Assembly: GCA_003170415.1 (NCBI GenBank)
Contig: PMZJ01000029.1
Location: 27,985-91,984 of the forward strand
Source of the DNA: Phycisphaerales bacterium
GTDB taxonomy: Bacteria; Planctomycetota; Phycisphaerae; Sedimentisphaerales; Anaerobacaceae
Reading direction: 5' to 3'
Length of the DNA: 64,000 nt
The notes under the pieces were generated by a model. The model was not told the origin of the DNA and did no database searches. It worked only from the letters and a program-made list of their open reading frames with translations. This document shows, piece by piece, positions 1-64,000 of the stretch (position 1 is the first letter of the stretch; each line of letters begins with the position of its first letter). A program made the translations under genes and the position numbers.

Positions 1-1071
1 CGAATGGGCAAAAACCTCCTCAATGAAACCCCCGGAATCGACGCCATCCTCGGCCTCCAGCAACGCGACAATATCCCCGACATAATCAAATCAACCCTGA
101 CCGCCGATAAAACCATAACCGCCGTAAGCCCAAATCCTCATATCCCCTATGACGACCGAACGCGCCTTCGAATCACCCCGCCACACTGGGCATACCTCCG
201 CATCAGCGAGGGCTGCAACAAAAAATGCTCCTTCTGCACTATCCCCTCCATCAGGGGCAAAGCACGCAGCAAACCAAAACAACTCATCCTCGCCGAAGCA
301 CGCCAGCTCGTCGCCTCAGGCGCAGTCGAACTCAATATCATCGCTCAGGACATAACCGCCTATGGCCACGACCTTCATATCCCCAACGCCTTGCCAAAAC
401 TGCTCACCGACCTCGCCAAAATCCCGCGCCTCCGCTGGATTCGACTCCTCTATCTCTACCCCACAGGAATAACCGAACGATTGATTGAAACCGTCGCTGA
501 CTCCGATAAAATCCTCCCCTACTTTGACATCCCCCTTCAGCACATAAACCCACAAATCCTCAAAGCAATGCGCCGACCCCACTCCAAAGATAAAATCTGC
601 CGGCTCATCGAAAACCTCAGAACAAAAATCCCCAATTGCGTTCTCCGCACAACCTTCATCGTTGGCTTCCCCGGCGAAACAGACGCCCGCTTCCGCGAAC
701 TCCTCGAATTCATCAACTGGGCACGCTTCGATAACCTCGGCTGCTTCACCTTCTACCCCGAACAAGGAACCCCCGCCGCCAGCTTACCGCACCAGGTCCC
801 CGACCGCGTCAAAAAACATCGCCTCGAACAGCTTATGCTCGCCCAGCAACAAATCGCCTTCGATAAGAATAAATCCCGAATAGGCAGCACACTGACCTGC
901 CTCGTTGACAGCATCGGCAAAAATCACACCGCAAAAGCCCGCTTCTTCGGCCAGGCCCCCGATATCGACCCCCTCTGCATTATCCGCGATTGCAACGCAC
1001 CTATCGGCTCCTTTATTAACGCCAAAGTCACCGGCTCAAAGAACTACGACCTCCTCTGCAAACAAATTTAA
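1..1071 (+). CDS. rimO: Ribosomal protein S12 methylthiotransferase RimO, 5' end cut by the window
   Basis: Radical-SAM enzyme that methylthiolates an aspartate of ribosomal protein S12 in the cytoplasm. The frame is open to the first base, so roughly the first 80-90 residues (the N-terminal MTTase domain) lie outside the window. Counting from the first ATG in frame (position 4), the 4Fe-4S cluster cysteines are C71-x3-C75-x2-C78 in EGCNKKCSFCTIP, followed by the TIM-barrel core; the last 60 or so residues fit a TRAM domain. The RimO-type sequence around the cluster and the genomic link to pgsA favour RimO over MiaB, its closest relative. The stop lies about 30 bases before pgsA, so the two are probably co-transcribed. 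Confidence 0.9.
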   Translation, partial: RMGKNLLNETPGIDAILGLQQRDNIPDIIKSTLTADKTITAVSPNPHIPYDDRTRLRITPPHWAYLRISEGCNKKCSFCTIPSIRGKARSKPKQLILAEARQLVASGAVELNIIAQDITAYGHDLHIPNALPKLLTDLAKIPRLRWIRLLYLYPTGITERLIETVADSDKILPYFDIPLQHINPQILKAMRRPHSKDKICRLIENLRTKIPNCVLRTTFIVGFPGETDARFRELLEFINWARFDNLGCFTFYPEQGTPAASLPHQVPDRVKKHRLEQLMLAQQQIAFDKNKSRIGSTLTCLVDSIGKNHTAKARFFGQAPDIDPLCIIRDCNAPIGSFINAKVTGSKNYDLLCKQI

Positions 1072-1101
1072 TGTTGAATTACCCAAATCAATATGTAAAC
1101 T

Positions 1102-1707
1102 TTGCCTATGCTAAAACAGGTTCCTAACATATTGACCTTCGGCCGGCTCGTCCTGACCATACTTTTTCTCGGCATGCTCCTTTATATCCCGCAAGCCAAG
1201 GACAGAATCTTCACTTTCGACGCCGCCTTCACTGTCTTCTTAATCGCCGCCCTCACAGACATCATCGACGGCCCTATCGCCCGAAAACTCAACGTCGCCA
1301 GCAAATTAGGACGTATGCTCGACCCCCTCGCTGACAAAATCCTCGTCTGCGGCGCATTCCTATGTTTCGCACTTATCCGTGAACCCTCCCTCTTCGCCAT
1401 TTCCGAAACTTATATGAACGTTATCCGCTGGGCCATCGCCGCCATCCTGATTGGCAGAGAAGGATATGTAACCATTCTCCGGCACGCCGCCGAGGCCAAA
1501 GGCATCGACTTCCGTGCCGTCGCCTCAGGCAAAATAAAAATGTTCCTCCAGTCCTTAGCCGTCGGCACAGTCATTGTCAAATCAGCCCACGTTCCCACCG
1601 CCGCCTGGGCCAACTGGTTTACCGCCATTACCTTCCTGATTATGCTCACGGTCACAATCGTTTCCGGCTTTTCCGCCACCCGCCGAACCGCCCAGCAACC
1701 CGCGTAA
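1102..1707 (+). CDS. pgsA: CDP-diacylglycerol--glycerol-3-phosphate 3-phosphatidyltransferase
   Basis: Membrane enzyme making phosphatidylglycerol phosphate from CDP-diacylglycerol and glycerol-3-phosphate. The full CDP-alcohol phosphotransferase signature is present: D53-x2-D56-G57-x2-A60-R61-x8-G70-x3-D74-x3-D78. Hydrophobic segments flank it, and the length (about 200 residues) is normal. The start is either TTG at 1102 or ATG at 1108; the second gives the protein start MLKQVPNILT typical of the family, and neither has a clear Shine-Dalgarno sequence. It follows rimO closely, suggesting one transcript. Confidence 0.92.
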   Translation: MPMLKQVPNILTFGRLVLTILFLGMLLYIPQAKDRIFTFDAAFTVFLIAALTDIIDGPIARKLNVASKLGRMLDPLADKILVCGAFLCFALIREPSLFAISETYMNVIRWAIAAILIGREGYVTILRHAAEAKGIDFRAVASGKIKMFLQSLAVGTVIVKSAHVPTAAWANWFTAITFLIMLTVTIVSGFSATRRTAQQPA

Positions 1708-1767
1708 CGCACCTGCCCGAACGCTGAAATTCAATTTGCACGACGTTTTTTGCGCATCAGAATCTGT

Positions 1768-2259
1768 TTAACGCCGGGCCAGCCGGTTCATAACGTTGGT
1801 CGTCAACATAGAGAGCGAAACCGCCCCTGCAAAGAAGTATATCCCTATGGAGGCATTGGCATCAACAATTGACTTGGACTTTATCAGCACTATAAGAGTG
1901 GCCACCACAAACACGTCGAGCATTGACCACCGCCCCAGCAGTTCAAGCCAGTCAAGATATCTGCTGCGGGTCTCCGGCACAAGAGGAACAAACCATATTC
2001 CCATCAATCCCAACAGCTTGACCATCGGGAAAATCATCGAAAAGAAAAATATTAATCCTGCAAAAAAATAAAGGCCCGCCTTCCATAGCTCCATTACGCC
2101 CGCCCATATCGAATATGTGCTGGTAAAAAATATCACCTTGGTCAGCTCCAGCGTAGGCAGCGACCACCCGGCTATCAGGAGCCCCGTGGCTGTCAGAATC
2201 ATAATGGGTATATACCAGTGACGGGATTTTAATTCCTTCATCGATTGTTTTTCAGACAT
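1768..2259 (-). CDS. PqiA-like integral membrane protein
   Basis: A 163-residue protein with four likely membrane segments (around residues 13-38, 58-85, 105-122 and 132-150) and the layout of a paraquat-inducible protein A domain, including the conserved LPTLELTKV stretch after the first segment. PqiA proteins work with MCE-domain partners in lipid transport between membranes; no MCE gene is visible nearby, so the role here is unclear. The ATG at 2259 is preferred because the residues before it are derived from repeat-rich DNA, and an AAAGGG lies upstream. It converges on pgsA with only 60 bases between stops. Confidence 0.7.
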   Translation of the reverse strand: MSEKQSMKELKSRHWYIPIMILTATGLLIAGWSLPTLELTKVIFFTSTYSIWAGVMELWKAGLYFFAGLIFFFSMIFPMVKLLGLMGIWFVPLVPETRSRYLDWLELLGRWSMLDVFVVATLIVLIKSKSIVDANASIGIYFFAGAVSLSMLTTNVMNRLARR

Positions 2260-2400
2260 AATATAAACCCTTTGATAACCCTTAAACCAATGCGGGGGGC
2301 AATATACCCTTATCCTCGTTTTAACCACGATTTTAGGCGATTTATCCCGCTTTTCAAGATATAACTTTGCCTGCCCTGCCTGCCCCGGCAATCCGTAGGC

Positions 2401-2500
2401 CGGGGAGCAAGCGCAGCGACCTGTGGTGAGCGCAGTCGAACCAGTCGAAGGGCCTGCCCTGCAACTCGTCCGGCGTAGCGAAGCGAAGTCGGAAGCTCCT
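2401..2500. repeat. Dispersed TCGAA-type repeat
   Basis: Contains CCTGTGGTGAGC, GTCGAACCAGTCGAAGG and GGCGTAGCGAAGCGAAG. The same blocks recur near 13.6, 15.0, 18.9, 19.6 and 24.2 kb of the window. In some frames such copies translate to the peptide ACPERSRMG, a mark of this repeat type. Confidence 0.7.
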
Positions 2501-2631
2501 TGAGCAAAGCGGGGTCTTCTCCCTTCTAACTTCTGCCTTCTGCCTTTCCCCTGCCGTCTGTTGTTATTAGTCGATGTCAGTCAGTGTATCAGTCAGTGTC
2601 TGTCAGCGTAAAAAATTATTTAATTTTTTAC

Positions 2632-2660
2632 TTGACATCGCATAGTATGCAATACATAAT
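2632..2660 (+). promoter_or_regulatory. Sigma-70-type promoter of padR with an internal palindrome
   Basis: TTGACA (2632-2637) and CATAAT (2655-2660) are separated by 17 bases: a perfect -35 and a one-mismatch -10. The perfect inverted repeat GCATA-g-TATGC (2640-2650) lies inside the spacer, where a bound repressor would block RNA polymerase. This suggests PadR autoregulation; that PadR binds here is inference. Confidence 0.7.
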
Positions 2661-2714
2661 AAGCATAACAATACATTATTACGATATACGATATTTTATG
2701 AAAAGGAGATTGGT

Positions 2715-3056
2715 ATGAAATTTGAAAGTCAGTTGCTCAAAGGCATCGCGCCCGTAGTTGTGCTCCAGATTCTCTCACGAGGCGAAATGTATGGCTACGA
2801 ACTGACCCAGGCCATCGAACAGCGCAGCGACGAGATTCTCACGCTGGGCAAAGGCACCCTCTACCCCCTGCTCTACAACCTCGAAGCCAAACGCTTAGTC
2901 AAAGCCCGCGTGGAAACCACCAAATCAGGCCGCAAAAGACGCTACTACTCAATCACCAGCAAAGGCAAAGAATATCTCGCAGGCCAGACCGAGCAATTAC
3001 GAAAGCTCCGAACAGGCCTCGATTTCGTCTTCGGCGGCGCGATTAAACCAGCGTAA
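2715..3056 (+). CDS. PadR-family transcriptional regulator
   Basis: A 113-residue winged-helix repressor. LTLGKGTLYPLLYNLEAKRLV and the wing SGRKRRYYSITSKGKEYL are classical PadR features, and the short C-terminal helix is the dimerisation part. A strong AAAAGGAG lies 6-8 bases before the ATG. The next gene starts 45 bases downstream and encodes a HAAS-domain membrane protein; PadR/HAAS pairs are common one-component regulatory units. The strong promoter with a palindrome in its spacer suggests self-repression. The ligand is unknown. Confidence 0.92.
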   Translation: MKFESQLLKGIAPVVVLQILSRGEMYGYELTQAIEQRSDEILTLGKGTLYPLLYNLEAKRLVKARVETTKSGRKRRYYSITSKGKEYLAGQTEQLRKLRTGLDFVFGGAIKPA

Positions 3057-3101
3057 ACGAAAGAGCCGTTAACCGAGCATCAATAATTTAGGAGCAACGT
3101 T

Positions 3102-4745
3102 ATGGCTAAAGATGATAAAACATTCGAAAACCTGCCCGGCAGCGCCGTCGAATACATCAATATCGTCATCAAAAATATGCGATACCGCCAAAAATCACGC
3201 GACGAAGTCCGCGAAGAGCTGTTCGACCATTTCGAGTTGTATCTGAAGAATTGCGCCACTAACGAAGAAAAAGAGCAAAAGGCACAGCAGTTGATATCCG
3301 AATTCGGCGACCCAAAACTCCTCGCCATCCTTATGCGCCGCGCCAAAAAACGCTGCCGGCCCCTATGGCGAACCGTCGTCGCAAGAACATTCCAGGCCTT
3401 CGCCGCGATGATAATACTCCTCATTCTTTACATCGCCTGGTTCTTCACAGGCGAACCCGTCATCACAACCAACTACATCGCGGAACTCAACAAAATCGTC
3501 CGCCCCACCGCCGACGACTCCACGAACGCCCACCCCCTTTATAACAAGGCCATCAAGACCCTCGTTGGTGTAAATGATGTCAAAGAACTTTTGCACACCC
3601 ATTTTTATGACGCTAACGACGAACAAAAAAATATTATCAGGCAATGGCTTGCCAAAAATGAGGAGCCCCTTGCTCTTGTCGCCAAAGGCGCAACATTACC
3701 CTACTGTTGGCAGAACTATCAGTCAAAAGACCCCGAACAAAGCATGATGACAGTTCTCCTGCCGGACCTTGCGCCTATCCGTGATATTGCCTATGCCCTC
3801 TGCTGGCGGGCCTGGTTAAACGCGCAATCCAACGACTTTAATTCGGCTTTCCAGGATATCGAAACTTGCTATCGCCTTGGCAGGCACTACAAAGGCGAAA
3901 AAATACTAGTTGAGCAGCTCGTTGGTATGGCTATCAAAGGCCGCGCCCTGCAAACAGTCCGGCAAATACTCGATACCTGTAAAATTGAATCAAGCGCCCT
4001 CGCTGACTTCCAGCAGCGTCTTCAAACCCTCATCGACGGCGATAATTTCAAACCGGATTTTCGTCTTGAGAAATTCTATATGTACGATGAAATCCAGCGT
4101 TGCTTCACCGATAGCCGATTCGGCCCCTCTCATCTTTATCCAAAACGCATTATAGATCTCTTAGGGTTAGGCAACGAGATAGGTAACGAGAAATGGATGG
4201 TTGACTTGATTTTGATCTTAAGGGTTTCCCCTGACGTCCTCTTTTCGCCCAATAAAACCGAAACGATTGCAAGCATCGATGCCTTCTATAAACTCTTTGA
4301 TGAAAATCTGTCCAAAAACCCCGCACAGTTAAAGGCCGAAGGAATCGACCCTGATTCCGAAACCAGCCGTATCGCGAACAATAACATCTTCCTTAGAGTC
4401 CTGATGCCCGCGTTGGCCAGGGTCAATTTAATCGGATTCCGAAACAAAATCGACGCCGAAAGCACAACTCTTATAATCGCCCTTGTCAGATACAAACAGG
4501 ATACCGGCGCCTTCCCCGAATCACTCGATAAGTTGGTAGAACGAGGATATATTAAACAGGTTCCCGTTGACCCCTTCAGCGATAAACCGCTTGCCTATCG
4601 CAAAACGGATAACAGTTTTATCCTTTACAGTTGGGGCGAGAATCTAAAGGATGATGATGGACAGGTAGCCCGTGATAAAAAAGGCAAAATCATTCAATGG
4701 GCGCCCGAAGGTGACTGGGTATTATGGCCTGTCGTAAAGAATTGA
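3102..4745 (+). CDS. HAAS-domain membrane protein paired with PadR
   Basis: 547 residues. Residues 10-85 form a helical, charged domain like the HAAS/DUF1700 domains next to PadR (EYINIVIKNMR...EVREELFDHF...LISEFGDPKLLA). One membrane segment follows at about 94-115, then a long extracytoplasmic region of mainly helices. Near the C-terminus, AFPESLDKLVERGYIKQVPVDPF followed by ILYSWGEN resembles the pilin-like C-terminal segment seen in many planctomycete exported proteins. An AGGAGC Shine-Dalgarno precedes the ATG. It probably senses or works at the envelope under PadR control; the specific function is unknown. Confidence 0.7.
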   Translation: MAKDDKTFENLPGSAVEYINIVIKNMRYRQKSRDEVREELFDHFELYLKNCATNEEKEQKAQQLISEFGDPKLLAILMRRAKKRCRPLWRTVVARTFQAFAAMIILLILYIAWFFTGEPVITTNYIAELNKIVRPTADDSTNAHPLYNKAIKTLVGVNDVKELLHTHFYDANDEQKNIIRQWLAKNEEPLALVAKGATLPYCWQNYQSKDPEQSMMTVLLPDLAPIRDIAYALCWRAWLNAQSNDFNSAFQDIETCYRLGRHYKGEKILVEQLVGMAIKGRALQTVRQILDTCKIESSALADFQQRLQTLIDGDNFKPDFRLEKFYMYDEIQRCFTDSRFGPSHLYPKRIIDLLGLGNEIGNEKWMVDLILILRVSPDVLFSPNKTETIASIDAFYKLFDENLSKNPAQLKAEGIDPDSETSRIANNNIFLRVLMPALARVNLIGFRNKIDAESTTLIIALVRYKQDTGAFPESLDKLVERGYIKQVPVDPFSDKPLAYRKTDNSFILYSWGENLKDDDGQVARDKKGKIIQWAPEGDWVLWPVVKN

Positions 4746-4751
4746 TACCGA

Positions 4752-4955
4752 CTAAGTGGTGGGCCTGGGGCGGGGCGTAAAGGGCAGCAGTATCCGCTGT
4801 GCCTTGCGAATCCGTCGGCGGTTACGCTCAGAGGGCTTCTCATAATACGCATTGCGCTTCATATCCCTTATCAAACCCTCTTTTTCGCACAGCTTCTTGA
4901 ACCGTCTCATCATCTGCTGCACTGATTCGCCCGTTCGCGATTTGACCTTCAACAT
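4752..4955 (-). CDS. rpsU: 30S ribosomal protein S21
   Basis: 67 residues, highly basic, matching S21: LKVKSRTGESVQQMMRRFKK, then GLIRDMKRNAYYEKPSERNRRR. The C-terminus is extended by a proline/arginine tail (PFTPRPRPTT). The start at 4955 is set by AAGGGGTG about 8 bases upstream and by the normal S21 N-terminus; a longer frame exists but has no support. It converges with the HAAS gene, leaving only six bases between stops. Confidence 0.93.
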   Translation of the reverse strand: MLKVKSRTGESVQQMMRRFKKLCEKEGLIRDMKRNAYYEKPSERNRRRIRKAQRILLPFTPRPRPTT

Positions 4956-5166
4956 AAAAAAAACACCCCTTATGCCAACCTTATTAAGGTTAAACAAATA
5001 AACCTGTTTATCACCAAATTGCCTGAACAGTATATTCTAACCGCCGGCCGGGCGTTTGCAAGCCAAAAATCCGGAAAAAATCATATTACCCGCCTATCCC
5101 TTCTTTTATTGAAGAAGCCAGGCAGACGTGGTAAGCTGGACGGATTATTTTGGAGATAGCCGATAA

Positions 5167-6495
5167 ATGGACAAAATGCGTGAGACCATAGGGGTTCGAA
5201 AAGAGCGAGCCATATTAGTTGGGGCTATACTGCAACACCAGAGGGACAACGATGACCTCAAAGAGCTTACCGCTCTGGCCGAAAGTGCAGGCGCCATTGT
5301 CGTTGACCGTTTCCAACAGAAAATCCATAAAATCCATCCCGCCCTTTATATCGGCAAAGGCAAGGTCGAACAGCTCGCCGAACGGGTCAAACGGTTCAGC
5401 GCCGACATTGTCATATTCGATAACGACCTGCTCCCTCGTCAAATCAGGGAGCTTGAGGGGATAATCCCCGCCAAAGTCATCGACCGCAGCGAATTGATTC
5501 TCGACATATTCGCCACAGGCGCAAAGACCGCCCAGGCCAAACTTCAGGTCGAGCTTGCACAACTGGAATATACCTACCCCCGCCTCGCCCGTATGTGGTC
5601 GCACCTGGACAGTGTCGCGGGCGCGGGCGGCGCAACCACGGCAGGAGCCGTCGGCGGCATCGGAACTCGCGGGCCGGGCGAACAACAGCTCGAAACCGAC
5701 AGACGACTTGTCAGCAAACGCCTGTCGGACCTCAAACGCGAGCTTGAAGAACTTGACGACCGCCGGGTTCGCGAAATCAGCAGCAGAAAAGACACGTTCA
5801 AAATATGTCTCGTCGGCTATACGAACGTCGGCAAAAGCACCCTGCTCAACGCCCTCACCGACGCCGACGCTTACGTCGAAGACCGCCTCTTCGCGACTCT
5901 CGATACCCGCACAAGAAAATGGCAGCTTGAAGGCGGAGCCGAAGTCCTGCTCAGCGATACCGTCGGTTTCATCAGGAACCTCCCCCGTCAATTATTAGAA
6001 TCATTCAAGGCAACCCTCGAAGAGGCAACCACCGCAGACCTGCTCCTGCACGTCGTTGATATCTCAAACCCCGACGCCCAAAAACAAATCGAATCGGTCA
6101 ACAAAGTCCTCGCCGATATCGGATGCGGCGAAAAACAAATCCTCCTTGTTCTCAACAAAATCGACGTCGTCAGCGGCCTCAATACGCTCGAAACGCTTCA
6201 AACGCTTTTCTCCGACGCCGTCGGTATCTCCGCGAAGACCGGCTACGGACTCAACCTCCTGCACCAGGCCGTGTTGGAAAAATACCACGGCGGCATCATC
6301 ACCGTCAAAGTCACCGTCAGCCAGGCGGACGGGAAAACCCAGAGCTTCCTCCGCGCATACAGCACAATCCTCAGCGAAAAATACACCACCGCCAACGTCA
6401 TCATCAAGGCCCGCTTGGGCCAAAACCAGCTTGTGAACCTCAAACGCCTCAAGCCGGTGAAGCTGGAATTGCTAAACCCCGGCAAAGGGGGTTGA
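5167..6495 (+). CDS. hflX: GTPase HflX
   Basis: 442 residues. Ribosome-binding GTPase that rescues or splits stalled ribosomes. The N-terminal HflX domain contains GKGKVEQL and DNDLLPRQIREL, then the linker GGIGTRGPGEQQLETDRR. The G domain has the P-loop GYTNVGKST (217-225), DTVGFIRNLP and NKID. Just before GGIGTRGPGE there is an Ala/Gly-rich insertion (AGAGGATTAGAV, about 151-162) longer than usual. An upstream TTTTGGAG acts as Shine-Dalgarno. It stands alone between rpsU and the GH5 gene. Confidence 0.95.
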   Translation: MDKMRETIGVRKERAILVGAILQHQRDNDDLKELTALAESAGAIVVDRFQQKIHKIHPALYIGKGKVEQLAERVKRFSADIVIFDNDLLPRQIRELEGIIPAKVIDRSELILDIFATGAKTAQAKLQVELAQLEYTYPRLARMWSHLDSVAGAGGATTAGAVGGIGTRGPGEQQLETDRRLVSKRLSDLKRELEELDDRRVREISSRKDTFKICLVGYTNVGKSTLLNALTDADAYVEDRLFATLDTRTRKWQLEGGAEVLLSDTVGFIRNLPRQLLESFKATLEEATTADLLLHVVDISNPDAQKQIESVNKVLADIGCGEKQILLVLNKIDVVSGLNTLETLQTLFSDAVGISAKTGYGLNLLHQAVLEKYHGGIITVKVTVSQADGKTQSFLRAYSTILSEKYTTANVIIKARLGQNQLVNLKRLKPVKLELLNPGKGG

Positions 6496-6580
6496 TTATT
6501 GATAATTCCAGGTAAGTATCCCGCCGAGGATTAGCCCAATCCGCTCAACAGAATAGTCCATTTATCCCGAACTACGCATC

Positions 6581-8695
6581 CTAAAAAATGGAGCCCGCCT
6601 TTTTGCCCGTAACTTCCTGAGAACCTCTCGGATTTTTCAGCTCTCCGGTAAGTTTTGAGCCGTCCAGTTTACCCTCGAAGTTCATTTCGAATCTCATCCT
6701 GCCGAATTCTGGAGCAACCTTGAAGCTCACTTTACCGCCTTCGAGAGTAACCTTATCAATAGGCGTTACGCCGTACATACCGCTCATATCCCTGTTGATT
6801 TTCAGTCGCTGCATAGAATTGCCCCACGGTGCGGCGACGTCAAGAATCCAGTTGCCGATAAGTTCCGAGCCGATTCGTTTCGCTTCGGCCGGCATTTCAT
6901 TACCTTCCGTCTTAAACACGCCTGCAAGCATATCCGTCTTCGGCTCGATAGTTCCCTCAAAGTCACATATATTCTCAGCGCCCTGAACCTTGCTGGTGCT
7001 CTTAAAGGTCAGCTTGTTTCCTTCGCATTTCACGTCCGTAATCTCATGTTCACCTTCCAATTTTTGCCACTCAGCCGATAACGAACCATCCTTGTCTGCT
7101 TTAACAGCAAGTATTGCTGCGCTTTCGCCATCCTTCGTCTTGAGCTTCATATCCCAGATGCCGGCCGCTAATGGCATCATTGGGCTGCGTTTGCCCTCCA
7201 TTTGGGACTGGTTTCCGCCGTGGGTCAGGGTACCTGAAAGCTTGTCGTTTTCGATTGTACCCGCGAAGTTTCCCTTGAAAGTATCTTTGCCGAATCGGAC
7301 TGTTTGTGTGAAGGTGACATTGTTATCCTTAAACCTGACGTCCTCCAGCTCACTGAAACCTCTCGAATTTATCCACTGTCCGATTAACCTGCCTTCACTA
7401 TCTCCGGCAAAAGAAATTATTGAGCCGCCCATTCGGTCACATGGGTCGGCCTTAATCTGCCAATCCCCGTATATTTCCTTTCCGCCAATACGTGCCGATT
7501 CCGGCAATGTCGAAGCCGATGCCTGGGCAAGTTTGCTGAGGTCCGGCGGCGTATATCTGGGGAGGTTGCCGGTAACGAGCAACTCTTTGACATAAACGCC
7601 AAAATCCGGCGTCGGCATATAATTCCAGTCCGCTATCAGCGTCGGCCCCGCTGTCGTATGTAAGTCCCACGCCGTGAACGACCAGTTATGGTCCTGAATC
7701 GCCTGCAAAACGTGCAGCAGCCAGTCGTCGCCCATCGCGGTTGATGGACTTTGTCCCCACCATCCTGTCCTTCTGTTCGGGCCGCCGGCGCCGCCGAATT
7801 CGGAGACGATAACGGGGAATTTAGCGGTGGCCTCTTCCATACTGGCAATCCAGGTAAATACACTCTGCCTCTTATTGTCGTATGCGTGATTAGCGTAAAT
7901 AACGCCGTTTCCTCCTGCGTCCTTAAGCTGCCTGCCCGCGAGAATGCCGTTGAAATCGTATGCCCACTCCAGGCCGCCCGCGACAACGACGTTTTTAGCG
8001 CCGGCAGCCCGCACCGTATCCAGCATCTCCTGCATTCCTACTGCTTCGTATTTTTTAGCCGACAATCCGGGCCTGTTTGGGCGGTCCGTAATCATCCCGC
8101 CGTTAAGCCAGACGTCCCAGGTTACGTCGTGCGGCTCATTGTAAAGGTCAAAAAGAACCGCAGGATTATTGGCATAGACAGGGGCGAAATCCTTCCAGAA
8201 TATAATGCTGTTGCGGTCCGGCATCGAATGCTGGCCGATATTCTGACCCCATTCGTTCACATCCGACCAGTGCAGGTCCAGAAGAATGTAGCAGCCCTTA
8301 GAGCTGCACAGGTCAACTACCTCTTTTACAAGGTCGCGATACGCCACGCCCATGTCATTTTGTTCGGGGGCTTTGCCGAACCAGCGGTCCTGCGATAACG
8401 GCAGGCGAATGATATTGGCGTTCCAGTCGTCAATGGCAACTCGAACTGTCTCAAGGATGGTTCCGTTGCAGTCGCAGGTCCATTCAAGGCAGGAGGCGTT
8501 GACGCCGCGAAGTAAAACCGGCTGGTTCTTACTGTTGAGAATTTGTGTGCCTTTTACCTTCAGAGGCAGCGGCGGGGACAAAGGTCTTGCCTGTATACAT
8601 AAAACCGCCTTTGATTCCGGCTTCTCCGAAGACATCGAACACCCGGCCAATACAATCGCCGCACACAAACTCAACGCAACCAGTTTCACGTTCAT
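6581..8695 (-). CDS. GH5-family glycoside hydrolase lipoprotein with three C-terminal beta repeats
   Basis: 704 residues. A lipoprotein signal ends at LAGC (C19). Residues about 45-380 form a GH5 barrel with the acid/base Glu187 (LYNEPH) and nucleophile Glu299 (IVSEFGG); GH5 members cleave beta-glucans, mannans or xylans, and this protein's substrate cannot be read from sequence. Three tandem repeats of about 95 residues follow (410-504, 512-608, 614-700), each with a G-x-W start and alternating beta strands ending in a GTL/GVF/GEL motif. They may bind carbohydrate or shape the surface; this is inference. Its promoter region and signal peptide are nearly identical to those of the SYLF gene upstream. 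Confidence 0.85.
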   Translation of the reverse strand: MNVKLVALSLCAAIVLAGCSMSSEKPESKAVLCIQARPLSPPLPLKVKGTQILNSKNQPVLLRGVNASCLEWTCDCNGTILETVRVAIDDWNANIIRLPLSQDRWFGKAPEQNDMGVAYRDLVKEVVDLCSSKGCYILLDLHWSDVNEWGQNIGQHSMPDRNSIIFWKDFAPVYANNPAVLFDLYNEPHDVTWDVWLNGGMITDRPNRPGLSAKKYEAVGMQEMLDTVRAAGAKNVVVAGGLEWAYDFNGILAGRQLKDAGGNGVIYANHAYDNKRQSVFTWIASMEEATAKFPVIVSEFGGAGGPNRRTGWWGQSPSTAMGDDWLLHVLQAIQDHNWSFTAWDLHTTAGPTLIADWNYMPTPDFGVYVKELLVTGNLPRYTPPDLSKLAQASASTLPESARIGGKEIYGDWQIKADPCDRMGGSIISFAGDSEGRLIGQWINSRGFSELEDVRFKDNNVTFTQTVRFGKDTFKGNFAGTIENDKLSGTLTHGGNQSQMEGKRSPMMPLAAGIWDMKLKTKDGESAAILAVKADKDGSLSAEWQKLEGEHEITDVKCEGNKLTFKSTSKVQGAENICDFEGTIEPKTDMLAGVFKTEGNEMPAEAKRIGSELIGNWILDVAAPWGNSMQRLKINRDMSGMYGVTPIDKVTLEGGKVSFKVAPEFGRMRFEMNFEGKLDGSKLTGELKNPRGSQEVTGKKAGSIF

Positions 8696-8812
8696 ACTTT
8701 GTTCCTTTCATCAGTCCCCATTTGGATATGTACAATCTACCTGCCCGGCCAACGATATTCAACCAATTATCACGTCTTATCACGTGCAAAATGCAGGGTC
8801 GTCCGCTTCTGG
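8631..8812. repeat. Duplicated leader block, copy 1 (GH5 promoter and signal peptide)
   Basis: About 180 bases covering the first codons of the GH5 gene and its upstream region are repeated at 9441-9624 before the SYLF gene. The signal-peptide codons and the distal part around ACGTGCAAAATGCAGGGTCG are nearly identical; the middle of the leader has diverged. Confidence 0.8.
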
Positions 8813-8935
8813 CGGTTTCCCTGGTTGGATGTTTACCTGCCGTAGGTGGGTTGAATGTTCAATGTTTACCCGCCGTCCGTGGCAATTTCCATAACTCAAA
8901 ACTCAACACTTAAAACTAAAAACTCCATACTTGCG

Positions 8936-9505
8936 TTACTTCTTCATGGTTGTGTCTTCGAGAAAGATATTGCCGGCGTATTTGAACTTCTGCCCGCCAA
9001 GCGAGGCATCGACCATCAGCCCCTTGTCGGTCGTGATAAATACCGCCATTCCGGATTTGTAGTCGGCCTTCACCGCCGCGCCAGTCGTCGCCGCTACGCC
9101 GGTAACCTGTGCGGAGAACGTGTACTCCTCGGCCTTGAACGCGTCAAGGTCGGGTTTGTCCCTGAAAAAAATAATCTCCCGGAAGTATTCGCCGCCCAGC
9201 GAAAAGCCCAGCGTCGCTTGCTTCATATCGCAATAGCCGACCATTTTGCCCTTCTCATAGACCTCGCCCTTGCCGTATGCCCCGCCGGCCCATATCGCGC
9301 CCTTGAATACCTTGGGCAAAACAGCGTAGCCGTATGACTTGTCGAAAAATTGTTGTATCTCGGGGTCTCTCTCCCCGAATATCGCGACCGCCTCGTTCAC
9401 CTGCGCCGTCAAAACCTCTCTTCCCTCCATCTTCTCAGGAGCCGTCGAACACCCGCCCAATACTATCGCCGCACACAAACTCAACGCAACCAATTTCACG
9501 TTCAT
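8936..9505 (-). CDS. SYLF (Ysc84-type) lipid-binding domain lipoprotein
   Basis: 189 residues. A lipoprotein signal (MNVKLVALSLCAAIVLGGC) is followed by a SYLF domain: YGYAVLPKVFKGAIWAGGAYGKGEVYEKGKM, then ATLGFSLGGEYF, EIIFFRD, and the terminal TDKGLMVDASLGGQKFKY. SYLF domains bind phospholipids in eukaryotes; bacterial members are exported and of unknown role. The signal peptide differs by one residue from that of the GH5 protein, over matching DNA, so one gene seems to have acquired the other's leader. Confidence 0.85.
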   Translation of the reverse strand: MNVKLVALSLCAAIVLGGCSTAPEKMEGREVLTAQVNEAVAIFGERDPEIQQFFDKSYGYAVLPKVFKGAIWAGGAYGKGEVYEKGKMVGYCDMKQATLGFSLGGEYFREIIFFRDKPDLDAFKAEEYTFSAQVTGVAATTGAAVKADYKSGMAVFITTDKGLMVDASLGGQKFKYAGNIFLEDTTMKK

Positions 9506-9624
9506 ACTTCGCTCCTTGCATTAATTCTTAATTTACCACTGGCCTGAATATACCAGCCCCGCCGCTGATTTTCTACCAATTATTGTGTCTTATTACGTGC
9601 AAAATGCAGGGTCGTCTGCTTCTG
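9441..9624. repeat. Duplicated leader block, copy 2 (SYLF promoter and signal peptide)
   Basis: Second copy of the block at 8631-8812. It ends directly at the stop codon of the rhomboid gene, which suggests this is the original location: the block would naturally be the intergenic space plus the SYLF 5' end. Confidence 0.75.
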
Positions 9625-10800
9625 TCATTCGTTCGGTATTTTCAGGCGAGCGTTGCATTTCGGGCATTTACCCGTCTTGCCCGCGAATTTTGCCGGCATC
9701 TTGAACCGCTTGCCGCACGAACAGGCGAACCGTATAAATTCGTCTTTAGGAGTTTGAGGTTCCAACGGTATCTTTTCCGGCTGCTCAGCAGGGTCAAATG
9801 ATATGGTCTTGGGCTCAAACGGAACCGGCGGTATGGGAACCAGCGGCAGTTCCGGCTGTTCGTTTGCCGTCGCGTTTAGATAACTATAATATCCCCTTGG
9901 GGACTCATCTGTCGGCGGATGCCTGTATTCTTCGATTATCTGCAAAAGCGATTTCTCATATCGTTCCATTGTCAGAATCTTGAATTTCAGCATTAAAATC
10001 GCCAGAACAACGCCCCCAACAAAACCTCCCAAGTGCGCGAAATACGCCACTCCTCCACCACCCTGCATCGCTCCCCAGATATCGAACGCCAGCCAGAATA
10101 ATATCATCCACGCGCTGCTTACGCTGAATTCCCTGGGCTTTATAAAAAGGATGAAATAGCAGGTTATTTCATTTTGGGGAAAGAGAACTAAAAACATTCC
10201 TACAATGCCGTTTATCGCCCCGCTTGCCCCAAGCACGCTTCCGCCGGCAAACACTAAGTGGGAAATTCCCGCGAGAAGCCCCAGGCCTATATAAACCGGA
10301 ATATAAAGAAGATTGCCTATTTTGGCACAAATGGCATTGCCGAATATCCACAAAAAAAGCATATTGCCCAGGAGGTGCAAAATGCCCCCGTGCAGCCACA
10401 TGTGCCCGAATAATCCTTTTAATGTCAATCCGTCTAAAATATAAGGCCTTATTTCCTCCCACACATAATACCGCCGGAGTATTATCTCCTTGATGATATT
10501 ATTTTTGAATTGTTCCCGCTCGTCGGCCTTCTTAAAGGGACTCTCCTCTTCAATACTGCTGGTGGTTTTTTCTACCGATTTTTCAATCTTTTTAAGCTGC
10601 TCATCCTTCACCCCGAAATCTTTGGCCGTCTCCTCTATCGACTTGTTCTCATACTCCTTTGTCTTGGCGGGCAGTTGCGCCTTGTGTTCCTGGATACTTA
10701 ACGTCTGCAAAACAAACACCGCGATTGTCCCCGCGATTATCAGCCAGTTCACAATCGGCAGTCGGTCCTGCGGAACATCAACACGCGCTGGTATTAACAA
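9625..10800 (-). CDS. Rhomboid-family intramembrane serine protease with C-terminal zinc ribbon
   Basis: 391 residues. First membrane segment at about 16-34, then a charged helical insert (40-115), then the rhomboid core. Signature residues: WLHGGILHLLGNM, the catalytic Ser193 in GASGAI and His256 in YFAHLGGF. After a Pro-rich linker (310-350) the protein ends in a zinc ribbon, C360-x-C362 and C379-x2-C382, of a type often found on planctomycete proteins. Rhomboids cleave membrane-anchored proteins within the bilayer; the ribbon may recruit substrates (inference). Confidence 0.9.
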   Translation of the reverse strand: MLIPARVDVPQDRLPIVNWLIIAGTIAVFVLQTLSIQEHKAQLPAKTKEYENKSIEETAKDFGVKDEQLKKIEKSVEKTTSSIEEESPFKKADEREQFKNNIIKEIILRRYYVWEEIRPYILDGLTLKGLFGHMWLHGGILHLLGNMLFLWIFGNAICAKIGNLLYIPVYIGLGLLAGISHLVFAGGSVLGASGAINGIVGMFLVLFPQNEITCYFILFIKPREFSVSSAWMILFWLAFDIWGAMQGGGGVAYFAHLGGFVGGVVLAILMLKFKILTMERYEKSLLQIIEEYRHPPTDESPRGYYSYLNATANEQPELPLVPIPPVPFEPKTISFDPAEQPEKIPLEPQTPKDEFIRFACSCGKRFKMPAKFAGKTGKCPKCNARLKIPNE

Positions 10801-11380
10801 TCTATCGCCTCCTGATATCTTCCGTCATCCTCACGTACAGCGTCCCATTTTTCCTGCTCGCCAGTATATACACATAATATTCGCACATCTCTGCATTATA
10901 TCGCATTTTTCAACCAATTTCCGCATCCCTAAATCAGAAATCATAAATCCCAAATCATAAATCCGAAACCCCTTGTTTCTCCCGACAATTCCGAGGACAA
11001 TACCTGTCCTCCGTAGTCCCTTAGGGACGAAGGAGGATGGCGGGGTTACACAATGAACGCCCCCATCGGGCGTTTGTATATAGCCCCGCTCTCCGGGCGG
11101 GGTTGCCTGCGCGAGGTCTGCTTAAACCCTTATCCGCCGCAAGCGGGGTTACTCAATGAACGCCCCCATCGGGCGTAATTTACTTCATCATTGGATATTC
11201 GATATTGGACATTTAATTCCGTCCTCCGTCTACTGTTCACCTCCTCTACTCTCCATTTTCTCGCGCATCACGCTTTCCCCTTGTTTCCACCGACAATCCA
11301 GAGGATAATAATACTGACAAAAGCAGGACTTACGCACCTTTGAACCCAAAAACAACCATAAATACGGCGATTGAGCAGTA
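10801..11380. other. Repeat-rich intergenic region
   Basis: No gene supported. It holds low-complexity AATCATAAATCC-type repeats (10925-10970), a GTAGTCCCTTAGGGACGAAG palindrome (11015-11034), two REP-like units (11036-11180) and a stretch of the dispersed intergenic type before the TPR gene. Confidence 0.6.
11036..11180 (+). repeat. REP-like double-hairpin element, two units
   Basis: Two copies of GGGGTTACNCAATGAACGCC continuing into an ATCGGGCGT hairpin arm (11042-11073 and 11145-11176). Between them are TTTGTATATA, a GCCCCGCTCTCCGGGCGGGG hairpin and GAGGTCTGCTTAA. The order and sequence match, inverted, the element at 18505-18625 over about 90 bases. This family clusters before the Y1 transposase at 19023. 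Confidence 0.85.
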
Positions 11381-13285
11381 ATGAAAGAAAACCAAAAAAC
11401 GTACTTGGGTTTTAGGCCGATATTCATAAAGCGTTTTCTACGCGGTTCCGCCAAATCCTTACCTGTCCTTGGCCCTCTGCTCAAGGAAATCACCTTTGGT
11501 GTTCTCGATGATGAGTCGGCCAAGGCTGAATCTGAAAAAATACATAACAAGTTGGACGAGATACTCAAAGGTCAGGATTATCAGGAAGTTGACTTTGCCG
11601 AAATCCTTCTCGCACTGCATATACAGACGGATGTAAATGAAACGATAAGTAAAAGACTCAAAGAGATTGAACAATCTCTAAGAGATGACAGTGATTCGCC
11701 ATTTCCAGAATACTTCGGAAAGGCCCTCGATAAGGTTATTGCTGGAAATGAAAAGATACGTGCCGACATACAAAAACTATCCGATGATCATAAGCAGCAA
11801 TCAGTGGAACACAAACAGCAAATAGATCTGCTTAATGAAATACTTGCAAAAATAGCTATAGATGAAAAAACCAAACTTGCCATAGAAAAAATATTCTTAA
11901 ACATCCTTCACAAAGAGGATATTCCGCAATGGCAGTGGCCGGAAAAACTTCAGGAAATAACCAAACACCATCAGGAACTGTTGGCCAAATTACAAACGAT
12001 TGAATCTGGCGACCCGGCGGTGGATACGCTCCGGGATAAGGCCCGCCGGATAATAGAACTTGGCGATTACGACAATGCCGACCAGCTCCTGCGGAAGGCA
12101 GTGGACATTGACCGAAAGGCCATAAAATCCCAACAGGAAAGATTAGACAACCGTAAACTCTCAATGAGCCAATCACTGGCAAGCCGGGCCGACCTTGCCG
12201 AAACAAAGCTGGATTACAAAAAAGCAATCGACCTCTACAAAGAGGCCTTGGATATTTTGCCGCAGAATCAGCAAGCCATACAGGCTGTGTACATGAATAA
12301 TCTGGCTTTCCTACATCATACCGTCGCCAATTATAACGAGGCCGAGCCGCTGATGAAACAGGCGCTGGCGATTGATGAAGCCCGTCTCGGCAAAGACCAT
12401 CCGAAGGTAGCCATCCGATTAAACAACTTGGCGCTGTTGTATCAGGCGACGAATCGGCTGGCGAAGGCCGAGCCACTGTTCAAACGGGCGCTGGCGATTG
12501 ATGAAGCCAGTTTCGGCAAAGACCATCCGAACGTGGCCACCCGATTAAATAACCTGGCGATCTTATACCAAGCGACGAATCGTATGGCGGAGGCCGAGCC
12601 GCTGAAGAAACGGGCGTTGGCGATATGGGAAAAATCCCTCGGTGAAAATCATCCTCAGGTGGCGACGGCATTAAACAACCTGGCGATGTTGTATTATGCG
12701 ACGAATCGGTTTTCCGAAGCCGAGCCAATGTTCAAACAGGCGCTGGCGATTGATGAAACCAGTTTTGGCAAAGACCATCCGAACGTGGCCATCCGTCTCA
12801 ACAATCTGGCGGCGTTGTATCAGGCGACGAATCGGCTTTCCGAGGCCGAGCCGATGCTCAAACGGGCGCTGGCTATATGGGAGAAATCCCTCGGTGAAAA
12901 TCATCCTCAGGTAGCGACAGCATTGAACAACCTGGCGGGGTTGTATCAGGATACGAATCGTCTGGCGGAGGCCGAGCCGATGTACAAACAGGCGCTGGCG
13001 ATTTATGAAGCCAGTCTCGGCAAAGACCATCCGGACGTGGCCAGAGATTTAAACAACCTGGCGCAGTTGTATCAGGCAACGAATCGACTGGCGGAAGCCG
13101 AACCGCTGATGAAACGGGTGGTAGAAATACTCCTACAGTTCACCCGCCGGACGGGCCATCCGCACCCGCATTTGGAAGATGCGGTCAAAAACTATACCGG
13201 CCTGCTTAGGCAAATGGGGTATAGTAAAGACGAGGTCGATGCCCGACTGAATCGCCTCGCTCCGGAAATGTTTAAGTCGAAATGA
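11381..13285 (+). CDS. Tetratricopeptide (kinesin-light-chain type) repeat protein with N-terminal helical region
   Basis: 634 residues, no signal peptide. Residues 10-45 contain a hydrophobic, glycine-broken helix pair (FLRGSAKSLPVLGPLLKEIT), then charged coiled-coil-like helices to about 230. From about 265 to 580 there are 42-residue TPRs with the pattern HP-VA--LNNLA-LY-ATNR--EAEP--K-ALAI. Two repeat versions alternate (DEASFGKDHPNVA and WEKSLGENHPQVA), and the two WEKSLGENHPQVATALNNLA copies differ only by silent changes, so an 84-residue double unit duplicated recently. The layout resembles sensor parts of NLR-like or conflict proteins, but no nucleotide-binding or effector domain is seen. 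Function unknown. Confidence 0.75.
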   Translation: MKENQKTYLGFRPIFIKRFLRGSAKSLPVLGPLLKEITFGVLDDESAKAESEKIHNKLDEILKGQDYQEVDFAEILLALHIQTDVNETISKRLKEIEQSLRDDSDSPFPEYFGKALDKVIAGNEKIRADIQKLSDDHKQQSVEHKQQIDLLNEILAKIAIDEKTKLAIEKIFLNILHKEDIPQWQWPEKLQEITKHHQELLAKLQTIESGDPAVDTLRDKARRIIELGDYDNADQLLRKAVDIDRKAIKSQQERLDNRKLSMSQSLASRADLAETKLDYKKAIDLYKEALDILPQNQQAIQAVYMNNLAFLHHTVANYNEAEPLMKQALAIDEARLGKDHPKVAIRLNNLALLYQATNRLAKAEPLFKRALAIDEASFGKDHPNVATRLNNLAILYQATNRMAEAEPLKKRALAIWEKSLGENHPQVATALNNLAMLYYATNRFSEAEPMFKQALAIDETSFGKDHPNVAIRLNNLAALYQATNRLSEAEPMLKRALAIWEKSLGENHPQVATALNNLAGLYQDTNRLAEAEPMYKQALAIYEASLGKDHPDVARDLNNLAQLYQATNRLAEAEPLMKRVVEILLQFTRRTGHPHPHLEDAVKNYTGLLRQMGYSKDEVDARLNRLAPEMFKSK

Positions 13286-13832
13286 GTGGCTAACCACTTT
13301 CCGCATCCCCCCGCCTGTCCCCGAGTGTTGCTTCATTGGGATAGAACAGGGGACCCAGAATTAACTCAACATTAAAAACTCAAAACTAAATTTTCCTCGC
13401 CTCCGGCGTAATCCGCTTGCCTCGGCAAACAAAAGCAGTCAGCTTTATAAAAGGGCAATAAGCCCTTGCGGGCGAAACGAGGGCCTTGCGCACAAATCAT
13501 ATTTGGAGCAAAGACCGCGTTGAGAACGCAAAGCTGACTGTTCTCTGTGGTTAAAAAACAGTGTAAATCAGTGTTAATCCGTGTCTAAAAAAAACTCTGC
13601 GGAATCTGCGTTACCTGTCCTGAGCAGTAGTCGAAGGAATCCGCGTCTAAATAAATCAGTGTTAACCCGTTAGATGGCGGCTTCGCCTATCTCACGGGGT
13701 GAATCCGTGTCTGAAAAAATAATTCTCTGCGTTCTCTGCGTCCTCCGCGGTAAAACAAATCGTCATTCGTCAATCGACAATCGACAATCTACTTATTGCA
13801 ATCCTGCCTGCCAATCATTCTAATATACCCCG
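13286..13832. other. Intergenic region made of dispersed repeat fragments
   Basis: No gene supported. Contains ACTCAACATTAAAAACTC-type repeats (13370-13390), a GGGCAATAAGCCC inverted repeat near 13465, several blocks of the family AGTGTTAATCCGTGTCT and TTCTCTGCGTCCTCCGCGG (13540-13760), and a TCGAA-type copy at 13616-13640. Confidence 0.6.
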
Positions 13833-14846
13833 ATGTTCAAAAACATATCCATAATCGGCGATGGTGCGATGGGCACCGTCCTTGCGATGCTGCTGGCGGA
13901 AAAGAATACTCCCGTTCGCCTCTGGGGCTACGATGCCAAACAATTGCAGGAGATGGCTTCCGCCCGCGAAAACATAAAATTCCTCCCCGGCCACAAACTC
14001 CCCGAAACGATTATTTTCGAACCCGACGACAAGCGGATTATGACGGACGCCGACCTGATTATCTCCGCCGTCCCCTGCCAGTTTATGCGAAGTGTCTGGA
14101 CCCGCCTGCAAAAATACACGCCCAAAGACGTCCCCGTCTGCTCAGTCGCAAAGGGAATCGAAAATAAAACCCTGCTTCGCCCGACGCAAATCATCGCCGA
14201 CGTACTCGGCAGCAACTCACGCGGCTTGGCCGCCCTATCCGGCCCGACAATCTCCGACGAACTCGCCGCAAAATTGCCCGCCACCGCCTGCGTCGCCTCC
14301 GCCGACGACCAGCTCGCCCAGCAAATCCAGCTTACCCTCAGCATCTCCTGGTTCCGCATTTATACCAATACCGACGTTGTCGGCGTGGAATTGGCCGGCG
14401 CAATGAAGAATATCATCGCCATCGCCGCAGGCATTATCGACGGCGTCGGCGCAGGCGACAACGCAAAGGCCGCCCTGCTTTGCAGGGGCCTCGCCGAAAT
14501 CTCCCGCCTCGGGCTGGCTATGGGTGCAAACCCGCAGACCTTCGCAGGCCTTACCGGCCTCGGCGATTTGGTAACAACCTGCATATCCCCCAAGGGCAGA
14601 AACCGCTCATTCGGCGAACGAATCGGCAAGGGCCAAACTCCCCAGCTTGCCCAATCCGCCACCGAATCCGTTATTGAGGGTATTGCCACCTGCAAAGCCG
14701 TCGTCGAGGGTCTCCTCCGGCAATACAAAGTCGAGATGCCGATTACCCAGGCCGTCTATGATGTCCTCTTCAGAAACAAATCCGTCCAGTCCGCCATCGC
14801 CGACCTTATGACCCGTCGACTAAAATCAGAACAATCATATTCTTAA
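13833..14846 (+). CDS. gpsA: Glycerol-3-phosphate dehydrogenase [NAD(P)+]
   Basis: 337 residues. Cytosolic enzyme reducing dihydroxyacetone phosphate to sn-glycerol-3-phosphate for phospholipid synthesis. N-terminal dinucleotide-binding motif IIGDGAMGTVLA (G9-x-G11-x2-G14), then SGPTISDELA. The family catalytic lysine lies in ELAGAMKNIIAIAAGI, followed by the substrate-binding stretch NAKAALLCRGLAEI and TFAGLTGLGDLVTTC. It supplies the substrate of PgsA, encoded at the start of the window. A diverged copy of its last 19 codons lies 62 bases after the stop. Confidence 0.96.
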   Translation: MFKNISIIGDGAMGTVLAMLLAEKNTPVRLWGYDAKQLQEMASARENIKFLPGHKLPETIIFEPDDKRIMTDADLIISAVPCQFMRSVWTRLQKYTPKDVPVCSVAKGIENKTLLRPTQIIADVLGSNSRGLAALSGPTISDELAAKLPATACVASADDQLAQQIQLTLSISWFRIYTNTDVVGVELAGAMKNIIAIAAGIIDGVGAGDNAKAALLCRGLAEISRLGLAMGANPQTFAGLTGLGDLVTTCISPKGRNRSFGERIGKGQTPQLAQSATESVIEGIATCKAVVEGLLRQYKVEMPITQAVYDVLFRNKSVQSAIADLMTRRLKSEQSYS

Positions 14847-14907
14847 TTTTGCTTTCCCTATCCTAATCTGTGAAGACCTCGGCGTAGTCCCTTATGGACG
14901 AAGACGG

Positions 14908-14964
14908 GTCCAGTCCGCTATCTCCGACCTGATGACCCGCCAGTTAAAACCTGAGCAAACGTAG
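14908..14964 (+). pseudogene. Remnant of the gpsA 3' end
   Basis: Nineteen in-frame codons ending in TAG translate to VQSAISDLMTRQLKPEQT, against VQSAIADLMTRRLKSEQS at the true gpsA C-terminus. Most DNA differences are silent (GCT/GCC, CTG/CTT, CGC/CGT, TTA/CTA, GAG/GAA). It therefore looks like the tail of a second gpsA allele that diverged under selection rather than a fresh copy. Confidence 0.8.
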
Positions 14965-15200
14965 CGACCTGTGGTGAGCATCGTCGAACCAGTCGAAGGT
15001 CTAAAACTTGAACAAACGTAGCGACCTGTGGCGAGCTTGTTTATCCTGAGCTTGTCAGTGGTGAGCATAGTCGAACCAGTCGAAGGTCTAAAACCTGAGC
15101 AAACGTAGTGACCTGTGGCGAGCTTGCTTATCCTGAGCTTGTCAGTGGTGAGCATCGTCGAACCATCGAAGGAGTCGAACCGGTCGAAGGGCTAAAATCT
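14941..15200. repeat. Tandem array combining the gpsA tail and TCGAA-type repeat
   Basis: Three or so imperfect units of about 60-110 bases. Each runs from GACCTGTGGYGAGC through GTCGAACCAGTCGAAGG to TAAAACYTGARCAAACGTAG, the last part being the final codons of the gpsA remnant. Later units gained an inner ATCCTGAGCTTGTCAGTGG segment. Confidence 0.8.
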
Positions 15201-15678
15201 GAAACCCGAAATTGATGCCTTGCCTGCCCTGCGTAGCTTTAGCGAAGAAGGGCGTCGTCCTGTCTGCGAAGCCATGCGTAGCCCCCCTTGCCCCTGCGTC
15301 TCGTTTTGTGCACCCCCCTGTTTCGCTTTGCGAAGCCCCTCAACTTGCTTCGCAAGAAACACCAGGGGCGAACAAAGCGTGGGGCGGGCTTCGCAAAACG
15401 GCAGGGGTCAAAGGGTTAAAGCCCGAACACCCAGATATCGGCTGATATCTCCTCGCTTTTTGTCATTGCGACCCCCGCTGCTGTCTTGCGACAGCAAGAC
15501 ACGGGGGAAAGCAATCTCCGTAACTCAAAACTAAACACTCAACATTAACCCACCCCTACCCGACACGTAACGGCCTGTCCCGCCGTAGCCCTTGGCGAAG
15601 GGGGAAGCGCAGAGCCCGCTTCGGAATCTTCAACCAGCCAAAAAACTTGACCGCCCAAACTTTCATAAACCAAAATGA

Positions 15679-15706
15679 TTGACTCCCCGCCGATTTCCGC
15701 TAATAT
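15679..15706 (+). promoter_or_regulatory. Promoter of tRNA-Val
   Basis: TTGACT (15679-15684) and TAATAT (15701-15706), spacer 16 bases, about 25 bases before the tRNA. Confidence 0.65.
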
Positions 15707-15731
15707 ATCCCCGACCGGAATTTTGTATCCC

Positions 15732-15805
15732 GGGCGGTTAGCTCAGTTGGTTAGAGCGCGTGCTCGACACGCACGAGGTCACAGGTTCGAGCCCTGTACC
15801 GCCCA
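15732..15805 (+). tRNA. tRNA-Val (GAC)
   Basis: 74-base cloverleaf. Acceptor GGGCGGT/ACCGCCC, D stem GCTC/GAGC, anticodon stem CGTGC/GCACG with loop TCGACAC, T stem ACAGG/CCTGT with loop TTCGAGC, discriminator A, no encoded CCA. In the standard alignment the anticodon is GAC (Val) but base 33 is C instead of the near-universal U. A one-base shift would give CGA but breaks a stem pair. The body sequence resembles bacterial valine tRNAs. Confidence 0.85.
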
Positions 15806-15863
15806 TTACAACGGTTGAGGGATAGCCATGCGATTCATATTTAACCTTTTTTGGCAAAATGGG

Positions 15864-15946
15864 CGATATATAACAAGGTATGGGCGTTGGCACATCGAAT
15901 AAAAGCCAAGGACTATCAAACAGACGATATATAACAAGGTATGGGC
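15864..15946. repeat. Direct repeat before the LpxR-like gene
   Basis: GATATATAACAAGGTATGGG occurs twice with a 61-base period (15865-15884 and 15926-15945), between tRNA-Val and the gene at 16006. Function unknown; it could be a binding site in the leader. Confidence 0.7.
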
Positions 15947-16005
15947 CACGCTATTAGTGTAGCAGTAAGGAGCCAGGGACCATTAAAGGGCAAGCGAAAA
16001 AACGG

Positions 16006-16980
16006 GTGAGAAAAGACGGGGTTGGCATAGCAATCCTAACGGGGATTATCTGCGTCGCGACGACGTGCATCACATCAGGCGCGGAGACATTTACGCTCTA
16101 CATGGAAAACGACGGGACGTTTATCAAGCCATTATACCGAACGGACCGTCACTATACCGACGGGGTAAAACTGGCTTTCACGAATCAGCCAGACGTCAAT
16201 TTTCTGAAAGATTATTCACAGTGGAATGGTTTTGGTCAAAACGACGGCCAGGTTACCACGGCACTGGGGTATTTTTTCGGGCAGAATCTATATACGCCTG
16301 ACTATGTTGCCGAACCATCGCTTCGAGCCAAACACGACATGGTATTCGCGGGATGGATGTATGGGGGCATATTCGCGCAGCGGGCCGCAGACAACCAGAT
16401 GGAACATTTGGAGCTGAACCTGGGGATGATAGGGCCGATAGCGAACGGTGGTGAGATTCAAAGTTTTATTCATGACCATATCGGGGCAGCAGAGCCGGAG
16501 GGATGGGGTGGTCAATTAGGCGACGAGTTCGAGGCGGATGTTACGTGGCTGAGAAGACAAAGGATCGATGAGCGGTATTTTACGCGGACGGAGAATTTTG
16601 ATTCGCATTTAGAATACGGGGCGACGGTTGGAACGCTGCATCGCAACGCTAACGGGGGAATAGTTTTCAGATACGGGCTGCATCTGCCGAATGATTTTGG
16701 GCCTGGGCGACTTGAGGCGCCGGCGTCGGCGTGCATTGAGAAACCTACAGATGTTCAAACGGCGTATCTTTTTACGCGGATTGGCGGCAAGCTGGTTCAG
16801 TATGACCGGTTTTTGAGCGGACTTGACACGGAGCCGGCAGTCGGGGTGCTCCAGATGGGAATGGCTTATCGATATAAATCGTTCGAGGCAAGCTATTCAG
16901 AGACGTTCCTGACGAGGGAATATAAGGAGCAGGGCAACACGGATTCGTACGGGGCGATAAATATGACGTATAGGTTCTAA
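16006..16980 (+). CDS. LpxR-family outer-membrane protein (putative lipid A 3'-O-deacylase)
   Basis: 324 residues starting at GTG. N-terminal hydrophobic signal (about 8-26), then ENDG (N35, D36) and TDRHYTDGVKL (46-56), the LpxR signature. Further on, LNLGMIGP...GGEIQSFIHDHIG...PEGWGGQL matches the second LpxR block, with His156/His158 and the Glu of HLELN as likely active-site residues. Alternating amphipathic strands and a terminal Phe (MTYRF) fit an outer-membrane barrel. LpxR removes the 3'-acyloxyacyl chain of lipid A using calcium. The assignment to the family is firm; activity in this organism is inferred. Confidence 0.85.
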   Translation: MRKDGVGIAILTGIICVATTCITSGAETFTLYMENDGTFIKPLYRTDRHYTDGVKLAFTNQPDVNFLKDYSQWNGFGQNDGQVTTALGYFFGQNLYTPDYVAEPSLRAKHDMVFAGWMYGGIFAQRAADNQMEHLELNLGMIGPIANGGEIQSFIHDHIGAAEPEGWGGQLGDEFEADVTWLRRQRIDERYFTRTENFDSHLEYGATVGTLHRNANGGIVFRYGLHLPNDFGPGRLEAPASACIEKPTDVQTAYLFTRIGGKLVQYDRFLSGLDTEPAVGVLQMGMAYRYKSFEASYSETFLTREYKEQGNTDSYGAINMTYRF

Positions 16981-17466
16981 ATTTTAGCCACAGATTGCAC
17001 AGATTACACTGTTTTTTTCACCACGAAGGAAAAGAAGGCACACAAAGGTTTTAACCACGGATTACACGGATTATTTTTAGCCACCGAGTTCACAGAGCTT
17101 CCACCTACGCTAAAGCTACGGTGGACAGGCCGCAGGGCAGGCCGGGTGGCTAAAGGACAGCCCCCCATTTATTATCCGCCTACGGCGGATCAAAGCCGAG
17201 CAAAACACGCAGAACCCACAACTATATACGAAAACGCACAGGTGAAAAATACTTGTTTTCTTTCCAAATTAACAATATACTGCAAAAAAAGAGAAACCCT
17301 CCTTCGCCTCCTCCGTCGCTAAAGCTATGGAGGACAGGAAGGCTACGGAGGGCAGGTTCGCACCTTTACTTGTCAAAATACCTTGCCAGCGTGTTTTGGT
17401 TTAGATTATTTGAAGGAACTTAGGGTAAGAGATATCATTTTTTTCAAGGTACGATCTGGCAAACAT
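16981..17466. other. Intergenic repeat region
   Basis: No gene. Contains CACAGATTACACTG and CACGGATTACACGG blocks (16985-17075), CGCTAAAGCTACGGTGGACAGG (17108-17130) and a second copy CGCTAAAGCTATGGAGGACAGG (17312-17333). These families recur elsewhere in the window. Confidence 0.6.
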
Positions 17467-18417
17467 TTAATATGATTCCTCCTGACTCTGTTCTTCCATC
17501 CATTTATCTGCGAGTTCCGATCTATCCTGCACTGGATCAATTCCTCCCAATTCAAGTTCTTTGGCATCTTCGAGTTTTAAACCACAGAATTCACATTCAA
17601 GTGAATCAGCGAGAAATGTTAGAGAAAGTATTTCAGTGTGCTCGTCGCATTCCCAATCATCTTGTGTATCGCCAAATAGTAATGCATCATTTCCACAAAT
17701 AGGGCATTCTACGACCATCACAGTCCAATCATCGACTGAGATTGTTGCTTTTTCACCAGAGATGCTATTAGCTTTCAATCTTGCTGCTTCAATCGCTTTA
17801 TGGACACGATCTACTCGTAAATCGTCGAATGATGAGAGGAACAATTTATTTTTTTCGTTATCTGTAAGTTTATAACTGTGGAATAAACTGGGTTCTCGCT
17901 TAAATAAGGTGTCGTATACGCAGAGAGTTAAGTATATTGTTCGATGAAGCTCATACTGTCGAAATGCTGGGAGAGTGGAATGTAACGCAAGATTTCGTGT
18001 ACGCTCTAAAAACCGAAGGTGGGAGCCAAGCTTTTGTTTTTGATCAGGAAACAAAATTCCAAAATAGGTAATACACTCAGGAAGTCCTATGGTTTTATAA
18101 TTAGAGCTCTTAAGTTGATATTCATAGAGTTTCCAAGGAGCTTTTTCGGGCATCTTTTCGGGTATATGGAAAGCTAATTTTAACTCTATCGGTATATCTA
18201 AATAAAGAAGGCATATATCATATTCGGTAAGCAATGCTTTAATCATAAACTCAACAGAAATTGCAAGAGTGCCAATAATAATTTGGTCATTAGCTGCGGA
18301 AGGAGACCAAGTCGTATGAAATTTATTCAATCCGAGATTTGCATAATCTATTGCAGATTTTGCAAGTCCTCTTTGAATATCACGGCAGACACTCTGTATG
18401 AAATCAGGAATACTCAT
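17467..18417 (-). CDS. Uncharacterised HEPN-like protein with C-terminal zinc ribbon
   Basis: 316 residues, visibly more AT-rich than its neighbours. The N-terminal two thirds is helical. FLERTRNLALHS contains R141-N142-x3-H146, the RN-x3-H pattern of HEPN ribonucleases and nucleotidyl-transfer partners. The C-terminal third has C238-x2-C241 (CPICGN) and C275-x2-C278 (CEFCGL), with C257 and H260 between, so one or two zinc sites. No antitoxin or partner gene is adjacent. HEPN proteins often act in toxin-antitoxin, anti-phage or RNA-processing roles; here it is a lone gene in an accessory region, so a defence role is possible but unproven. Confidence 0.55.
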   Translation of the reverse strand: MSIPDFIQSVCRDIQRGLAKSAIDYANLGLNKFHTTWSPSAANDQIIIGTLAISVEFMIKALLTEYDICLLYLDIPIELKLAFHIPEKMPEKAPWKLYEYQLKSSNYKTIGLPECITYFGILFPDQKQKLGSHLRFLERTRNLALHSTLPAFRQYELHRTIYLTLCVYDTLFKREPSLFHSYKLTDNEKNKLFLSSFDDLRVDRVHKAIEAARLKANSISGEKATISVDDWTVMVVECPICGNDALLFGDTQDDWECDEHTEILSLTFLADSLECEFCGLKLEDAKELELGGIDPVQDRSELADKWMEEQSQEESY

Positions 18418-18504
18418 CTTGTTTTTTCATCTGGTAATGGTTCTTATTTTCTATCATTCAATAATTCTACTCAACTCTGTCCTATTTTCAAGACCTAAAG
18501 GCAA

Positions 18505-18625
18505 GATATATCCGCCTGTGGCGGATAAGGGGTTAAGCAGACCTCACGCGGGCAACCCCGCCCGGAGAGCGGGGCTATATACAAACGCCCGATGCGGGCG
18601 TTCAAGGGGGATTAAGGTTTGAGCG
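18505..18625 (-). repeat. REP-like double-hairpin element (complete)
   Basis: Read on the minus strand: TTGAACGCCCGCATCGGGCG hairpin, TTTGTATATA, GCCCCGCTCTCCGGGCGGGG hairpin, then GTGAGGTCTGCTTAACCCC and CTTATCCGCC. It matches the copy at 11036-11180 almost base for base. Confidence 0.88.
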
Positions 18626-18724
18626 AATCTCGCGATTGCACTCCGCCTGTGGCGGACAAACGTGAATCTGACAAATCGGACATGTAGGACATGTAGGATG
18701 GGAAGGGGATTTGAAATTTGAGAG

Positions 18725-18795
18725 AATCCGCCTGCGGCGGATAAGAGGTTAAGTGTTCCTCGCGCAGGCAATCCCGGCCGGAGAGCGGGGGAATT
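18725..18795 (-). repeat. REP-like element, partial
   Basis: Carries the CCGCCTGCGGCGGATAAGAG, TTCCTCGCGCAGGCAA and CCGGCCGGAGAGCGGGG parts, but lacks the TATATACAAA linker and outer hairpin. Confidence 0.7.
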
Positions 18796-18798
18796 AAT

Positions 18799-18880
18799 TT
18801 AAGCAGGCCTCACGATTGCAACCCCGGCCAGAGGCCGGGGCTATATACAAACGACCATAAGATGGTCGTTCAGAGGGGAT
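18799..18880 (-). repeat. REP-like element with a changed hairpin
   Basis: Has GCAGGCCTCACGATTGCAAC, then CCCCGGCCAGAGGCCGGGG, TATATACAAA, and the outer hairpin ACGACCATaagATGGTCGT. The outer arms differ from other copies, yet pair with each other, so base changes are compensated. Confidence 0.8.
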
Positions 18881-18899
18881 AATATATACGTCATTGGCA

Positions 18900-18985
18900 A
18901 AACGGGCGGTGTGGGGTTATATACAAACGCCCACAGTGGTTCGACAAGCTCACCATAAAATAGTGGGCGTTCAGGGGGGTGCGTC
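18900..18985 (-). repeat. REP-like element with a nested second repeat
   Basis: GTGGGGTTATATACAAACGC leads into the hairpin ACGCCCAC...GTGGGCGT, ending in TTCAGGGGGG. The loop holds GTTCGACAAGCTCACC, the core of the TCGAA-type family, so one repeat lies inside another. Confidence 0.75.
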
Positions 18986-19002
18986 GCTGGCGAGGCCAGC
19001 GA
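18984..19002 (+). promoter_or_regulatory. Hairpin just before the transposase start
   Basis: TCGCTGGCGAGGCCAGCGA forms a 7-base stem with a 5-base loop, ending 20 bases before the ATG of the Y1 transposase. It could limit translation or be a recognition hairpin. Confidence 0.5.
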
Positions 19003-19022
19003 TTTAAGGTTAGAATACAAGC

Positions 19023-19466
19023 ATGGCGAAAACATTAGGGTATATGATAACGTTCACAATGTACGGGACATGGCTACAGGGGGACAAGAGGGGTTTTGTT
19101 AAAGATGGAGAAGTGCGAGGTGAAAATACAGCATTGAAGAAAAGCAACGCCGAGAGTATGTCGGGGAGTGAAGTAAAATTCGGGCGAAAAAAAAAGGAAA
19201 TTGTAATGGGGGCGATCACAGAGGCGGCGAAGAGGTTCAAGCAAAAGATTCTCGCGATGGGGGTGTTTTCGAAGCACGTTCATATTGTGTGTGAATACGT
19301 CGATGTCCCAATAGGGGTTATTGTTGGTTATTACAAGAACGCAGGGCGAGTGGCACTGCAGAAAAACGGGTTCAAGGGGAGAGTGTGGACAAATGGCTAT
19401 AATACGAAGTTCTGTTTCGATGAAAAGTCATTGAAAAATAGAATTGAATATGTTGAGGGGCATTGA
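19023..19466 (+). CDS. REP-associated tyrosine transposase-like (Y1/HUH) protein
   Basis: 147 residues. The start MITFTMYGTWLQGDKRGF is typical of Y1_Tnp proteins linked to REP sequences. The HUH metal motif is H85-V-H87 (SKHVHIV); the candidate nucleophile tyrosine is Y103 or Y104 in VGYYKNAGRV; RVWTNGYNTKFCFDEKSLKNRIEYV is the usual C-terminal block. No TnpB or IS ends are seen, so a domesticated RAYT rather than an IS200 element is likely. The REP-like array directly upstream supports this. All key residues are present, so it may be active. Confidence 0.82.
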   Translation: MAKTLGYMITFTMYGTWLQGDKRGFVKDGEVRGENTALKKSNAESMSGSEVKFGRKKKEIVMGAITEAAKRFKQKILAMGVFSKHVHIVCEYVDVPIGVIVGYYKNAGRVALQKNGFKGRVWTNGYNTKFCFDEKSLKNRIEYVEGH

Positions 19467-20031
19467 AACACAGATTGCCGGGGCAGGCAGGGAACGCTTC
19501 GCGGGATATTAGAACAGTCGAACAGTTGAGCAGTGGAAATCTGCCCGCCAAAAGGCGACTATTTAACAAGTATAACATCAACTGTCGTAAGCACTTACAA
19601 ATAAGTAGGGGACCCATTCGACTGCGCTCAGGGCAGGCATTTTTGCCATCATTTTTGATGTAACTACTTTCAATACAATGGTTTAAATTCTGGACAAAAA
19701 CGGTTGTTATCCATTTTCGCGCAAGTGTTTTTGGGCCAAATCCAAAATTCTGAAAATTTTTTCTATTCCTTTTCCCACAAGGACTTAAGTGCATTTCGGG
19801 GCATCCCAAAAATCGGAATTTTCGTCAAAAGCGCGCAAGTTCGCGCCATATACAGAGGGACGCGCGAAGCCGGGACGCTTCGCGAGAAAGTAGATAGGTG
19901 AACAGGCGAGCAGATGAGAAAAAGGCAGAGAACGGAGGACAGAAGACGGATGACTGAGAACGGAAGAATGAAAAATTTAGAATTTAGAATTGCGAATGTA
20001 GAAGTAATGGCAAAAAAGGAGGATTGAGAAA
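19467..20031. other. Intergenic region with repeat fragments
   Basis: No gene supported. TCGAA-type copy at 19613-19640 (translating to ACPERSRMG on the minus strand), AACAGTCGAACAGTTGAGCAG (19511-19531), and an AT-rich part 19700-19830 with GGCCAAATCCAAAATTCTGA. A GGAGG Shine-Dalgarno for the next gene lies at the end. Confidence 0.55.
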
Positions 20032-20625
20032 ATGGCGAGGATTCAATTCAATGTTCCAAACTGGGTTGACCGGATTTTAGTTCGGCCTATGCTGACATAT
20101 CGTCGGATACGTTATGGGCAAGCGTTCAGGAAGATTCCGCTTGGGGAAGGGAAATTCACGATTGTTGAGCCGGTGGACTTTTATCAGGTCAACAGGTTTA
20201 ACTGGTGCGCGAAGGAAAACGGGCCTCGAACATACGCGGTCCGGCTGGTGGCTGATTTGCATAACAGGACAAAGATTATTTCGATGCACAGGGAAATAAT
20301 GGGAGCACCGGCGGGGATGCTGGTTGACCATCGCAATCGGGACACTCTCGATAACAGGAGAAAGAACCTTCGCTTAGCGACACATTCGCAGAACCAGTTC
20401 AATAAAGGAAAGACCACCAGAAAGACAACATCTCGATTTATCGGCGTATTCTTTGAAAAATACTCCGGCAGGTGGGTCGCCAGAACCACCGTCGAGGGGA
20501 AAAGGATATGGCTTGGGAGATTCGATAGTGAAATAGAAGCGGCGAGAGTTTATGATGAGGCAGCGAAGAAATATCATGGGGAATTCGCCCAGTTAAATTT
20601 CTCAGAATCAGCGGATAGCGGGTAG
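20032..20625 (+). CDS. HNH endonuclease with AP2 DNA-binding domain
   Basis: 197 residues. The first part carries an HNH_3-type nuclease: ISMHREIMG followed by VDHRNRDTLDNRRKNLRLAT, with the paired histidines and asparagines of that fold. From about 135, SRFIGVFFEKYSGRWVARTT...KRIWLGRFDSEIEAARVYDEAA...GEFAQLNF is an AP2/ERF domain. Such proteins are usually free-standing homing endonucleases of phages or mobile introns; no host intron or intein is seen here. AAGGAGG precedes the start. It sits in the same accessory block as the transposase. Confidence 0.88.
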   Translation: MARIQFNVPNWVDRILVRPMLTYRRIRYGQAFRKIPLGEGKFTIVEPVDFYQVNRFNWCAKENGPRTYAVRLVADLHNRTKIISMHREIMGAPAGMLVDHRNRDTLDNRRKNLRLATHSQNQFNKGKTTRKTTSRFIGVFFEKYSGRWVARTTVEGKRIWLGRFDSEIEAARVYDEAAKKYHGEFAQLNFSESADSG

Positions 20626-20697
20626 CGGACAGTTTTTCAAATCAAAAATAAAATCGCAAAATGTAAAAATGTGGTACCTACTGCCAAACCGGCGGGG

Positions 20698-21675
20698 TTA
20701 GTTCTTCTCTTTAAGTTCGTTATCGAATTTGTTGCGGTTGGCGTCCCACCATTTCTGGGCCTGGTCGTAGGTATCGAAGTCCTGAGAGACGAGAGAAGTT
20801 ATCGCTGATTTGACTTCGTCGCGAAAATCAGGATTGACGTCTTTGAGGCCCGTAATCAGGATATCCATAGCGGCGGGGCTGGCGATATCAGTAAGCGAGG
20901 AAAGGGCAGTTTCCTTGACGTCTTCGAACTGGCTGGCGATGGCAACTTTCAGGACCGAAAGACGAATAGCGGGTTCCTTCCGGTCGGCGACCTCAATGGC
21001 GGCGGTCCTGACCTCTTCGCTGTCATCGGCGAGGGCTGAAACAAGGACACTGCCAACCGCCGGGTCGGTAACAAAGGTGCAGGCCCTGACAGCACTTTGG
21101 CGGATTCGGGATTCGCTGTCTTTCATCGCCTTAGCGGCGACATAGACCACATTGGGGTCGCTCGACCCTTTCATCGCGAGCATTTCTATGGCGACGATGC
21201 GAACCTTGACATTGTTATCATCGAGGGCCTTATACACAAGAGCGGGCATTGATTCCGGGTGTGCAGCCGCAAACTTGGTGATAAAGTCGATTTTTTCCTC
21301 GGCACTTTTCAAAGATTCGAGGTGTTTCAAATCCGCCGGCTCTGGTATCGGAGAAGCTTTGAGCTGAGAGGACGAGGGGGCTTTTTGCTGCACAGCCGTT
21401 TTCGCGTCAGCGGCTTCGGGCGCGGTCTTGTCAGCGGTCGTCTCTTTATTATCCACGGCGGATTCGGTCGGCAAAGTGACTGCACCGGGACCATTAGCTT
21501 CAACCACAGGCGTTGCAATTTGTGTATCCTGCTCAGGCGATTTTTTATCACTTGCTGCCGGGGCGGAAGCATTATCCTGTTTCTTTCGGCACCCTGCGGC
21601 CATAACCACAGCCAAAAGCAACGTAATTATCAGTCCGGCTCTAATCGCCATCTTGAATTTTAATATCCGATTCAT
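20698..21675 (-). CDS. HEAT-repeat lipoprotein
   Basis: 325 residues. A lipoprotein signal ends in AAGC (C29), then an Ala/Pro/Lys-rich linker (30-110) and about five HEAT repeats (EKIDFITKFAAAHPE..., NNVKVRIVAIEMLAM, SESRIRQSAVRACTFV, DSEEVRTAAIEVAD). The final stretch QDFDTYDQAQKWWDANRNKF is common in planctomycete HEAT proteins. The ATG at 21675 is chosen because GAGGGTC lies upstream and the signal peptide begins there. A related gene starts at 63498. It is probably an envelope scaffold; partners unknown. Confidence 0.8.
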   Translation of the reverse strand: MNRILKFKMAIRAGLIITLLLAVVMAAGCRKKQDNASAPAASDKKSPEQDTQIATPVVEANGPGAVTLPTESAVDNKETTADKTAPEAADAKTAVQQKAPSSSQLKASPIPEPADLKHLESLKSAEEKIDFITKFAAAHPESMPALVYKALDDNNVKVRIVAIEMLAMKGSSDPNVVYVAAKAMKDSESRIRQSAVRACTFVTDPAVGSVLVSALADDSEEVRTAAIEVADRKEPAIRLSVLKVAIASQFEDVKETALSSLTDIASPAAMDILITGLKDVNPDFRDEVKSAITSLVSQDFDTYDQAQKWWDANRNKFDNELKEKN

Positions 21676-21789
21676 TTTTTGTGACCCTCTCAAAAATATG
21701 CCAACCAATGAGAATATATCGGCAGGTTTGTTTGATTGCAACAGGCATTTGGGGCGATGCGGCCCGACAAGCGAGACAATACAGACGGG

Positions 21790-23139
21790 TTATTTGGTGA
21801 GCCAGAGGGCGAAGATGGTGTTGGCGATGTCGGTGTTGTCGATGTATGGGCCGCGGAGGGGGTCGTTTCCGTCGATGGTTTCAGTGAATTTTTCCGCCCC
21901 CCTGCCTTTGGCGAAGAAGGGGACAAGCGAATTGGTGTGATTCCTGCTGTGCCATTCGATATCGGGCAATTTGCCTGGCCCGTTGCTGATGATGTCATTC
22001 CAAACAAACCCACGGTCTGTTTGTCCTGAGCCGGGGCCTGTGATGTGGCCTGTTTCGTGGTCGGCAGTGATGATGACAAGTGTTTCGTTCCAATTGCTGT
22101 TGGTATCAATCCAACGGATGACGGCTTCGATACTCTTGTTAAAGTCGTCCATTTCCTCTATAAGGCGACCCGATTCGTTGGCGTGTGCGGTCCAGTCAAC
22201 GGCACCGCCTTCAATCATAATAAAGAAACCATTGGGGTCATTGTTGAGGACGTTCAGGGCGGCATTTGTCATTTCCGCGAGCGTTGGGACGGTCTGGGTC
22301 AAAGGCACCTGATATGGGTCGGCTGAGGCGTCGCCAGAACGTTTTTGCTGGGTAGTGTCATAAACCTGTACGAGACCGAAGACGCGATTCGGAGTTTTAC
22401 CTTTTGCGAGGGCCTGGAATTCGGCGCGTGTCTGGATGAGTGTCCAGGGGTTTGCGCTGCCGCCTGCCGAACCATTTTTCAGATTGGCCCAGGTTGCCTC
22501 GCTGATATATTTGTAGTTTGGCTCTTGTGTCCGCCTGCCATCGGAATCATAAAATGGATGGCCCGCGCCCATAATACAATCGACGGAGTTACTGTCGAGC
22601 ATATCATCGGCGATTTGGGTGAGATTGCTCCTTGCGCCGTTGTGGATGACGAAGCCGGCGGGGGTGGCGTCATCGAAGAAAACAGTGGTGATTACGCCTG
22701 CGGCTTTGCCAAGCTGTTTGGCCCGCTCAGAAAGATTCAAAACGGGGCGGCCATCGATATCGAGGCCGAGGGTTTTGTTACGGGTTTTGACGCCCGTGGC
22801 CATAGCGGTCGCGGCTGCTGCGGAATCGGTGAAACCCTTATCGACGTAAGCAAAGCTGTGCCAGACGAGGTTAGCATCATAGGAGCCGCCGTAGGGGTAG
22901 GTGCTCATCGCGAGACGGACGGGAAAATCCTCATAGGGCTGACAGGGTGAATCGCCGCAGTCATAATAGTCGGCGGATTTATAGTGATTGAAGCCGCCGC
23001 CATCGGCAATCATAATTATGACGTTTTTGGGGCCGCTGCGATGAGCGCGAGGAGATGTTTGTTTGGCCGGGGAAGAACATCCGCAGATGCCGCCAAATAA
23101 AATCAGGCCGAGCAATATGTTTCTAATCAGCATCTTCAT
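21790..23139 (-). CDS. Alkaline phosphatase (PhoA superfamily) lipoprotein
   Basis: 449 residues. Lipoprotein signal ending FGGICGC. Motifs: NVIIMIADGGG for the first metal site, the phosphorylated Ser in FTDSAAAATAMATG, EGGAVDWTAHAN, and TADHETGHITG for the zinc ligands. It hydrolyses phosphate monoesters outside the cytoplasmic membrane, probably for phosphate scavenging. No Pho box was identified. It is divergent from hisC with 120 bases between starts. The frame extends upstream, but the extension is low-complexity SDKSDMSDGSD and not a credible N-terminus. Confidence 0.92.
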   Translation of the reverse strand: MKMLIRNILLGLILFGGICGCSSPAKQTSPRAHRSGPKNVIIMIADGGGFNHYKSADYYDCGDSPCQPYEDFPVRLAMSTYPYGGSYDANLVWHSFAYVDKGFTDSAAAATAMATGVKTRNKTLGLDIDGRPVLNLSERAKQLGKAAGVITTVFFDDATPAGFVIHNGARSNLTQIADDMLDSNSVDCIMGAGHPFYDSDGRRTQEPNYKYISEATWANLKNGSAGGSANPWTLIQTRAEFQALAKGKTPNRVFGLVQVYDTTQQKRSGDASADPYQVPLTQTVPTLAEMTNAALNVLNNDPNGFFIMIEGGAVDWTAHANESGRLIEEMDDFNKSIEAVIRWIDTNSNWNETLVIITADHETGHITGPGSGQTDRGFVWNDIISNGPGKLPDIEWHSRNHTNSLVPFFAKGRGAEKFTETIDGNDPLRGPYIDNTDIANTIFALWLTK

Positions 23140-23259
23140 ATCTGAATGACGATTATAATAACAGGGCATTATATTTACCAGCGGGGGCTTCTTTTTTTGC
23201 GTCGAAGACGTATAATCAGACCCGTCGGACATATCGGACTTGTCTGACAAGGAGTAATA

Positions 23260-24390
23260 ATGGGTTATTTTCGCGATAATATCGAACAGATGAAAGGGTA
23301 TGAGCCGGGGTTTCAGCCCCCCGCCGATTTGCTTCGCAAATGCGAAACAGCGGGGGCAGGCCTGGTAAAGCTCAACACCAATGAGAACCCTTACCCCCCA
23401 ACGCCGGCGGTTTTGAAGGCGATTAGTGAGATAAAGACGGAGCAGTTGCGCAGGTATCCTGACCCGATGGGTAATGTGTTTCGCGAGGCGGCGGCGAAAA
23501 TCAATGGGGTAGAGCCGGACTGGATTATGGTCTGCAACGGCGGGGACGAGCTGCTGAGTATGGCGTTTACGGCATTTTGCGATAAAAAGCGGCCGGTTGC
23601 GTATCCCGTGCCGACGTATTCACTTTACCCGGTGCTGGCGCAAATTCAGGGCTGCAAGGCACTCGAGGTGCCCTTCGATGAGGAATTTAATCTGCCTTCA
23701 AAATTAGCGAGGACCAAAGCGGCGTTGACAATCGTATGCAATCCGAACGCACCAAGCGGAACAGTTATAGAAACGGAAGAGCTTGCGGAATTAGCGGCGG
23801 AGATAAAGGGCGTATTGCTGATTGATGAGGCATACGTGGATTTCGCAGAGCAAAACTGTACTGAATTAGTCAAACAGTTCGATAATGTAATTATACTTCG
23901 CAGCTTGAGCAAAGGGTATTCGCTTGCTGGGTTGCGCTTTGGATACGCGATTGCCAAGCCGGGGTTGATAGAGGGACTGCTGAAGGTCAAGGATTCATAC
24001 AACGCAGACACGATAGCGATAACGGCGGCAACAGCGGCGATTAGCGACCAGGATTACTTCAAGCAAACGATTGAGAAAGTAAAGGCGGAACGCAAACGGC
24101 TAAGTGAGCAGTTGAGAGCGATGGGCTTTACGCTGCCTGACAGCTCGTCGAATTTTGTTTTCGCTGAACCACCTTCGGCAACCCGTTCGACTGGTTCGAC
24201 AAGCTCACCACAGGCATGCTCAGGGCGGGCAAGCCGGGCGAAAAGTATTTTTGATAAACTCGTGCAGCGGAATATTTATGTGCGATACTGGGATTTGCCC
24301 GGCATCGAGAATAAGCTGAGAATAAGCGTCGGGACAAAAGAACAGAATGATACGCTTTTGTCGGCGTTGAAAGAAATTGTATCCGCGTAA
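23260..24390 (+). CDS. hisC: Histidinol-phosphate aminotransferase with an in-frame repeat insertion
   Basis: 376 residues. PLP enzyme of histidine synthesis. NTNENPYPPTP at the N-terminus, CNPNAPSGTVI, DEAYVDF, the PLP lysine K218 in LRSLSKGYSLAGLRFGY, and LRISVGT at the end. Between FVFAEPP and AKSIFDKL about 20 extra residues (304-323, rich in Ser/Thr/Arg/Ala) are encoded by a TCGAA-type dispersed repeat (24172-24238). Normal HisC has a short loop here, so the protein probably tolerates the insert. AAGGAG lies 5-6 bases before the ATG. Confidence 0.94.
   Translation: MGYFRDNIEQMKGYEPGFQPPADLLRKCETAGAGLVKLNTNENPYPPTPAVLKAISEIKTEQLRRYPDPMGNVFREAAAKINGVEPDWIMVCNGGDELLSMAFTAFCDKKRPVAYPVPTYSLYPVLAQIQGCKALEVPFDEEFNLPSKLARTKAALTIVCNPNAPSGTVIETEELAELAAEIKGVLLIDEAYVDFAEQNCTELVKQFDNVIILRSLSKGYSLAGLRFGYAIAKPGLIEGLLKVKDSYNADTIAITAATAAISDQDYFKQTIEKVKAERKRLSEQLRAMGFTLPDSSSNFVFAEPPSATRSTGSTSSPQACSGRASRAKSIFDKLVQRNIYVRYWDLPGIENKLRISVGTKEQNDTLLSALKEIVSA
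24172..24238 (-). repeat. Dispersed TCGAA-type repeat inside hisC
   Basis: Read on the minus strand it contains CCTGAGCATGCCTGTGGTGAGC and TTGTCGAACCAGTCGAACGG, the same blocks as the array at 14941-15200. Its length and phase keep hisC open. Confidence 0.85.
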
Positions 24391-24404
24391 AGGACTATGC
24401 TATA

Positions 24405-24476
24405 AAAAAGCGAACGGCGAAAATACACAGAAAGACCAAAGAGACCGACGTTAATATCTCGCTGAATCTCGACGGC
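24405..24476 (+). pseudogene. Remnant of the hisB 5' end
   Basis: 24 codons after the hisC stop translate to KKRTAKIHRKTKETDVNISL and NLDG, matching residues 2-25 of HisB (encoded at 26316) with one change (I for L). At DNA level 10 of 24 codons differ, nine of them silently. The start codon is lost. It is in frame with the GH43 gene that begins 6 bases later. Confidence 0.9.
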
Positions 24477-24482
24477 ATAGGA

Positions 24483-26045
24483 ATGAGTATTACAACTCAA
24501 CAAACACATACAATGCGACTCAACGCGAGACTCCGTGTTTTCCTGCTGCCGGCCATGCTGCTTTGCCTCGCGTCGTCAACAACGCAGGCACAAGGTGCAG
24601 CTCCAGCCAATAAAAATGGTGAAGGCTATTATGTAAATCCAATTTTTGCAGGAGATTACCCTGACCCAAGTATATTGCGCGACGGCAACGATTACTATAT
24701 AGTTCATTCGTCTTTCGAATATTATCCGGGGTTATTAATCTGGCATTCAAACGATTTGATTAACTGGATACCAGTTACAAATGCATTGCACAAATATGTA
24801 GGTTCGGTTTGGGCTCCCGACCTGGTTAAATATAAGAACAAATACTACATCTATTTTCCTGCTAATAATACCAATTATGTGGTCACCGCCGATTCAATTA
24901 ACGGGCCATGGAGTGATCCGGTAGATTTGAAAATTGGCAATATTGATCCTGGTCATATTACAGACGCTGAAGGCAAACGATATTTGTATTTTAGCAGCGG
25001 AGGGTATGTTCCTTTGTCTGACGATGGACTATCTGTAGCCGGCGAATTTAAACATTGTTACAGCGGCTGGCCAATACCTCGCGAATGGACCATCGAATGT
25101 TTTTGTATGGAAGGCCCGAAGCTTGCTAAACGAGGGGATTATTATTATCTGACAACCGCGGAAGGCGGAACAGCAGGTCCTGCCACGAGTCACATGGTAA
25201 TTTCGGCACGTTCAAAGTCACCTTTTGGCCCCTGGCAGAATTCGCCTTATAATCCTGTCATCAGGACGAAAGACAGTTCTGAAAGATGGTGGTCTAAAGG
25301 ACATGGTACTATTTTCGAAGACACAAAAGGAAAGTGGTGGATAGTTTTCCACGGGTATGAAAACGGATTTTATAATATGGGGCGTCAAACCTTACTTCTG
25401 CCTATAGAATGGACAGAAGACGGCTGGTATAAAATACCAGATGGCATTAAAACAGATGAACCAATTAAAAGGCCCGCAGGAACATCTTCGGATGCAGTAT
25501 TCACCTTAAATGATAGCTTCGACGGCAACACGTTAAAACCACAATGGAAATTCTTCGGTGAATACGATACCGGCAGATTCCATCCGGATGATAATGGTTT
25601 AGAAATTAAGGCCAAAGGTCATTCCGTCGGCGACTGCTCCCCCTTACTTTGCATCCCATCAGACCATTCCTATATAGCGCAGGTAGAGCTGTTTATCGAG
25701 GGAGAAGCAACCGGAGGATTAGTACTTTTCTATAACAAGAATGCGTATTCGGGCATATTGGCTGACAAAGAAAATATTTTAGCCAATCTGCGGGGCTGGC
25801 AGTTTCCAACCGAAAAAAAAGTAATTAAAAATCACGTATTCCTTCGTCTCAAAAATATTAATAATACCGTTGATATGTTTTACAGTATTGACGGGGAAAA
25901 ATGGAAGAAAATAGAAAATTCCATTGAAGTTACCGGTTATAATCATAATGTCCTTGGCGGCTTTTTAAGTTTACGACTTGGACTTTGTTCTATGGGTGAT
26001 GGGAAAATTAAATTTAAGAACTTCATATACAAATCCATAAAATGA
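24483..26045 (+). CDS. GH43-family glycoside hydrolase (putative beta-xylosidase/arabinofuranosidase)
   Basis: 520 residues. Signal peptide in MRLNARLRVFLLPAMLLCLA, then a five-bladed GH43 propeller: the general base Asp in GDYPDPS, SVWAPDLVKY, and the general acid Glu in CMEGPKL. Residues about 340-520 form a beta-sandwich of the kind that follows the GH43 domain in xylosidases (FDGNTLKPQWKFFGEYD...). It probably trims xylan or arabinan side chains outside the cytoplasm. The start may be 24483 (TAGGA upstream) or the ATG at 24513, where the signal proper begins. It is more AT-rich than hisC and hisB and interrupts the his genes, suggesting later arrival. Confidence 0.88.
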   Translation: MSITTQQTHTMRLNARLRVFLLPAMLLCLASSTTQAQGAAPANKNGEGYYVNPIFAGDYPDPSILRDGNDYYIVHSSFEYYPGLLIWHSNDLINWIPVTNALHKYVGSVWAPDLVKYKNKYYIYFPANNTNYVVTADSINGPWSDPVDLKIGNIDPGHITDAEGKRYLYFSSGGYVPLSDDGLSVAGEFKHCYSGWPIPREWTIECFCMEGPKLAKRGDYYYLTTAEGGTAGPATSHMVISARSKSPFGPWQNSPYNPVIRTKDSSERWWSKGHGTIFEDTKGKWWIVFHGYENGFYNMGRQTLLLPIEWTEDGWYKIPDGIKTDEPIKRPAGTSSDAVFTLNDSFDGNTLKPQWKFFGEYDTGRFHPDDNGLEIKAKGHSVGDCSPLLCIPSDHSYIAQVELFIEGEATGGLVLFYNKNAYSGILADKENILANLRGWQFPTEKKVIKNHVFLRLKNINNTVDMFYSIDGEKWKKIENSIEVTGYNHNVLGGFLSLRLGLCSMGDGKIKFKNFIYKSIK

Positions 26046-26194
26046 AACGTGTGCCAGTTGACCTTCCCCTTTATTGTGCCACTATGAATTAGAGTATCCA
26101 GCGTTAATTGACTCCGCCTCCGCGGGAATGACATGAGCATTTTATGCCTTTTTGCGGCAAATTTAATCTGTGGAAATCCGTGTAATCCCTTCTA

Positions 26195-26250
26195 CGCTTC
26201 CTTCTTCGCTTACGCTATGGAGGACAGGCCAGCTACGAAGGGCGGGCCGT
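26195..26250. repeat. Dispersed GCTTACGCTATGGAGGACAGG family copy
   Basis: TTCGCTTACGCTATGGAGGA continues to GCTACGAAGGGCGGG; relatives at 17108, 17312 and 15230. It lies between GH43 and hisB, next to an ATCCGTGTAATCCC fragment. Confidence 0.6.
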
Positions 26251-26315
26251 GTAAAAAATACGTGTAATATATGCCAGCCGTGGTTAAAATACGGGGGACT
26301 GGAAAGGATACCATT

Positions 26316-26900
26316 ATGAAGAAAAGAACGGCCAAATTGCACAGAAAGACAAAAGAGACGGACGTTAATATATCGCTGAACTTAGACGGCGAGGGAAAAT
26401 ACGAAATCGATACGGGCGTCGGGTTTCTGGACCATATGCTCACGCACCTAAGCAAACACAGTAAAATCGATACGACTATAAAGGCCAAAGGCGACCTCGA
26501 CGTTGATAGCCATCATACCGTTGAGGACATTGGGCTTTGCCTTGGGCAATGCTTAGACAAGGCGCTGGGGGACAAGAAAGGCATCAACAGATACGGCAAC
26601 AGCTCGGTGCCGATGGAGGACTCGCTGGCGAATGTGTCGATTGATTTGTCGGGCAGGCCGAGCTGCGTTTATAACGTGGAATACCGGACGAGCAAAATAG
26701 GCGATTTCGACGTCGAGTGCCTTGAGGAAATGCTGCGGAGCTTTTCAAACGCAGGAAAATTCAACCTGCATATAAACGTACCCTACGGCACAAACGCCCA
26801 CCACACCGCGGAAGCGATATTCAAGGCGATGGGCCAGGCGTTAGGCGCGGCGGTTAAAATAACAGGCAAAGACATACCCAGCACAAAGGGAACGCTGTAA
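26316..26900 (+). CDS. hisB: Imidazoleglycerol-phosphate dehydratase
   Basis: 194 residues, complete. Sixth step of histidine synthesis. Manganese-binding repeats: GFLDHMLTHLSKH and DSHHTVEDIGLCLG, then the second pair CLEEMLRSF and NAHHTAEAIFKAMG. GGAAAGGA precedes the ATG by 7-8 bases. It was probably next to hisC before GH43 entered, as the hisB remnant after hisC shows. Followed closely by ispF. Confidence 0.96.
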   Translation: MKKRTAKLHRKTKETDVNISLNLDGEGKYEIDTGVGFLDHMLTHLSKHSKIDTTIKAKGDLDVDSHHTVEDIGLCLGQCLDKALGDKKGINRYGNSSVPMEDSLANVSIDLSGRPSCVYNVEYRTSKIGDFDVECLEEMLRSFSNAGKFNLHINVPYGTNAHHTAEAIFKAMGQALGAAVKITGKDIPSTKGTL

Positions 26901-26920
26901 CTATTTATGATTTATAATTT

Positions 26921-27430
26921 ATGATTGAACAAGAACCCATTGAATTTAGAACGGGGATAGGAACGGATATTCACCGGCTTGTCGAGGGCAGGAAGCTGAT
27001 GTTAGGCGGGGTGCTGATTCCGCACCCGATGGGCCTGCTGGGACACAGCGACGGCGACGTGGTGCTGCACGCGGTAATAGACGCCCTGCTTGGGGCGGCG
27101 GGCCTGGGCGATATAGGGACATTTTTCCCCGACACCGACCCGAAATGGAAAGACGCGGACAGCAAGGAACTGCTGCTCATCGTCAAAGAAAAATTAGCTG
27201 AGAAGAAATGGGACATTATCAACGTCGATGTAACGATTCACGCGGAACAGCCCCGGCTGGAACCATTCAAGGGACAAATCAAACGAGTGATAGCAGGACT
27301 ATTGGGAATCGATTTTAACGCAACAAACGTCAAGGCAAAAACGAATGAGGGAATGGGCGAGGTAGGCGAAGGCACGGCCATAGCGGCCACAGCGATAGCG
27401 ATGCTGAGAAAGAAAATCAAAAGGGTTTAA
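26921..27430 (+). CDS. ispF: 2-C-methyl-D-erythritol 2,4-cyclodiphosphate synthase
   Basis: 169 residues. MEP-pathway enzyme of isoprenoid synthesis. GIGTDIHRL gives the zinc ligands D-x-H, then LLGHSDGDVVLHAVIDALLGAAGLGDIG, FPDTDPKW, and the terminal TNEGMGEVGEGTAIAA. The start lies in a TTTATGATT repeat and has no clear Shine-Dalgarno. The gene ends 3 bases before cysS, so the two are likely coupled. Confidence 0.96.
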   Translation: MIEQEPIEFRTGIGTDIHRLVEGRKLMLGGVLIPHPMGLLGHSDGDVVLHAVIDALLGAAGLGDIGTFFPDTDPKWKDADSKELLLIVKEKLAEKKWDIINVDVTIHAEQPRLEPFKGQIKRVIAGLLGIDFNATNVKAKTNEGMGEVGEGTAIAATAIAMLRKKIKRV

Positions 27431-27433
27431 TAA

Positions 27434-28924
27434 ATGGGCTTACAGCTATATAACAGTTTAACGAGACGGAAAGAGGAGTTTAAGCCGATAAATAAGGACA
27501 GGGTCGGGATATATGTTTGCGGGCCGACGGTTTATGGGCACGCGCATCTTGGACACGCGAAAAGCTACGTCAGCTTCGATATTCTCGTCCGCTATATGCG
27601 ATACCTCGGCTATAACGTAACTTATGTCCAGAATATCACAGACGTGGGACACTTGACGGACGATGCGGACCAGGGTGAGGATAAAATCGCAAAGGCCGCG
27701 GCAAAGGCACACACGCACCCGATGGCATTAGCAGAAAAATACACAAAGAGTTACTTTGACGATATGGACAAGTTAAACTGCGTCAGGCCCGATATAAGCC
27801 CGCGGGCGAGCGGACATATCGTCGAGCAAATCGAATTAGTAAAGACGCTTATCGCTAAAGGTTACGCATACGAAGCCAACGGGTCGGTTTATTTCGACGT
27901 TTCAAAATTCGCCGAATACGGGAAACTTTCGGGCAGAAAAGTCGAGGATATGATTGCGGGGGCACGGGTGGAGGTATCGCAGGAAAAGAGGAACCCGGCG
28001 GATTTCGCCCTTTGGAAAAAGGCGGAGGCGAATCATATTATGCAATGGCCAAGCCCGTGGGGACAGGGATTCCCCGGCTGGCATTTAGAATGCTCGGTAA
28101 TGAGCACAAAATATCTTGGTCAGCCATTTGATATTCACGGGGGCGGGCTTGAAAACCAGTTCCCGCATCACGAATGTGAAATCGCGCAGGCGGAGGCGGC
28201 AACCGGCAAGCAATTCGTAAAATACTGGCTGCATAATAATATGGTTACAGTCGATGGCCAGAAGATGGGCAAGAGTTTGGGCAATTTTATCACGCTAAAA
28301 CAGGTGTTTAGCGATTCGCCGGATGCTATGCACGAGCGATTGAGCAGGAAATACGATTCGCTTGCGGTTCGGCAATTTATTTTAACCAGCCATTACAGAA
28401 GCACGCTCGATTTTTCAGATGAGGCGCTTCATGCGGCGCAGAGCGGATACGACAAATTAACGGACGCGGTCATTGCGGTAAGAAAACAAGTCAAAAACTC
28501 GACCAAAGGCCCAATAGCTAACGATGTTGAGACACACCTGAAGACGCTGAAAGAAAAATTCGAGACGGCGATGAACGACGACCTCAATACGTCGATTGCG
28601 TTGTCGATTATGTTCGAACTGGCGGGTTTAGCCAACGAGCAGATTGCCAAAAACGCGACAAGTGAGACACTTGCGGCGATTGATAATATGTTTACGAAAC
28701 TCGGCGGCGACGTGCTGGGTATTGTTAAAGAGCAATACCAACAGCAAAGCGAAGGTAACGAGGCGATTTTAGACAAACTGGTGGCCGTCTTAATCGAGCA
28801 AAGAAAAACGGCGAAACAAAACAAGGATTTCGCTACTGCGGATACGCTGCGGAAAAGGATTGAGGAAATCGGGATTGTTCTCGAAGATAAACCCGGCGGA
28901 GTAACCGGCTGGAGAATGAAATAA
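27434..28924 (+). CDS. cysS: Cysteinyl-tRNA synthetase
   Basis: 496 residues, class I synthetase. The HIGH-type motif is PTVYGHAHLGHAKS near residue 32-45, CxxxPTVYG holds a zinc Cys, and HGGGLENQFPHHECEIAQ supplies other zinc ligands. The KMSKS motif reads KMGKS (GQKMGKSLGN). The C-terminal DALR-like helical part is present. Starts 3 bases after ispF. Confidence 0.97.
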   Translation: MGLQLYNSLTRRKEEFKPINKDRVGIYVCGPTVYGHAHLGHAKSYVSFDILVRYMRYLGYNVTYVQNITDVGHLTDDADQGEDKIAKAAAKAHTHPMALAEKYTKSYFDDMDKLNCVRPDISPRASGHIVEQIELVKTLIAKGYAYEANGSVYFDVSKFAEYGKLSGRKVEDMIAGARVEVSQEKRNPADFALWKKAEANHIMQWPSPWGQGFPGWHLECSVMSTKYLGQPFDIHGGGLENQFPHHECEIAQAEAATGKQFVKYWLHNNMVTVDGQKMGKSLGNFITLKQVFSDSPDAMHERLSRKYDSLAVRQFILTSHYRSTLDFSDEALHAAQSGYDKLTDAVIAVRKQVKNSTKGPIANDVETHLKTLKEKFETAMNDDLNTSIALSIMFELAGLANEQIAKNATSETLAAIDNMFTKLGGDVLGIVKEQYQQQSEGNEAILDKLVAVLIEQRKTAKQNKDFATADTLRKRIEEIGIVLEDKPGGVTGWRMK

Positions 28925-28929
28925 AAAAC

Positions 28930-28956
28930 TGGATTCCCGCTTGCGCGGGAATGACA
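28930..28956. repeat. GGAATGACA-type hairpin repeat
   Basis: Hairpin ATTCCCGC-ttgc-GCGGGAAT flanked by TGG and GACA, directly followed by a second hairpin GCGGGCAAGATGCCCGC (28963-28979). It fills the cysS-ruvC gap and ends 8 bases before the ruvC start. Related copies at 30125 and 39997. Confidence 0.8.
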
Positions 28957-28987
28957 TGAGGCGCGGGCAAGATGCCCGCGACACGAA

Positions 28988-29482
28988 ATGAGGATTCTCG
29001 GCATAGACCCGGGATTGCAGGTTTGCGGGTATGCTTGTATTGAGTCAAAATCGGGCGAAACGACCTTGATTGAGGGCGGAGTGATTCGCACAACAGGAAG
29101 CAAGGCGATTGAGAAGAGATTAAATCAGATAGCGGAAGATATTGACTCGATACTGGATAAGTTCAAACCCGATGTCGTGGGGGTAGAGCAGTTATATTCG
29201 CATTATGCTCATCCGCGAACAGCGATCTTGATGGGGCACGCGAGAGGGGTTATATTGCAGAGGTGTGCCGAGGCGGGCGTTGAGGTTAATAGTTTCGGCG
29301 CGACGCGGATAAAGAAATGTATTACGGGCAACGGGCACGCGTCGAAGGAGCAGATGCAGAGGACAATCAAGACGCTTTTGGGATTGTCGGCTGTGCCTGA
29401 GCCGAATGACGTGGCGGACGCGATTGCGGCGGCGATGTGCTGTGCGGAGATGATGAGAATACCGGGTAAAACCAGGGGTTAA
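28988..29482 (+). CDS. ruvC: Crossover junction endodeoxyribonuclease RuvC
   Basis: 164 residues. Resolves Holliday junctions. Acidic catalytic residues in GIDPGLQVCGYA (D7), VVGVEQLY (Glu) and NDVADAIAAAMC (two Asp). First gene of a ruvC-ruvA-ruvB cluster, 8 bases before ruvA. Confidence 0.97.
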   Translation: MRILGIDPGLQVCGYACIESKSGETTLIEGGVIRTTGSKAIEKRLNQIAEDIDSILDKFKPDVVGVEQLYSHYAHPRTAILMGHARGVILQRCAEAGVEVNSFGATRIKKCITGNGHASKEQMQRTIKTLLGLSAVPEPNDVADAIAAAMCCAEMMRIPGKTRG

Positions 29483-29490
29483 ATATAATT

Positions 29491-30120
29491 ATGATAGCAA
29501 GGTTGGAAGGAAAACTCGTTAAGCTGAATACCGAAAGCGCGCTGGTGCAGGTGGGCGCGGTGGGCTATGAGGTTTTGCTGCCGGGGTATTGCATAAGTGC
29601 GTTAGCGGGCAGTATCGGCTCGAATATCACGCTTTGCACGATGGAATACTATGAGGGGTCACTGGGCGGCGGGAATCTTATCCCCAGAATAGTCGGATTC
29701 CTCAGCGATGGCGAAAGGGAGTTTTTCAATAAATTTACCAGCGTCAAAGGGATAGGCGTGCGAAAGGCGCTGCGTTCGCTGACCATACCGATTGCAAGTA
29801 TAGCATCGGCGATTGAAAACGGGGACGACAAGACACTGATGGCGCTTGACGGCGTTGGTAAAAGAACGGCACAGCAGATTATCGCGGAGCTGAAAGGCAA
29901 ACTCAGCAGATTCGCAATAGGCGTTGGCCCAACGGGTGCGGCGGCGCCAGCTTTCAAACCATACCAGGCGGAGACACTTGAGATTCTGATTGCCTGGGGC
30001 GAGAAACGAAATGAGGCGATGGAGCTGATTGAGCTTGCGTGCAAGAAGCACCCGGACGCAAAAACAGCGGAAGAGTTAGTGCCTTTGGTATATAGAATGA
30101 AACAGGGCATAGAAGTATAA
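29491..30120 (+). CDS. ruvA: Holliday junction DNA helicase subunit RuvA
   Basis: 209 residues. Junction-binding tetramer subunit. N-terminal OB fold (MIARLEGKLVKLNTESALVQV), two helix-hairpin-helix motifs (FTSVKGIGVRKAL and MALDGVGKRTAQQIIAELKGKL), and the C-terminal three-helix domain that contacts RuvB. Confidence 0.97.
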   Translation: MIARLEGKLVKLNTESALVQVGAVGYEVLLPGYCISALAGSIGSNITLCTMEYYEGSLGGGNLIPRIVGFLSDGEREFFNKFTSVKGIGVRKALRSLTIPIASIASAIENGDDKTLMALDGVGKRTAQQIIAELKGKLSRFAIGVGPTGAAAPAFKPYQAETLEILIAWGEKRNEAMELIELACKKHPDAKTAEELVPLVYRMKQGIEV

Positions 30121-30124
30121 GGAT

Positions 30125-30151
30125 TGGATTCCGGCTTACGCAGGAATGACA
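30125..30151. repeat. GGAATGACA-type repeat supplying the ruvB ribosome-binding site
   Basis: TGGATTCCGGCTTACGCAGGAATGACA spans the ruvA-ruvB gap. Its AGGAA lies 7-8 bases before the ruvB ATG, and no other Shine-Dalgarno is present. Confidence 0.8.
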
Positions 30152-30152
30152 A

Positions 30153-31205
30153 ATGGCGATAGATAGAGTCATAACGAGCGAATCGAAGAACGAAGCGGAG
30201 GAGAATTTCAACGTCTCACTTCGGCCAAAGCAGTTGCGCGAGTGCATCGGACAGCAAAAGGTAATCGACAAGCTCAAAATCGCTATTGAGGCGGCGAAAA
30301 AGAGAAACGAGCCGTTGGAGCATATCCTGTTTTACGGCCCTCCCGGATTGGGCAAAACCACTCTTGCCAACGTCGTTGCCAATGAGATGGGCGCAAATAT
30401 CAGGTGCACGTCGGGACCCGCGCTGACAAAACAGGGCGACCTGATGGGGCTTTTGAGCAATATCAACACGGGCGATACACTTTTCATCGACGAGATTCAC
30501 CGGCTGAGCACGCCTGTCGAAGAGTTTATGTACCCGGCGATGGAAGAATTCAGGGTTGATTTCACTGTCGATAGTGGGCTACACGCGAAGACGATAAATT
30601 TCCCGCTCAAACGATTCACGCTTATCGGGGCAACGACACGGGCGGGATTGCTGAGCGCGCCAATGCGAAGCCGGTTCGGGATGCTTTATCATCTCGAATT
30701 TTACAACACGGCGGATTTGACTTTAATTCTCAAACGCTCGGCCAAATTGCTGCAGTTGAATTGCGATGAAGGGACACTGAATCTGATTGCGACGCGGTCG
30801 CGCGGGACGCCGAGAATCGCGAACCGGCTGTTGAAACGGGTGCGCGACTACGCACAGGTAAAAGGACAGGGCGAACTGACGACCGCGATTGTCGAAAGCT
30901 CGCTGAAGATGGAACAGATTGACGGGCTTGGTCTGGACGAATTAGACAGGTCGTTTTTGCGGGCATTGGCGGGGGTATATGAGGGCGGGCCTGCGGGTAT
31001 AGAGGCAATCGCGGCGACGCTTGGCGAGGAACGGGACACACTGGAAGACGTGGTTGAACCGTATTTGCTGCAACTTGGTTTTGTCCGCAGGACGAATAGA
31101 GGTCGGGAAATAACCAAACAGGCGTGTGAGCATCTCGGTTTGAAATACAGCAAGAAGCCGACTGCCGACGATGGGCCGGAATTGTTCGACTCCGGTCAGC
31201 CGTAA
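30153..31205 (+). CDS. ruvB: Holliday junction branch-migration helicase RuvB
   Basis: 350 residues, AAA+ motor. Walker A GPPGLGKTT, Walker B LFIDEIHRL, sensor GATTRAGLLSAPMRSRFG with arginine finger, and the winged-helix C-terminus (EPYLLQLGFVRRTNRGR). Translation probably starts from the AGGAA of an intergenic repeat. Confidence 0.97.
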   Translation: MAIDRVITSESKNEAEENFNVSLRPKQLRECIGQQKVIDKLKIAIEAAKKRNEPLEHILFYGPPGLGKTTLANVVANEMGANIRCTSGPALTKQGDLMGLLSNINTGDTLFIDEIHRLSTPVEEFMYPAMEEFRVDFTVDSGLHAKTINFPLKRFTLIGATTRAGLLSAPMRSRFGMLYHLEFYNTADLTLILKRSAKLLQLNCDEGTLNLIATRSRGTPRIANRLLKRVRDYAQVKGQGELTTAIVESSLKMEQIDGLGLDELDRSFLRALAGVYEGGPAGIEAIAATLGEERDTLEDVVEPYLLQLGFVRRTNRGREITKQACEHLGLKYSKKPTADDGPELFDSGQP

Positions 31206-31207
31206 AC

Positions 31208-32620
31208 TCAGCCGACGGAATCGGAAATTTTAATCTGAATTACCTTACGGGTATCGTTAGTTACCTTTGTCCGTTCGCTGATTCTGACGGGGCAAAGCCA
31301 GATTATTTTATCAGCATCGGCGACAACGAGCAATCGCCTCCGCAACGATTGAGATACCTTCGCGGCGGTTAAAAATTTGCCAACTTTTTTTTCGCCCGCC
31401 AAACCTAAGGGCCAAAACTTGTCGCCACGTTTTCTAATGCGAACTTCCAAGGGCAGTTTCAATTTTTCAAAATCGAACCATTCGACAAGATTTGTTTTGG
31501 TCTTTTTGAAGCCGGCCAGGTCTTTCTGTTCGATTTCGATAATATCCGCGTTGATTGTATAAGGGCCGAATTGCGTTACTCCCGGCACTTTTAACACAAC
31601 AGGATCTATCGCAATTGATTGGGCCGGTTTAGTTTTAAGATGTTTCTCAAAAACGATTTTGCCGCCCTGCCTATACACCGTGATGCGATTTGGAAGCTGT
31701 AGTTGTGCATCATCCGGTAATCTCAATATGCCTGTATAATGACGTTCAGTAATATCCTGTTCGCGGCAACCCAGATGAGCCAAAGCCCTGCGAGCAATCT
31801 CGATTTTGATTTCAGCCGGCTGACTGGCAATTTTGCCGTAATCCACAACAATTCCGTTTTCATTTGCAGTTGCGATGTCGGGCCAAACCGCGTCGGCTGT
31901 TCGGCAAACCATAAGATAAAATCCGCGAGACGCTTTCGACAGAACGGCAAGGCACTCAACGATGTCGCATTGAGAATCATTCTGTAACGCCGGCAGCAGG
32001 CGATGACGGATAAAGTTGCGCCTGTACGCAAAATCAGTATTAGTCCTGTCGGTGCACCACTTCAGGTTACGGCTGTTGAGATATTGGATAATCTCATCAC
32101 GAGTGGCGCAAAGCAGAGGCCTTATAAATGTGATTCCATCAGCAAATTTTTTCGCGGGCCAGATACCACACAGGCCACGAAGGCCCGTTCCGCGAATCAG
32201 CCGGTCGATAATTGTTTCGGCGTTGTCATTTTTATGATGGGCGGTGGCGATACAGACGCAATTCTGTTCTTTCGCAATCTCAACCAGCTTTTCGATTCGC
32301 AGATTTCTCGCAGCCGTCTCGATTGACAGTTTTGATTTTTTCGCGTAATCACGCACGTCTATTTTCATTGTAACAACGGGGACTTTGAGCTTTTGGCACT
32401 GTTCAATCACAAAATTCTCATCTCTTTGCGCCTCATCAGTTCTTAATTGATGGTTGATGTGGGCGCAGTGAATATCGAGCCGTAAAACAGCCAGAACGTG
32501 TAACAACGCGGTAGAATCCGTGCCGCCTGAAATCGCGAGCAGAATTTTTCCGCCCGCCGGTGCAAGTTGTTCGGCTGCAATAAAGTCCGCTGTTTTTTGT
32601 TCCAGTTTCTTCAGCATCAT
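31208..32620 (-). CDS. tilS: tRNA(Ile)-lysidine synthetase
   Basis: 470 residues. Modifies C34 of the CAU isoleucine tRNA to lysidine. The N-type ATP pyrophosphatase P-loop is LLAISGGTDSTALLHVL, with HINHQLR and TAHHKNDNAETIIDRLIRG as further signature parts. The TilS C-terminal domain (EVRIRKRGDKFWPLG...KKVGKFLTAAKV) is present. The start may be either of two adjacent ATGs (32620 or 32617). Convergent with ruvB, 2 bases between stops. Confidence 0.95.
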   Translation of the reverse strand: MMLKKLEQKTADFIAAEQLAPAGGKILLAISGGTDSTALLHVLAVLRLDIHCAHINHQLRTDEAQRDENFVIEQCQKLKVPVVTMKIDVRDYAKKSKLSIETAARNLRIEKLVEIAKEQNCVCIATAHHKNDNAETIIDRLIRGTGLRGLCGIWPAKKFADGITFIRPLLCATRDEIIQYLNSRNLKWCTDRTNTDFAYRRNFIRHRLLPALQNDSQCDIVECLAVLSKASRGFYLMVCRTADAVWPDIATANENGIVVDYGKIASQPAEIKIEIARRALAHLGCREQDITERHYTGILRLPDDAQLQLPNRITVYRQGGKIVFEKHLKTKPAQSIAIDPVVLKVPGVTQFGPYTINADIIEIEQKDLAGFKKTKTNLVEWFDFEKLKLPLEVRIRKRGDKFWPLGLAGEKKVGKFLTAAKVSQSLRRRLLVVADADKIIWLCPVRISERTKVTNDTRKVIQIKISDSVG

Positions 32621-32633
32621 CGGCCAAAAGCAA

Positions 32634-32660
32634 ATGGGCCTGACTGTCGGTCAGGCCCAT
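32634..32660 (-). terminator. Terminator of the TPR lipoprotein gene
   Basis: Perfect 11-base stem ATGGGCCTGAC/GTCAGGCCCAT with a 5-base loop; on the minus strand it is followed by TTTGCTTTT. It lies between the TPR lipoprotein and tilS. Confidence 0.8.
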
Positions 32661-32700
32661 AATTACGCGAAATATTCATTCGAACAAATTCAAACCGAGG

Positions 32701-33243
32701 TTACTGCTGTGGTTTGACTTCCCCGCTCAATTCCTTGACTCGTTGTTCAGCAAGGGCGACCCACTGCCTGTGCTCATTCGATTTGGTTATCTTCGACAGG
32801 GCCTCCTGATAAATCTGCAGGGCCTCGGCTCTTCTGCCTAACTGGGTATCGAGAAGATACGCCGCCTTGAACCTTGCCACAGTGGGCGTTTGCGGGTTCC
32901 ACTGATAGGTTCTCTGGTAGTTCTTAACGGCGTTAGTATAGTCATTGAGGTACTCATAAATCCCAGCCATTCTGAAGGCAGCATCGTCTATTTTGTCGCT
33001 TTTAGGATATTTGTTTATAAACTGGTCATACTTATCGAGCGATTTTCTCAACAAGGCCTCGTTCTTGATTAACGGGCCTGCCTGCTCTTCGAGATGAACG
33101 GCCTCGGCATACATAGCGTTGGCATCCGGCGTGGTGACGACCCCGGTATCCAACACCTGCGCTTTGCCTGAATCCTTACCGTTACACCCTACAAGAACGA
33201 ACGATAACGTTATAACCGACACAATAACAGCTAACCTTGCCAT
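32701..33243 (-). CDS. TPR lipoprotein, BamD-like
   Basis: 180 residues. Lipoprotein signal ending LVGC (C20), then TPR-type helices: SLDKYDQFINKYPKSDKIDDAAFRMAGIYEYLNDYTNAVKNYQRTYQWNP and RRAEALQIYQEAL. The pattern resembles BamD/YbgF-type envelope TPR proteins, but it is shorter than BamD, so only a general scaffold role can be claimed. AAAGGAGG precedes the start, and a strong terminator follows. Confidence 0.75.
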   Translation of the reverse strand: MARLAVIVSVITLSFVLVGCNGKDSGKAQVLDTGVVTTPDANAMYAEAVHLEEQAGPLIKNEALLRKSLDKYDQFINKYPKSDKIDDAAFRMAGIYEYLNDYTNAVKNYQRTYQWNPQTPTVARFKAAYLLDTQLGRRAEALQIYQEALSKITKSNEHRQWVALAEQRVKELSGEVKPQQ

Positions 33244-33357
33244 AATGGCCTCCTTTCAAGTCCATAAAACAGCCGGTACTCCGCCGGCCACTCTCAATCA
33301 CTTAACAATTTACCCAAACCGCGTCAAGAGCAATCCGGCAAAAAATCGAATACCTAA

Positions 33358-34734
33358 TCAATCTCCGGCCTGCCTGGCGATAACTGCCGTATAACTCCCA
33401 TCGCGGTCAAACTTATCAGCAGACGGCAAAATCAGGTTTTCAGATTCAATTTTGAACCTGGGATTTTCCTTAATAAATCCGCGCACGAGCAGGCCGTCTT
33501 CTTCTGGCTGGATGCTGCAGGTGCTGTAACAAATAATGCCTTTAGGTTTCAGCATACCGGCGGCCTTCGAAAGCAGCATCATCTGCGTTTTAGCAAGTTT
33601 TTTAACATCGCTTTTAGTAATTCTATGGCGAACCTCCGGCCTACGAGCCAGGACGCCGGTGTTCGAGCAAGGCGCATCAACCAACACACAATCAAAACCA
33701 CCCTGCTTTTCAACATCATTATATTCGATTGTCGTGACACATCCTGACAACCCGAGGCGGGCGATATTTTCTTTGACCTTTTTCAGCCGGCCAGAGTCAA
33801 TGTCGGTCGCAATAATTTTAGCGAGTCCGCCGGTCGCTTCCGCCAACTGCGTTGTCTTTGTGCCCGGCGCAGCGCAAAGGTCAAGAATCTTCCAGTCCGG
33901 CTGGGGCTTCAAAACCCGCACCACCTGCGACGAGGCCAAATCCTGAACGACGAATAAGCCCTCATCGAAACCGGGCAGCGAGGTTATCGCTTTGGGGCCT
34001 GTCGGTTTTATCATTTGCGATTCTGGTTCAATCTCGCACTCGACGTCCGCTGCCCTGAGCTTCTCCGCAAGTTCTCCCGTCGTGGTTTTGAGCGGATTAG
34101 GCCTTAAATAAACGCTTGGCCTGCGATTGCTCGCAAAACAAATATTTTCTGTCTGCTCCCTGCCATATTCATCGAGCCAATTTTTAACAAGCCATTCGGG
34201 CAGTGAAAACGCACAGGCGAGATACTCACACGGCGATTCGTCCCGGTCTGGAAGTATCTCGAAATCAAATTCGCAACCCGTGCCCGGCGTTTGCGGTATG
34301 GTCTCTCGCAGCCGGGATTGCTCAATCGGTTTTTGACGGCCGCGTATGTGCCTTAACAGGTGCCTAAGAACCGCGTTGATAAACCCCGCCTGTTTGGCGC
34401 CCGCGACTCGCTTCGAATAATCAACCGCCTCATCAACTATCGCGTACTCCGCGGCCTGTGGACAATAGACCAGCTCATAAACGCCCACGCGGAGGATATT
34501 AAGTATTTTGCCGGAGATTCTCCCGACGGGGACAGCGGAGACCTTCTCAATCAAATTATCAATCAGGCCATTATTTTTCAGGACGCCGAAAACAATGTCA
34601 GTGGCCCGCTGCGGTTCTTTTGTCCGCCTGAGAAAATCGGCCAGCGTCTCGACGACATCGCCCTTTTTGGGGTCGGCCCGCGTCAAAACAGAGGCGGCGA
34701 CGGCACGTGCGGTTAGGGGGACAGAGGAAGACAT
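33358..34734 (-). CDS. rsmB: 16S rRNA (cytosine-C5) methyltransferase RsmB
   Basis: 458 residues. An N-terminal NusB-like RNA-binding domain (ARAVAASVLTRAD...AEYAIVDEAVDYSKR...FINAVLRHLLR) is followed by a SAM methyltransferase: DLCAAPGTKTTQLAE, VDAPCSNTGVLARRPE and CYSTCSIQPEED with the two catalytic cysteines. The ATG at 34734 is one base from the fmt stop, so translation is coupled; the frame extends further upstream inside fmt without support. Confidence 0.95.
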   Translation of the reverse strand: MSSSVPLTARAVAASVLTRADPKKGDVVETLADFLRRTKEPQRATDIVFGVLKNNGLIDNLIEKVSAVPVGRISGKILNILRVGVYELVYCPQAAEYAIVDEAVDYSKRVAGAKQAGFINAVLRHLLRHIRGRQKPIEQSRLRETIPQTPGTGCEFDFEILPDRDESPCEYLACAFSLPEWLVKNWLDEYGREQTENICFASNRRPSVYLRPNPLKTTTGELAEKLRAADVECEIEPESQMIKPTGPKAITSLPGFDEGLFVVQDLASSQVVRVLKPQPDWKILDLCAAPGTKTTQLAEATGGLAKIIATDIDSGRLKKVKENIARLGLSGCVTTIEYNDVEKQGGFDCVLVDAPCSNTGVLARRPEVRHRITKSDVKKLAKTQMMLLSKAAGMLKPKGIICYSTCSIQPEEDGLLVRGFIKENPRFKIESENLILPSADKFDRDGSYTAVIARQAGD

Positions 34735-34735
34735 A

Positions 34736-35689
34736 TCATTCTTCGATTCTGATAAAGATGTCGCCGGGGCAAACATGCCGGCCGTTGACAAAATCCGCGA
34801 AACTCATCAGGCGGGAATTTTCCGGTTTCAACTGCATAATCTGCAAGCGGTCTTTGCCGCAGATAACGTTAAGATTTTCGTCGATTGTGCCGGGAGGTAG
34901 GTTCGTTGGATTATCCATTCGCAGAATATCAGCTTTAGCGAAGATGACTCGCTCAGCCCGGCTCGATTTTTGCGACTTATAAACAGCAGACACACCCGGC
35001 CAGGGCCACAAACCAAGCATTTTTCTATGCAGCAATTCCGCCGGCTCGGTGAAATCGAGAAAACCATCGGCCTTTTGCAGCTTCGGTGCGCGGGTGGCCT
35101 TCAAGTCGTCCTGTTTTATGTATTTGGCTGTGCCAGCGGCAATCTGGTCAATGGTCGTAACGAGCAATGGCGACGCCAGTTTCGCCAGCCGGTCGTGAAG
35201 TTGGCCCGCTGATTCCTCGCCGTCAATATCGGTTTTGCATTGCGCGAGTATGTCGCCGGCGTCCATTCTTTCGGCAACCGTGATAATACTGATGCCCGTT
35301 TCGGTGTCGCCATTAATTATCGCCCAGTTTATCGGCGCCGCCCCGCGATATTTCGGCAGCAGCGACGCGTGAACGTTTATTGTTCCTTTGGGGGCAATAT
35401 CGGTAACAGCTTTGCTGATTTTCTGGCCGAAGGCGATGACAGCTAAAAGTTCAGGTTTGCAGGAACGTATTTTATCGATAATCCCGGGTGAATTCACATC
35501 AGGGGCTTCAATAACGGGTATGTTATTCTGGGCTGCCCATTCGGCGACGGGCGTGGGTTTTTCTTTACGTCCCCTGCCCGCGGGCTGTGCCGGCTGGGTA
35601 ATAACGAGAGTGATTTTATGCCGCGAGCCAAGTATCGCGTCGAGACAAGGTAAACCGAATTGGCCGCTTCCGAGATAAACGATGTTCAT
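34736..35689 (-). CDS. fmt: Methionyl-tRNA formyltransferase
   Basis: 317 residues. Formylates initiator Met-tRNA. MNIVYLGSGQFGLPCLDAIL at the N-terminus, the catalytic block VHASLLPKYRGAAPINWAI with GDTETGISI, and the C-terminal OB-like domain. Middle gene of def-fmt-rsmB, the usual bacterial order. Confidence 0.97.
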   Translation of the reverse strand: MNIVYLGSGQFGLPCLDAILGSRHKITLVITQPAQPAGRGRKEKPTPVAEWAAQNNIPVIEAPDVNSPGIIDKIRSCKPELLAVIAFGQKISKAVTDIAPKGTINVHASLLPKYRGAAPINWAIINGDTETGISIITVAERMDAGDILAQCKTDIDGEESAGQLHDRLAKLASPLLVTTIDQIAAGTAKYIKQDDLKATRAPKLQKADGFLDFTEPAELLHRKMLGLWPWPGVSAVYKSQKSSRAERVIFAKADILRMDNPTNLPPGTIDENLNVICGKDRLQIMQLKPENSRLMSFADFVNGRHVCPGDIFIRIEE

Positions 35690-35712
35690 TTGTCTTTCAG
35701 AATATAGAGATG

Positions 35713-36240
35713 TCAGGAACCGGCGTCGCCATTCTCCTCTTCGAGTTTTTTCAACTGCTTTCGGTAAGCAATACGGGCAACTGTCGGCATACGATTAACA
35801 ATCGTAACGCCCTCTATGTGGTCGAACTCGTGCTGAAGAGCGCGGGCGTAAAGTCCTTCGCCCTTGTCGGTAAAGGTTTTACCATCGAGGTCGGTGGCGG
35901 TAACGGTCGCCTGACTATACCGTTTGATTTTTGTGAATATACCCGGGACAGACAGACACCCTTCTTCATTTTCCACAAGCGAACCTTCGGCTTTGACGGT
36001 CGGGTTGACATAGACACGGACATTTTCCCTCTTGCCGTCGAGAGAAATGATAAAGAGGCGTAGGGACACGCCCGCCTGCGGGGCCGCAAGGCCGATACCT
36101 TTTTGGTCAATCATTATATCGAGCATCTTCGCGGCAAGCCGACGGATATTATCGTCGATTTTTCCCACCGGTTGCGAGGCCTTGCCCAGCACCTCAGCGG
36201 GGTAATGCGTTATATGACATTTTTCAACATCAATCGTCAT
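35713..36240 (-). CDS. def: Peptide deformylase
   Basis: 175 residues. Removes the N-formyl group from new proteins. All three motifs are present: GIGLAAPQ, EGCLS and QHEFDH, the metal ligands being Cys and two His. It partners functionally with fmt, 23 bases downstream. An upstream CAAGATG run gives no clear Shine-Dalgarno. Confidence 0.97.
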   Translation of the reverse strand: MTIDVEKCHITHYPAEVLGKASQPVGKIDDNIRRLAAKMLDIMIDQKGIGLAAPQAGVSLRLFIISLDGKRENVRVYVNPTVKAEGSLVENEEGCLSVPGIFTKIKRYSQATVTATDLDGKTFTDKGEGLYARALQHEFDHIEGVTIVNRMPTVARIAYRKQLKKLEEENGDAGS

Positions 36241-36249
36241 CTTGATTCT

Positions 36250-36993
36250 TTAATCAAACTCATCGCCGTTGAAACTATTGCCTAAGTAGGCCTTTCTGAC
36301 AATTTCATTCTGGATAACCTGTGCCGGGGTGCCTTCCGCCAGGACCTTGCCGTGGTCGATGATATAGGCCTTATCGACCACCTCGAGCGTTCTTTCGACG
36401 TTGTGGTCTGTAATAAGGATGCTGACGCCGGAGGCGACAAGATGACGAATATCATTTTGCAGTTCCTGGACGGTAATGGGGTCAACGCCGCTAAAGGGTT
36501 CATCAAGAAGAATCAGGGATGGATCCGTTACCATAGCGCGAGCAATTTCGAGTTTTCTGCGTTCACCGCCCGACAGGAATCGTCCTTCGCTGCCGGCCAC
36601 CTCGGTCAGGCCAAAACGCTCAATCAACTCGTCGGCCCGGCTTTCTCTGCGCTGTTTTGTAACAGCCATTGTTTCAAGAATGGCGTAAAGATTATCCCGC
36701 ACACTGAGCCGCTGGAATATACTGGGTTCCTGTGAAAGATACCCGATACCAAGACGCGCCCTTTTGTACATCGGCAGTTCCGTGATGTCATTGCCTTCAA
36801 AGACGACCTGACCCGCAGTGGGGATTATCATCCCTATAATCATTCTGAAAGTGGTGGTTTTGCCCGCGCCGTTTCGGCCAAGCAGGCCCACGATGCTGCG
36901 ATGCGCGATTGTGATGGATACGCCGTTGACCACGGCCCTTCCGGAATACTTTTTCACTAATCCGCCGGCTTCGAGTAAATTCGTATCTGTCAA
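36250..36993 (-). CDS. lptB: Lipopolysaccharide export ABC transporter ATPase LptB
   Basis: 247 residues. Cytoplasmic ATPase driving LPS extraction by LptFG. Walker A GLLGRNGAGKTTTF, Q-loop IGYLSQEPSIFQRLSV (LptB-type), signature FLSGGERRKLEIARA, Walker B LILLDEPFSGVDP, and an H-loop ITDHNV. It implies a Gram-negative-type outer membrane. It ends 9 bases before def. Confidence 0.95.
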   Translation of the reverse strand: MTDTNLLEAGGLVKKYSGRAVVNGVSITIAHRSIVGLLGRNGAGKTTTFRMIIGMIIPTAGQVVFEGNDITELPMYKRARLGIGYLSQEPSIFQRLSVRDNLYAILETMAVTKQRRESRADELIERFGLTEVAGSEGRFLSGGERRKLEIARAMVTDPSLILLDEPFSGVDPITVQELQNDIRHLVASGVSILITDHNVERTLEVVDKAYIIDHGKVLAEGTPAQVIQNEIVRKAYLGNSFNGDEFD

Positions 36994-37230
36994 GATATTT
37001 CCCTTCGAAGTATTGGTCGTTTTGCTGCCGCTATCCGCGTATTATAGCGACGATTCTTATCAAAGCAACCATATAGCGTCTCATCAAAAGCCGCCGGATT
37101 AATTACGAGGGTTTTCTTTGAACCGCGAAAAAGCAACAAATACTCTGGCCTTTTGACGCTTTTTCTGTTATGAAGTTGTCTTTGCGTTATGAAATCCTGG
37201 GTATAAAGGGTAATCGAGCGTGAGTTAACC

Positions 37231-38007
37231 ATGTTTGCGATAATAAGCGACATACATTCGAATATCGAGGCGTTGACGACCGTCCTTGCGGACATCGAAA
37301 GCCGGGGCATAAAAACCATTTACTGCCTCGGGGACGTCATCGGCTACGGCGCCAATCCGCGAGAGTGTCTTGACCTGGTTATCAACAAGACCAAATGGTG
37401 CGTCCTGGGCAACCACGATTACGCCACGCTCTACGAGCCGACCAACTTCAACTACGGCGCGGAACAGGCCAGCTTCTGGACCCGTTTCAACCTCGAAGGC
37501 GAGCCGGACAAGCAGGCGAGAGATAAACGCTGGGAATTTTTAGGCAAACTGCCGATGCGACGGTCGGTCAAGGCGAAACTCGGCGATACCGCGGCCTCAA
37601 TCGATTTCATCCACGCCTCACCTCGCAGGCCAATCAACGAGTATATTTTCCCCGACGACGTTTATACCAATCCCGTAAAAGTCCGCCTGCTTTTCGAGCG
37701 GGTCAAGCACATCTGCTTCGTAGGCCACACGCACCTGCCCGGCGTATTCCTCGACGAGCCGGATTTCTATCTGCCGAGCGAATTAGGCAACGTCTATCCG
37801 ATTGTCGAAGACGAAAAAGCAATCATCAATATCGGTTCGGTCGGCCAGCCGAGGGACCGTGACAACCGCACCAGCTACGTTTACGTCGAGGAAAACGAGG
37901 TGCACTTCGTCCGCCTCGAATACGATTACAAAACCACTGCCGAAAAAATCAGGGCACTGGGCCAGCTCGATACCTTCAACGCCGACCGACTCGAGGAAGG
38001 AAGATAA
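37231..38007 (+). CDS. Calcineurin-like metallophosphoesterase
   Basis: 258 residues. Dimetal motifs FAIISDIHSN, CLGDVIGYG, LGNHD, and FVGHTHLPG, ending in NIGSVGQPRDRD. YfcE/MJ0936-like phosphodiesterases share this layout; the substrate is not predictable. It lies directly before yidC and probably in the same transcript (11 bases apart). Confidence 0.9.
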   Translation: MFAIISDIHSNIEALTTVLADIESRGIKTIYCLGDVIGYGANPRECLDLVINKTKWCVLGNHDYATLYEPTNFNYGAEQASFWTRFNLEGEPDKQARDKRWEFLGKLPMRRSVKAKLGDTAASIDFIHASPRRPINEYIFPDDVYTNPVKVRLLFERVKHICFVGHTHLPGVFLDEPDFYLPSELGNVYPIVEDEKAIINIGSVGQPRDRDNRTSYVYVEENEVHFVRLEYDYKTTAEKIRALGQLDTFNADRLEEGR

Positions 38008-38018
38008 AAAACCAGATT

Positions 38019-39986
38019 ATGAACTTCAAAACTCTTCTCATACTGATACTAACGGTTTTTTGCCTGCTTTGCGGGGGACTGATAGTCCAGGCCGGATTCT
38101 TTGGCCACACAAACAGCCAGCCCTGCATCCTGCTGCAAAACACAACCGCTGATACCGCCCCTTCGTCAAAGACCACCGTCGCTGAAACGCCCGTCCTGCA
38201 GCCGGCCCCTCTGCCCGGTTTTAGCGCAGTCGGCGGAAATCCAAAAACCATTACCATCGGCTCGCTCGACCCGAACACCGGCTTCAAATTCCTGCTCGAC
38301 CTCACCTCGCGAGGCGCAGCCATCGACAAAGCCACGCTCAGCGAATTCGACGACCGCGACCACAAAAATCCTCAACCCCTCGCAATACTATCACCTACAG
38401 TCAAGCTTGACGGCACACCGGCTTTTTCAATGGCCAGCGGGACGCTTATACTGGATAACCAACTCCAATTTCGTTTAGACAAACTCGACTGGATAACCGC
38501 CGACATCGAAACCGATAACAACGCACAAATCGCCCGCTTTGAGGCAATCATAAAAGACAAGACCACGGGCAAACCCGCCATCAAACTGATTAAGACCTAT
38601 CGTGTCACCCCCAAAATCTATGACCTCGACTGCGATTTAACCGTAGAGAATCTCTCGTCCGATGAACACGAAATCCAGTTCGAGATGACCGGCCCAGCGG
38701 GCATCAAAAGAGACGACCCGAGGACCGACCCAAGAAAGACAATCGCCGCGTTCAGGGACACCAGAGGCGAAATCATCAGCACCTCCATCGCCATTGGCAA
38801 GCTTCAAAAGGCCTCAACGCCCGAAAGCAGACAGCTCGCCCAGCACAACGCGGGCTTTCTCTGGGCGGCAATCACCTGTAAATACTTCGCGGCCATTGTC
38901 ATTCCGACACCCGACGCGAATATGAATTTCTGCAACTGGATAAGCGACAAATCCGGGTGGTTCGCAAATCCCGACGGCGATTACCAGAACAGCAGCGGCG
39001 ATGAAACTATCGGCATCGACCTGAAATCAACTGTTATCACGCTCGCCCCGGCAGAAAACAAAACATTCAACTTCAAGCTATTCCTCGGCCCCAAGGACAA
39101 ATCGCTGTTCGACAAATACCCGATGTATCAAAACCTCGGATTTGTCAACACAATGGATTTTATGGCCTGCTGCTGCCCTGCCGCAATCATTCATCCGCTG
39201 GCCTTTGGAATCCTCTGGCTTTTGAAATCGCTTCATGGCTTCTGGCCCCACAACTACGGCATAGTAATAATCATCCTCGTCCTTCTCGTCCGGCTGATAC
39301 TCCACCCGCTCACCCGACTAAGCCAGGTGTCGATGAGCAAATACGCGAAGTTTAACGCGTTGCCGGAAGTGCAGGAAATAAGGAAACAATACGGCAAAAA
39401 TATAATGGAAATGAATCGCCGAATCGGCGAGGTGCAGAAAAAATACGGTGTGTCTCACTCCGCAGCGGTTATGGGAATGCTGCCGACAATGGTCCAGATG
39501 CCGATATGGATTGCCCTGTACGGCGCAGTTTACGCCAGCATCGACCTTCGAGGCGCACAATTCCTGCCTTTCTGGATTACGGACCTTTCGGCGCCCGACG
39601 CACTGTTCCGGTTCAAGGCGGTAACGCTGCCCCTGTTAGGCACGCTTGACTCATTCAACCTGCTGCCGATTCTGATGGGCGTGGCGTTTTACCTCCAGCA
39701 AAAACTTATGCCCGCCCAGGCCGCCGCCGACCCACAGGCCGCGCAACAGCAGAAAATTATGATGCTTATGATGCCCGTGATGTTCCCGTTGATGCTGTAC
39801 AATTCGCCTTCGGGCCTGAACCTCTACATTATGGCCAGCGTCTTTGGCGGCGTTATCGAGCAATACATCATCAAAAGGCACATCGCCAAACAGGAACTGC
39901 TGAAAACCGAAAACCTCGTCCCCGTAACGAGCAAAACCGGCGGCAAAATCAAAAAGCAGAAGCCGAAACCGTTCTTCAAAATGTGA
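38019..39986 (+). CDS. yidC: Membrane protein insertase YidC
   Basis: 655 residues. Gram-negative-type YidC: a first membrane segment (LLILILTVFCLLCGGLIVQA), a large periplasmic beta domain (about 60-370), then the conserved insertase core with KYAKFNALPEVQEIRKQYG, MVQMPIWIALYGAV and MPVMFPLMLYNSPSGLNLYIMAS. A basic tail (KTGGKIKKQKPKPFFKM) follows. mnmE follows, as in many origin-proximal clusters. Confidence 0.96.
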   Translation: MNFKTLLILILTVFCLLCGGLIVQAGFFGHTNSQPCILLQNTTADTAPSSKTTVAETPVLQPAPLPGFSAVGGNPKTITIGSLDPNTGFKFLLDLTSRGAAIDKATLSEFDDRDHKNPQPLAILSPTVKLDGTPAFSMASGTLILDNQLQFRLDKLDWITADIETDNNAQIARFEAIIKDKTTGKPAIKLIKTYRVTPKIYDLDCDLTVENLSSDEHEIQFEMTGPAGIKRDDPRTDPRKTIAAFRDTRGEIISTSIAIGKLQKASTPESRQLAQHNAGFLWAAITCKYFAAIVIPTPDANMNFCNWISDKSGWFANPDGDYQNSSGDETIGIDLKSTVITLAPAENKTFNFKLFLGPKDKSLFDKYPMYQNLGFVNTMDFMACCCPAAIIHPLAFGILWLLKSLHGFWPHNYGIVIIILVLLVRLILHPLTRLSQVSMSKYAKFNALPEVQEIRKQYGKNIMEMNRRIGEVQKKYGVSHSAAVMGMLPTMVQMPIWIALYGAVYASIDLRGAQFLPFWITDLSAPDALFRFKAVTLPLLGTLDSFNLLPILMGVAFYLQQKLMPAQAAADPQAAQQQKIMMLMMPVMFPLMLYNSPSGLNLYIMASVFGGVIEQYIIKRHIAKQELLKTENLVPVTSKTGGKIKKQKPKPFFKM

Positions 39987-39996
39987 TTGCGAGTAA

Positions 39997-40023
39997 TGTC
40001 GTTCCTGCGAAAGCAGGAATCCA
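39997..40023. repeat. GGAATGACA-type repeat before mnmE
   Basis: Inverted copy with hairpin ATTCCTGC-like arms (GTTCCTGCGAAAGCAGGAAT). Its AGGAA lies about 12 bases before the mnmE ATG. Read in frame it gives NVVPAKAGIH, so an upstream start for mnmE is an artefact of the repeat. Confidence 0.8.
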
Positions 40024-40030
40024 TTATCTC

Positions 40031-41392
40031 ATGTATAAGCTTAATGATACAATTACTGCTATCAGTTCGCCAAGTAATGACCATCGGGTGATTGTTCGTT
40101 TAGCAGGCCCACAGACACTCGACATCCTGGGCCATATTTGCACATCGTTTGTCGCCGATAAGACAGGCATAACAACTTGCCGTATATCAGATATAAATCT
40201 CGACGCGATTGTTTACCTTTTTCGTCAGCCGCATTCCTACACGGGAGATGACTTAGCCGAAATACACCTCTGGGCAAATCAGGCAATCACTGAGGCGTTG
40301 ATGGAAAAGTTATTATCGCTCGGCGCCCGAACCGCCTCGGCAGGCGAGTTTACCGCAAGGGCATATCTCAATAACAAAATCGACCTCGCACAAGCGGAGG
40401 CCGTAAACGAAGTGATTACCGCCTCAAATACTTTCCAGCTTGCCGCAGCGGAAAACCTGTTAGCGGGCCGATTAGGATGCTTGTCCAAGACAATTCGCGA
40501 ATCAATTCTCGACCTGCTCAGCCGGCTCGAAGCGAACCTCGATTTTAGTACAGAAGATATCGCCCCTGCCAACAAAGCCGATATAATCGCCAAATTGAAC
40601 GAAACAAAAAGCCAACTCAAAGACCTCCTCGCCGGCTCAATACGCAGCGAATCAACCCTCGATTTACCAGCCGTCGGAATCGCGGGGACGCCCAACGCTG
40701 GCAAAAGCACGTTACTGAATAAACTATTAGGCAGACAACGCAGCATCGTCTCGCATCAGCGAAAAACCACAAGAGATGTCCTCACAGGAGAACTTGAACT
40801 TCCCGGCTGTCGCTGCATTTTATTCGATTGTGCAGGGCTTCTCACGCACGCCGAAACAATCCTCGACGAACTCGCTCAGCAGGCCGCAATTGAAGCGATA
40901 AGAAACGCAATGGTAGTTGTCTTCTGCGTCGATATATCAAAAAGTGACTGGGCTGAAGATATTGCGATACGCCGATTGATAAACCCCGCGCACTTGATAA
41001 CAATCGCCACAAAAACCGATTTGCTTTCGGAAAAGGGTACTGCCGAACGACTCTCAAAACTAAAATCGCTCTTCGGCTGCGATTTCCTCCCCGTCTCCGC
41101 GCACAGTGACACAGGCATTGATAAACTCAAGGCCGAAATCACTACACGCTTAATCACCACCACATCCGGCCACACAAAAGATGCCGTCGCGCTTACCACG
41201 AGGCACAGACAATCCCTAAACAATGCTATTCACGATATCATTCAGGCCGAAAAAGAAATCAAAGCGGGCAGCGAGGAACTGGCCGCTATGATGCTCAGAA
41301 CCGCTTATAACCAGCTAAGCAACATCGAGCAGCACAATATTGATGAACAAGTCCTCGACCGCATCTTCTCCCGCTTCTGCATCGGAAAATGA
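40031..41392 (+). CDS. mnmE: tRNA uridine-5-carboxymethylaminomethyl modification GTPase MnmE
   Basis: 453 residues. Works with MnmG on the wobble uridine of several tRNAs. N-terminal formyl-THF-binding domain (DTITAISSP, GEFTARAYLNNKIDLAQAEAV), G domain with GTPNAGKSTLLN, TTRD, DCAGL and TKTD, and the C-terminal FCIGK with its catalytic cysteine. The start at 40031 excludes repeat-derived codons. G2/G3 spacing is normal. Confidence 0.95.
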   Translation: MYKLNDTITAISSPSNDHRVIVRLAGPQTLDILGHICTSFVADKTGITTCRISDINLDAIVYLFRQPHSYTGDDLAEIHLWANQAITEALMEKLLSLGARTASAGEFTARAYLNNKIDLAQAEAVNEVITASNTFQLAAAENLLAGRLGCLSKTIRESILDLLSRLEANLDFSTEDIAPANKADIIAKLNETKSQLKDLLAGSIRSESTLDLPAVGIAGTPNAGKSTLLNKLLGRQRSIVSHQRKTTRDVLTGELELPGCRCILFDCAGLLTHAETILDELAQQAAIEAIRNAMVVVFCVDISKSDWAEDIAIRRLINPAHLITIATKTDLLSEKGTAERLSKLKSLFGCDFLPVSAHSDTGIDKLKAEITTRLITTTSGHTKDAVALTTRHRQSLNNAIHDIIQAEKEIKAGSEELAAMMLRTAYNQLSNIEQHNIDEQVLDRIFSRFCIGK

Positions 41393-41395
41393 AAA

Positions 41396-41423
41396 GGGCG
41401 CAAATGCATCAGCACTTGCGCCC
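41396..41423. terminator. Bidirectional terminator between mnmE and dnaK
   Basis: GGGCGCAAATGC-atca-GCACTTGCGCCC: 12-base stem with one mismatch. It sits between two convergent genes. Confidence 0.7.
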
Positions 41424-41456
41424 ATGATCTTTATGCCCTGTGTGCTGTTTATGCTC

Positions 41457-43409
41457 TTACTTGTCTTTTGCCTCGAACTCCGCGTCTATAACGTCGTCGT
41501 CGCCGCCTTTTCTGCGGACTTCGCCTTCGGCAGGCGGAGGAGGCGGGGCATTCTGTTGAGACGGGCCGGCTGCACCTTTGCCGCCCGTGGTCTTCTTCGC
41601 GGCCTCCTCATACAGCGTCTTGCCGAGTTCCTGACTTGCGCTATTGAGGTTATCAATCGCCTTTCTTATCGCGTCCGCGTCATTGCCCTTGGCTGCTTCT
41701 TTTAGATTATTGACCGCGCTTTCGATTTTGCCGCGAGTGTCGGACGGCACCTTGCTGCCGTGCTCCTTGAGCGTCTTTTCGGTAACGTAAACAAGCTGGT
41801 CGGCCTGGTTTTTAAAATCCACGACCTCTCGTTTTTTCTTGTCTTCCTCGGCGTGCGATTCGGCATCCTTTTTCATCCGGTCGATATCCTGGTCGCTTAT
41901 GCCTGAGCTGGATTTAATCTCAATCGACTGCTGCTTGCTTGTCGCCAGGTCCTTGGCCGAGACGTTCAAAATTCCGTTCGCGTCGATGTTGAAAGCAACC
42001 TCAATCTGCGGGATGCCCCTCGGCGACGACGGAAGACCGGCAAGCTGGAACCTGCCAAGCGAACGGTTGTCGCTGGCAAACTCGCGCTCGCCCTGCAGGA
42101 TGTGAATATCAACGGTCGTCTGGTTGTCCGCAGCGGTCGAGAATATTTCGGTCTTGCTGGTTGGTATCGTCGTGTTGCGGTCGATAAGTTTTGTCATAAC
42201 GCCGCCAAGTGTCTCAACGCCCAATGAAAGAGGCGTTACATCAAGCAGCAGAATATCTTTAACTCCTGTGTCGCCGGCTAAAACCGCGCCCTGGACGGCC
42301 GCGCCCATAGCGACGACCTCATCAGGATTCAAGCTTCTGTTTGGTTCTTTCTGGAAAAGCTCGCGTGCAATCTGCTGGACTATCGGGATTCTCGTTGAGC
42401 CGCCAACGAGTAAAACTTCCGCAATATCCTTGGTCGCCAGCTTGGCGTCCTTTATCGCCTTGAGGCAGGGGTTTTTGAGCCGGTCGAACACCGGCTCGCA
42501 GAGATTCTCCATCGTGCTGCGGGTAAGAGTCATCTGCAAATGTTTCGGCCCCGATGCATCGGCCGTGATAAACGGCAGATTTATCGTCGATTCCATCTGG
42601 GTACTCAATTCACACTTTGCCTTTTCCGCCGCTTCTTTGAGCCGCTGATGCGCCATCGGGTCTTTGCGAAGGTCGATACCTTCCTTCTTCCTGAATTCCT
42701 CCGCGAGGTGATTGATAAGAACCGCGTCTAAGTCATCGCCTCCCAGATGAGTATCGCCGTTGGTGCTCAGTACCTCGAAGACGTTGTCGCCGATATCGAG
42801 TATTGAAATATCGAACGTGCCGCCGCCGAAATCGAATACGGCGACTTTCTCGTTCCTTTTCTTCTCAACGCCATAAGCAAGCGCAGCGGCGGTCGGCTCA
42901 TTAATAATTCGCTCGACCTTCAGGCCCGCGATTGCGCCGGCGTCTTTGGTCGCCTGTCTCTGGGCGTCGTTGAAATACGCCGGGACGGTAATCACCGCGC
43001 GCTCAACGCTCTCACCAAGGTAATCTTCCGCCGTCTTTTTCAAATCCTGCAAAATCATCGCCGATATCTCAGGCGGCGTATATTCCTTGCCGCGGATGTT
43101 GACTTTTACTAATTCATCGGGGCCGCCCACGATTTTATAAGGCACAATTTTTTCCTCGGACCCGACCTCATTGTGGCGTCTGCCCATAAACCGCTTGATT
43201 GAGAAAACCGTATGCTCAGGATTGGTTACCTGCTGGTGTTTTGCAATCTGGCCGACTAAGCGTTCGCCCTTGTCCGTGAAACCGACAACCGAAGGCGTCA
43301 GCCGTGAGCCGGATGAATTAATCAGTACCTTCGGGGTACTGCCTTCCATTACGGCAACCACCGAGTTTGTCGTCCCCAAATCTATTCCTATTATCTTGTT
43401 CGTAGCCAT
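41457..43409 (-). CDS. dnaK: Chaperone protein DnaK (Hsp70)
   Basis: 650 residues. ATPase domain starts [19 protein letters not shown], then [31 protein letters not shown] and LVGGSTRIP; the substrate domain has [13 protein letters not shown]. The linker and lid are normal, and the tail ends in [11 protein letters not shown]. No grpE or dnaJ is adjacent. A sequence matching the sigma-54 consensus lies 60-76 bases upstream, and no CIRCE element was found. Confidence 0.97.
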
Positions 43410-43468
43410 ATTTAGCTCCCTTTCTATTTATCGCTTATGTGCAATAACTTTTGTTTTGCTGATAGAGT

Positions 43469-43485
43469 TGCAAACGCCGTGCCAA
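43469..43485 (-). promoter_or_regulatory. Putative sigma-54 promoter of dnaK
   Basis: On the minus strand, TTGGCACGGCGTTTGCA matches the consensus YTGGCACG-N4-TTGCW at every defined position. The expected start of transcription is near 43459, giving a leader of about 50 bases before the dnaK ATG at 43409. Confidence 0.7.
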
Positions 43486-43611
43486 AGGCCCAACCGAAGA
43501 CCAATACGCCATAACTATATTGAAACAAAGAAGTTACAATTATTGGACAAATGAAGATCGTATGTGTTTTTGCCATTTTGGCAGGCGCCAACGGCAGTAA
43601 GGGGTGCCGGC

Positions 43612-44745
43612 TTAGCCGTTTAAGGCGGAACGGATGATTTGGGCGCGGAGGGCGTCGCGGTGGGTGGAATCAAGCTCCTTGCCGTAGTTGAGCTGCAAAT
43701 GTGCGGGCAACGTAAGCAAAAACAGCCGATTCACCGTTACAATGGATATCTTGTCTGTCGTTCCAGCGTTGCCGGCGTCGCCCACGTCAGCTCCCAGCGA
43801 GCAAAGCCGGTCGATTGCGGGCGTGGACGCACCCTGATGTTTGCGCATATTCAGCCCCAGCCGGATGTGACTGAGCAGAAACAACGCCTCCTGAGAGCTT
43901 ATCAGATTGGCATTTTTCAACAGGGCAAGCGCACGCGAGATTTTGTCGTCGAGCAAACTGGCATCGTGTGAAAGCAACTGGCTGCGGGCCGCGTGCTCAT
44001 ATTCCACAATTTCAGGGATAATCGTTTTCTCGAACTGGTTAACAATATCATTCTCGCGGACGCCTAATGTTATCTGGTTGGAGAGCTGGTAAAAGTCGCC
44101 CGCCGCCTCGGTGCCTTCGCCGAAGAGTCCCCGCACCGCCAACCCAAGCGCTTTTGCGGCGTTGAGAAATTTTTCTATCTGGCCCGTCATTTTCAGCGCG
44201 GGCAGATGAAGCATAACCGATACCCTGATTCCCGTCCCGAGATTCGTGGGGCAGGCGGTAAGATAGCCGTATTTGGGACTGAAGGCGTATTCAACCTTCT
44301 GCTCAATCAAATCATCGATGCGGTTAATCTGCTCGATGCAGGCGGACAACTGGCAACCGGCCTTTAGCACCTGAAGCCGGAGATGGTCCTCTTCATTTAT
44401 CATCGCCGTGAAAAACTCCCGCCGGGCAATCACCGCCCCTCGCGGGCCTTTGCCAAAGGCGTGATTCTGACTGATAAGATGCCGTTCGACCAGGAATCGT
44501 TTTTCCAGCGCGGGCACCTTGTCAACGCCGATATAAAAAACCTCATCGCCAAGGTCCAGCGCCATCAAAACATCTTTGAGTTTTCTTAATATCTCCGCTT
44601 TTTCCGTCGCCGGGCAGGCGGCCAGAAACCTGTGACCCGCGAGGTTTCGCGCCAGGCGCACACGCGAGGAAATTACCACGTCCGAGAGAGGCCCCTCCCC
44701 GCTGAACCATTCGTTGATATTCCCGCTTATTTCAGTCAGTTTCAT
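43612..44745 (-). CDS. mcsB: Protein-arginine kinase McsB
   Basis: 377 residues. ATP:guanido-phosphotransferase fold that phosphorylates arginines of damaged proteins, marking them for Clp proteases. VISSRVRLARNLAGHRF, NEEDHLRLQ, CPTNLGTGIRVSVMLHLP and the terminal block with DRLCSLGAD. It lies 14 bases after mcsA and is translated together with it. In Firmicutes it sits with ctsR and clpC, neither of which is seen here. Confidence 0.94.
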   Translation of the reverse strand: MKLTEISGNINEWFSGEGPLSDVVISSRVRLARNLAGHRFLAACPATEKAEILRKLKDVLMALDLGDEVFYIGVDKVPALEKRFLVERHLISQNHAFGKGPRGAVIARREFFTAMINEEDHLRLQVLKAGCQLSACIEQINRIDDLIEQKVEYAFSPKYGYLTACPTNLGTGIRVSVMLHLPALKMTGQIEKFLNAAKALGLAVRGLFGEGTEAAGDFYQLSNQITLGVRENDIVNQFEKTIIPEIVEYEHAARSQLLSHDASLLDDKISRALALLKNANLISSQEALFLLSHIRLGLNMRKHQGASTPAIDRLCSLGADVGDAGNAGTTDKISIVTVNRLFLLTLPAHLQLNYGKELDSTHRDALRAQIIRSALNG

Positions 44746-44759
44746 CGCAGCAAAACGCG

Positions 44760-45254
44760 TTACTTAAATTCAGCGAGCTTGTCCCGCAATTTCGCGGCAA
44801 GCTCGTAATCCTCTTTTCGCACTGCCTCATCGAGCTGCTGTCGCAACTGGGCAATCTCAAGTTGTTTTTTCGAGTCGGTCGGTATCTTCGCCGGCACTTT
44901 GCCGCAGTGGCAGGTCGCGCCGTCGTGCGCCTTTTTTATCAGGGGCAAAAGCTGTTTCTCGAAGACCTCGTAATCGTTCGGGCAGCCGAGGACGGCCTTG
45001 TCCCGGAACTTATCGAGCGTGTAGCCGCAGTTCGGGCAGACTGGCTCGCTCTCAGCAGGTTCCGCCGGCTCCTCACCCTTGGGCCCCGCCGAAAGCAGGT
45101 TGCTCAAAAGCTCATTTAAGGGGATATAGCTCTTTGTCCCCACGCCCTGCTCCTGCGCACACTGCTCGCAAAGGTGCATCTCCGTCCGAACACCGTCGGC
45201 TATCTCCGTCAGGTGTATCGTCGCCTCTTTACTCTGGCAAACCTCACATTGCAT
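44760..45254 (-). CDS. mcsA: McsA, zinc-finger activator of McsB
   Basis: 164 residues. CxxC pairs in MQCEVCQ, HLCEQCAQ, CPNCGY and CHCGK bind zinc. A C-terminal UvrB/UvrC-like helix pair (LRQQLDEAVRKEDYELAAKLRDKL) is characteristic. It activates McsB. Promoter with an extended -10 lies just upstream. Confidence 0.92.
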   Translation of the reverse strand: MQCEVCQSKEATIHLTEIADGVRTEMHLCEQCAQEQGVGTKSYIPLNELLSNLLSAGPKGEEPAEPAESEPVCPNCGYTLDKFRDKAVLGCPNDYEVFEKQLLPLIKKAHDGATCHCGKVPAKIPTDSKKQLEIAQLRQQLDEAVRKEDYELAAKLRDKLAEFK

Positions 45255-45277
45255 AAAAACCTCGATTTAACATGATT

Positions 45278-45283
45278 ATTATA
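45278..45283 (-). promoter_or_regulatory. Extended -10 promoter of mcsA
   Basis: Minus-strand TGGTATAAT, a perfect -10 with the TGN extension, about 24 bases before the mcsA ATG. No well-placed -35: the nearest TTGACG is 21 bases away. Confidence 0.55.
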
Positions 45284-45380
45284 CCACACCGGCGCTTAAT
45301 AAATCGTCAATTTTCCCGCCCTCCTGAATATCCAATCGACGCGGAATGTCGTCTTTCGGCTTAAAACCTGGAACTCGATG

Positions 45381-45749
45381 CTATCTTTTGCTGTAAATCG
45401 CCCAGCAGCCCACCTGCTCACTGACTTTAACGCTTTTCAGCAGGACGTTTTTCGGCAGGGTCGGCTCAAGCCGGTCGAAAATATACACCGCCACGTTCTC
45501 CGCCGATGGGCACTTGTCGTGGAAATAATCCGACTCGTTCAGGACCGTCTCATGGAGCTTGGAGGTAATATCCGTAATCCGCGATTTGAGTTGTGCGAAA
45601 CCTATCACCATCCCGCCACTGTCCGGCATCTCACCGCTGACCTCAACATCCACCGCCCAGAAATGCTCATGTTTCGGCTCTCTTGTCCCATCCGGCAAAG
45701 GAACGCTGTGCCACGCCTTGAATTGCGTCTCGATTCCAATCGTAAACAC
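45381..45749 (-). CDS. 6-pyruvoyl-tetrahydropterin synthase family protein
   Basis: 122 residues. Zinc ligands H14 (FKAWHS) and H27-x-H29 (KHEHFWAVDVEV), then CPSAENVAVYIFDRL and VKVSEQVGCWAIY, all in PTPS/QueD order. The catalytic Cys, expected four residues before H27, is replaced (R23, with E24 next to it), so it need not be a normal QueD; Glu-containing PTPS variants are known. No other queuosine gene is nearby. Confidence 0.8.
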   Translation of the reverse strand: MFTIGIETQFKAWHSVPLPDGTREPKHEHFWAVDVEVSGEMPDSGGMVIGFAQLKSRITDITSKLHETVLNESDYFHDKCPSAENVAVYIFDRLEPTLPKNVLLKSVKVSEQVGCWAIYSKR

Positions 45750-45835
45750 GTTTACACTCCCAAAAAACCAATCCCTGATTAGCAGACGGCATCCTTGCCT
45801 TAATAACCGCCTTTAACTATGTTTCGCCTATTTGC

Positions 45836-46327
45836 CTATTGTTTCTTGAATCGTTCTCGCAATCGGCGATATACATTCTCAGGCACTAAGTTAGAAATAT
45901 CGCCCCCAAGCGACGCTACCTGGCGAACCAGGGTCGAGCTTATAAACCCGTATTGTTCCGTCGTCATTACAAATATCGTCTCTATCCCCGTAACCGACCG
46001 GTTGGTCATCGCAAGCTCAAATTCATAATTCACGTCCGTCAAACTGCGCAATCCGCGAAGTATGACGTTGGCCTTTTTTTGTCGGGCATATTCCACCGTC
46101 AGGCCATCGAAACCCTCAACTGATACCCCGTGCAGGCCCTTTACAAGCTCCGCTATCATTTCAACCCGCTCCTCAGGGCTGAAAAGCTGGTCTTTAAGCG
46201 GACTTCTGCCCACCGCCACAATCAGCTCGTCAAAAAGCTTCAGGCCCCGATGAATTACGTCGAGATGGCCGTTCGTAATCGGGTCAAAAGACCCCGGAAA
46301 AATCGCACGCACAAATTTATCGCTCAT
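45836..46327 (-). CDS. coaD: Phosphopantetheine adenylyltransferase
   Basis: 163 residues. Penultimate step of coenzyme A synthesis. AIFPGSFDPITNGHLDVI holds the T/HxGH nucleotidyltransferase motif; VILRGLRSLTDVNYEFELAMTNR and FISSTLVRQVASLGGDIS complete the family pattern. Confidence 0.97.
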   Translation of the reverse strand: MSDKFVRAIFPGSFDPITNGHLDVIHRGLKLFDELIVAVGRSPLKDQLFSPEERVEMIAELVKGLHGVSVEGFDGLTVEYARQKKANVILRGLRSLTDVNYEFELAMTNRSVTGIETIFVMTTEQYGFISSTLVRQVASLGGDISNLVPENVYRRLRERFKKQ

Positions 46328-46411
46328 AATCTTTCTTTTCCTAACGCTAATCCGGTATTATACCCCCCCACTCTCACAGGTCAAATCTTCTCCCGCCATC
46401 AAAACGGGCTA

Positions 46412-46440
46412 TTGCATTACGCCGGCAAATATGATATTAT
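46412..46440 (+). promoter_or_regulatory. Promoter of the first prepilin-like gene
   Basis: TTGCAT (46412-46417), 17-base spacer, TATTAT (46435-46440). The spacer end and -10 (AATATGATATTATTG) match the promoter of the second gene. Confidence 0.7.
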
Positions 46441-46498
46441 TGATTGTATTAAGGATCCTCGAACTTGATTCGGTTTATATTTATCAAAGGATGTGCTT

Positions 46499-47518
46499 AT
46501 GAACGGGCAAAAAACGCCTGCACAGCGTAAAATAGGGCCTGCCCTCCGCAGCAAGAGCGAAGGTGGATTTACACTCGTCGAACTGCTGGTAGTCATCGCA
46601 ATCATCGCCCTTCTTATGGCCGTACTGCTGCCGGCGCTGAACAGGGCCCGCGAACAGGGCAAACGCGTCGTCTGCCTGAGCAACCTCAAGCAGTTGACCC
46701 TCGGTTGGATGAATTACGCAACGGCAAACAACGACAAACTCGTAAACGGTGCCCCGCTGGGGCCCGGCGATAATCCTCCGGCCTCGTTTGCCTGTTCGGC
46801 TCCGGCGGCTGGTACCGATGGAAGAACTAAGGCTCTTGCCCCTGCGCCGGGAAATGTTCTTGCTAGTGCCTGGGGAGGAAACTATCTTACAATTCACAAG
46901 GATGAATTGCCATGGATCGGTCCCGCTTATGCATTTGACTCCGGTGGGCAATGGCAGGATACCCTACACCAAACCACGTGTCTCCAAAGAGTCGCTGTTC
47001 AGACAGGCGCATTGTGGAAATATGCCCAAGACGAAAAAGTTTACCGTTGTCCATCTGGCGACAAGGGCGACGTGGTCTCATATACGATCATGGATTCAAT
47101 GAACGGTAAAACTATTTACAGTATTACCGGTCTTCCTGCCGCTCAAGCTACGGCCCTACTGATGAAAAACCTCGGCCAGATTCCAAGAGCCTCATCGCGA
47201 ATGGTATTCATAGACGAGGGCCATCCAAGCCCGGACAGTTACGCGGTTTACCATGATTACTCGTATTGGTTTGACCTCCCGATGATTCGTCATGGCCAGG
47301 GAACAGATCTGTCTTATGCCGACGGCCACGCAGGACGCATAATGTTTAAGGGCCAAGAGACCATCGCCTGCGCAAAACTTGTTGGAGGTGTATATAATAC
47401 CGTTACCTGTACACCAACGTCATGTGATGGCAAAGAGGACCTATACATGATGCAGATGGGTTGCTGGGGATACTCACCCATAGTTCCGGGCACCTGCAAA
47501 TTTTCTCCGGCGGACTAA
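46499..47518 (+). CDS. Prepilin-type exported protein (H-x9-DG family)
   Basis: 339 residues. After a basic N-terminus comes a type IV prepilin signal [32 protein letters not shown], cleaved after Gly. The rest contains [16 protein letters not shown] and near the C-terminus a histidine-DG block ([14 protein letters not shown]), as in planctomycete DUF1559-like proteins. Role: unknown pseudopilin-like surface or secretion component. AAAGGATG precedes the ATG. Confidence 0.85.
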
Positions 47519-47589
47519 CAGGCAAACTCGCTTAGGGCATCTAAAGACCAGCAAAAAGCGGTCATTCTCGTGATACGCGATACCCTCTA

Positions 47590-47618
47590 TTGACCCCTGC
47601 CTGTGAATATGGTATTAT
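47590..47618 (+). promoter_or_regulatory. Promoter of the second prepilin-like gene
   Basis: TTGACC (47590-47595), spacer 17, TATTAT (47613-47618). Confidence 0.75.
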
Positions 47619-47666
47619 TGTGAGCAGGTGATAAGAACCTTACACTAAAATATATGGGGTTGGCTA

Positions 47667-48662
47667 ATGAACAGACGGAAATCGCTCGCCCGGCGCAGCC
47701 TTGGCGTAACAGGATTTACTCTCGTAGAATTGCTTGTTGTCATCGCAATCATCGCCCTTCTTATGGCCGTGCTGCTGCCTGCCCTGAACAAGGCCCGCGT
47801 ACAGGCCAAACGTATCGTGTGCCTGAGTGATCTCAAGCAGTTGACCCTCGGCTGGATGACTTATGCCTCGGGCAACAACGATAAGCTCGTCAACGGCGCT
47901 CCTGAAACGCCAAGTAATACAGCCTTGGCTGCATGCCCGGGCTGTTCAGCCGGAGATAATTGCATGGCTGTTGCGCCAACCGGTCCTGGGGGTAACAATA
48001 ATAATGATTCTTATCATATAAAGGAGTTGCCCTGGATTGGGCAATACAATTTAGCAACCGCTTCAGATTGCGGCAAGAAATGTGCTATTGATTCCGGCGC
48101 ATTGTGGAAATACCTGAAGGATTACAAGGTTTACCATTGTCCGCTCGGAAATAAAGGTGAAACTGTTACATACGCGATAGTCGATGGAGTGAATGGTCGC
48201 CCCGATGGAAGAGGGGGCTCATATGGAGGCACATCGAACCTTGTTCCGCCAGGACCGTGGAAAAAGACCCTCGGCCAGATAAAAGGGTCTGCAAAACAGG
48301 TCGTATTTGTTGATGAAGGCAAGATAACTGCGGATAGCTTTGCCGTTCAATATAGTTCAGGAGGCTGGGGCGATGGAGCCGGGAACTGGTTTGACGGCCC
48401 TGATGCCCGGCACGGTGACGGGACCACCCTTTCTTTCTCCGACGGGCACTCCGAATACTGGAAGTGGTGCATAGAGACAGCCAACTATGCCCGACTGGTG
48501 GACGCAGGCACAGCCAATTATGGTTTCCCAAGAGGTCCGCTGCCAGCAGGAGTATCAGCACCTGACGCCGCGTTTCAGGACCTGTACAAAATGACGCTTG
48601 GCTGCTGGGGAAAATTAGATTCTTCTATCATTACCGCCGGCCATCCGCCCAAAATTGAATGA
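47667..48662 (+). CDS. Prepilin-type exported protein (H-x9-DG family), paralogue
   Basis: 331 residues. Signal [20 protein letters not shown] after a basic leader; [28 protein letters not shown] and [20 protein letters not shown] parallel the preceding gene. The two share the N-terminal third closely, differ in the middle and have similar promoters, so they arose by tandem duplication. Confidence 0.85.
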
Positions 48663-48883
48663 CAAAACCGCCCGAATCGCCAAACTTCGGGAACATCCAC
48701 CGGCAATAAGCCCGGCAGGTTTTTCACGCCGGCAACTACCTCAAGTTCCTGTCCTCCACGCTAAATTTCTATTGCATCGGCTATCGGTTTTAGATAACCT
48801 GCTGGCTTTCTACTGAGCCGGGGTTGCGATGAATCAGGTCCCGGCAAGGCAGTATGCAACATGCGCTTTTTTAAGGAGTTACT

Positions 48884-50767
48884 ATGCTGCTTCATCCTAT
48901 CGACCTTGGGATAATCGGCGCGTATATCGTCGTGATTATGGCCGCCGGGTTCGCGATGTCCAAACTCGCCAGCAAAAACCTTGACTCCTATTTCTTAGGC
49001 GGCAACAAAATCCCCTGGTACGTCCTCGGCGTCGCAAATGCCTCCGGTATGTTCGATATCACGGGCACGATGTGGCTTGTTATGACCGTTTTCGTCTATG
49101 GCCTCAAAGGCGTGTTTTTGCCCTGGGTCTGGCCTGTCTTTAACCAGATATTCCTTATGATTTTCCTGGCCACGTGGCTTCGCCGGTCAAACGTTATGAC
49201 AGGCGCACAGTGGATTAACACCCGGTTCGGCAACAGCTTGGGGGCGAAACTTTCCAATATCAGCGTCGTCATTTTCGCACTGGTCAGCGTCGTCGGCTTT
49301 TTGGCTTACGATTTCAGGGGTATGGGCAAGTTTGCTGTGATTTTCTTCCCCTGGGACCTGTCCGGGGCAAGCTGGTGTCCGTCGGGCATATATAATTTCC
49401 TGGAAAAAATACTGCCCGGCTGCCTGTCATCCGCGAATATGTACGCGATTATCCTTATGGGAGTAACGACGATTTATGTCATCTTCGGCGGTATGTTCAG
49501 CGTTACTGTTACCGACGTTATCCAGTATGTCCTTATGACTATCGCTTCAGTCCTTATCGCCATCGTGGCGATGAAGCACACAACCGCGGCGCAGATTACC
49601 GCCTCTGTTCCAGACGGCTGGCACAACCTGTTCTTCGGCTGGAAGCTCAACCTCGACTGGTCACAGCACATCCCCGCCCTTGCCGACAGAATCGCAAAAG
49701 ACGGCTGGGAGCTTTTCAGCTTGTTCTTTATGATGGTTCTTTTCAAAGGTATCCTGCTCAGTATCGCCGGGCCTGCACCTAACTATGATATGCAGAGAAT
49801 CCTCGCGACGCGAAGCCCCAAAGAAGCCGCGAAGATGAGCGGGTTTGTGTCGGTAGTGCTGTTTTTCCCGCGCTACCTGATGGTTACGGGCATCGTCGTT
49901 CTTGGGCTGGTCTTCTTCAAGGAGGAGATTGTTAAAATGGGCGGTGCATTTGACGTCGAGCAGGTCCTGCCGAACGTTATCAGCAGATTCCTGCCCGCTG
50001 GATTAATCGGCTTTGTCCTCGCGGGGTTGCTCGCCGCATTTATGAGCACCTTCACCTCGACAATTAACGCCGGCGCTTCTTATGTCGTCAACGACCTCTA
50101 CAAAAAATACATCAAACCCGGCAAGCCGGAAAAGCATTACGTCCGCGCAAGTTACATCTGTTCAATTATAGTCGTGGTCGTCGGTATCGCCTTCGGCTTT
50201 TTGACCGGGTCAGTCAACACCGTTACTATGTGGATTGTCAATGGTCTGTGGGGCGCATACGTCGCGACGAATGTCCTGAAGTGGTACTGGTGGCGGTTTA
50301 ATGGCATGGGTTACTTCTACGGCATGATTTCAGGCATCGCAGCAGCCGTTTTCATCCCGATGTTTTTCCTCGACAAGACCGTGCTGTGGGGCCTTGAAAG
50401 AAATCTGATGCTGTTCCCGGTCATTCTGGTAATAAGTGCCGGTACCGCAGTTATCGTCAGCCTGCTTACAGAACCGGACGATATTGAGGTGCTCAAAAAG
50501 TTTTACAAACAGGTCCGACCCTGGGGATGCTGGGGTCCGATACGCCAAATGGTTATGGCTGAAGATGCGTCTTTCAAACCTAACACCAACTTCAAACGCG
50601 ATATGGTCAACGTGGCCGTCGGCATCATATGGCAACTGACACTCGTCCTGATTCCGATTTACTTAGTTATCAAAAGCTTCAGGGAGATGTGGATTTCCAT
50701 CGCGGTGCTCGTCGTTACATCTATTTTCCTGAAATTGAACTGGTATAACAAACTTGAAGAGAACTAA
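48884..50767 (+). CDS. Sodium:solute symporter family transporter
   Basis: 627 residues, about 13-14 membrane segments. SSS-family features: DSYFLGGNKIPWYVLGVANASGMFDITGTMW in the first part and GFVLAGLLAAFMSTFTSTINAGASYVVNDLYKKYI in the middle. AAGGAG precedes the ATG. It is followed 21 bases later by a GH130 phosphorylase, so it probably imports a sugar such as a mannose-containing disaccharide (inference). Confidence 0.9.
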   Translation: MLLHPIDLGIIGAYIVVIMAAGFAMSKLASKNLDSYFLGGNKIPWYVLGVANASGMFDITGTMWLVMTVFVYGLKGVFLPWVWPVFNQIFLMIFLATWLRRSNVMTGAQWINTRFGNSLGAKLSNISVVIFALVSVVGFLAYDFRGMGKFAVIFFPWDLSGASWCPSGIYNFLEKILPGCLSSANMYAIILMGVTTIYVIFGGMFSVTVTDVIQYVLMTIASVLIAIVAMKHTTAAQITASVPDGWHNLFFGWKLNLDWSQHIPALADRIAKDGWELFSLFFMMVLFKGILLSIAGPAPNYDMQRILATRSPKEAAKMSGFVSVVLFFPRYLMVTGIVVLGLVFFKEEIVKMGGAFDVEQVLPNVISRFLPAGLIGFVLAGLLAAFMSTFTSTINAGASYVVNDLYKKYIKPGKPEKHYVRASYICSIIVVVVGIAFGFLTGSVNTVTMWIVNGLWGAYVATNVLKWYWWRFNGMGYFYGMISGIAAAVFIPMFFLDKTVLWGLERNLMLFPVILVISAGTAVIVSLLTEPDDIEVLKKFYKQVRPWGCWGPIRQMVMAEDASFKPNTNFKRDMVNVAVGIIWQLTLVLIPIYLVIKSFREMWISIAVLVVTSIFLKLNWYNKLEEN

Positions 50768-50788
50768 AAACCAACAGGAACAAAAGAT

Positions 50789-51991
50789 ATGAATAAGAAG
50801 ACATTCGACGCAAAAGTCAAAAAACTGTTCGCGGAACATAAACGCTTCATCGCACACAAAAACACCAAAGTCAAAGAGACCAACGGCGTTTATTATCGCT
50901 ATAAATACCCGGTCCTGACCGCCGAACATACGCCCGTCTTCTGGCGCTATGACCTCGATTACAAGAGCAACCCGAACCTTATGGAACGGCTCAGTGTGAA
51001 CTGCGCGTTCAACCCCGGCGCTATCGAATTTGACGGCAAAATATGTCTCGTTGGCCGAGTCGAAGGCGTTGACAGAAAATCATTCTTCGCAATCGCGGAA
51101 AGTAAATCTGGCGTCGATAACTTTAAGTTCTGGGATTACCCGATTCTCCTTCCCGAAACTAACGACCCGGATATCAACGTTTACGATATGCGATTGGTCA
51201 AGCACGAGGATGGCTGGATTTACGGCCTGTTCTGCTCCGAACGAAAAGACCCGAATGCGCATCGCGGCGACCTGTCCAGCGCGACCGCTCAATGCGGCAT
51301 CGTCCGCACCAAAGACCTCAAAAATTGGCAGCGTCTCGATGATTTGAAAACCACCTCGCCCCAGCAGCGAAACGTCGTCCTGCATCCCGAATTCATCAAC
51401 GGCAAATACGCACTCTATACACGCCCGCAGGATGGTTTCATCTCCGCGGGTTCAGGCGGCGGCATCGGCTGGGGACTCTGCGACAATATGGAGCACGCAG
51501 TAATCACAGGCCCCGAAACAATCGTCGATGACAGGCAATACCACACAATCAAAGAGGTCAAAAACGGTCTCGGCCCCGCTCCTATTAAAACCGCCAAGGG
51601 TTGGCTCCAGCTCGCTCACGGCGTCCGCGCCTGCGCATCGGGATTGCGTTATGTCGTTTACGCATTCCTCACCAAACTCGACCAGCCCAACAAGCTCATC
51701 GCTGAACCGGGCGGCTATCTAATCGCCCCCCAGGGCGAGGAGCGTATCGGCGACGTATCGAACGTTGTCTTTACCAATGGCTGGGTCGCCCGCAAAAATG
51801 GGCAGCTATTTATTTACTATGCATCTTCGGATACCCGCTGCCACGTCGCGGAAACGACTGTTGATTTGATGCTGGATTATGTTTTGAATACCCCGCCCGA
51901 AGCCGGCCGGTCTTACGCCTGCGTCCAGCAGAGATACAAGCTGATTTCTAAAAACCTGCCGATTATGAAGGCAATGAAAATTAAGCCCTGA
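50789..51991 (+). CDS. GH130 phosphorylase, 4-O-beta-D-mannosyl-D-glucose phosphorylase-like
   Basis: 400 residues. NCAFNPGAIEFDGKICLVGRVEGVDRKSFFAIAES, NVYDMRLVKHEDGWIYGLFCSERKDP and LHPEFINGKYALYTRPQDGF match GH130 subfamily 1, which phosphorolyses Man-beta-1,4-Glc to mannose-1-phosphate and glucose in the cytoplasm. No signal peptide, consistent with acting on an imported disaccharide. The partner gene is the upstream symporter. Substrate is a family-level prediction. Confidence 0.88.
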   Translation: MNKKTFDAKVKKLFAEHKRFIAHKNTKVKETNGVYYRYKYPVLTAEHTPVFWRYDLDYKSNPNLMERLSVNCAFNPGAIEFDGKICLVGRVEGVDRKSFFAIAESKSGVDNFKFWDYPILLPETNDPDINVYDMRLVKHEDGWIYGLFCSERKDPNAHRGDLSSATAQCGIVRTKDLKNWQRLDDLKTTSPQQRNVVLHPEFINGKYALYTRPQDGFISAGSGGGIGWGLCDNMEHAVITGPETIVDDRQYHTIKEVKNGLGPAPIKTAKGWLQLAHGVRACASGLRYVVYAFLTKLDQPNKLIAEPGGYLIAPQGEERIGDVSNVVFTNGWVARKNGQLFIYYASSDTRCHVAETTVDLMLDYVLNTPPEAGRSYACVQQRYKLISKNLPIMKAMKIKP

Positions 51992-52015
51992 AGCCAGTTT
52001 TCTACTTTTTCCTTT

Positions 52016-52699
52016 TTACTTTTTACTCTTCTTAAAGCATTCTTCCATAATGGCTGCGGTTGCGGTTGCGCCGAAGCGTGTGCAGCCAACCTCACGAACC
52101 TTCAACGCCATATCGAGGTCTCGCACGCCACCAGCCGCTTTGACCTGCACCTTCTTCGATACGGCCTTTCTCATCAGTTTCAAATCTTCTATTGTCGCCC
52201 CGCCGCCTGCGAAGCCGGTCGATGTCTTTACCCAGTCAGCGCCTGCCTCCTCGCACAATCGGCACGCAATCTTTTTTAGCTCATCGGTCAGGTAGAAATT
52301 TTCGAGTATGACCTTCACAAGGACCTTGTTCTTATGCGCGGTATCGACGACGGCTTTTATGTCATTGCGGACATAATCAAAGTCGCCGCTTTTAAGTTTG
52401 CAGATATTGAGCACCATATCAAGCTCAAGTGCGCCGTCTTTAATCGCCTGCTCCGCCTCGAAGACCTTGGTCTCCGTTTTGTTGTACCCGTGCGGAAAGC
52501 CGATTACCGTCGTGGGCTTGATATCTGTTCCTTTCAGCAGCATAGCCACTAAGGGCAACGCCCAAGGCGAACAGCAGACGGTTGCCACGCCGTATTTCTT
52601 GGCGACCTCGCAGCCCTTTCTAATCTCATCCGCCGTCATCTCCGGCTTCAAAAGCGAGTGGTCTATCATTTTCGCTATGTCCCTGCACGTCCATTCCAT
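52016..52699 (-). CDS. deoC: Deoxyribose-phosphate aldolase
   Basis: 227 residues. Cleaves 2-deoxyribose-5-phosphate to glyceraldehyde-3-phosphate and acetaldehyde. IDHSLLKPEMT at the N-terminus, VIGFPHGYN, the Schiff-base lysine in DWVKTSTGFAGGGATIEDL, and VKAAGGVRDLDMAL. Several ATGs are possible; the one at 52699 has GGAG at the right distance. Convergent with GH130. Confidence 0.94.
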   Translation of the reverse strand: MEWTCRDIAKMIDHSLLKPEMTADEIRKGCEVAKKYGVATVCCSPWALPLVAMLLKGTDIKPTTVIGFPHGYNKTETKVFEAEQAIKDGALELDMVLNICKLKSGDFDYVRNDIKAVVDTAHKNKVLVKVILENFYLTDELKKIACRLCEEAGADWVKTSTGFAGGGATIEDLKLMRKAVSKKVQVKAAGGVRDLDMALKVREVGCTRFGATATAAIMEECFKKSKK

Positions 52700-53091
52700 T
52701 GCCATTCTCCAAATCAAAATAAAATATCAAACCTAATTATTGATTATCAATCATCAATTATCAACTGCGGAGATTCAAGCTTTAAATTCAGCAACCAAAA
52801 ATCATAAATCTCAAACCCTAATCCACTGCTTTTCCACAACAAGCACTTACGTTGTGCATAAGCTGTTAAATGTAAAAATTTTTCGGTTGCAACCCCATTG
52901 CCAGCCGAGACATCGAACAAGTTGAAAAGAAAATTAAAGAAACGCGATTGATTCAATTCGCATCCTCCCAATAATTGCGGTTGTTCTGCCTGCGGTGAGT
53001 AAAATTGAACCGCGCAACGTAGTGCGATTTCCAGCGTATGGAGACGCGTTAAAAATTTAACAACGATTGGCTGCTTTCCGGGGAGATACAG
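52700..53091. other. Candidate replication origin (oriC) upstream of dnaA
   Basis: AT-rich space with DnaA-box-like sites: TTTTCCACA (52830-52838, one mismatch), the inverted perfect box TGTGCATAA (52853-52861, i.e. TTATGCACA) and a weaker TAATCCACT (52820-52828). AT-rich stretches flank them (52736-52760 and 52866-52884). By eye the strand skew turns from C-rich to G-rich here. dnaA begins at the right-hand end, and yidC-mnmE are within 15 kb. Confidence 0.55.
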
Positions 53092-54561
53092 ATGCAAGGT
53101 ATTGTCAAGGAGGACATCCGCACCTCGACTAAGTGCGTGGAAGTCCGCTCGAATGAAAATGCGATTAGCGCAATTAATGACGCTATCGCGGAGAAAATCG
53201 GGCAGCAAAAATTTCGAATATGGTTTAAGAACTCGACACGACTGACACTTTCGGATGGCCTCTTGAAGGTTGGCGTTATAAATCCGTTCATAGCGACGTG
53301 GCTCGAAAGCCACTTCAGCACACAGGTTGCCGAAGCAGCCCGCGCCGTCGCGGGCGACAACTGCCAGGTGTGTTTCGCCGTTGACTCACAGCTTTGCGAC
53401 AACCACAGACCCGCGGCATTCGACTGGCAGGCCAAGCCGGCCGTTGCCGGAGCCGCCCTGCCCGCCACGGGCAGAATCGAAATGCCGATGATGCAAAGGT
53501 CTGCTCCCGCGGGCCAGCGCCTCAAGCTCTCATTAGATACCTTCGTAGTCGGCCAATCCAACGAACTTGCCTATAACGCCGCGAAAGCGGTTATCAACGA
53601 TAAGCAAAGCCCTTTCAATCCGCTGTTTTTCCACGGAGGGTATGGCCTCGGTAAAACGCATCTGCTGCAAGGGATATGCACGGAACTGCGTCGAACCCGG
53701 CCGACAGCCACTTGGCTGTATATGTCGGCGGAGGACTTTGCTAATCAATTTGTGCTGGCCTTGAAGACGAGAAAGCTGGATGCTTTTCGCAGTCGCATCC
53801 GACAAACGGACTTGTTGGCTATTGACGACATTCACTTCCTGGCCAGCAAGCCCGCAACGCAGGAGGAATTCCTGCATTCTTATAATGCGCTGGATTTGGC
53901 GGGGAGGCAGGTAATACTTGCCTCGGACTCGCATCCGAAAATGATAACCCAGATTTCAGAAAAGTTAATAAACCGGTTCGTGTCGGGGATGGTGGTCAAG
54001 ATTGAACAGCCGGATTTCAAGACCCGCTGCGAGATTTGCAGACGGTACGCCCAGAGTATGAAAAAACACGTCCCGGAAGAGGTAATTGGCTGCGTCGCTG
54101 AGCACCTCCGCAGTAACATACGCGAATTACAGGGGGCGATACTGAAATTGGTCGCCTTCGCGTCGCTGCAGAACGTCAAAATCGGTCTCGGTATGGCACA
54201 AGAGGTGCTGGCGGAACATATCGAACGCTGTGACCCGACTGTGCATTTATCGGATATCGAGTCGGCGGTGGCCACGTTCTTCGGCATCACGTCATCGGCA
54301 ATTCACTCTTCAAAAAAGGACCGAACCGTGGCCCTGGCAAGACACTTCAGTATGTATCTGGCGAGGAAGCATACGCGAATGTCATCGTCGGAGATTGGCC
54401 GGCTGTCAGGCAATAAGAACCACGCAACGGTGCTTGTGGCGTGCAAAAAAGTCGAAGAACAAATCGCCCGCAACGCACAGCTTAACTGGCAAGGCCCTAC
54501 GGGCAATCGGGTGTCACAGGCCAGGACAATCCTTGAACAACTCGAAAAGACCATCCGATAG
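53092..54561 (+). CDS. dnaA: Chromosomal replication initiator protein DnaA
   Basis: 489 residues. Domain I (about 20-90), variable linker, AAA+ domain with Walker A HGGYGLGKTHLLQ, Walker B LLAIDDIHF and the sensor stretch ASDSHPKMI, then domain IV. The DNA-binding signature normally read GRDHTTVLHACRK is here NKNHATVLVACKK, so box-contacting residues differ. GGGGAG precedes the ATG. A strong terminator follows. Confidence 0.95.
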   Translation: MQGIVKEDIRTSTKCVEVRSNENAISAINDAIAEKIGQQKFRIWFKNSTRLTLSDGLLKVGVINPFIATWLESHFSTQVAEAARAVAGDNCQVCFAVDSQLCDNHRPAAFDWQAKPAVAGAALPATGRIEMPMMQRSAPAGQRLKLSLDTFVVGQSNELAYNAAKAVINDKQSPFNPLFFHGGYGLGKTHLLQGICTELRRTRPTATWLYMSAEDFANQFVLALKTRKLDAFRSRIRQTDLLAIDDIHFLASKPATQEEFLHSYNALDLAGRQVILASDSHPKMITQISEKLINRFVSGMVVKIEQPDFKTRCEICRRYAQSMKKHVPEEVIGCVAEHLRSNIRELQGAILKLVAFASLQNVKIGLGMAQEVLAEHIERCDPTVHLSDIESAVATFFGITSSAIHSSKKDRTVALARHFSMYLARKHTRMSSSEIGRLSGNKNHATVLVACKKVEEQIARNAQLNWQGPTGNRVSQARTILEQLEKTIR

Positions 54562-54651
54562 CAAGACCCCGGACACAAGACGCAAGACCCGACTTCGCAC
54601 AAGGGCTGCGTCAGGGCAGGCAAACAGGTAATGTCCTTATAAAAGGAAGAT

Positions 54652-54678
54652 GGCGACGTCAATCCGTTTGGCGTCGCC
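54652..54678 (+). terminator. dnaA terminator
   Basis: GGCGACG...CGTCGCC stem with 13-base loop, followed by TCAATTTTATTCT. Confidence 0.7.
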
Positions 54679-54696
54679 TCAATTTTATTCTGTCTT

Positions 54697-54971
54697 CCAA
54701 GGAGGGAGAAGAGTTTTCTATTTTCATTGTTTTATACGCCAGCGGGTTTCAAGGAGTTCGCAAAATCCGAAAAAATAGTCAAAAATTTACCGGCCGGCAC
54801 GAGGTTTCCATTGCGTAAACAAAACGAGGAAGAGCGGCGTTAATCTCGCTTTCGCCGCCCTTCCTCATTTATTGTTTCGTTAAGGAGGAGAATGTTTTTT
54901 ATATTCTTGAAAGTAGATACGCGGGAGGATTTCAAGAGTTCGCAAAATCCGAAAAAATATTAAAAAATTAA
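54697..54971. repeat. Two copies of a non-coding module (183-base period)
   Basis: Copy 1 at 54697-54790 and copy 2 at 54879-54971. Each follows a GC-rich hairpin (54652-54678; 54826-54866), then GGAGG, a T-rich stretch, and the core TTCAAGRAGTTCGC...AAAATCCGAAAAAATA. The cores (54748-54777 and 54931-54960) are almost identical while flanks differ. Confidence 0.75.
54826..54866. terminator. Strong hairpin inside the duplicated module
   Basis: GAGGAAGAGCGGCG pairs with CGCCGCCCTTCCTC over most of 14 bases, then ATTTATTGTTTCG. It acts as terminator or RNA structure. Confidence 0.55.
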
Positions 54972-55028
54972 TCGCGAAAACCGCCGCTAAGAAACAATTG
55001 TTTGTATGAACAAGGCGTAAAATAAAGG

Positions 55029-56234
55029 TTATTTTCCAATCGTCTTGATTCCGAGGTGTCGGTCGGCGAAGTTGAGGAATTGCTGCCAGTCGTAATCAGT
55101 CAGGTTATGTGTGCCTTTGCGAATGTGATAGCCGATGAAATCGCCAACGGGCGTTTCGAGCGGGGGCATATCTTCCACATTAAGACCTTTTTCGCCAAAT
55201 AACTGATAAACGGGCTGTGCGTATTTGCCGGAAAGAAACGAGCCGCGAGGATCGCCCCAGCGGTCCTCTTCAGCGGTCGCGATATACACAGGGCGAGGAG
55301 CCATCACGGCAACAAGCATATGCCAGTCAACAGGCAGGTCATTGACACGGTTGCCATAGCTTTTGAAATTCCGGCAGAACCAGTAAGGGAATTTGCTGTT
55401 GATTACTTTGACGGTTTCGCCAAAGCCGCGGCGGACAATGACCGCCCCGCCACAGCCGGACTCGCCGGAGAAAACGATTGCGAAACGTTCATCCTGGGCA
55501 CCGGCCCACATCGCGACTTTGCCGAATCGCGAAAAACCGGCAACGCAAACCTTGTTGGCGTCGATATCTTTGTCGGTAACAATGTAATCCATAGCCCTGC
55601 TCAAACCCCAGGCCCAGGCGCCGATAGCGCCCCATTCGTCGGGGCCGGGCTGGTTCTGGTCGGGCCTGGCAAAGAATTTACGAATACTCTTCTGATAAGA
55701 ACCTGTCTGTATATCCGGCTCAATCTGCGCGGCATTGAAGGTCGCCAAACCATAACCGCGGTCCAGAAGTAACTGCTTCCTGGGAGCCCATTCCACAATG
55801 GCTATTAATGGAACGGGTTTTTGGGCTGCACTTGCGGGCAAAACGATATTCACGTCCATTTTCGGCCCATCTTCTTTGCCCGTGAAATAGATTGTTACTG
55901 TTTTAGTAATGGCGATGCCATTCATATCGGAGCGGTTTTCCGCGGTGACTTTCCAGGTCATACCATCCGGCCTGCCAATCATTGTGCGGCCATACACATT
56001 GGTTTCGAATAATTTTAGAATTTCCGGTCTGCGTTTTTGTTTCCAGGTATCGACATCATTGACCTTGTCGCCATTAAGCATAACCAGCGGGTCGGGCAGG
56101 GTGAACTTTGGCACGTTTCCCTCGTCGTATAATCCCGGCGGGTAACCGGGCGGAGTCGCCGCGGCGAAAACAAAATTACAGGATAATGCGAGAAGCGAAT
56201 ATGCAGCGATTTTTATGAGGAACGACAATTTCAT
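55029..56234 (-). CDS. CE15-family glucuronoyl esterase
   Basis: 401 residues with a signal peptide (SLLALSCNFVFA). Alpha/beta-hydrolase with the nucleophile Ser in VCVAGFSRFGKVAMWAGA, then FSGESGCGGAVIVRR, FPYWFCRNF, MLVAVMAPRPVYIATAEED and the catalytic His in HIRKGTHNLTDYDW. CE15 enzymes cut the ester between 4-O-methylglucuronic acid of xylan and lignin alcohols. Conserved G-C-S of the family is G-F-S here. It adds to the hemicellulose-degrading set. Confidence 0.9.
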   Translation of the reverse strand: MKLSFLIKIAAYSLLALSCNFVFAAATPPGYPPGLYDEGNVPKFTLPDPLVMLNGDKVNDVDTWKQKRRPEILKLFETNVYGRTMIGRPDGMTWKVTAENRSDMNGIAITKTVTIYFTGKEDGPKMDVNIVLPASAAQKPVPLIAIVEWAPRKQLLLDRGYGLATFNAAQIEPDIQTGSYQKSIRKFFARPDQNQPGPDEWGAIGAWAWGLSRAMDYIVTDKDIDANKVCVAGFSRFGKVAMWAGAQDERFAIVFSGESGCGGAVIVRRGFGETVKVINSKFPYWFCRNFKSYGNRVNDLPVDWHMLVAVMAPRPVYIATAEEDRWGDPRGSFLSGKYAQPVYQLFGEKGLNVEDMPPLETPVGDFIGYHIRKGTHNLTDYDWQQFLNFADRHLGIKTIGK

Positions 56235-56383
56235 AATTCGATTCCTTTAAGTAAGGCCGCTAAAAGTTTCGTTATGTCTTCAACAAAACCAGCTTAGTTT
56301 ATCATTCTACCGGCCAATGACAGGGCTCAGCAACAGGGAAACATTAAGTGAGAAAACAAAAGTGGCGAAATTGAAGTGCCGAG

Positions 56384-56389
56384 TATAAT
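56384..56389 (+). promoter_or_regulatory. -10 element of tRNA-Ser
   Basis: Perfect TATAAT ending 13 bases before the tRNA; no good -35 seen. Confidence 0.45.
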
Positions 56390-56402
56390 ATATGGATATT
56401 AT

Positions 56403-56488
56403 GGAGCAGTGGCTGAGCGGCTGAAAGCGACGGTCTTGAAAACCGTTATACCCTTTGGGTATCGGGGGTTCGAATCCCTCCTGCTCCG
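56403..56488 (+). tRNA. tRNA-Ser (TGA)
   Basis: Class II tRNA. Acceptor GGAGCAG/CTGCTCC, anticodon stem ACGGT/ACCGT with loop CTTGAAA (anticodon TGA), long variable arm TACCCTTTGGGTA, T arm GGGGGTTCGAATCCC, discriminator G, no encoded CCA. Confidence 0.96.
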
Positions 56489-56631
56489 ATTGGCCTTTGG
56501 CCAATAGAGCAGTTGAGAAGGTGGTAGTTGAGCAGGTGAGCTTGCGCAAATGCGGTCAACTGCTCACCTTTCTACTGGTCAAATTCAGGGTTTCGGGTTC
56601 AGAGAGGGGTTGTTTTTTGTTAAAAAACCGC

Positions 56632-56661
56632 TTGCAAGAGGTCGATAACAGCAATTATAAT
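56632..56661 (+). promoter_or_regulatory. Promoter of tRNA-Gly
   Basis: TTGCAA (56632-56637), 18-base spacer, TATAAT (56656-56661); the tRNA starts 54 bases later. Confidence 0.7.
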
Positions 56662-56715
56662 GGCGTGAGTTTACGCGGGTCCGCCACCCTAAGGGGTGTC
56701 GAGATCTCGCAAAAT

Positions 56716-56787
56716 GCGGGTGTAGCTCAGTGGTAGAGCGTCACGTTGCCAACGTGGATGTCGTGAGTTCGAGCCTCATCACCCGCT
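56716..56787 (+). tRNA. tRNA-Gly (GCC)
   Basis: 72 bases. Acceptor GCGGGTG/CACCCGC, D stem GCTC/GAGC, anticodon stem TCACG/CGTGG with loop TTGCCAA (anticodon GCC), T stem GTGAG/CTCAT, discriminator T, no encoded CCA. Confidence 0.96.
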
Positions 56788-56937
56788 TTGAATATATAGT
56801 ATCGGTGAGTTACCGGCTAAATGAGTAGTTTGGCGTTGGTCGCCGATGCGTATGGGCAACGAAATATGAAAAAATATGGCTGAGGGAATCAGGTTCCTAA
56901 TGCCATTTTTGTTTTGTGTAAAAGCAAGTAATGAAAA

Positions 56938-57056
56938 AGACACAGATTAACACTGCTTTTTTAGACACGGATTTACACAGATTAACACTGTTTTTAATTT
57001 ATTCCTCTGTGACCTCTGTGTGCTCTGTGGCTAAAAAACTCTGTGGCAAAACTTTT
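56938..57056. repeat. Dispersed ACAGATTAACACTG / CTCTGTGGC-type repeats
   Basis: Two copies of ACAGATTAACACTG flank TTTTAGACACGGATTTACAC, then CTCTGTGACCTCTGTGTGCT and CTCTGTGGC. Relatives at 13540-13760 and 16985-17075. It lies directly before tig. Confidence 0.65.
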
Positions 57057-57076
57057 AATATGACAGGAGAATAATA

Positions 57077-58585
57077 ATGGCAGAGCAACCGCAGGAAACA
57101 ACCCCGAAAAACACGGTAAAAATCGAAGAGGCAGGCCCGTGCAAAAAAAAGGTCATCATTGAGGTCCCTCGCGAGATAATAAGCAAGGCCACCGATGCGC
57201 AATACGAAACGCTGCGCAAAGAGGCGTTGGTGCCTGGTTTCAGGAAGGGTCGTGCGCCGAGGCGTTTGTTAGAAAAGCGGTTCGGCAAAGAAATCGGCGA
57301 ACAGACAAAGCTGAAAATATTAGCCGACGCGAGCGATTCGGCGGTAAAGGACAATAAGCTTGATATTCTGCGCGAGCCGGAAATCGACTACAAGAAAATA
57401 GAGCTCCCGGCGGATGGGCCGCTGAAGTTCGATTTTGAGGTCGAGGTGCGTCCGGAATTTGAGCTGCCAAAACTTGAGGGCATACCGGTCGATAAGCCGA
57501 AACACGTGGTAACCGACGGGCTCGTTGAGCGGGAAATCGAGATGCTTTGCAAATACGCGGGGACGTGGACGCCAAAGGACGACGGGAAAGTTGAGCTTGA
57601 CGACCAGGTTGTCGCGGACGTGATGCTGAATATCGAGGGGCAGGAGCAGAAGGTAGATAACACGGAGCTATACGCCAAGCCGAACGGCTTTGTGGCGGAC
57701 GTGCCCGTCGAAAAGTTAGATGAAATCCTGATGGGCGCAAAAACGGGAGACGTCAAAACCGTCGAGGTAGAAGTGCCGAAGACGTTCTTCAGAGAGGAAT
57801 TGCGGGGCAAGAAGGTCGATATCAAGATAACGATTAAGGACATCAAGTGGCTTAGACCAGCGGAGCTGAACCAGGACCTGGTAGCCAAATGCGGCGTCGC
57901 CAATGAGGAGGAATTGCGAAAGGCAATTCGGGAGAAACTGCAGGGCCGGCTCGAAGATCAGGCCAAGAATGAGATGGCCGAACAAATATACAAATACCTG
58001 CTGGACGGTATCAGCTTCGAGCTGCCGGTTGGCGTTATCGCCGACCAGGCCGTCACGATGTTGCGCCGCCAATATATCAACCTTATGATGCAGGGCATCG
58101 AGAAAGAGCAGATTGACAAAAATATCGAGCAGTTGAAGTCGAACACCGAGCAGCAGGCGAAGGAACAGCTAAAGGCGTTCTTCATAATGGATAAGGTGGC
58201 GGAGAAGCTTGATATCAAAACAACGGATGAAGAAGTCAACGGGCACATCGCCCAGATGGCCATCCAGAAACATGTCCGCCCCGAGCGTATGAAAGAGGAA
58301 ATGCAGCGGGACGGTTCGCTGGTACAGTTCACGCTTCAGGTCCGCGAACAAAAGTGCATAACTAAACTGCTTGAGTCGGCAAAGATTACCGAGGTTGAGC
58401 CGAAGGCGGAAAAACATAAGGACGAAGTGCCAAAGCACAAGAAAACGGCCGAAAAAACACCTGAGAAACCGGCTAAAAAGGCCGAAACCGCGACAAAACA
58501 CCCGCATACCAAGGCGGTCAAGGCCCATGATGAGAAAAAACCGGCGAAAAAGGCAAAGCCATCGCCCCGAAAAAAGAAAACCTGA
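57077..58585 (+). CDS. tig: Trigger factor with a lysine-rich C-terminal tail
   Basis: 502 residues. Ribosome-bound chaperone. The ribosome-binding loop is GFRKGRAPRRLLEKRFG; the middle FKBP-like domain and C-terminal arms follow (ELRKAIREKLQGRLEDQAKNEM...). From about residue 440 there is a tail rich in Lys, Ala and Pro, resembling histone-H1-like tails and not part of the normal family length. GGAG lies before the ATG. clpP genes follow, as in many bacteria. Confidence 0.95.
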   Translation: MAEQPQETTPKNTVKIEEAGPCKKKVIIEVPREIISKATDAQYETLRKEALVPGFRKGRAPRRLLEKRFGKEIGEQTKLKILADASDSAVKDNKLDILREPEIDYKKIELPADGPLKFDFEVEVRPEFELPKLEGIPVDKPKHVVTDGLVEREIEMLCKYAGTWTPKDDGKVELDDQVVADVMLNIEGQEQKVDNTELYAKPNGFVADVPVEKLDEILMGAKTGDVKTVEVEVPKTFFREELRGKKVDIKITIKDIKWLRPAELNQDLVAKCGVANEEELRKAIREKLQGRLEDQAKNEMAEQIYKYLLDGISFELPVGVIADQAVTMLRRQYINLMMQGIEKEQIDKNIEQLKSNTEQQAKEQLKAFFIMDKVAEKLDIKTTDEEVNGHIAQMAIQKHVRPERMKEEMQRDGSLVQFTLQVREQKCITKLLESAKITEVEPKAEKHKDEVPKHKKTAEKTPEKPAKKAETATKHPHTKAVKAHDEKKPAKKAKPSPRKKKT

Positions 58586-58606
58586 GCGTAAGAATATCCG
58601 ATATGT

Positions 58607-58738
58607 AACAGAGCACAAGCACAACAGTGCACAAGGGCAAAAGGGCAAAAGAGCACAAGTTGAAAAGTTACTTATACCTTATGCACTTGTGACTTATGTA
58701 CTTGTGACTTGTGCTCTTGTGGCTTGTGACTTATGATT
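58607..58738. repeat. CACAAG / CTTGTG inverted repeat cluster
   Basis: Left half holds several CACAAG motifs (GAGCACAAGCACAACAGTGC), right half several CTTGTG motifs (GCACTTGTGACTTATGTA and GACTTGTGCTCTTGTGG). The halves can pair into a long imperfect hairpin between tig and clpP. Confidence 0.7.
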
Positions 58739-58756
58739 TATTAAGGGGAAAGCTTG

Positions 58757-59428
58757 ATGTTCAACACAGGACCCGAAAGACGAATTATGAAGGTTGAGCC
58801 GAAAGTTCAGTATCAGGACCAGTACGGGCAGTCCGGCGGCCATTATCAGCAATTCCGCCAGATGAGCTTGGACGACCTGCTGCTGGAAAACCGGATTGTG
58901 TTTCTCATCGGGGAAATCAACTATGCGCGGGCAACCGAGGTGATAATGAAACTTCTTTACCTCGATAATCAGAAACGCAACACCGAAATCAGCTTGTACG
59001 TGAACTCGCCTGGCGGCTCCGTTGACGACACGATGGCGGTATATGACACGATGCAATTCGTCAGCTCGCCTATCGCGACTTACTGCATCGGCCGGGCGCA
59101 GTCGGGTGGTGCGGTGATACTCACGGCAGGGACAAAGGGCAAGCGATTCGCGCTGCCGCACGCCAAAATTATGCTGCACCAGCCGTGGGGCGGGGTTTAT
59201 GGCCAGGCGGCGGACATTAAGATTCAGGCGGAGGAAATCCTCAAGGCAAAGCAAATGCTGAACGAGGTGCTCGCCAAGCACTCAGGACAACCCGTTGAGA
59301 GGATAATCGCCGAAACAGAAAGAGACAGATACCTGACGGCGGATGAGGCGCTGCAATACGGCCTCATCGACGAGGTGCTGAAGCTCGAAGACCAGGACAA
59401 GAAAAACCAGCCGACAAAAAAACTGTAA
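58757..59428 (+). CDS. clpP: ATP-dependent Clp protease proteolytic subunit (first copy)
   Basis: 223 residues. [22 protein letters not shown], the catalytic Ser in GRAQSGGAVILTAG (usual GQAASMG is altered around it), the catalytic His in IMLHQP, and Asp in ETERDRYLTADEALQYGLID. The ATG at 58757 has AAGGGGAAAG upstream. Followed 21 bases later by a second clpP. Confidence 0.94.
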   Translation: MFNTGPERRIMKVEPKVQYQDQYGQSGGHYQQFRQMSLDDLLLENRIVFLIGEINYARATEVIMKLLYLDNQKRNTEISLYVNSPGGSVDDTMAVYDTMQFVSSPIATYCIGRAQSGGAVILTAGTKGKRFALPHAKIMLHQPWGGVYGQAADIKIQAEEILKAKQMLNEVLAKHSGQPVERIIAETERDRYLTADEALQYGLIDEVLKLEDQDKKNQPTKKL

Positions 59429-59449
59429 CCACTAAAAGAGAGCGAAACT

Positions 59450-60082
59450 ATGGAAGTTGACCAGAACTTAGTGCCAATAGTAATCGAGAAGACCGGCCGG
59501 GGCGAACGGGCATACGATATTTACTCGCGGCTGCTCAAAGACAGAATCATCTTTATCAGCGGGCCGATAGACGATTCGTCCGCCAACCTCGTGATAGCGC
59601 AAATGCTTTTTTTGAGCAACGAGGACACAAAGACGGACATTCATCTTTATATCAACTCGCCGGGCGGCTCGATAACGGCGGGACTGGCCGTTTATGACAC
59701 GATGCAGTTTTTGCGATGCGACGTGGCGACATACTGCGTGGGTCAGGCGGCAAGTATGGCGGCGGTATTGCTGGCCGGCGGCAAGACAGGGAAACGATTT
59801 TTGCTGGCCAACAACAGGATTCTCATTCATCAGCCGTTAATTTCGGGAGAATTGATTGCGCCTGCCACGGACCTTGATATTGAGGCCAAAGAAATACTTC
59901 GCCTGCGAGCGCGGCTATATACCATTCTTTCCAGGCACACGGGGCAAACAGCCGAAAAAATCGAGAAGGACTGCGACAGGAACCTGTGGCTCGACGCCGA
60001 TGAGGCGATTGGCTATGGGCTTGCGGACAGAATACTGCAAAAGGCGCCGGAAATAGTCAAGGCGACTGATAAGGAAAGTTAG
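59450..60082 (+). CDS. clpP: ATP-dependent Clp protease proteolytic subunit (second copy)
   Basis: 210 residues. [40 protein letters not shown] with the catalytic Ser, ILIHQP with His, and [20 protein letters not shown] with Asp. It is closer to ordinary ClpP at the active site than the first copy. Adjacent non-identical ClpPs often form mixed barrels. Confidence 0.95.
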
Positions 60083-60098
60083 AACCAGAGAATTGAAA

Positions 60099-60752
60099 AT
60101 GACGTTCTTAACTCGTAGTTCGTTGTTCGTTGTCTGGAGTTCATCGTTAGCGATGGTTTTCGCGTTTGGATGCGACGGCCAGACAGCGGGAAAACCAACA
60201 ACTGCACAACAGGTTCAGCAGCTTACCGCGCAAAAGGCAGACCTGCAAAACCAGCTCGAACAAACCCAAACGGAAAATGACCGGCTCAAAAAACAGGCGG
60301 AGTCGCTTTCGAAACTGCCCGGGGACAAGAGAGCCGACGCGATATATAATCTCAAATCAATCAAAATCGGCAGATTCACAAACTTTTACGACGAGGACAA
60401 GCCCCCCGGCGCAACAGGGAAGAAAAACCTGGTCGTTTACGTTGAGCCGATTGATGAGACGGGCGACGCTATCAAGGCGGCCGGGGCAATTGACGTTCAA
60501 CTGTGGGACCTGAACAAAAAAGAGAGTGAAGCTCGCCTGGCGCAGTGGCAAGTTGAGCCGAATGAGATTAAGACACTCTGGCTTGGCGGGATGTTTTCGA
60601 GCGGCTACCGGCTGAGTTTTGACGCGGCCGGAATCGTTGACAAGTTCGACAAACCTTTGACCGTAAAAGTCAATTTCACCGATTACCTGTCGGGCGAAAC
60701 ATTCACCGAGCAATTCATCATTCGCCCGCCACAATCAGCCGGCAAGCAATAA
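60099..60752 (+). CDS. Uncharacterised lipoprotein with coiled coil
   Basis: 217 residues. Lipoprotein signal ends VFAFGC; a coiled coil (VQQLTAQKADLQNQLEQTQTENDRLKKQAESL) and a beta-rich C-terminal domain (LKSIKIGRFTNFYDEDK...) follow. The first ATG is at 60099; TTG at 60093 is an alternative. It lies between clpP and the methyltransferase. Function unknown. Confidence 0.7.
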   Translation: MTFLTRSSLFVVWSSSLAMVFAFGCDGQTAGKPTTAQQVQQLTAQKADLQNQLEQTQTENDRLKKQAESLSKLPGDKRADAIYNLKSIKIGRFTNFYDEDKPPGATGKKNLVVYVEPIDETGDAIKAAGAIDVQLWDLNKKESEARLAQWQVEPNEIKTLWLGGMFSSGYRLSFDAAGIVDKFDKPLTVKVNFTDYLSGETFTEQFIIRPPQSAGKQ

Positions 60753-60860
60753 ACACCGCACTACTAATTAATAGTCCATATCTCCGGGTCGTTAGGTCGA
60801 TAATACAATCAACAGTTTTAAGTTTTGTGTTTTGTGTTTTTAACTGTAAAATGTGCCGGT

Positions 60861-61811
60861 ATGAAAGAAATATTAAATAAGATAATCACCGGCGATTGCA
60901 TCGAAACCTTGCGCGGCGCTGCTGAACCATTCGCGGATTTGATATTTGCCGACCCCCCTTTCAATATCGGGTACAAATACGATAAGTACCACGATAAAGT
61001 CGAACGAAATAACTATATCGCGTGGACAAAGGACTGGATGACTGCCTGCAAAAAGGTTTTAAAGCCACCCGGCTCGTTTTATATCGCCATAGGCGACGAT
61101 TACGCAGCGAATGTGAAGGTTATCGCGGATGAGCTGGGGCTTGTGATGCGCAACTGGATAATCTGGCACTATACCTTCGGCCAGCAAACAAAAGACAAAT
61201 TCGCACGTTCGCACACGCACATATTTTACTTTGTCAACGACCCGAAAAACTTCATCTTCAACGATTACGCTGTGCGAGTTCCATCCGACCGGCAGTTGAT
61301 TTACGCGGACAAGCGCGCCAACCCCGCGGGAAAGATGCCAGACGACGTGTGGGAGGACTCGCGGGTTTGCGGGACATTCAAAGAGCGCACCGGCTGGCAC
61401 CCCTGCCAGATGCCTGAGCAGTTGCTTATGAGAATCGTTGCGGCAAGCTCGAATGCCGGCGACTGCGTTCTTGACCCGTTCGTCGGCTCAGGGACAACTG
61501 CGGCGGCGGCGAGTAAACTGCGGAGAAACTACGTTGGTATCGAAATCTCCGCGGACTATGCAAAAAAAGCGAAACAGCGGCTCGCACAACTTGATACTCG
61601 CGTGAGCATTGAAAAAGAACACAAATTGAATATAGTCGAAATAGGCGAACTTAAACGGCTCATACCAGACATCGGATATTCACCAAAACAGGTCCTGTCG
61701 AACAAAGACCTTCTGGAGCTGTTCACCGGCCAGTTTGCCATCCGAATGAACAATCAAAAACAGTATATCTCCGCGGAGATAGCGACTGCTTTGAAGGGCA
61801 TAACGGATTGA
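60861..61811 (+). CDS. Beta-class DNA methyltransferase (N6-adenine or N4-cytosine)
   Basis: 316 residues. Catalytic motif IV is ADPPFNIGY near residue 33-42, and the SAM motif I (DPFVGSGTTAAAA) comes later, giving the beta-class order. The C-terminal part (SIEKEHKLNIVEIGELKRL...) lacks a known domain. No restriction enzyme is nearby, so it is an orphan methylase. The start at ATG 60861 gives a normal N-terminus (MKEILNKIITGDCIETL). lnt overlaps its stop. Confidence 0.9.
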   Translation: MKEILNKIITGDCIETLRGAAEPFADLIFADPPFNIGYKYDKYHDKVERNNYIAWTKDWMTACKKVLKPPGSFYIAIGDDYAANVKVIADELGLVMRNWIIWHYTFGQQTKDKFARSHTHIFYFVNDPKNFIFNDYAVRVPSDRQLIYADKRANPAGKMPDDVWEDSRVCGTFKERTGWHPCQMPEQLLMRIVAASSNAGDCVLDPFVGSGTTAAAASKLRRNYVGIEISADYAKKAKQRLAQLDTRVSIEKEHKLNIVEIGELKRLIPDIGYSPKQVLSNKDLLELFTGQFAIRMNNQKQYISAEIATALKGITD

Positions 61812-63526
61812 GCATTCAAAACACGAAAGGGATTTTGCGTCTTTTAACTGCTTTCGCCGCAACTGCGGTGATGCTTACGTTGGCACAGCAGCCGATTGGG
61901 TGGTGGCCATTGGCGTGGGTGGCGTATGTACCGTTTGTTCTTGTGTGCTTCTGTGATACCAAGCCGTTTAAGCTGTATCTGGCCGCATTTATTGTCTCGA
62001 CCTGTTATTGGCTCGGCAATATATACTGGATGAGCTTCGTAACGGTCGTGGGCTGGATTGCCTTTTGCCTTTATACCGCCCTTCTTTGGCCTATACTGGC
62101 ATTGTCCCTGCGGTGGTGCCGAACAAAACGAATACCGCTTGTTATCGCCCTGCCGATATTGGTCGTGGGCATCGAGCAAATGCAGGGGCTTTTCTTAGGC
62201 GGCTTTTACTGGAACTATCTCGCTCACAGTCAATTCACCAACACCGCTTTAATCCAGATAGCAGACATATTCGGCGCGGCAGGCGTATCATTTGTGGTGG
62301 CGATGGTCAACGGCTTAGTCGCGGAAATGTTATTAGTTCGTCGGCCATGGTTCGTTGTTCGCAATGTGATAATTGCCGGTATAGTGCTGGTCGGCACATT
62401 GGGATATGGCCAATGGCGAATAAACCAGTCGGATAAATTCGTTACGCCGGGGCCGATGATTGCGGCGGTTCAGACGAATATCCCGATATCCGTCAAGAAG
62501 TCCTTTGCCGCGGAGGAGCAGATTTTCGATGAGCTGCTGGGTCAAAGCAACCAATGTATTTCGGCTGGGGCTAAACTTGTAGTGTGGCCTGAGACAATGG
62601 TGCAGGCGATACTGAACCAGCAGGTCCTGCGTCTCTTAGTTGATGGCCATTCGTATAAACTCTTCGATGAAACCATTCGCGAGCACGCGAAAAAGGGGGT
62701 GTTTGTTCTGGCCGGCGCATACGACGGCACCCCAAGATACGACACAGGCAACATTCGGCTGGCGCAGAAATTCAACTCCGCTTTTTTGTATAAGCCCGAC
62801 GGCAGCCAGGCGCCTCAAAAATACTCCAAAATACATCTCGTGCCGTTCGGCGAGATGCTGCCATTTTCAAATATTCCCCTGGTGCGCAAGCTGCTGATAA
62901 AAATGTCGCCTTACGATTTTGATTATACGATTGACCCGGGCACGGAATACACAGTGTTTGAAATGCAGCCGCCGGGTACGAATCGGACATACACATTCAG
63001 CGTTATGATTTGCTACGAGGATGCGGTGCCTTTTATGGCGAGAAAATTCGCGCTGGATGAGCGAGGCAACAAGCAAATTAACTGGCTTGTGAATATAAGC
63101 AATGACGGGTGGTTTGTCCGATTCGAAAACGGCAAAGTCCTGCCCGCTACCGAGCTTTCACAGCACGCGGCGATTTGCGCGTTTAGGGCGGTGGAGAACA
63201 GATTAGCGGTGCTGCGAAGCGTCAACACGGGAATCAGTTGTATGGTTGACACGCTTGGCCGTATTAAGGACGGCTATGCCGCGGGGAATCTGCCGCGAAA
63301 GGCGTTTGACCGCCAGGGCGTTGTGGGCTGGTTCGCCGATATCGTGCCCATCGACACAAGAACCACTTTTTTCAGTAAACACGGCCAATGGCTGGATTTT
63401 GCTTGTCAGTTGAGTGTAATTGTAATCATAATAGCGCAAATTGCTGAGCGATTCTTCCTTAAACGACGGACCAAAGGCAAAAAAGGGAGCAAAATAAATG
63501 ACGATAAAACATTCGGCAAAAAATAG
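61808..63526 (+). CDS. lnt: Apolipoprotein N-acyltransferase
   Basis: 572 residues. Adds the third acyl chain to lipoproteins in the inner membrane. Six or so N-terminal membrane segments, then a nitrilase-like domain with Glu in VVWPETMV, Lys in KIHLVPFGEMLPF and Cys in FSVMICYEDAVPF (catalytic triad). It starts at TTG overlapping the methylase TGA, which implies translational coupling. Fits the lipoproteins encoded throughout this window. Confidence 0.95.
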   Translation: MSIQNTKGILRLLTAFAATAVMLTLAQQPIGWWPLAWVAYVPFVLVCFCDTKPFKLYLAAFIVSTCYWLGNIYWMSFVTVVGWIAFCLYTALLWPILALSLRWCRTKRIPLVIALPILVVGIEQMQGLFLGGFYWNYLAHSQFTNTALIQIADIFGAAGVSFVVAMVNGLVAEMLLVRRPWFVVRNVIIAGIVLVGTLGYGQWRINQSDKFVTPGPMIAAVQTNIPISVKKSFAAEEQIFDELLGQSNQCISAGAKLVVWPETMVQAILNQQVLRLLVDGHSYKLFDETIREHAKKGVFVLAGAYDGTPRYDTGNIRLAQKFNSAFLYKPDGSQAPQKYSKIHLVPFGEMLPFSNIPLVRKLLIKMSPYDFDYTIDPGTEYTVFEMQPPGTNRTYTFSVMICYEDAVPFMARKFALDERGNKQINWLVNISNDGWFVRFENGKVLPATELSQHAAICAFRAVENRLAVLRSVNTGISCMVDTLGRIKDGYAAGNLPRKAFDRQGVVGWFADIVPIDTRTTFFSKHGQWLDFACQLSVIVIIIAQIAERFFLKRRTKGKKGSKINDDKTFGKK

Positions 63527-64000
63527 AGCCGCTTTCATCTGTGTTATACTCTCGCTGATTGCTTTTTGTGGCTGTGAAACCGGTTCCGAAAAACAGCAAG
63601 CGGGCAACGTCACAGCCGGCAATCCCATAAGCAACGACCTCGAAATTAAGGCGACACAGATAATTCAGCAGGCCCTTGCCAACAGCAACCCGCAGGTCAG
63701 AGCCAACGCCATCGAAACAGTTGCCACCATTCCGATAAGCCAGGCACGCAAGTTTATGCCGGAAGTACAGCAACTGCTCAAGGACGAGCTTGTGCCTGTG
63801 AGGTTTGCGGCCGCCGTCGCGATAGGAGACACCGGCTACTCGCAGGCACGGAACGACATCGCCCAATTACTCAAAGACGATAATGAAAACGTCAAAATCG
63901 CCGCCGCTTATGCTGCTTATAAGCTTGGCTACACAGGCGAACTTGCGATTATCCACGCATCCATAAAAAGTCAGGACCAAACTGTCAGAGCAAACGCCGC
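63498..64000 (+). CDS. HEAT-repeat lipoprotein, cut by the window end
   Basis: At least 167 residues, no stop before the edge. Begins MTIKHSAKNRAAF, lipoprotein signal ending IAFCGC, then HEAT repeats (NPQVRANAIETVATIP, DELVPVRFAAAVAIGDTGY, ENVKIAAAYAAYKLGY). It overlaps the lnt stop by 29 bases, so the two are coupled. Similar in type to the HEAT lipoprotein at 20698. Confidence 0.85.
   Translation, partial: MTIKHSAKNRAAFICVILSLIAFCGCETGSEKQQAGNVTAGNPISNDLEIKATQIIQQALANSNPQVRANAIETVATIPISQARKFMPEVQQLLKDELVPVRFAAAVAIGDTGYSQARNDIAQLLKDDNENVKIAAAYAAYKLGYTGELAIIHASIKSQDQTVRANA

Follow-up and report, generated by a model that had tools for sequence, protein, structure and literature searches.

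A tiny REP-like repeat read in frame inside hisC and other conserved genes of a Phycisphaerales genome

Rickettsia palindromic elements (RPEs) were reportedly described by Ogata in 2000, and the Nostoc repeats SDR1, SDR4 and SDR5, attributed to Elhai in 2008, are said to be 21–27 nt in length, to carry compensatory changes in their stems and to insert in their own copies as well as in other repeats. SDRs, which comprise eight sequence families in Nostoc, are not known for systematic in-frame insertion into core genes. The 2008 study is cited in PMC3116915 and PMC4390886. RPEs of the RPE-1 type have a length of 105–146 bp (PMC2229807), and RPE-4/6 are CGTC-tagged and REP-like (PMC3733652). GTAG- and CGTC-tagged REPs, including intragenic ones in Opitutus terrae, R. 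conorii and S. alaskensis, were described by Di Nocera in 2013 as imperfect palindromes of 20–40 bp which also form dimers, some of them lying in tRNA-synthetase and repair genes (PMC3733652). The CGTC type is defined by a stem of 8–9 bp, a paired AT start and a CCA tail, and is without a dedicated transposase (PMC3733652). In P. fluorescens, only 14 16-mers overlapped genes (PMC3116915). The DNA analyzed here is a stretch of 64,000 nucleotides from a Phycisphaerales bacterium (contig PMZJ01000029.1), referred to as the window, in which a short repeat was followed from the hisC gene into the 2.67-Mb genome and its relatives.

The insert in hisC

The hisC gene (23260-24390, forward strand) is an ORF encoding a histidinol-phosphate aminotransferase of 376 aa, of which residues 5–373 match the TIGR01141 hisC equivalog at 312.5 bits (cut-off 276.55); the best solved relative is 3hdo and the nearest named records are Phycisphaerales MAGs. 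It is the single HisC-grade match in the genome, and all invariant HisC columns of an 11-sequence alignment are present in its product. The earlier note held that a repeat copy is read in frame inside this gene at 24172-24238 and encodes about 20 residues (304–323), with the phase kept and the C-terminus conserved. The in-frame, repeat-encoded insert is confirmed; however, the span given to it takes in ordinary flank and is refined to 24183-24230 on the forward strand, a total of 48 bp encoding about 16 residues (about 308–323). The net length difference from congeners is a multiple of three.

The 48-bp insert is a composite of two units. The outer 24-bp unit, CCG-TTCGAC / AT-GCTCA-GG-GCGGGC, is broken after its TTCGAC and occupies 24183-24191 and 24216-24230; between its TTCGAC and GCTCA lies the inner unit of 24 bp, TGG-TTCGAC-AA-GCTCA-CC-ACAGGC (24192-24215, forward strand). 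This modular reading was drawn from the bases, the contexts of the copies and comparisons of filled and empty sites, and the inner unit is read as nested because the same architecture is seen in the dated nested insertions discussed below (L069 against G003_L174, and G001_L179 against G003_L180). The 29-mer TTCGACTGGTTCGACAAGCTCACCACAGG (24186-24214) occurs once in the window and 0 times in shuffles; it has six exact occurrences in the genome, namely hisC and five other places.

All 28 aligned HisC relatives, which comprise the congeners G003 (92% identical) and G001 (89%) together with 26 of the same family and order, lack some 18 residues that lie here between SNFVFAE (strand) and AKSIFDKL (helix), and none of them matches this loop in both length and composition. 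With collinear flanks, hisC differs from its counterparts in G003 and G001 by a net 54 bp, made up of the 48-bp composite and 6 bp of flank. The hisC insertion is younger than the split from the congeners. The AlphaFold model of HisC, built on the 11-sequence alignment (mean pLDDT 82), agrees with HisC crystal structures, best with 3hdo, and the insert is predicted to be a disordered loop between the strand at 299–303 and the helix at 326–336, with pLDDT below 50 at residues 309–323. At the nucleotide level, the fold of the 91-nt hisC region is no better than that of shuffles.

A second in-frame insert of 10 residues is present near the start of hisC (about 23320-23361, forward strand) and is also absent from congeners; it is partly palindromic, GATTTGCTTCGCAAATGCGAAACAGCGGGGG, and represents a different repeat family or a unique sequence; a search for GCGAAACAGSGGG-like sequences gave 4 where 0.33 were expected, including those at 15314, 61569 and 62687. 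Relatives have in-frame inserts of their own elsewhere, among them a different 10-residue insert in the hisC of G032, near the same N-terminal position. In the hisC of G012 (L041), the in-frame VRQAHRPERSRR consists of two inverted element halves joined at CCGTCCTGAGC, with a CGTC-like tag.

The 24-bp unit, its copies and its dated insertions

The unit has the consensus [CC or GG](N)-TTCGAC-N2/3-GCTCA-[GG or CC]-RCAGGY and measures 24 bp at dated insertions. Its outer dinucleotides, CC..GG or GG..CC, are complementary in 64 of 81 copies, a number that averages 31 and never exceeds 45 in shuffles; this supports a hairpin, although the existence of mainly two variants and the relatedness of the copies mean that possibly few independent events are represented. 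The outer stem is CCT/AGG or GGT/ACC with a bulge, and single units are predicted to fold weakly. A stop codon is present in just one of the six frames, a reverse frame with an in-frame TGA.

The looser core TTCGAC-N2/3-GCTCA has 8 matches in the window, where 0.08 would be expected. Extended by two specified bases (TTCGAC-N2/3-GCTCA-SS), the pattern gives 81 copies in the genome, 42 forward and 39 reverse, whose contexts were read as stretches around the repeat matches; the reversed control gives 0. Chance similarity as the source of the copies is ruled out by the shuffles, the expected counts and this control. The repeat had been described as otherwise intergenic, which is roughly so in the window, but genome-wide most copies (57 of 81) are inside ORFs of at least 150 aa. 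As 87% of random positions also fall in such ORFs, this indicates tolerance and not gene targeting. Such ORFs hold copies at roughly a third of the density found elsewhere (57/0.873 compared with 24/0.127), and coding DNA is thus depleted of copies, yet far less than for ordinary REPs.

For the same reason, long ORFs were not taken as proof of genes, and domain-spanned inserts and empty sites were used instead. In at least 19 genes, hisC included, a conserved Pfam or NCBIfam domain spans an in-frame insert. The interrupted proteins are HisC, PheT, ProB, ArgJ, ArgS, a macro-domain protein, IspD, a cytochrome c assembly protein, DXS, PanE, two histidine kinases, a GltD-like oxidoreductase, a GH2 enzyme, PurC, a B12-binding radical SAM protein, NDK, an amidohydrolase and a DUF2344 protein. 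On the ORF strand (n=57 copies), the three forward frames are used 26, 11 and 7 times, giving peptides of the STSSGQ/STSSPQ, FDKLRAG and LRQAQG types, respectively; the two open reverse frames are used 8 and 5 times and the stop-containing one 0 times. This use is unequal, with the Ser/Thr/Gly-rich frame dominant (chi-square p=5e-5), and the bias fits purging of less tolerable peptides. The same peptide does recur in other core genes, as the earlier note had envisaged, since STSSPQ/STSSGQ and the alternative-frame FDKLRAG, LRQAQG and ALSxVEG occur in dozens of ORFs. In simulations, random 24-bp insertions left the ORF open in 81%.

Within the window, core and repeat scans place an element copy at 2420-2452 (reverse strand) and a tandem array of 87-bp units at 14971-15188 (reverse strand), both outside any ORF of 150 aa. 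The array units combine the TTCGAC element with diverged relatives, and the first two are 94% identical. Another tandem array, at 12260-13141, has 126-bp units, with six overlapping 252-nt register copies that are 66–80% identical to the reference copy. Two forward-strand copies accompany a transposase-like gene of the Y1 type (19023-19466); one, at 18938-18955, lies just upstream in the loop of another type of palindromic repeat, and the other, at 19615-19638, lies downstream.

Filled and empty sites were compared where congener DNA was available. The net difference is exactly 24 bp at nine independent sites, which are those of PheT, ArgJ, both DXS sites, the macro-domain gene, the B12-radical SAM gene, L069, L087 and, at a different site, the ArgS of G001; it is 48 bp at two sites, the ArgS and NDK of G000. 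NDK is 169 aa long here, and most of about 22 relatives have 153 aa or fewer. Left uncounted were IspD (9), L108 (17), L102 (-12) and L093 (63, with two copies), as the flanks are diverged there or several changes overlap. No consistent target-site duplication was seen at the compared sites; the second DXS site offers a single candidate of 8 bp. At 34743-34744 (reverse strand), the site is empty in the window's genome, and G003 has an extra GCGGTGAGCTTGTCGAATCCG (21 + 3 bp, net 24), which encodes the peptide DSTSSPQ at the C-terminal end of a 325-aa ORF.

Nested insertion is dated twice, with G003 keeping a single older unit where G000 (L069) and G001 (L179) have added a 24-bp unit in its loop. 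Unrelated palindromes also hold copies in their loops: a ATTCCCGC..GCGGGAAT repeat has L084 and L116, an ATCCGCC..GGCGGAT repeat has L066, and the repeat beside the Y1 gene has the window copy at 18940. The intergenic L084/L116 insert measures 23 bp, indicating that the 24-bp length is not rigidly fixed by the mechanism, and both copies may share one origin.

The core is patchy in 61 relatives, with 0 to 166 copies and at least 40 in eleven genomes, ten of which are of the same family; a longer pattern is present in 36 of 293 other genomes of the phylum, mostly in one to a few copies. In another planctomycete family, G210:C29:25478-25570 has at least 4 tandem core copies at a spacing of exactly 24 bp, and 32 IMG/VR stretches (L193-L224) contain the exact 23-mer pattern CCTTCGACNNNGCTCAGGGCAGG. 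The exact 20-nt core CCCTTCGACAAGCTCAGGGC is found in plasmids of Sphingomonadaceae (Sphingobium and others), in several places per plasmid, but is followed there by GCGAACGG and not GCAGGC. The inspected Sphingobium copy (L225, plasmid AP027342.1) is intergenic, between convergent genes. The shared core hints at a palindrome common to more than one phylum.

Mode of spread and alternative readings

Taken together, it is likely that a tiny REP-like mobile repeat inserts in many places of the genome of this uncultured planctomycete, genes included. Each new unit enters without a consistent target-site duplication and adds exactly 24 bp, or eight codons, so that the frame is kept. New units can enter the loop of an older unit, which gives 48-bp, 16-residue inserts such as those of hisC, NDK and ArgS. 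Insertions that break the frame or fall in structurally intolerant places would be purged, and those surviving would be translated and probably sit in surface loops. It is tentatively suggested, and on balance doubtful, that the element is adapted to genes, with a multiple-of-three unit (3+2 or 2+3 head and spacer bases making up 24), five stop-free frames and in-frame self-nesting, and that it thereby spreads in a compact genome through coding DNA, at roughly a third of its rate between genes. If this were true, it would be a selfish element that is compatible with coding sequence and lives outside obligate intracellular bacteria.

Three other accounts of the inserts have been weighed against the spread of a mobile repeat. 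A positive use, in which a flexible or interacting peptide benefits the proteins and is selected for, could draw on the unequal frame use; however, the purging of harmful frames accounts for that bias equally well, the proteins are unrelated, the sites differ and the relatives show no conservation, making selection very unlikely. That hisC is a decaying pseudogene, in which an insert is harmless since the gene is dead, might be suspected from its two inserts, but is highly improbable for an open ORF with every invariant HisC column, a score above the equivalog cut-off and no other HisC-grade match in the genome. An assembly or binning artefact has to be considered in a draft genome of 43 contigs with repeats, but is hardly credible when the exact 24- or 48-bp differences recur in-frame at many loci and independent MAGs show like events at other sites (G012 hisC, G001 ArgS and G003 at 34743); moreover, a typical read is longer than the 48-bp repeat.

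What moves the repeat is a separate question. The Y1 gene at 19023-19466 (forward strand) is an IS200/REP-type transposase-like ORF of 147 aa with a PF01797 match 25.6 bits over the cut-off (C38:47178-47444, which is 19194-19460 of the window). Of three Y1 genes in the genome, it is the one with element copies nearby, about 70 bp upstream and 150 bp downstream, and a flank scan showed none near the other two. This gene also has palindromes of its own, TATATACAAACGCCC. The stretches 18510-19470 and 11054-11176 hold the gene with its own palindrome family GGGGCTATATACAAACGCCC...GGGCGTTC and an inverted 93-nt copy at 11054-11146, an arrangement which, going by sequence, looks like a REPtron. Over 61 genomes, Y1 number and copy number show a weak correlation (Spearman 0.29, p=0.025, uncorrected), and the Y1 transposase as a proven mobiliser was set aside, as support goes no further than this correlation.

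A single-strand transposase of the Y1/HUH, RAYT-like kind that works in trans on the folded hairpin is therefore kept as a candidate mobiliser. Its equal rival, to which somewhat less than an even chance is given, is another route, for example through an RNA intermediate or hairpin-based template switching, such as has been proposed for SDRs. The size, co-varying stem and self-nesting of the element match the description of SDRs, copies lie in the loops of unrelated palindromes, and Y1 gene number accounts for little of the copy number; against this route, the only Y1 gene of the window is flanked by copies on both sides. Either route leads to the same outcome in hisC, as the rival touches the mobility step only.

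Whichever route is taken, the mobile-repeat reading implies that Rickettsia-like genomes are not the only ones in which tiny repeats spread in frame through core genes, and it puts the question of what moves elements below 30 bp in testable form. With many dated filled/empty pairs in one genus, the tolerance of essential enzymes to loop insertion becomes directly measurable. For annotation, STSSGQ, FDKLRAG, LRQAQG and VRQAHRPERSRR in environmental proteins are to be read as repeat-encoded inserts and not as domain features.

Comparison with described repeat families

The likeness to Rickettsia palindromic elements that had been proposed for this repeat, with a different sequence, is supported. 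Both are found in-frame in many unrelated conserved genes as well as between genes, with relatives lacking the inserts, and in-frame insertion into conserved genes with absence from orthologues, by which RPEs are recognized, is seen for the 24-bp element. In contrast, the unit differs from RPEs in sequence and in its length of 24 bp, it nests in itself, and it occurs in Phycisphaerae-related MAGs and is not confined to Rickettsia; the planctomycete lineage is not obligately intracellular as far as known.

Compared with tagged REPs, the terminal GTAG tetranucleotide is absent, the consensus tail being RCAGG (CCTGY on the reverse strand). In CGTC REPs, a CGTC, TGTC or CCTC tag directly precedes the stem; such a tag does not appear to be constant here, the bases before CTGAGC on the reverse strand being TGTC or TGCC in CC/GG-type copies and TGTG or TGCG in GG/CC-type copies. 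The stem of 8–9 bp with a paired AT start and the CCA tail of the CGTC type are likewise lacking in the 24-bp element. GTAG REPs mobilised by RAYT are physically associated with a RAYT/Y1 transposase gene; of the three Y1 genes here, one has copies on both sides. Whereas GTAG REPs are predominantly extragenic, most copies here are within ORFs and not between genes (57 of 81, with 19 inside conserved domains). The window also has TGGATTCCCGCTTGCGCGGGAATGACA-type palindromes at 28918-28984 and 30119-30151, absent from congeners, which appear to fit the CGTC-1/dRS3 REP pattern with a TGTC tag, a ATTCCCGC stem and a CCA tail.

The Nostoc SDRs are alike in size (21–27 nt against 24 bp), in compensatory stem changes and in self-insertion, but are cyanobacterial sequences, whereas the present element is planctomycete and is found in-frame in core genes; this comparison covers size, stem and self-insertion. 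In the literature collection searched, no paper contains the element's core sequence or its peptides, and further searches brought up no case closer than the RPEs and REPs. As it lacks the GTAG tag and the stem and tail of CGTC REPs, and differs from RPEs in sequence and length, the element is best read as a separate family, REP-like and comparable to RPEs, intragenic REPs and SDRs, and is notable for a unit of exactly 24 bp, for its compatibility with reading frames and for how many of its copies lie in core genes.
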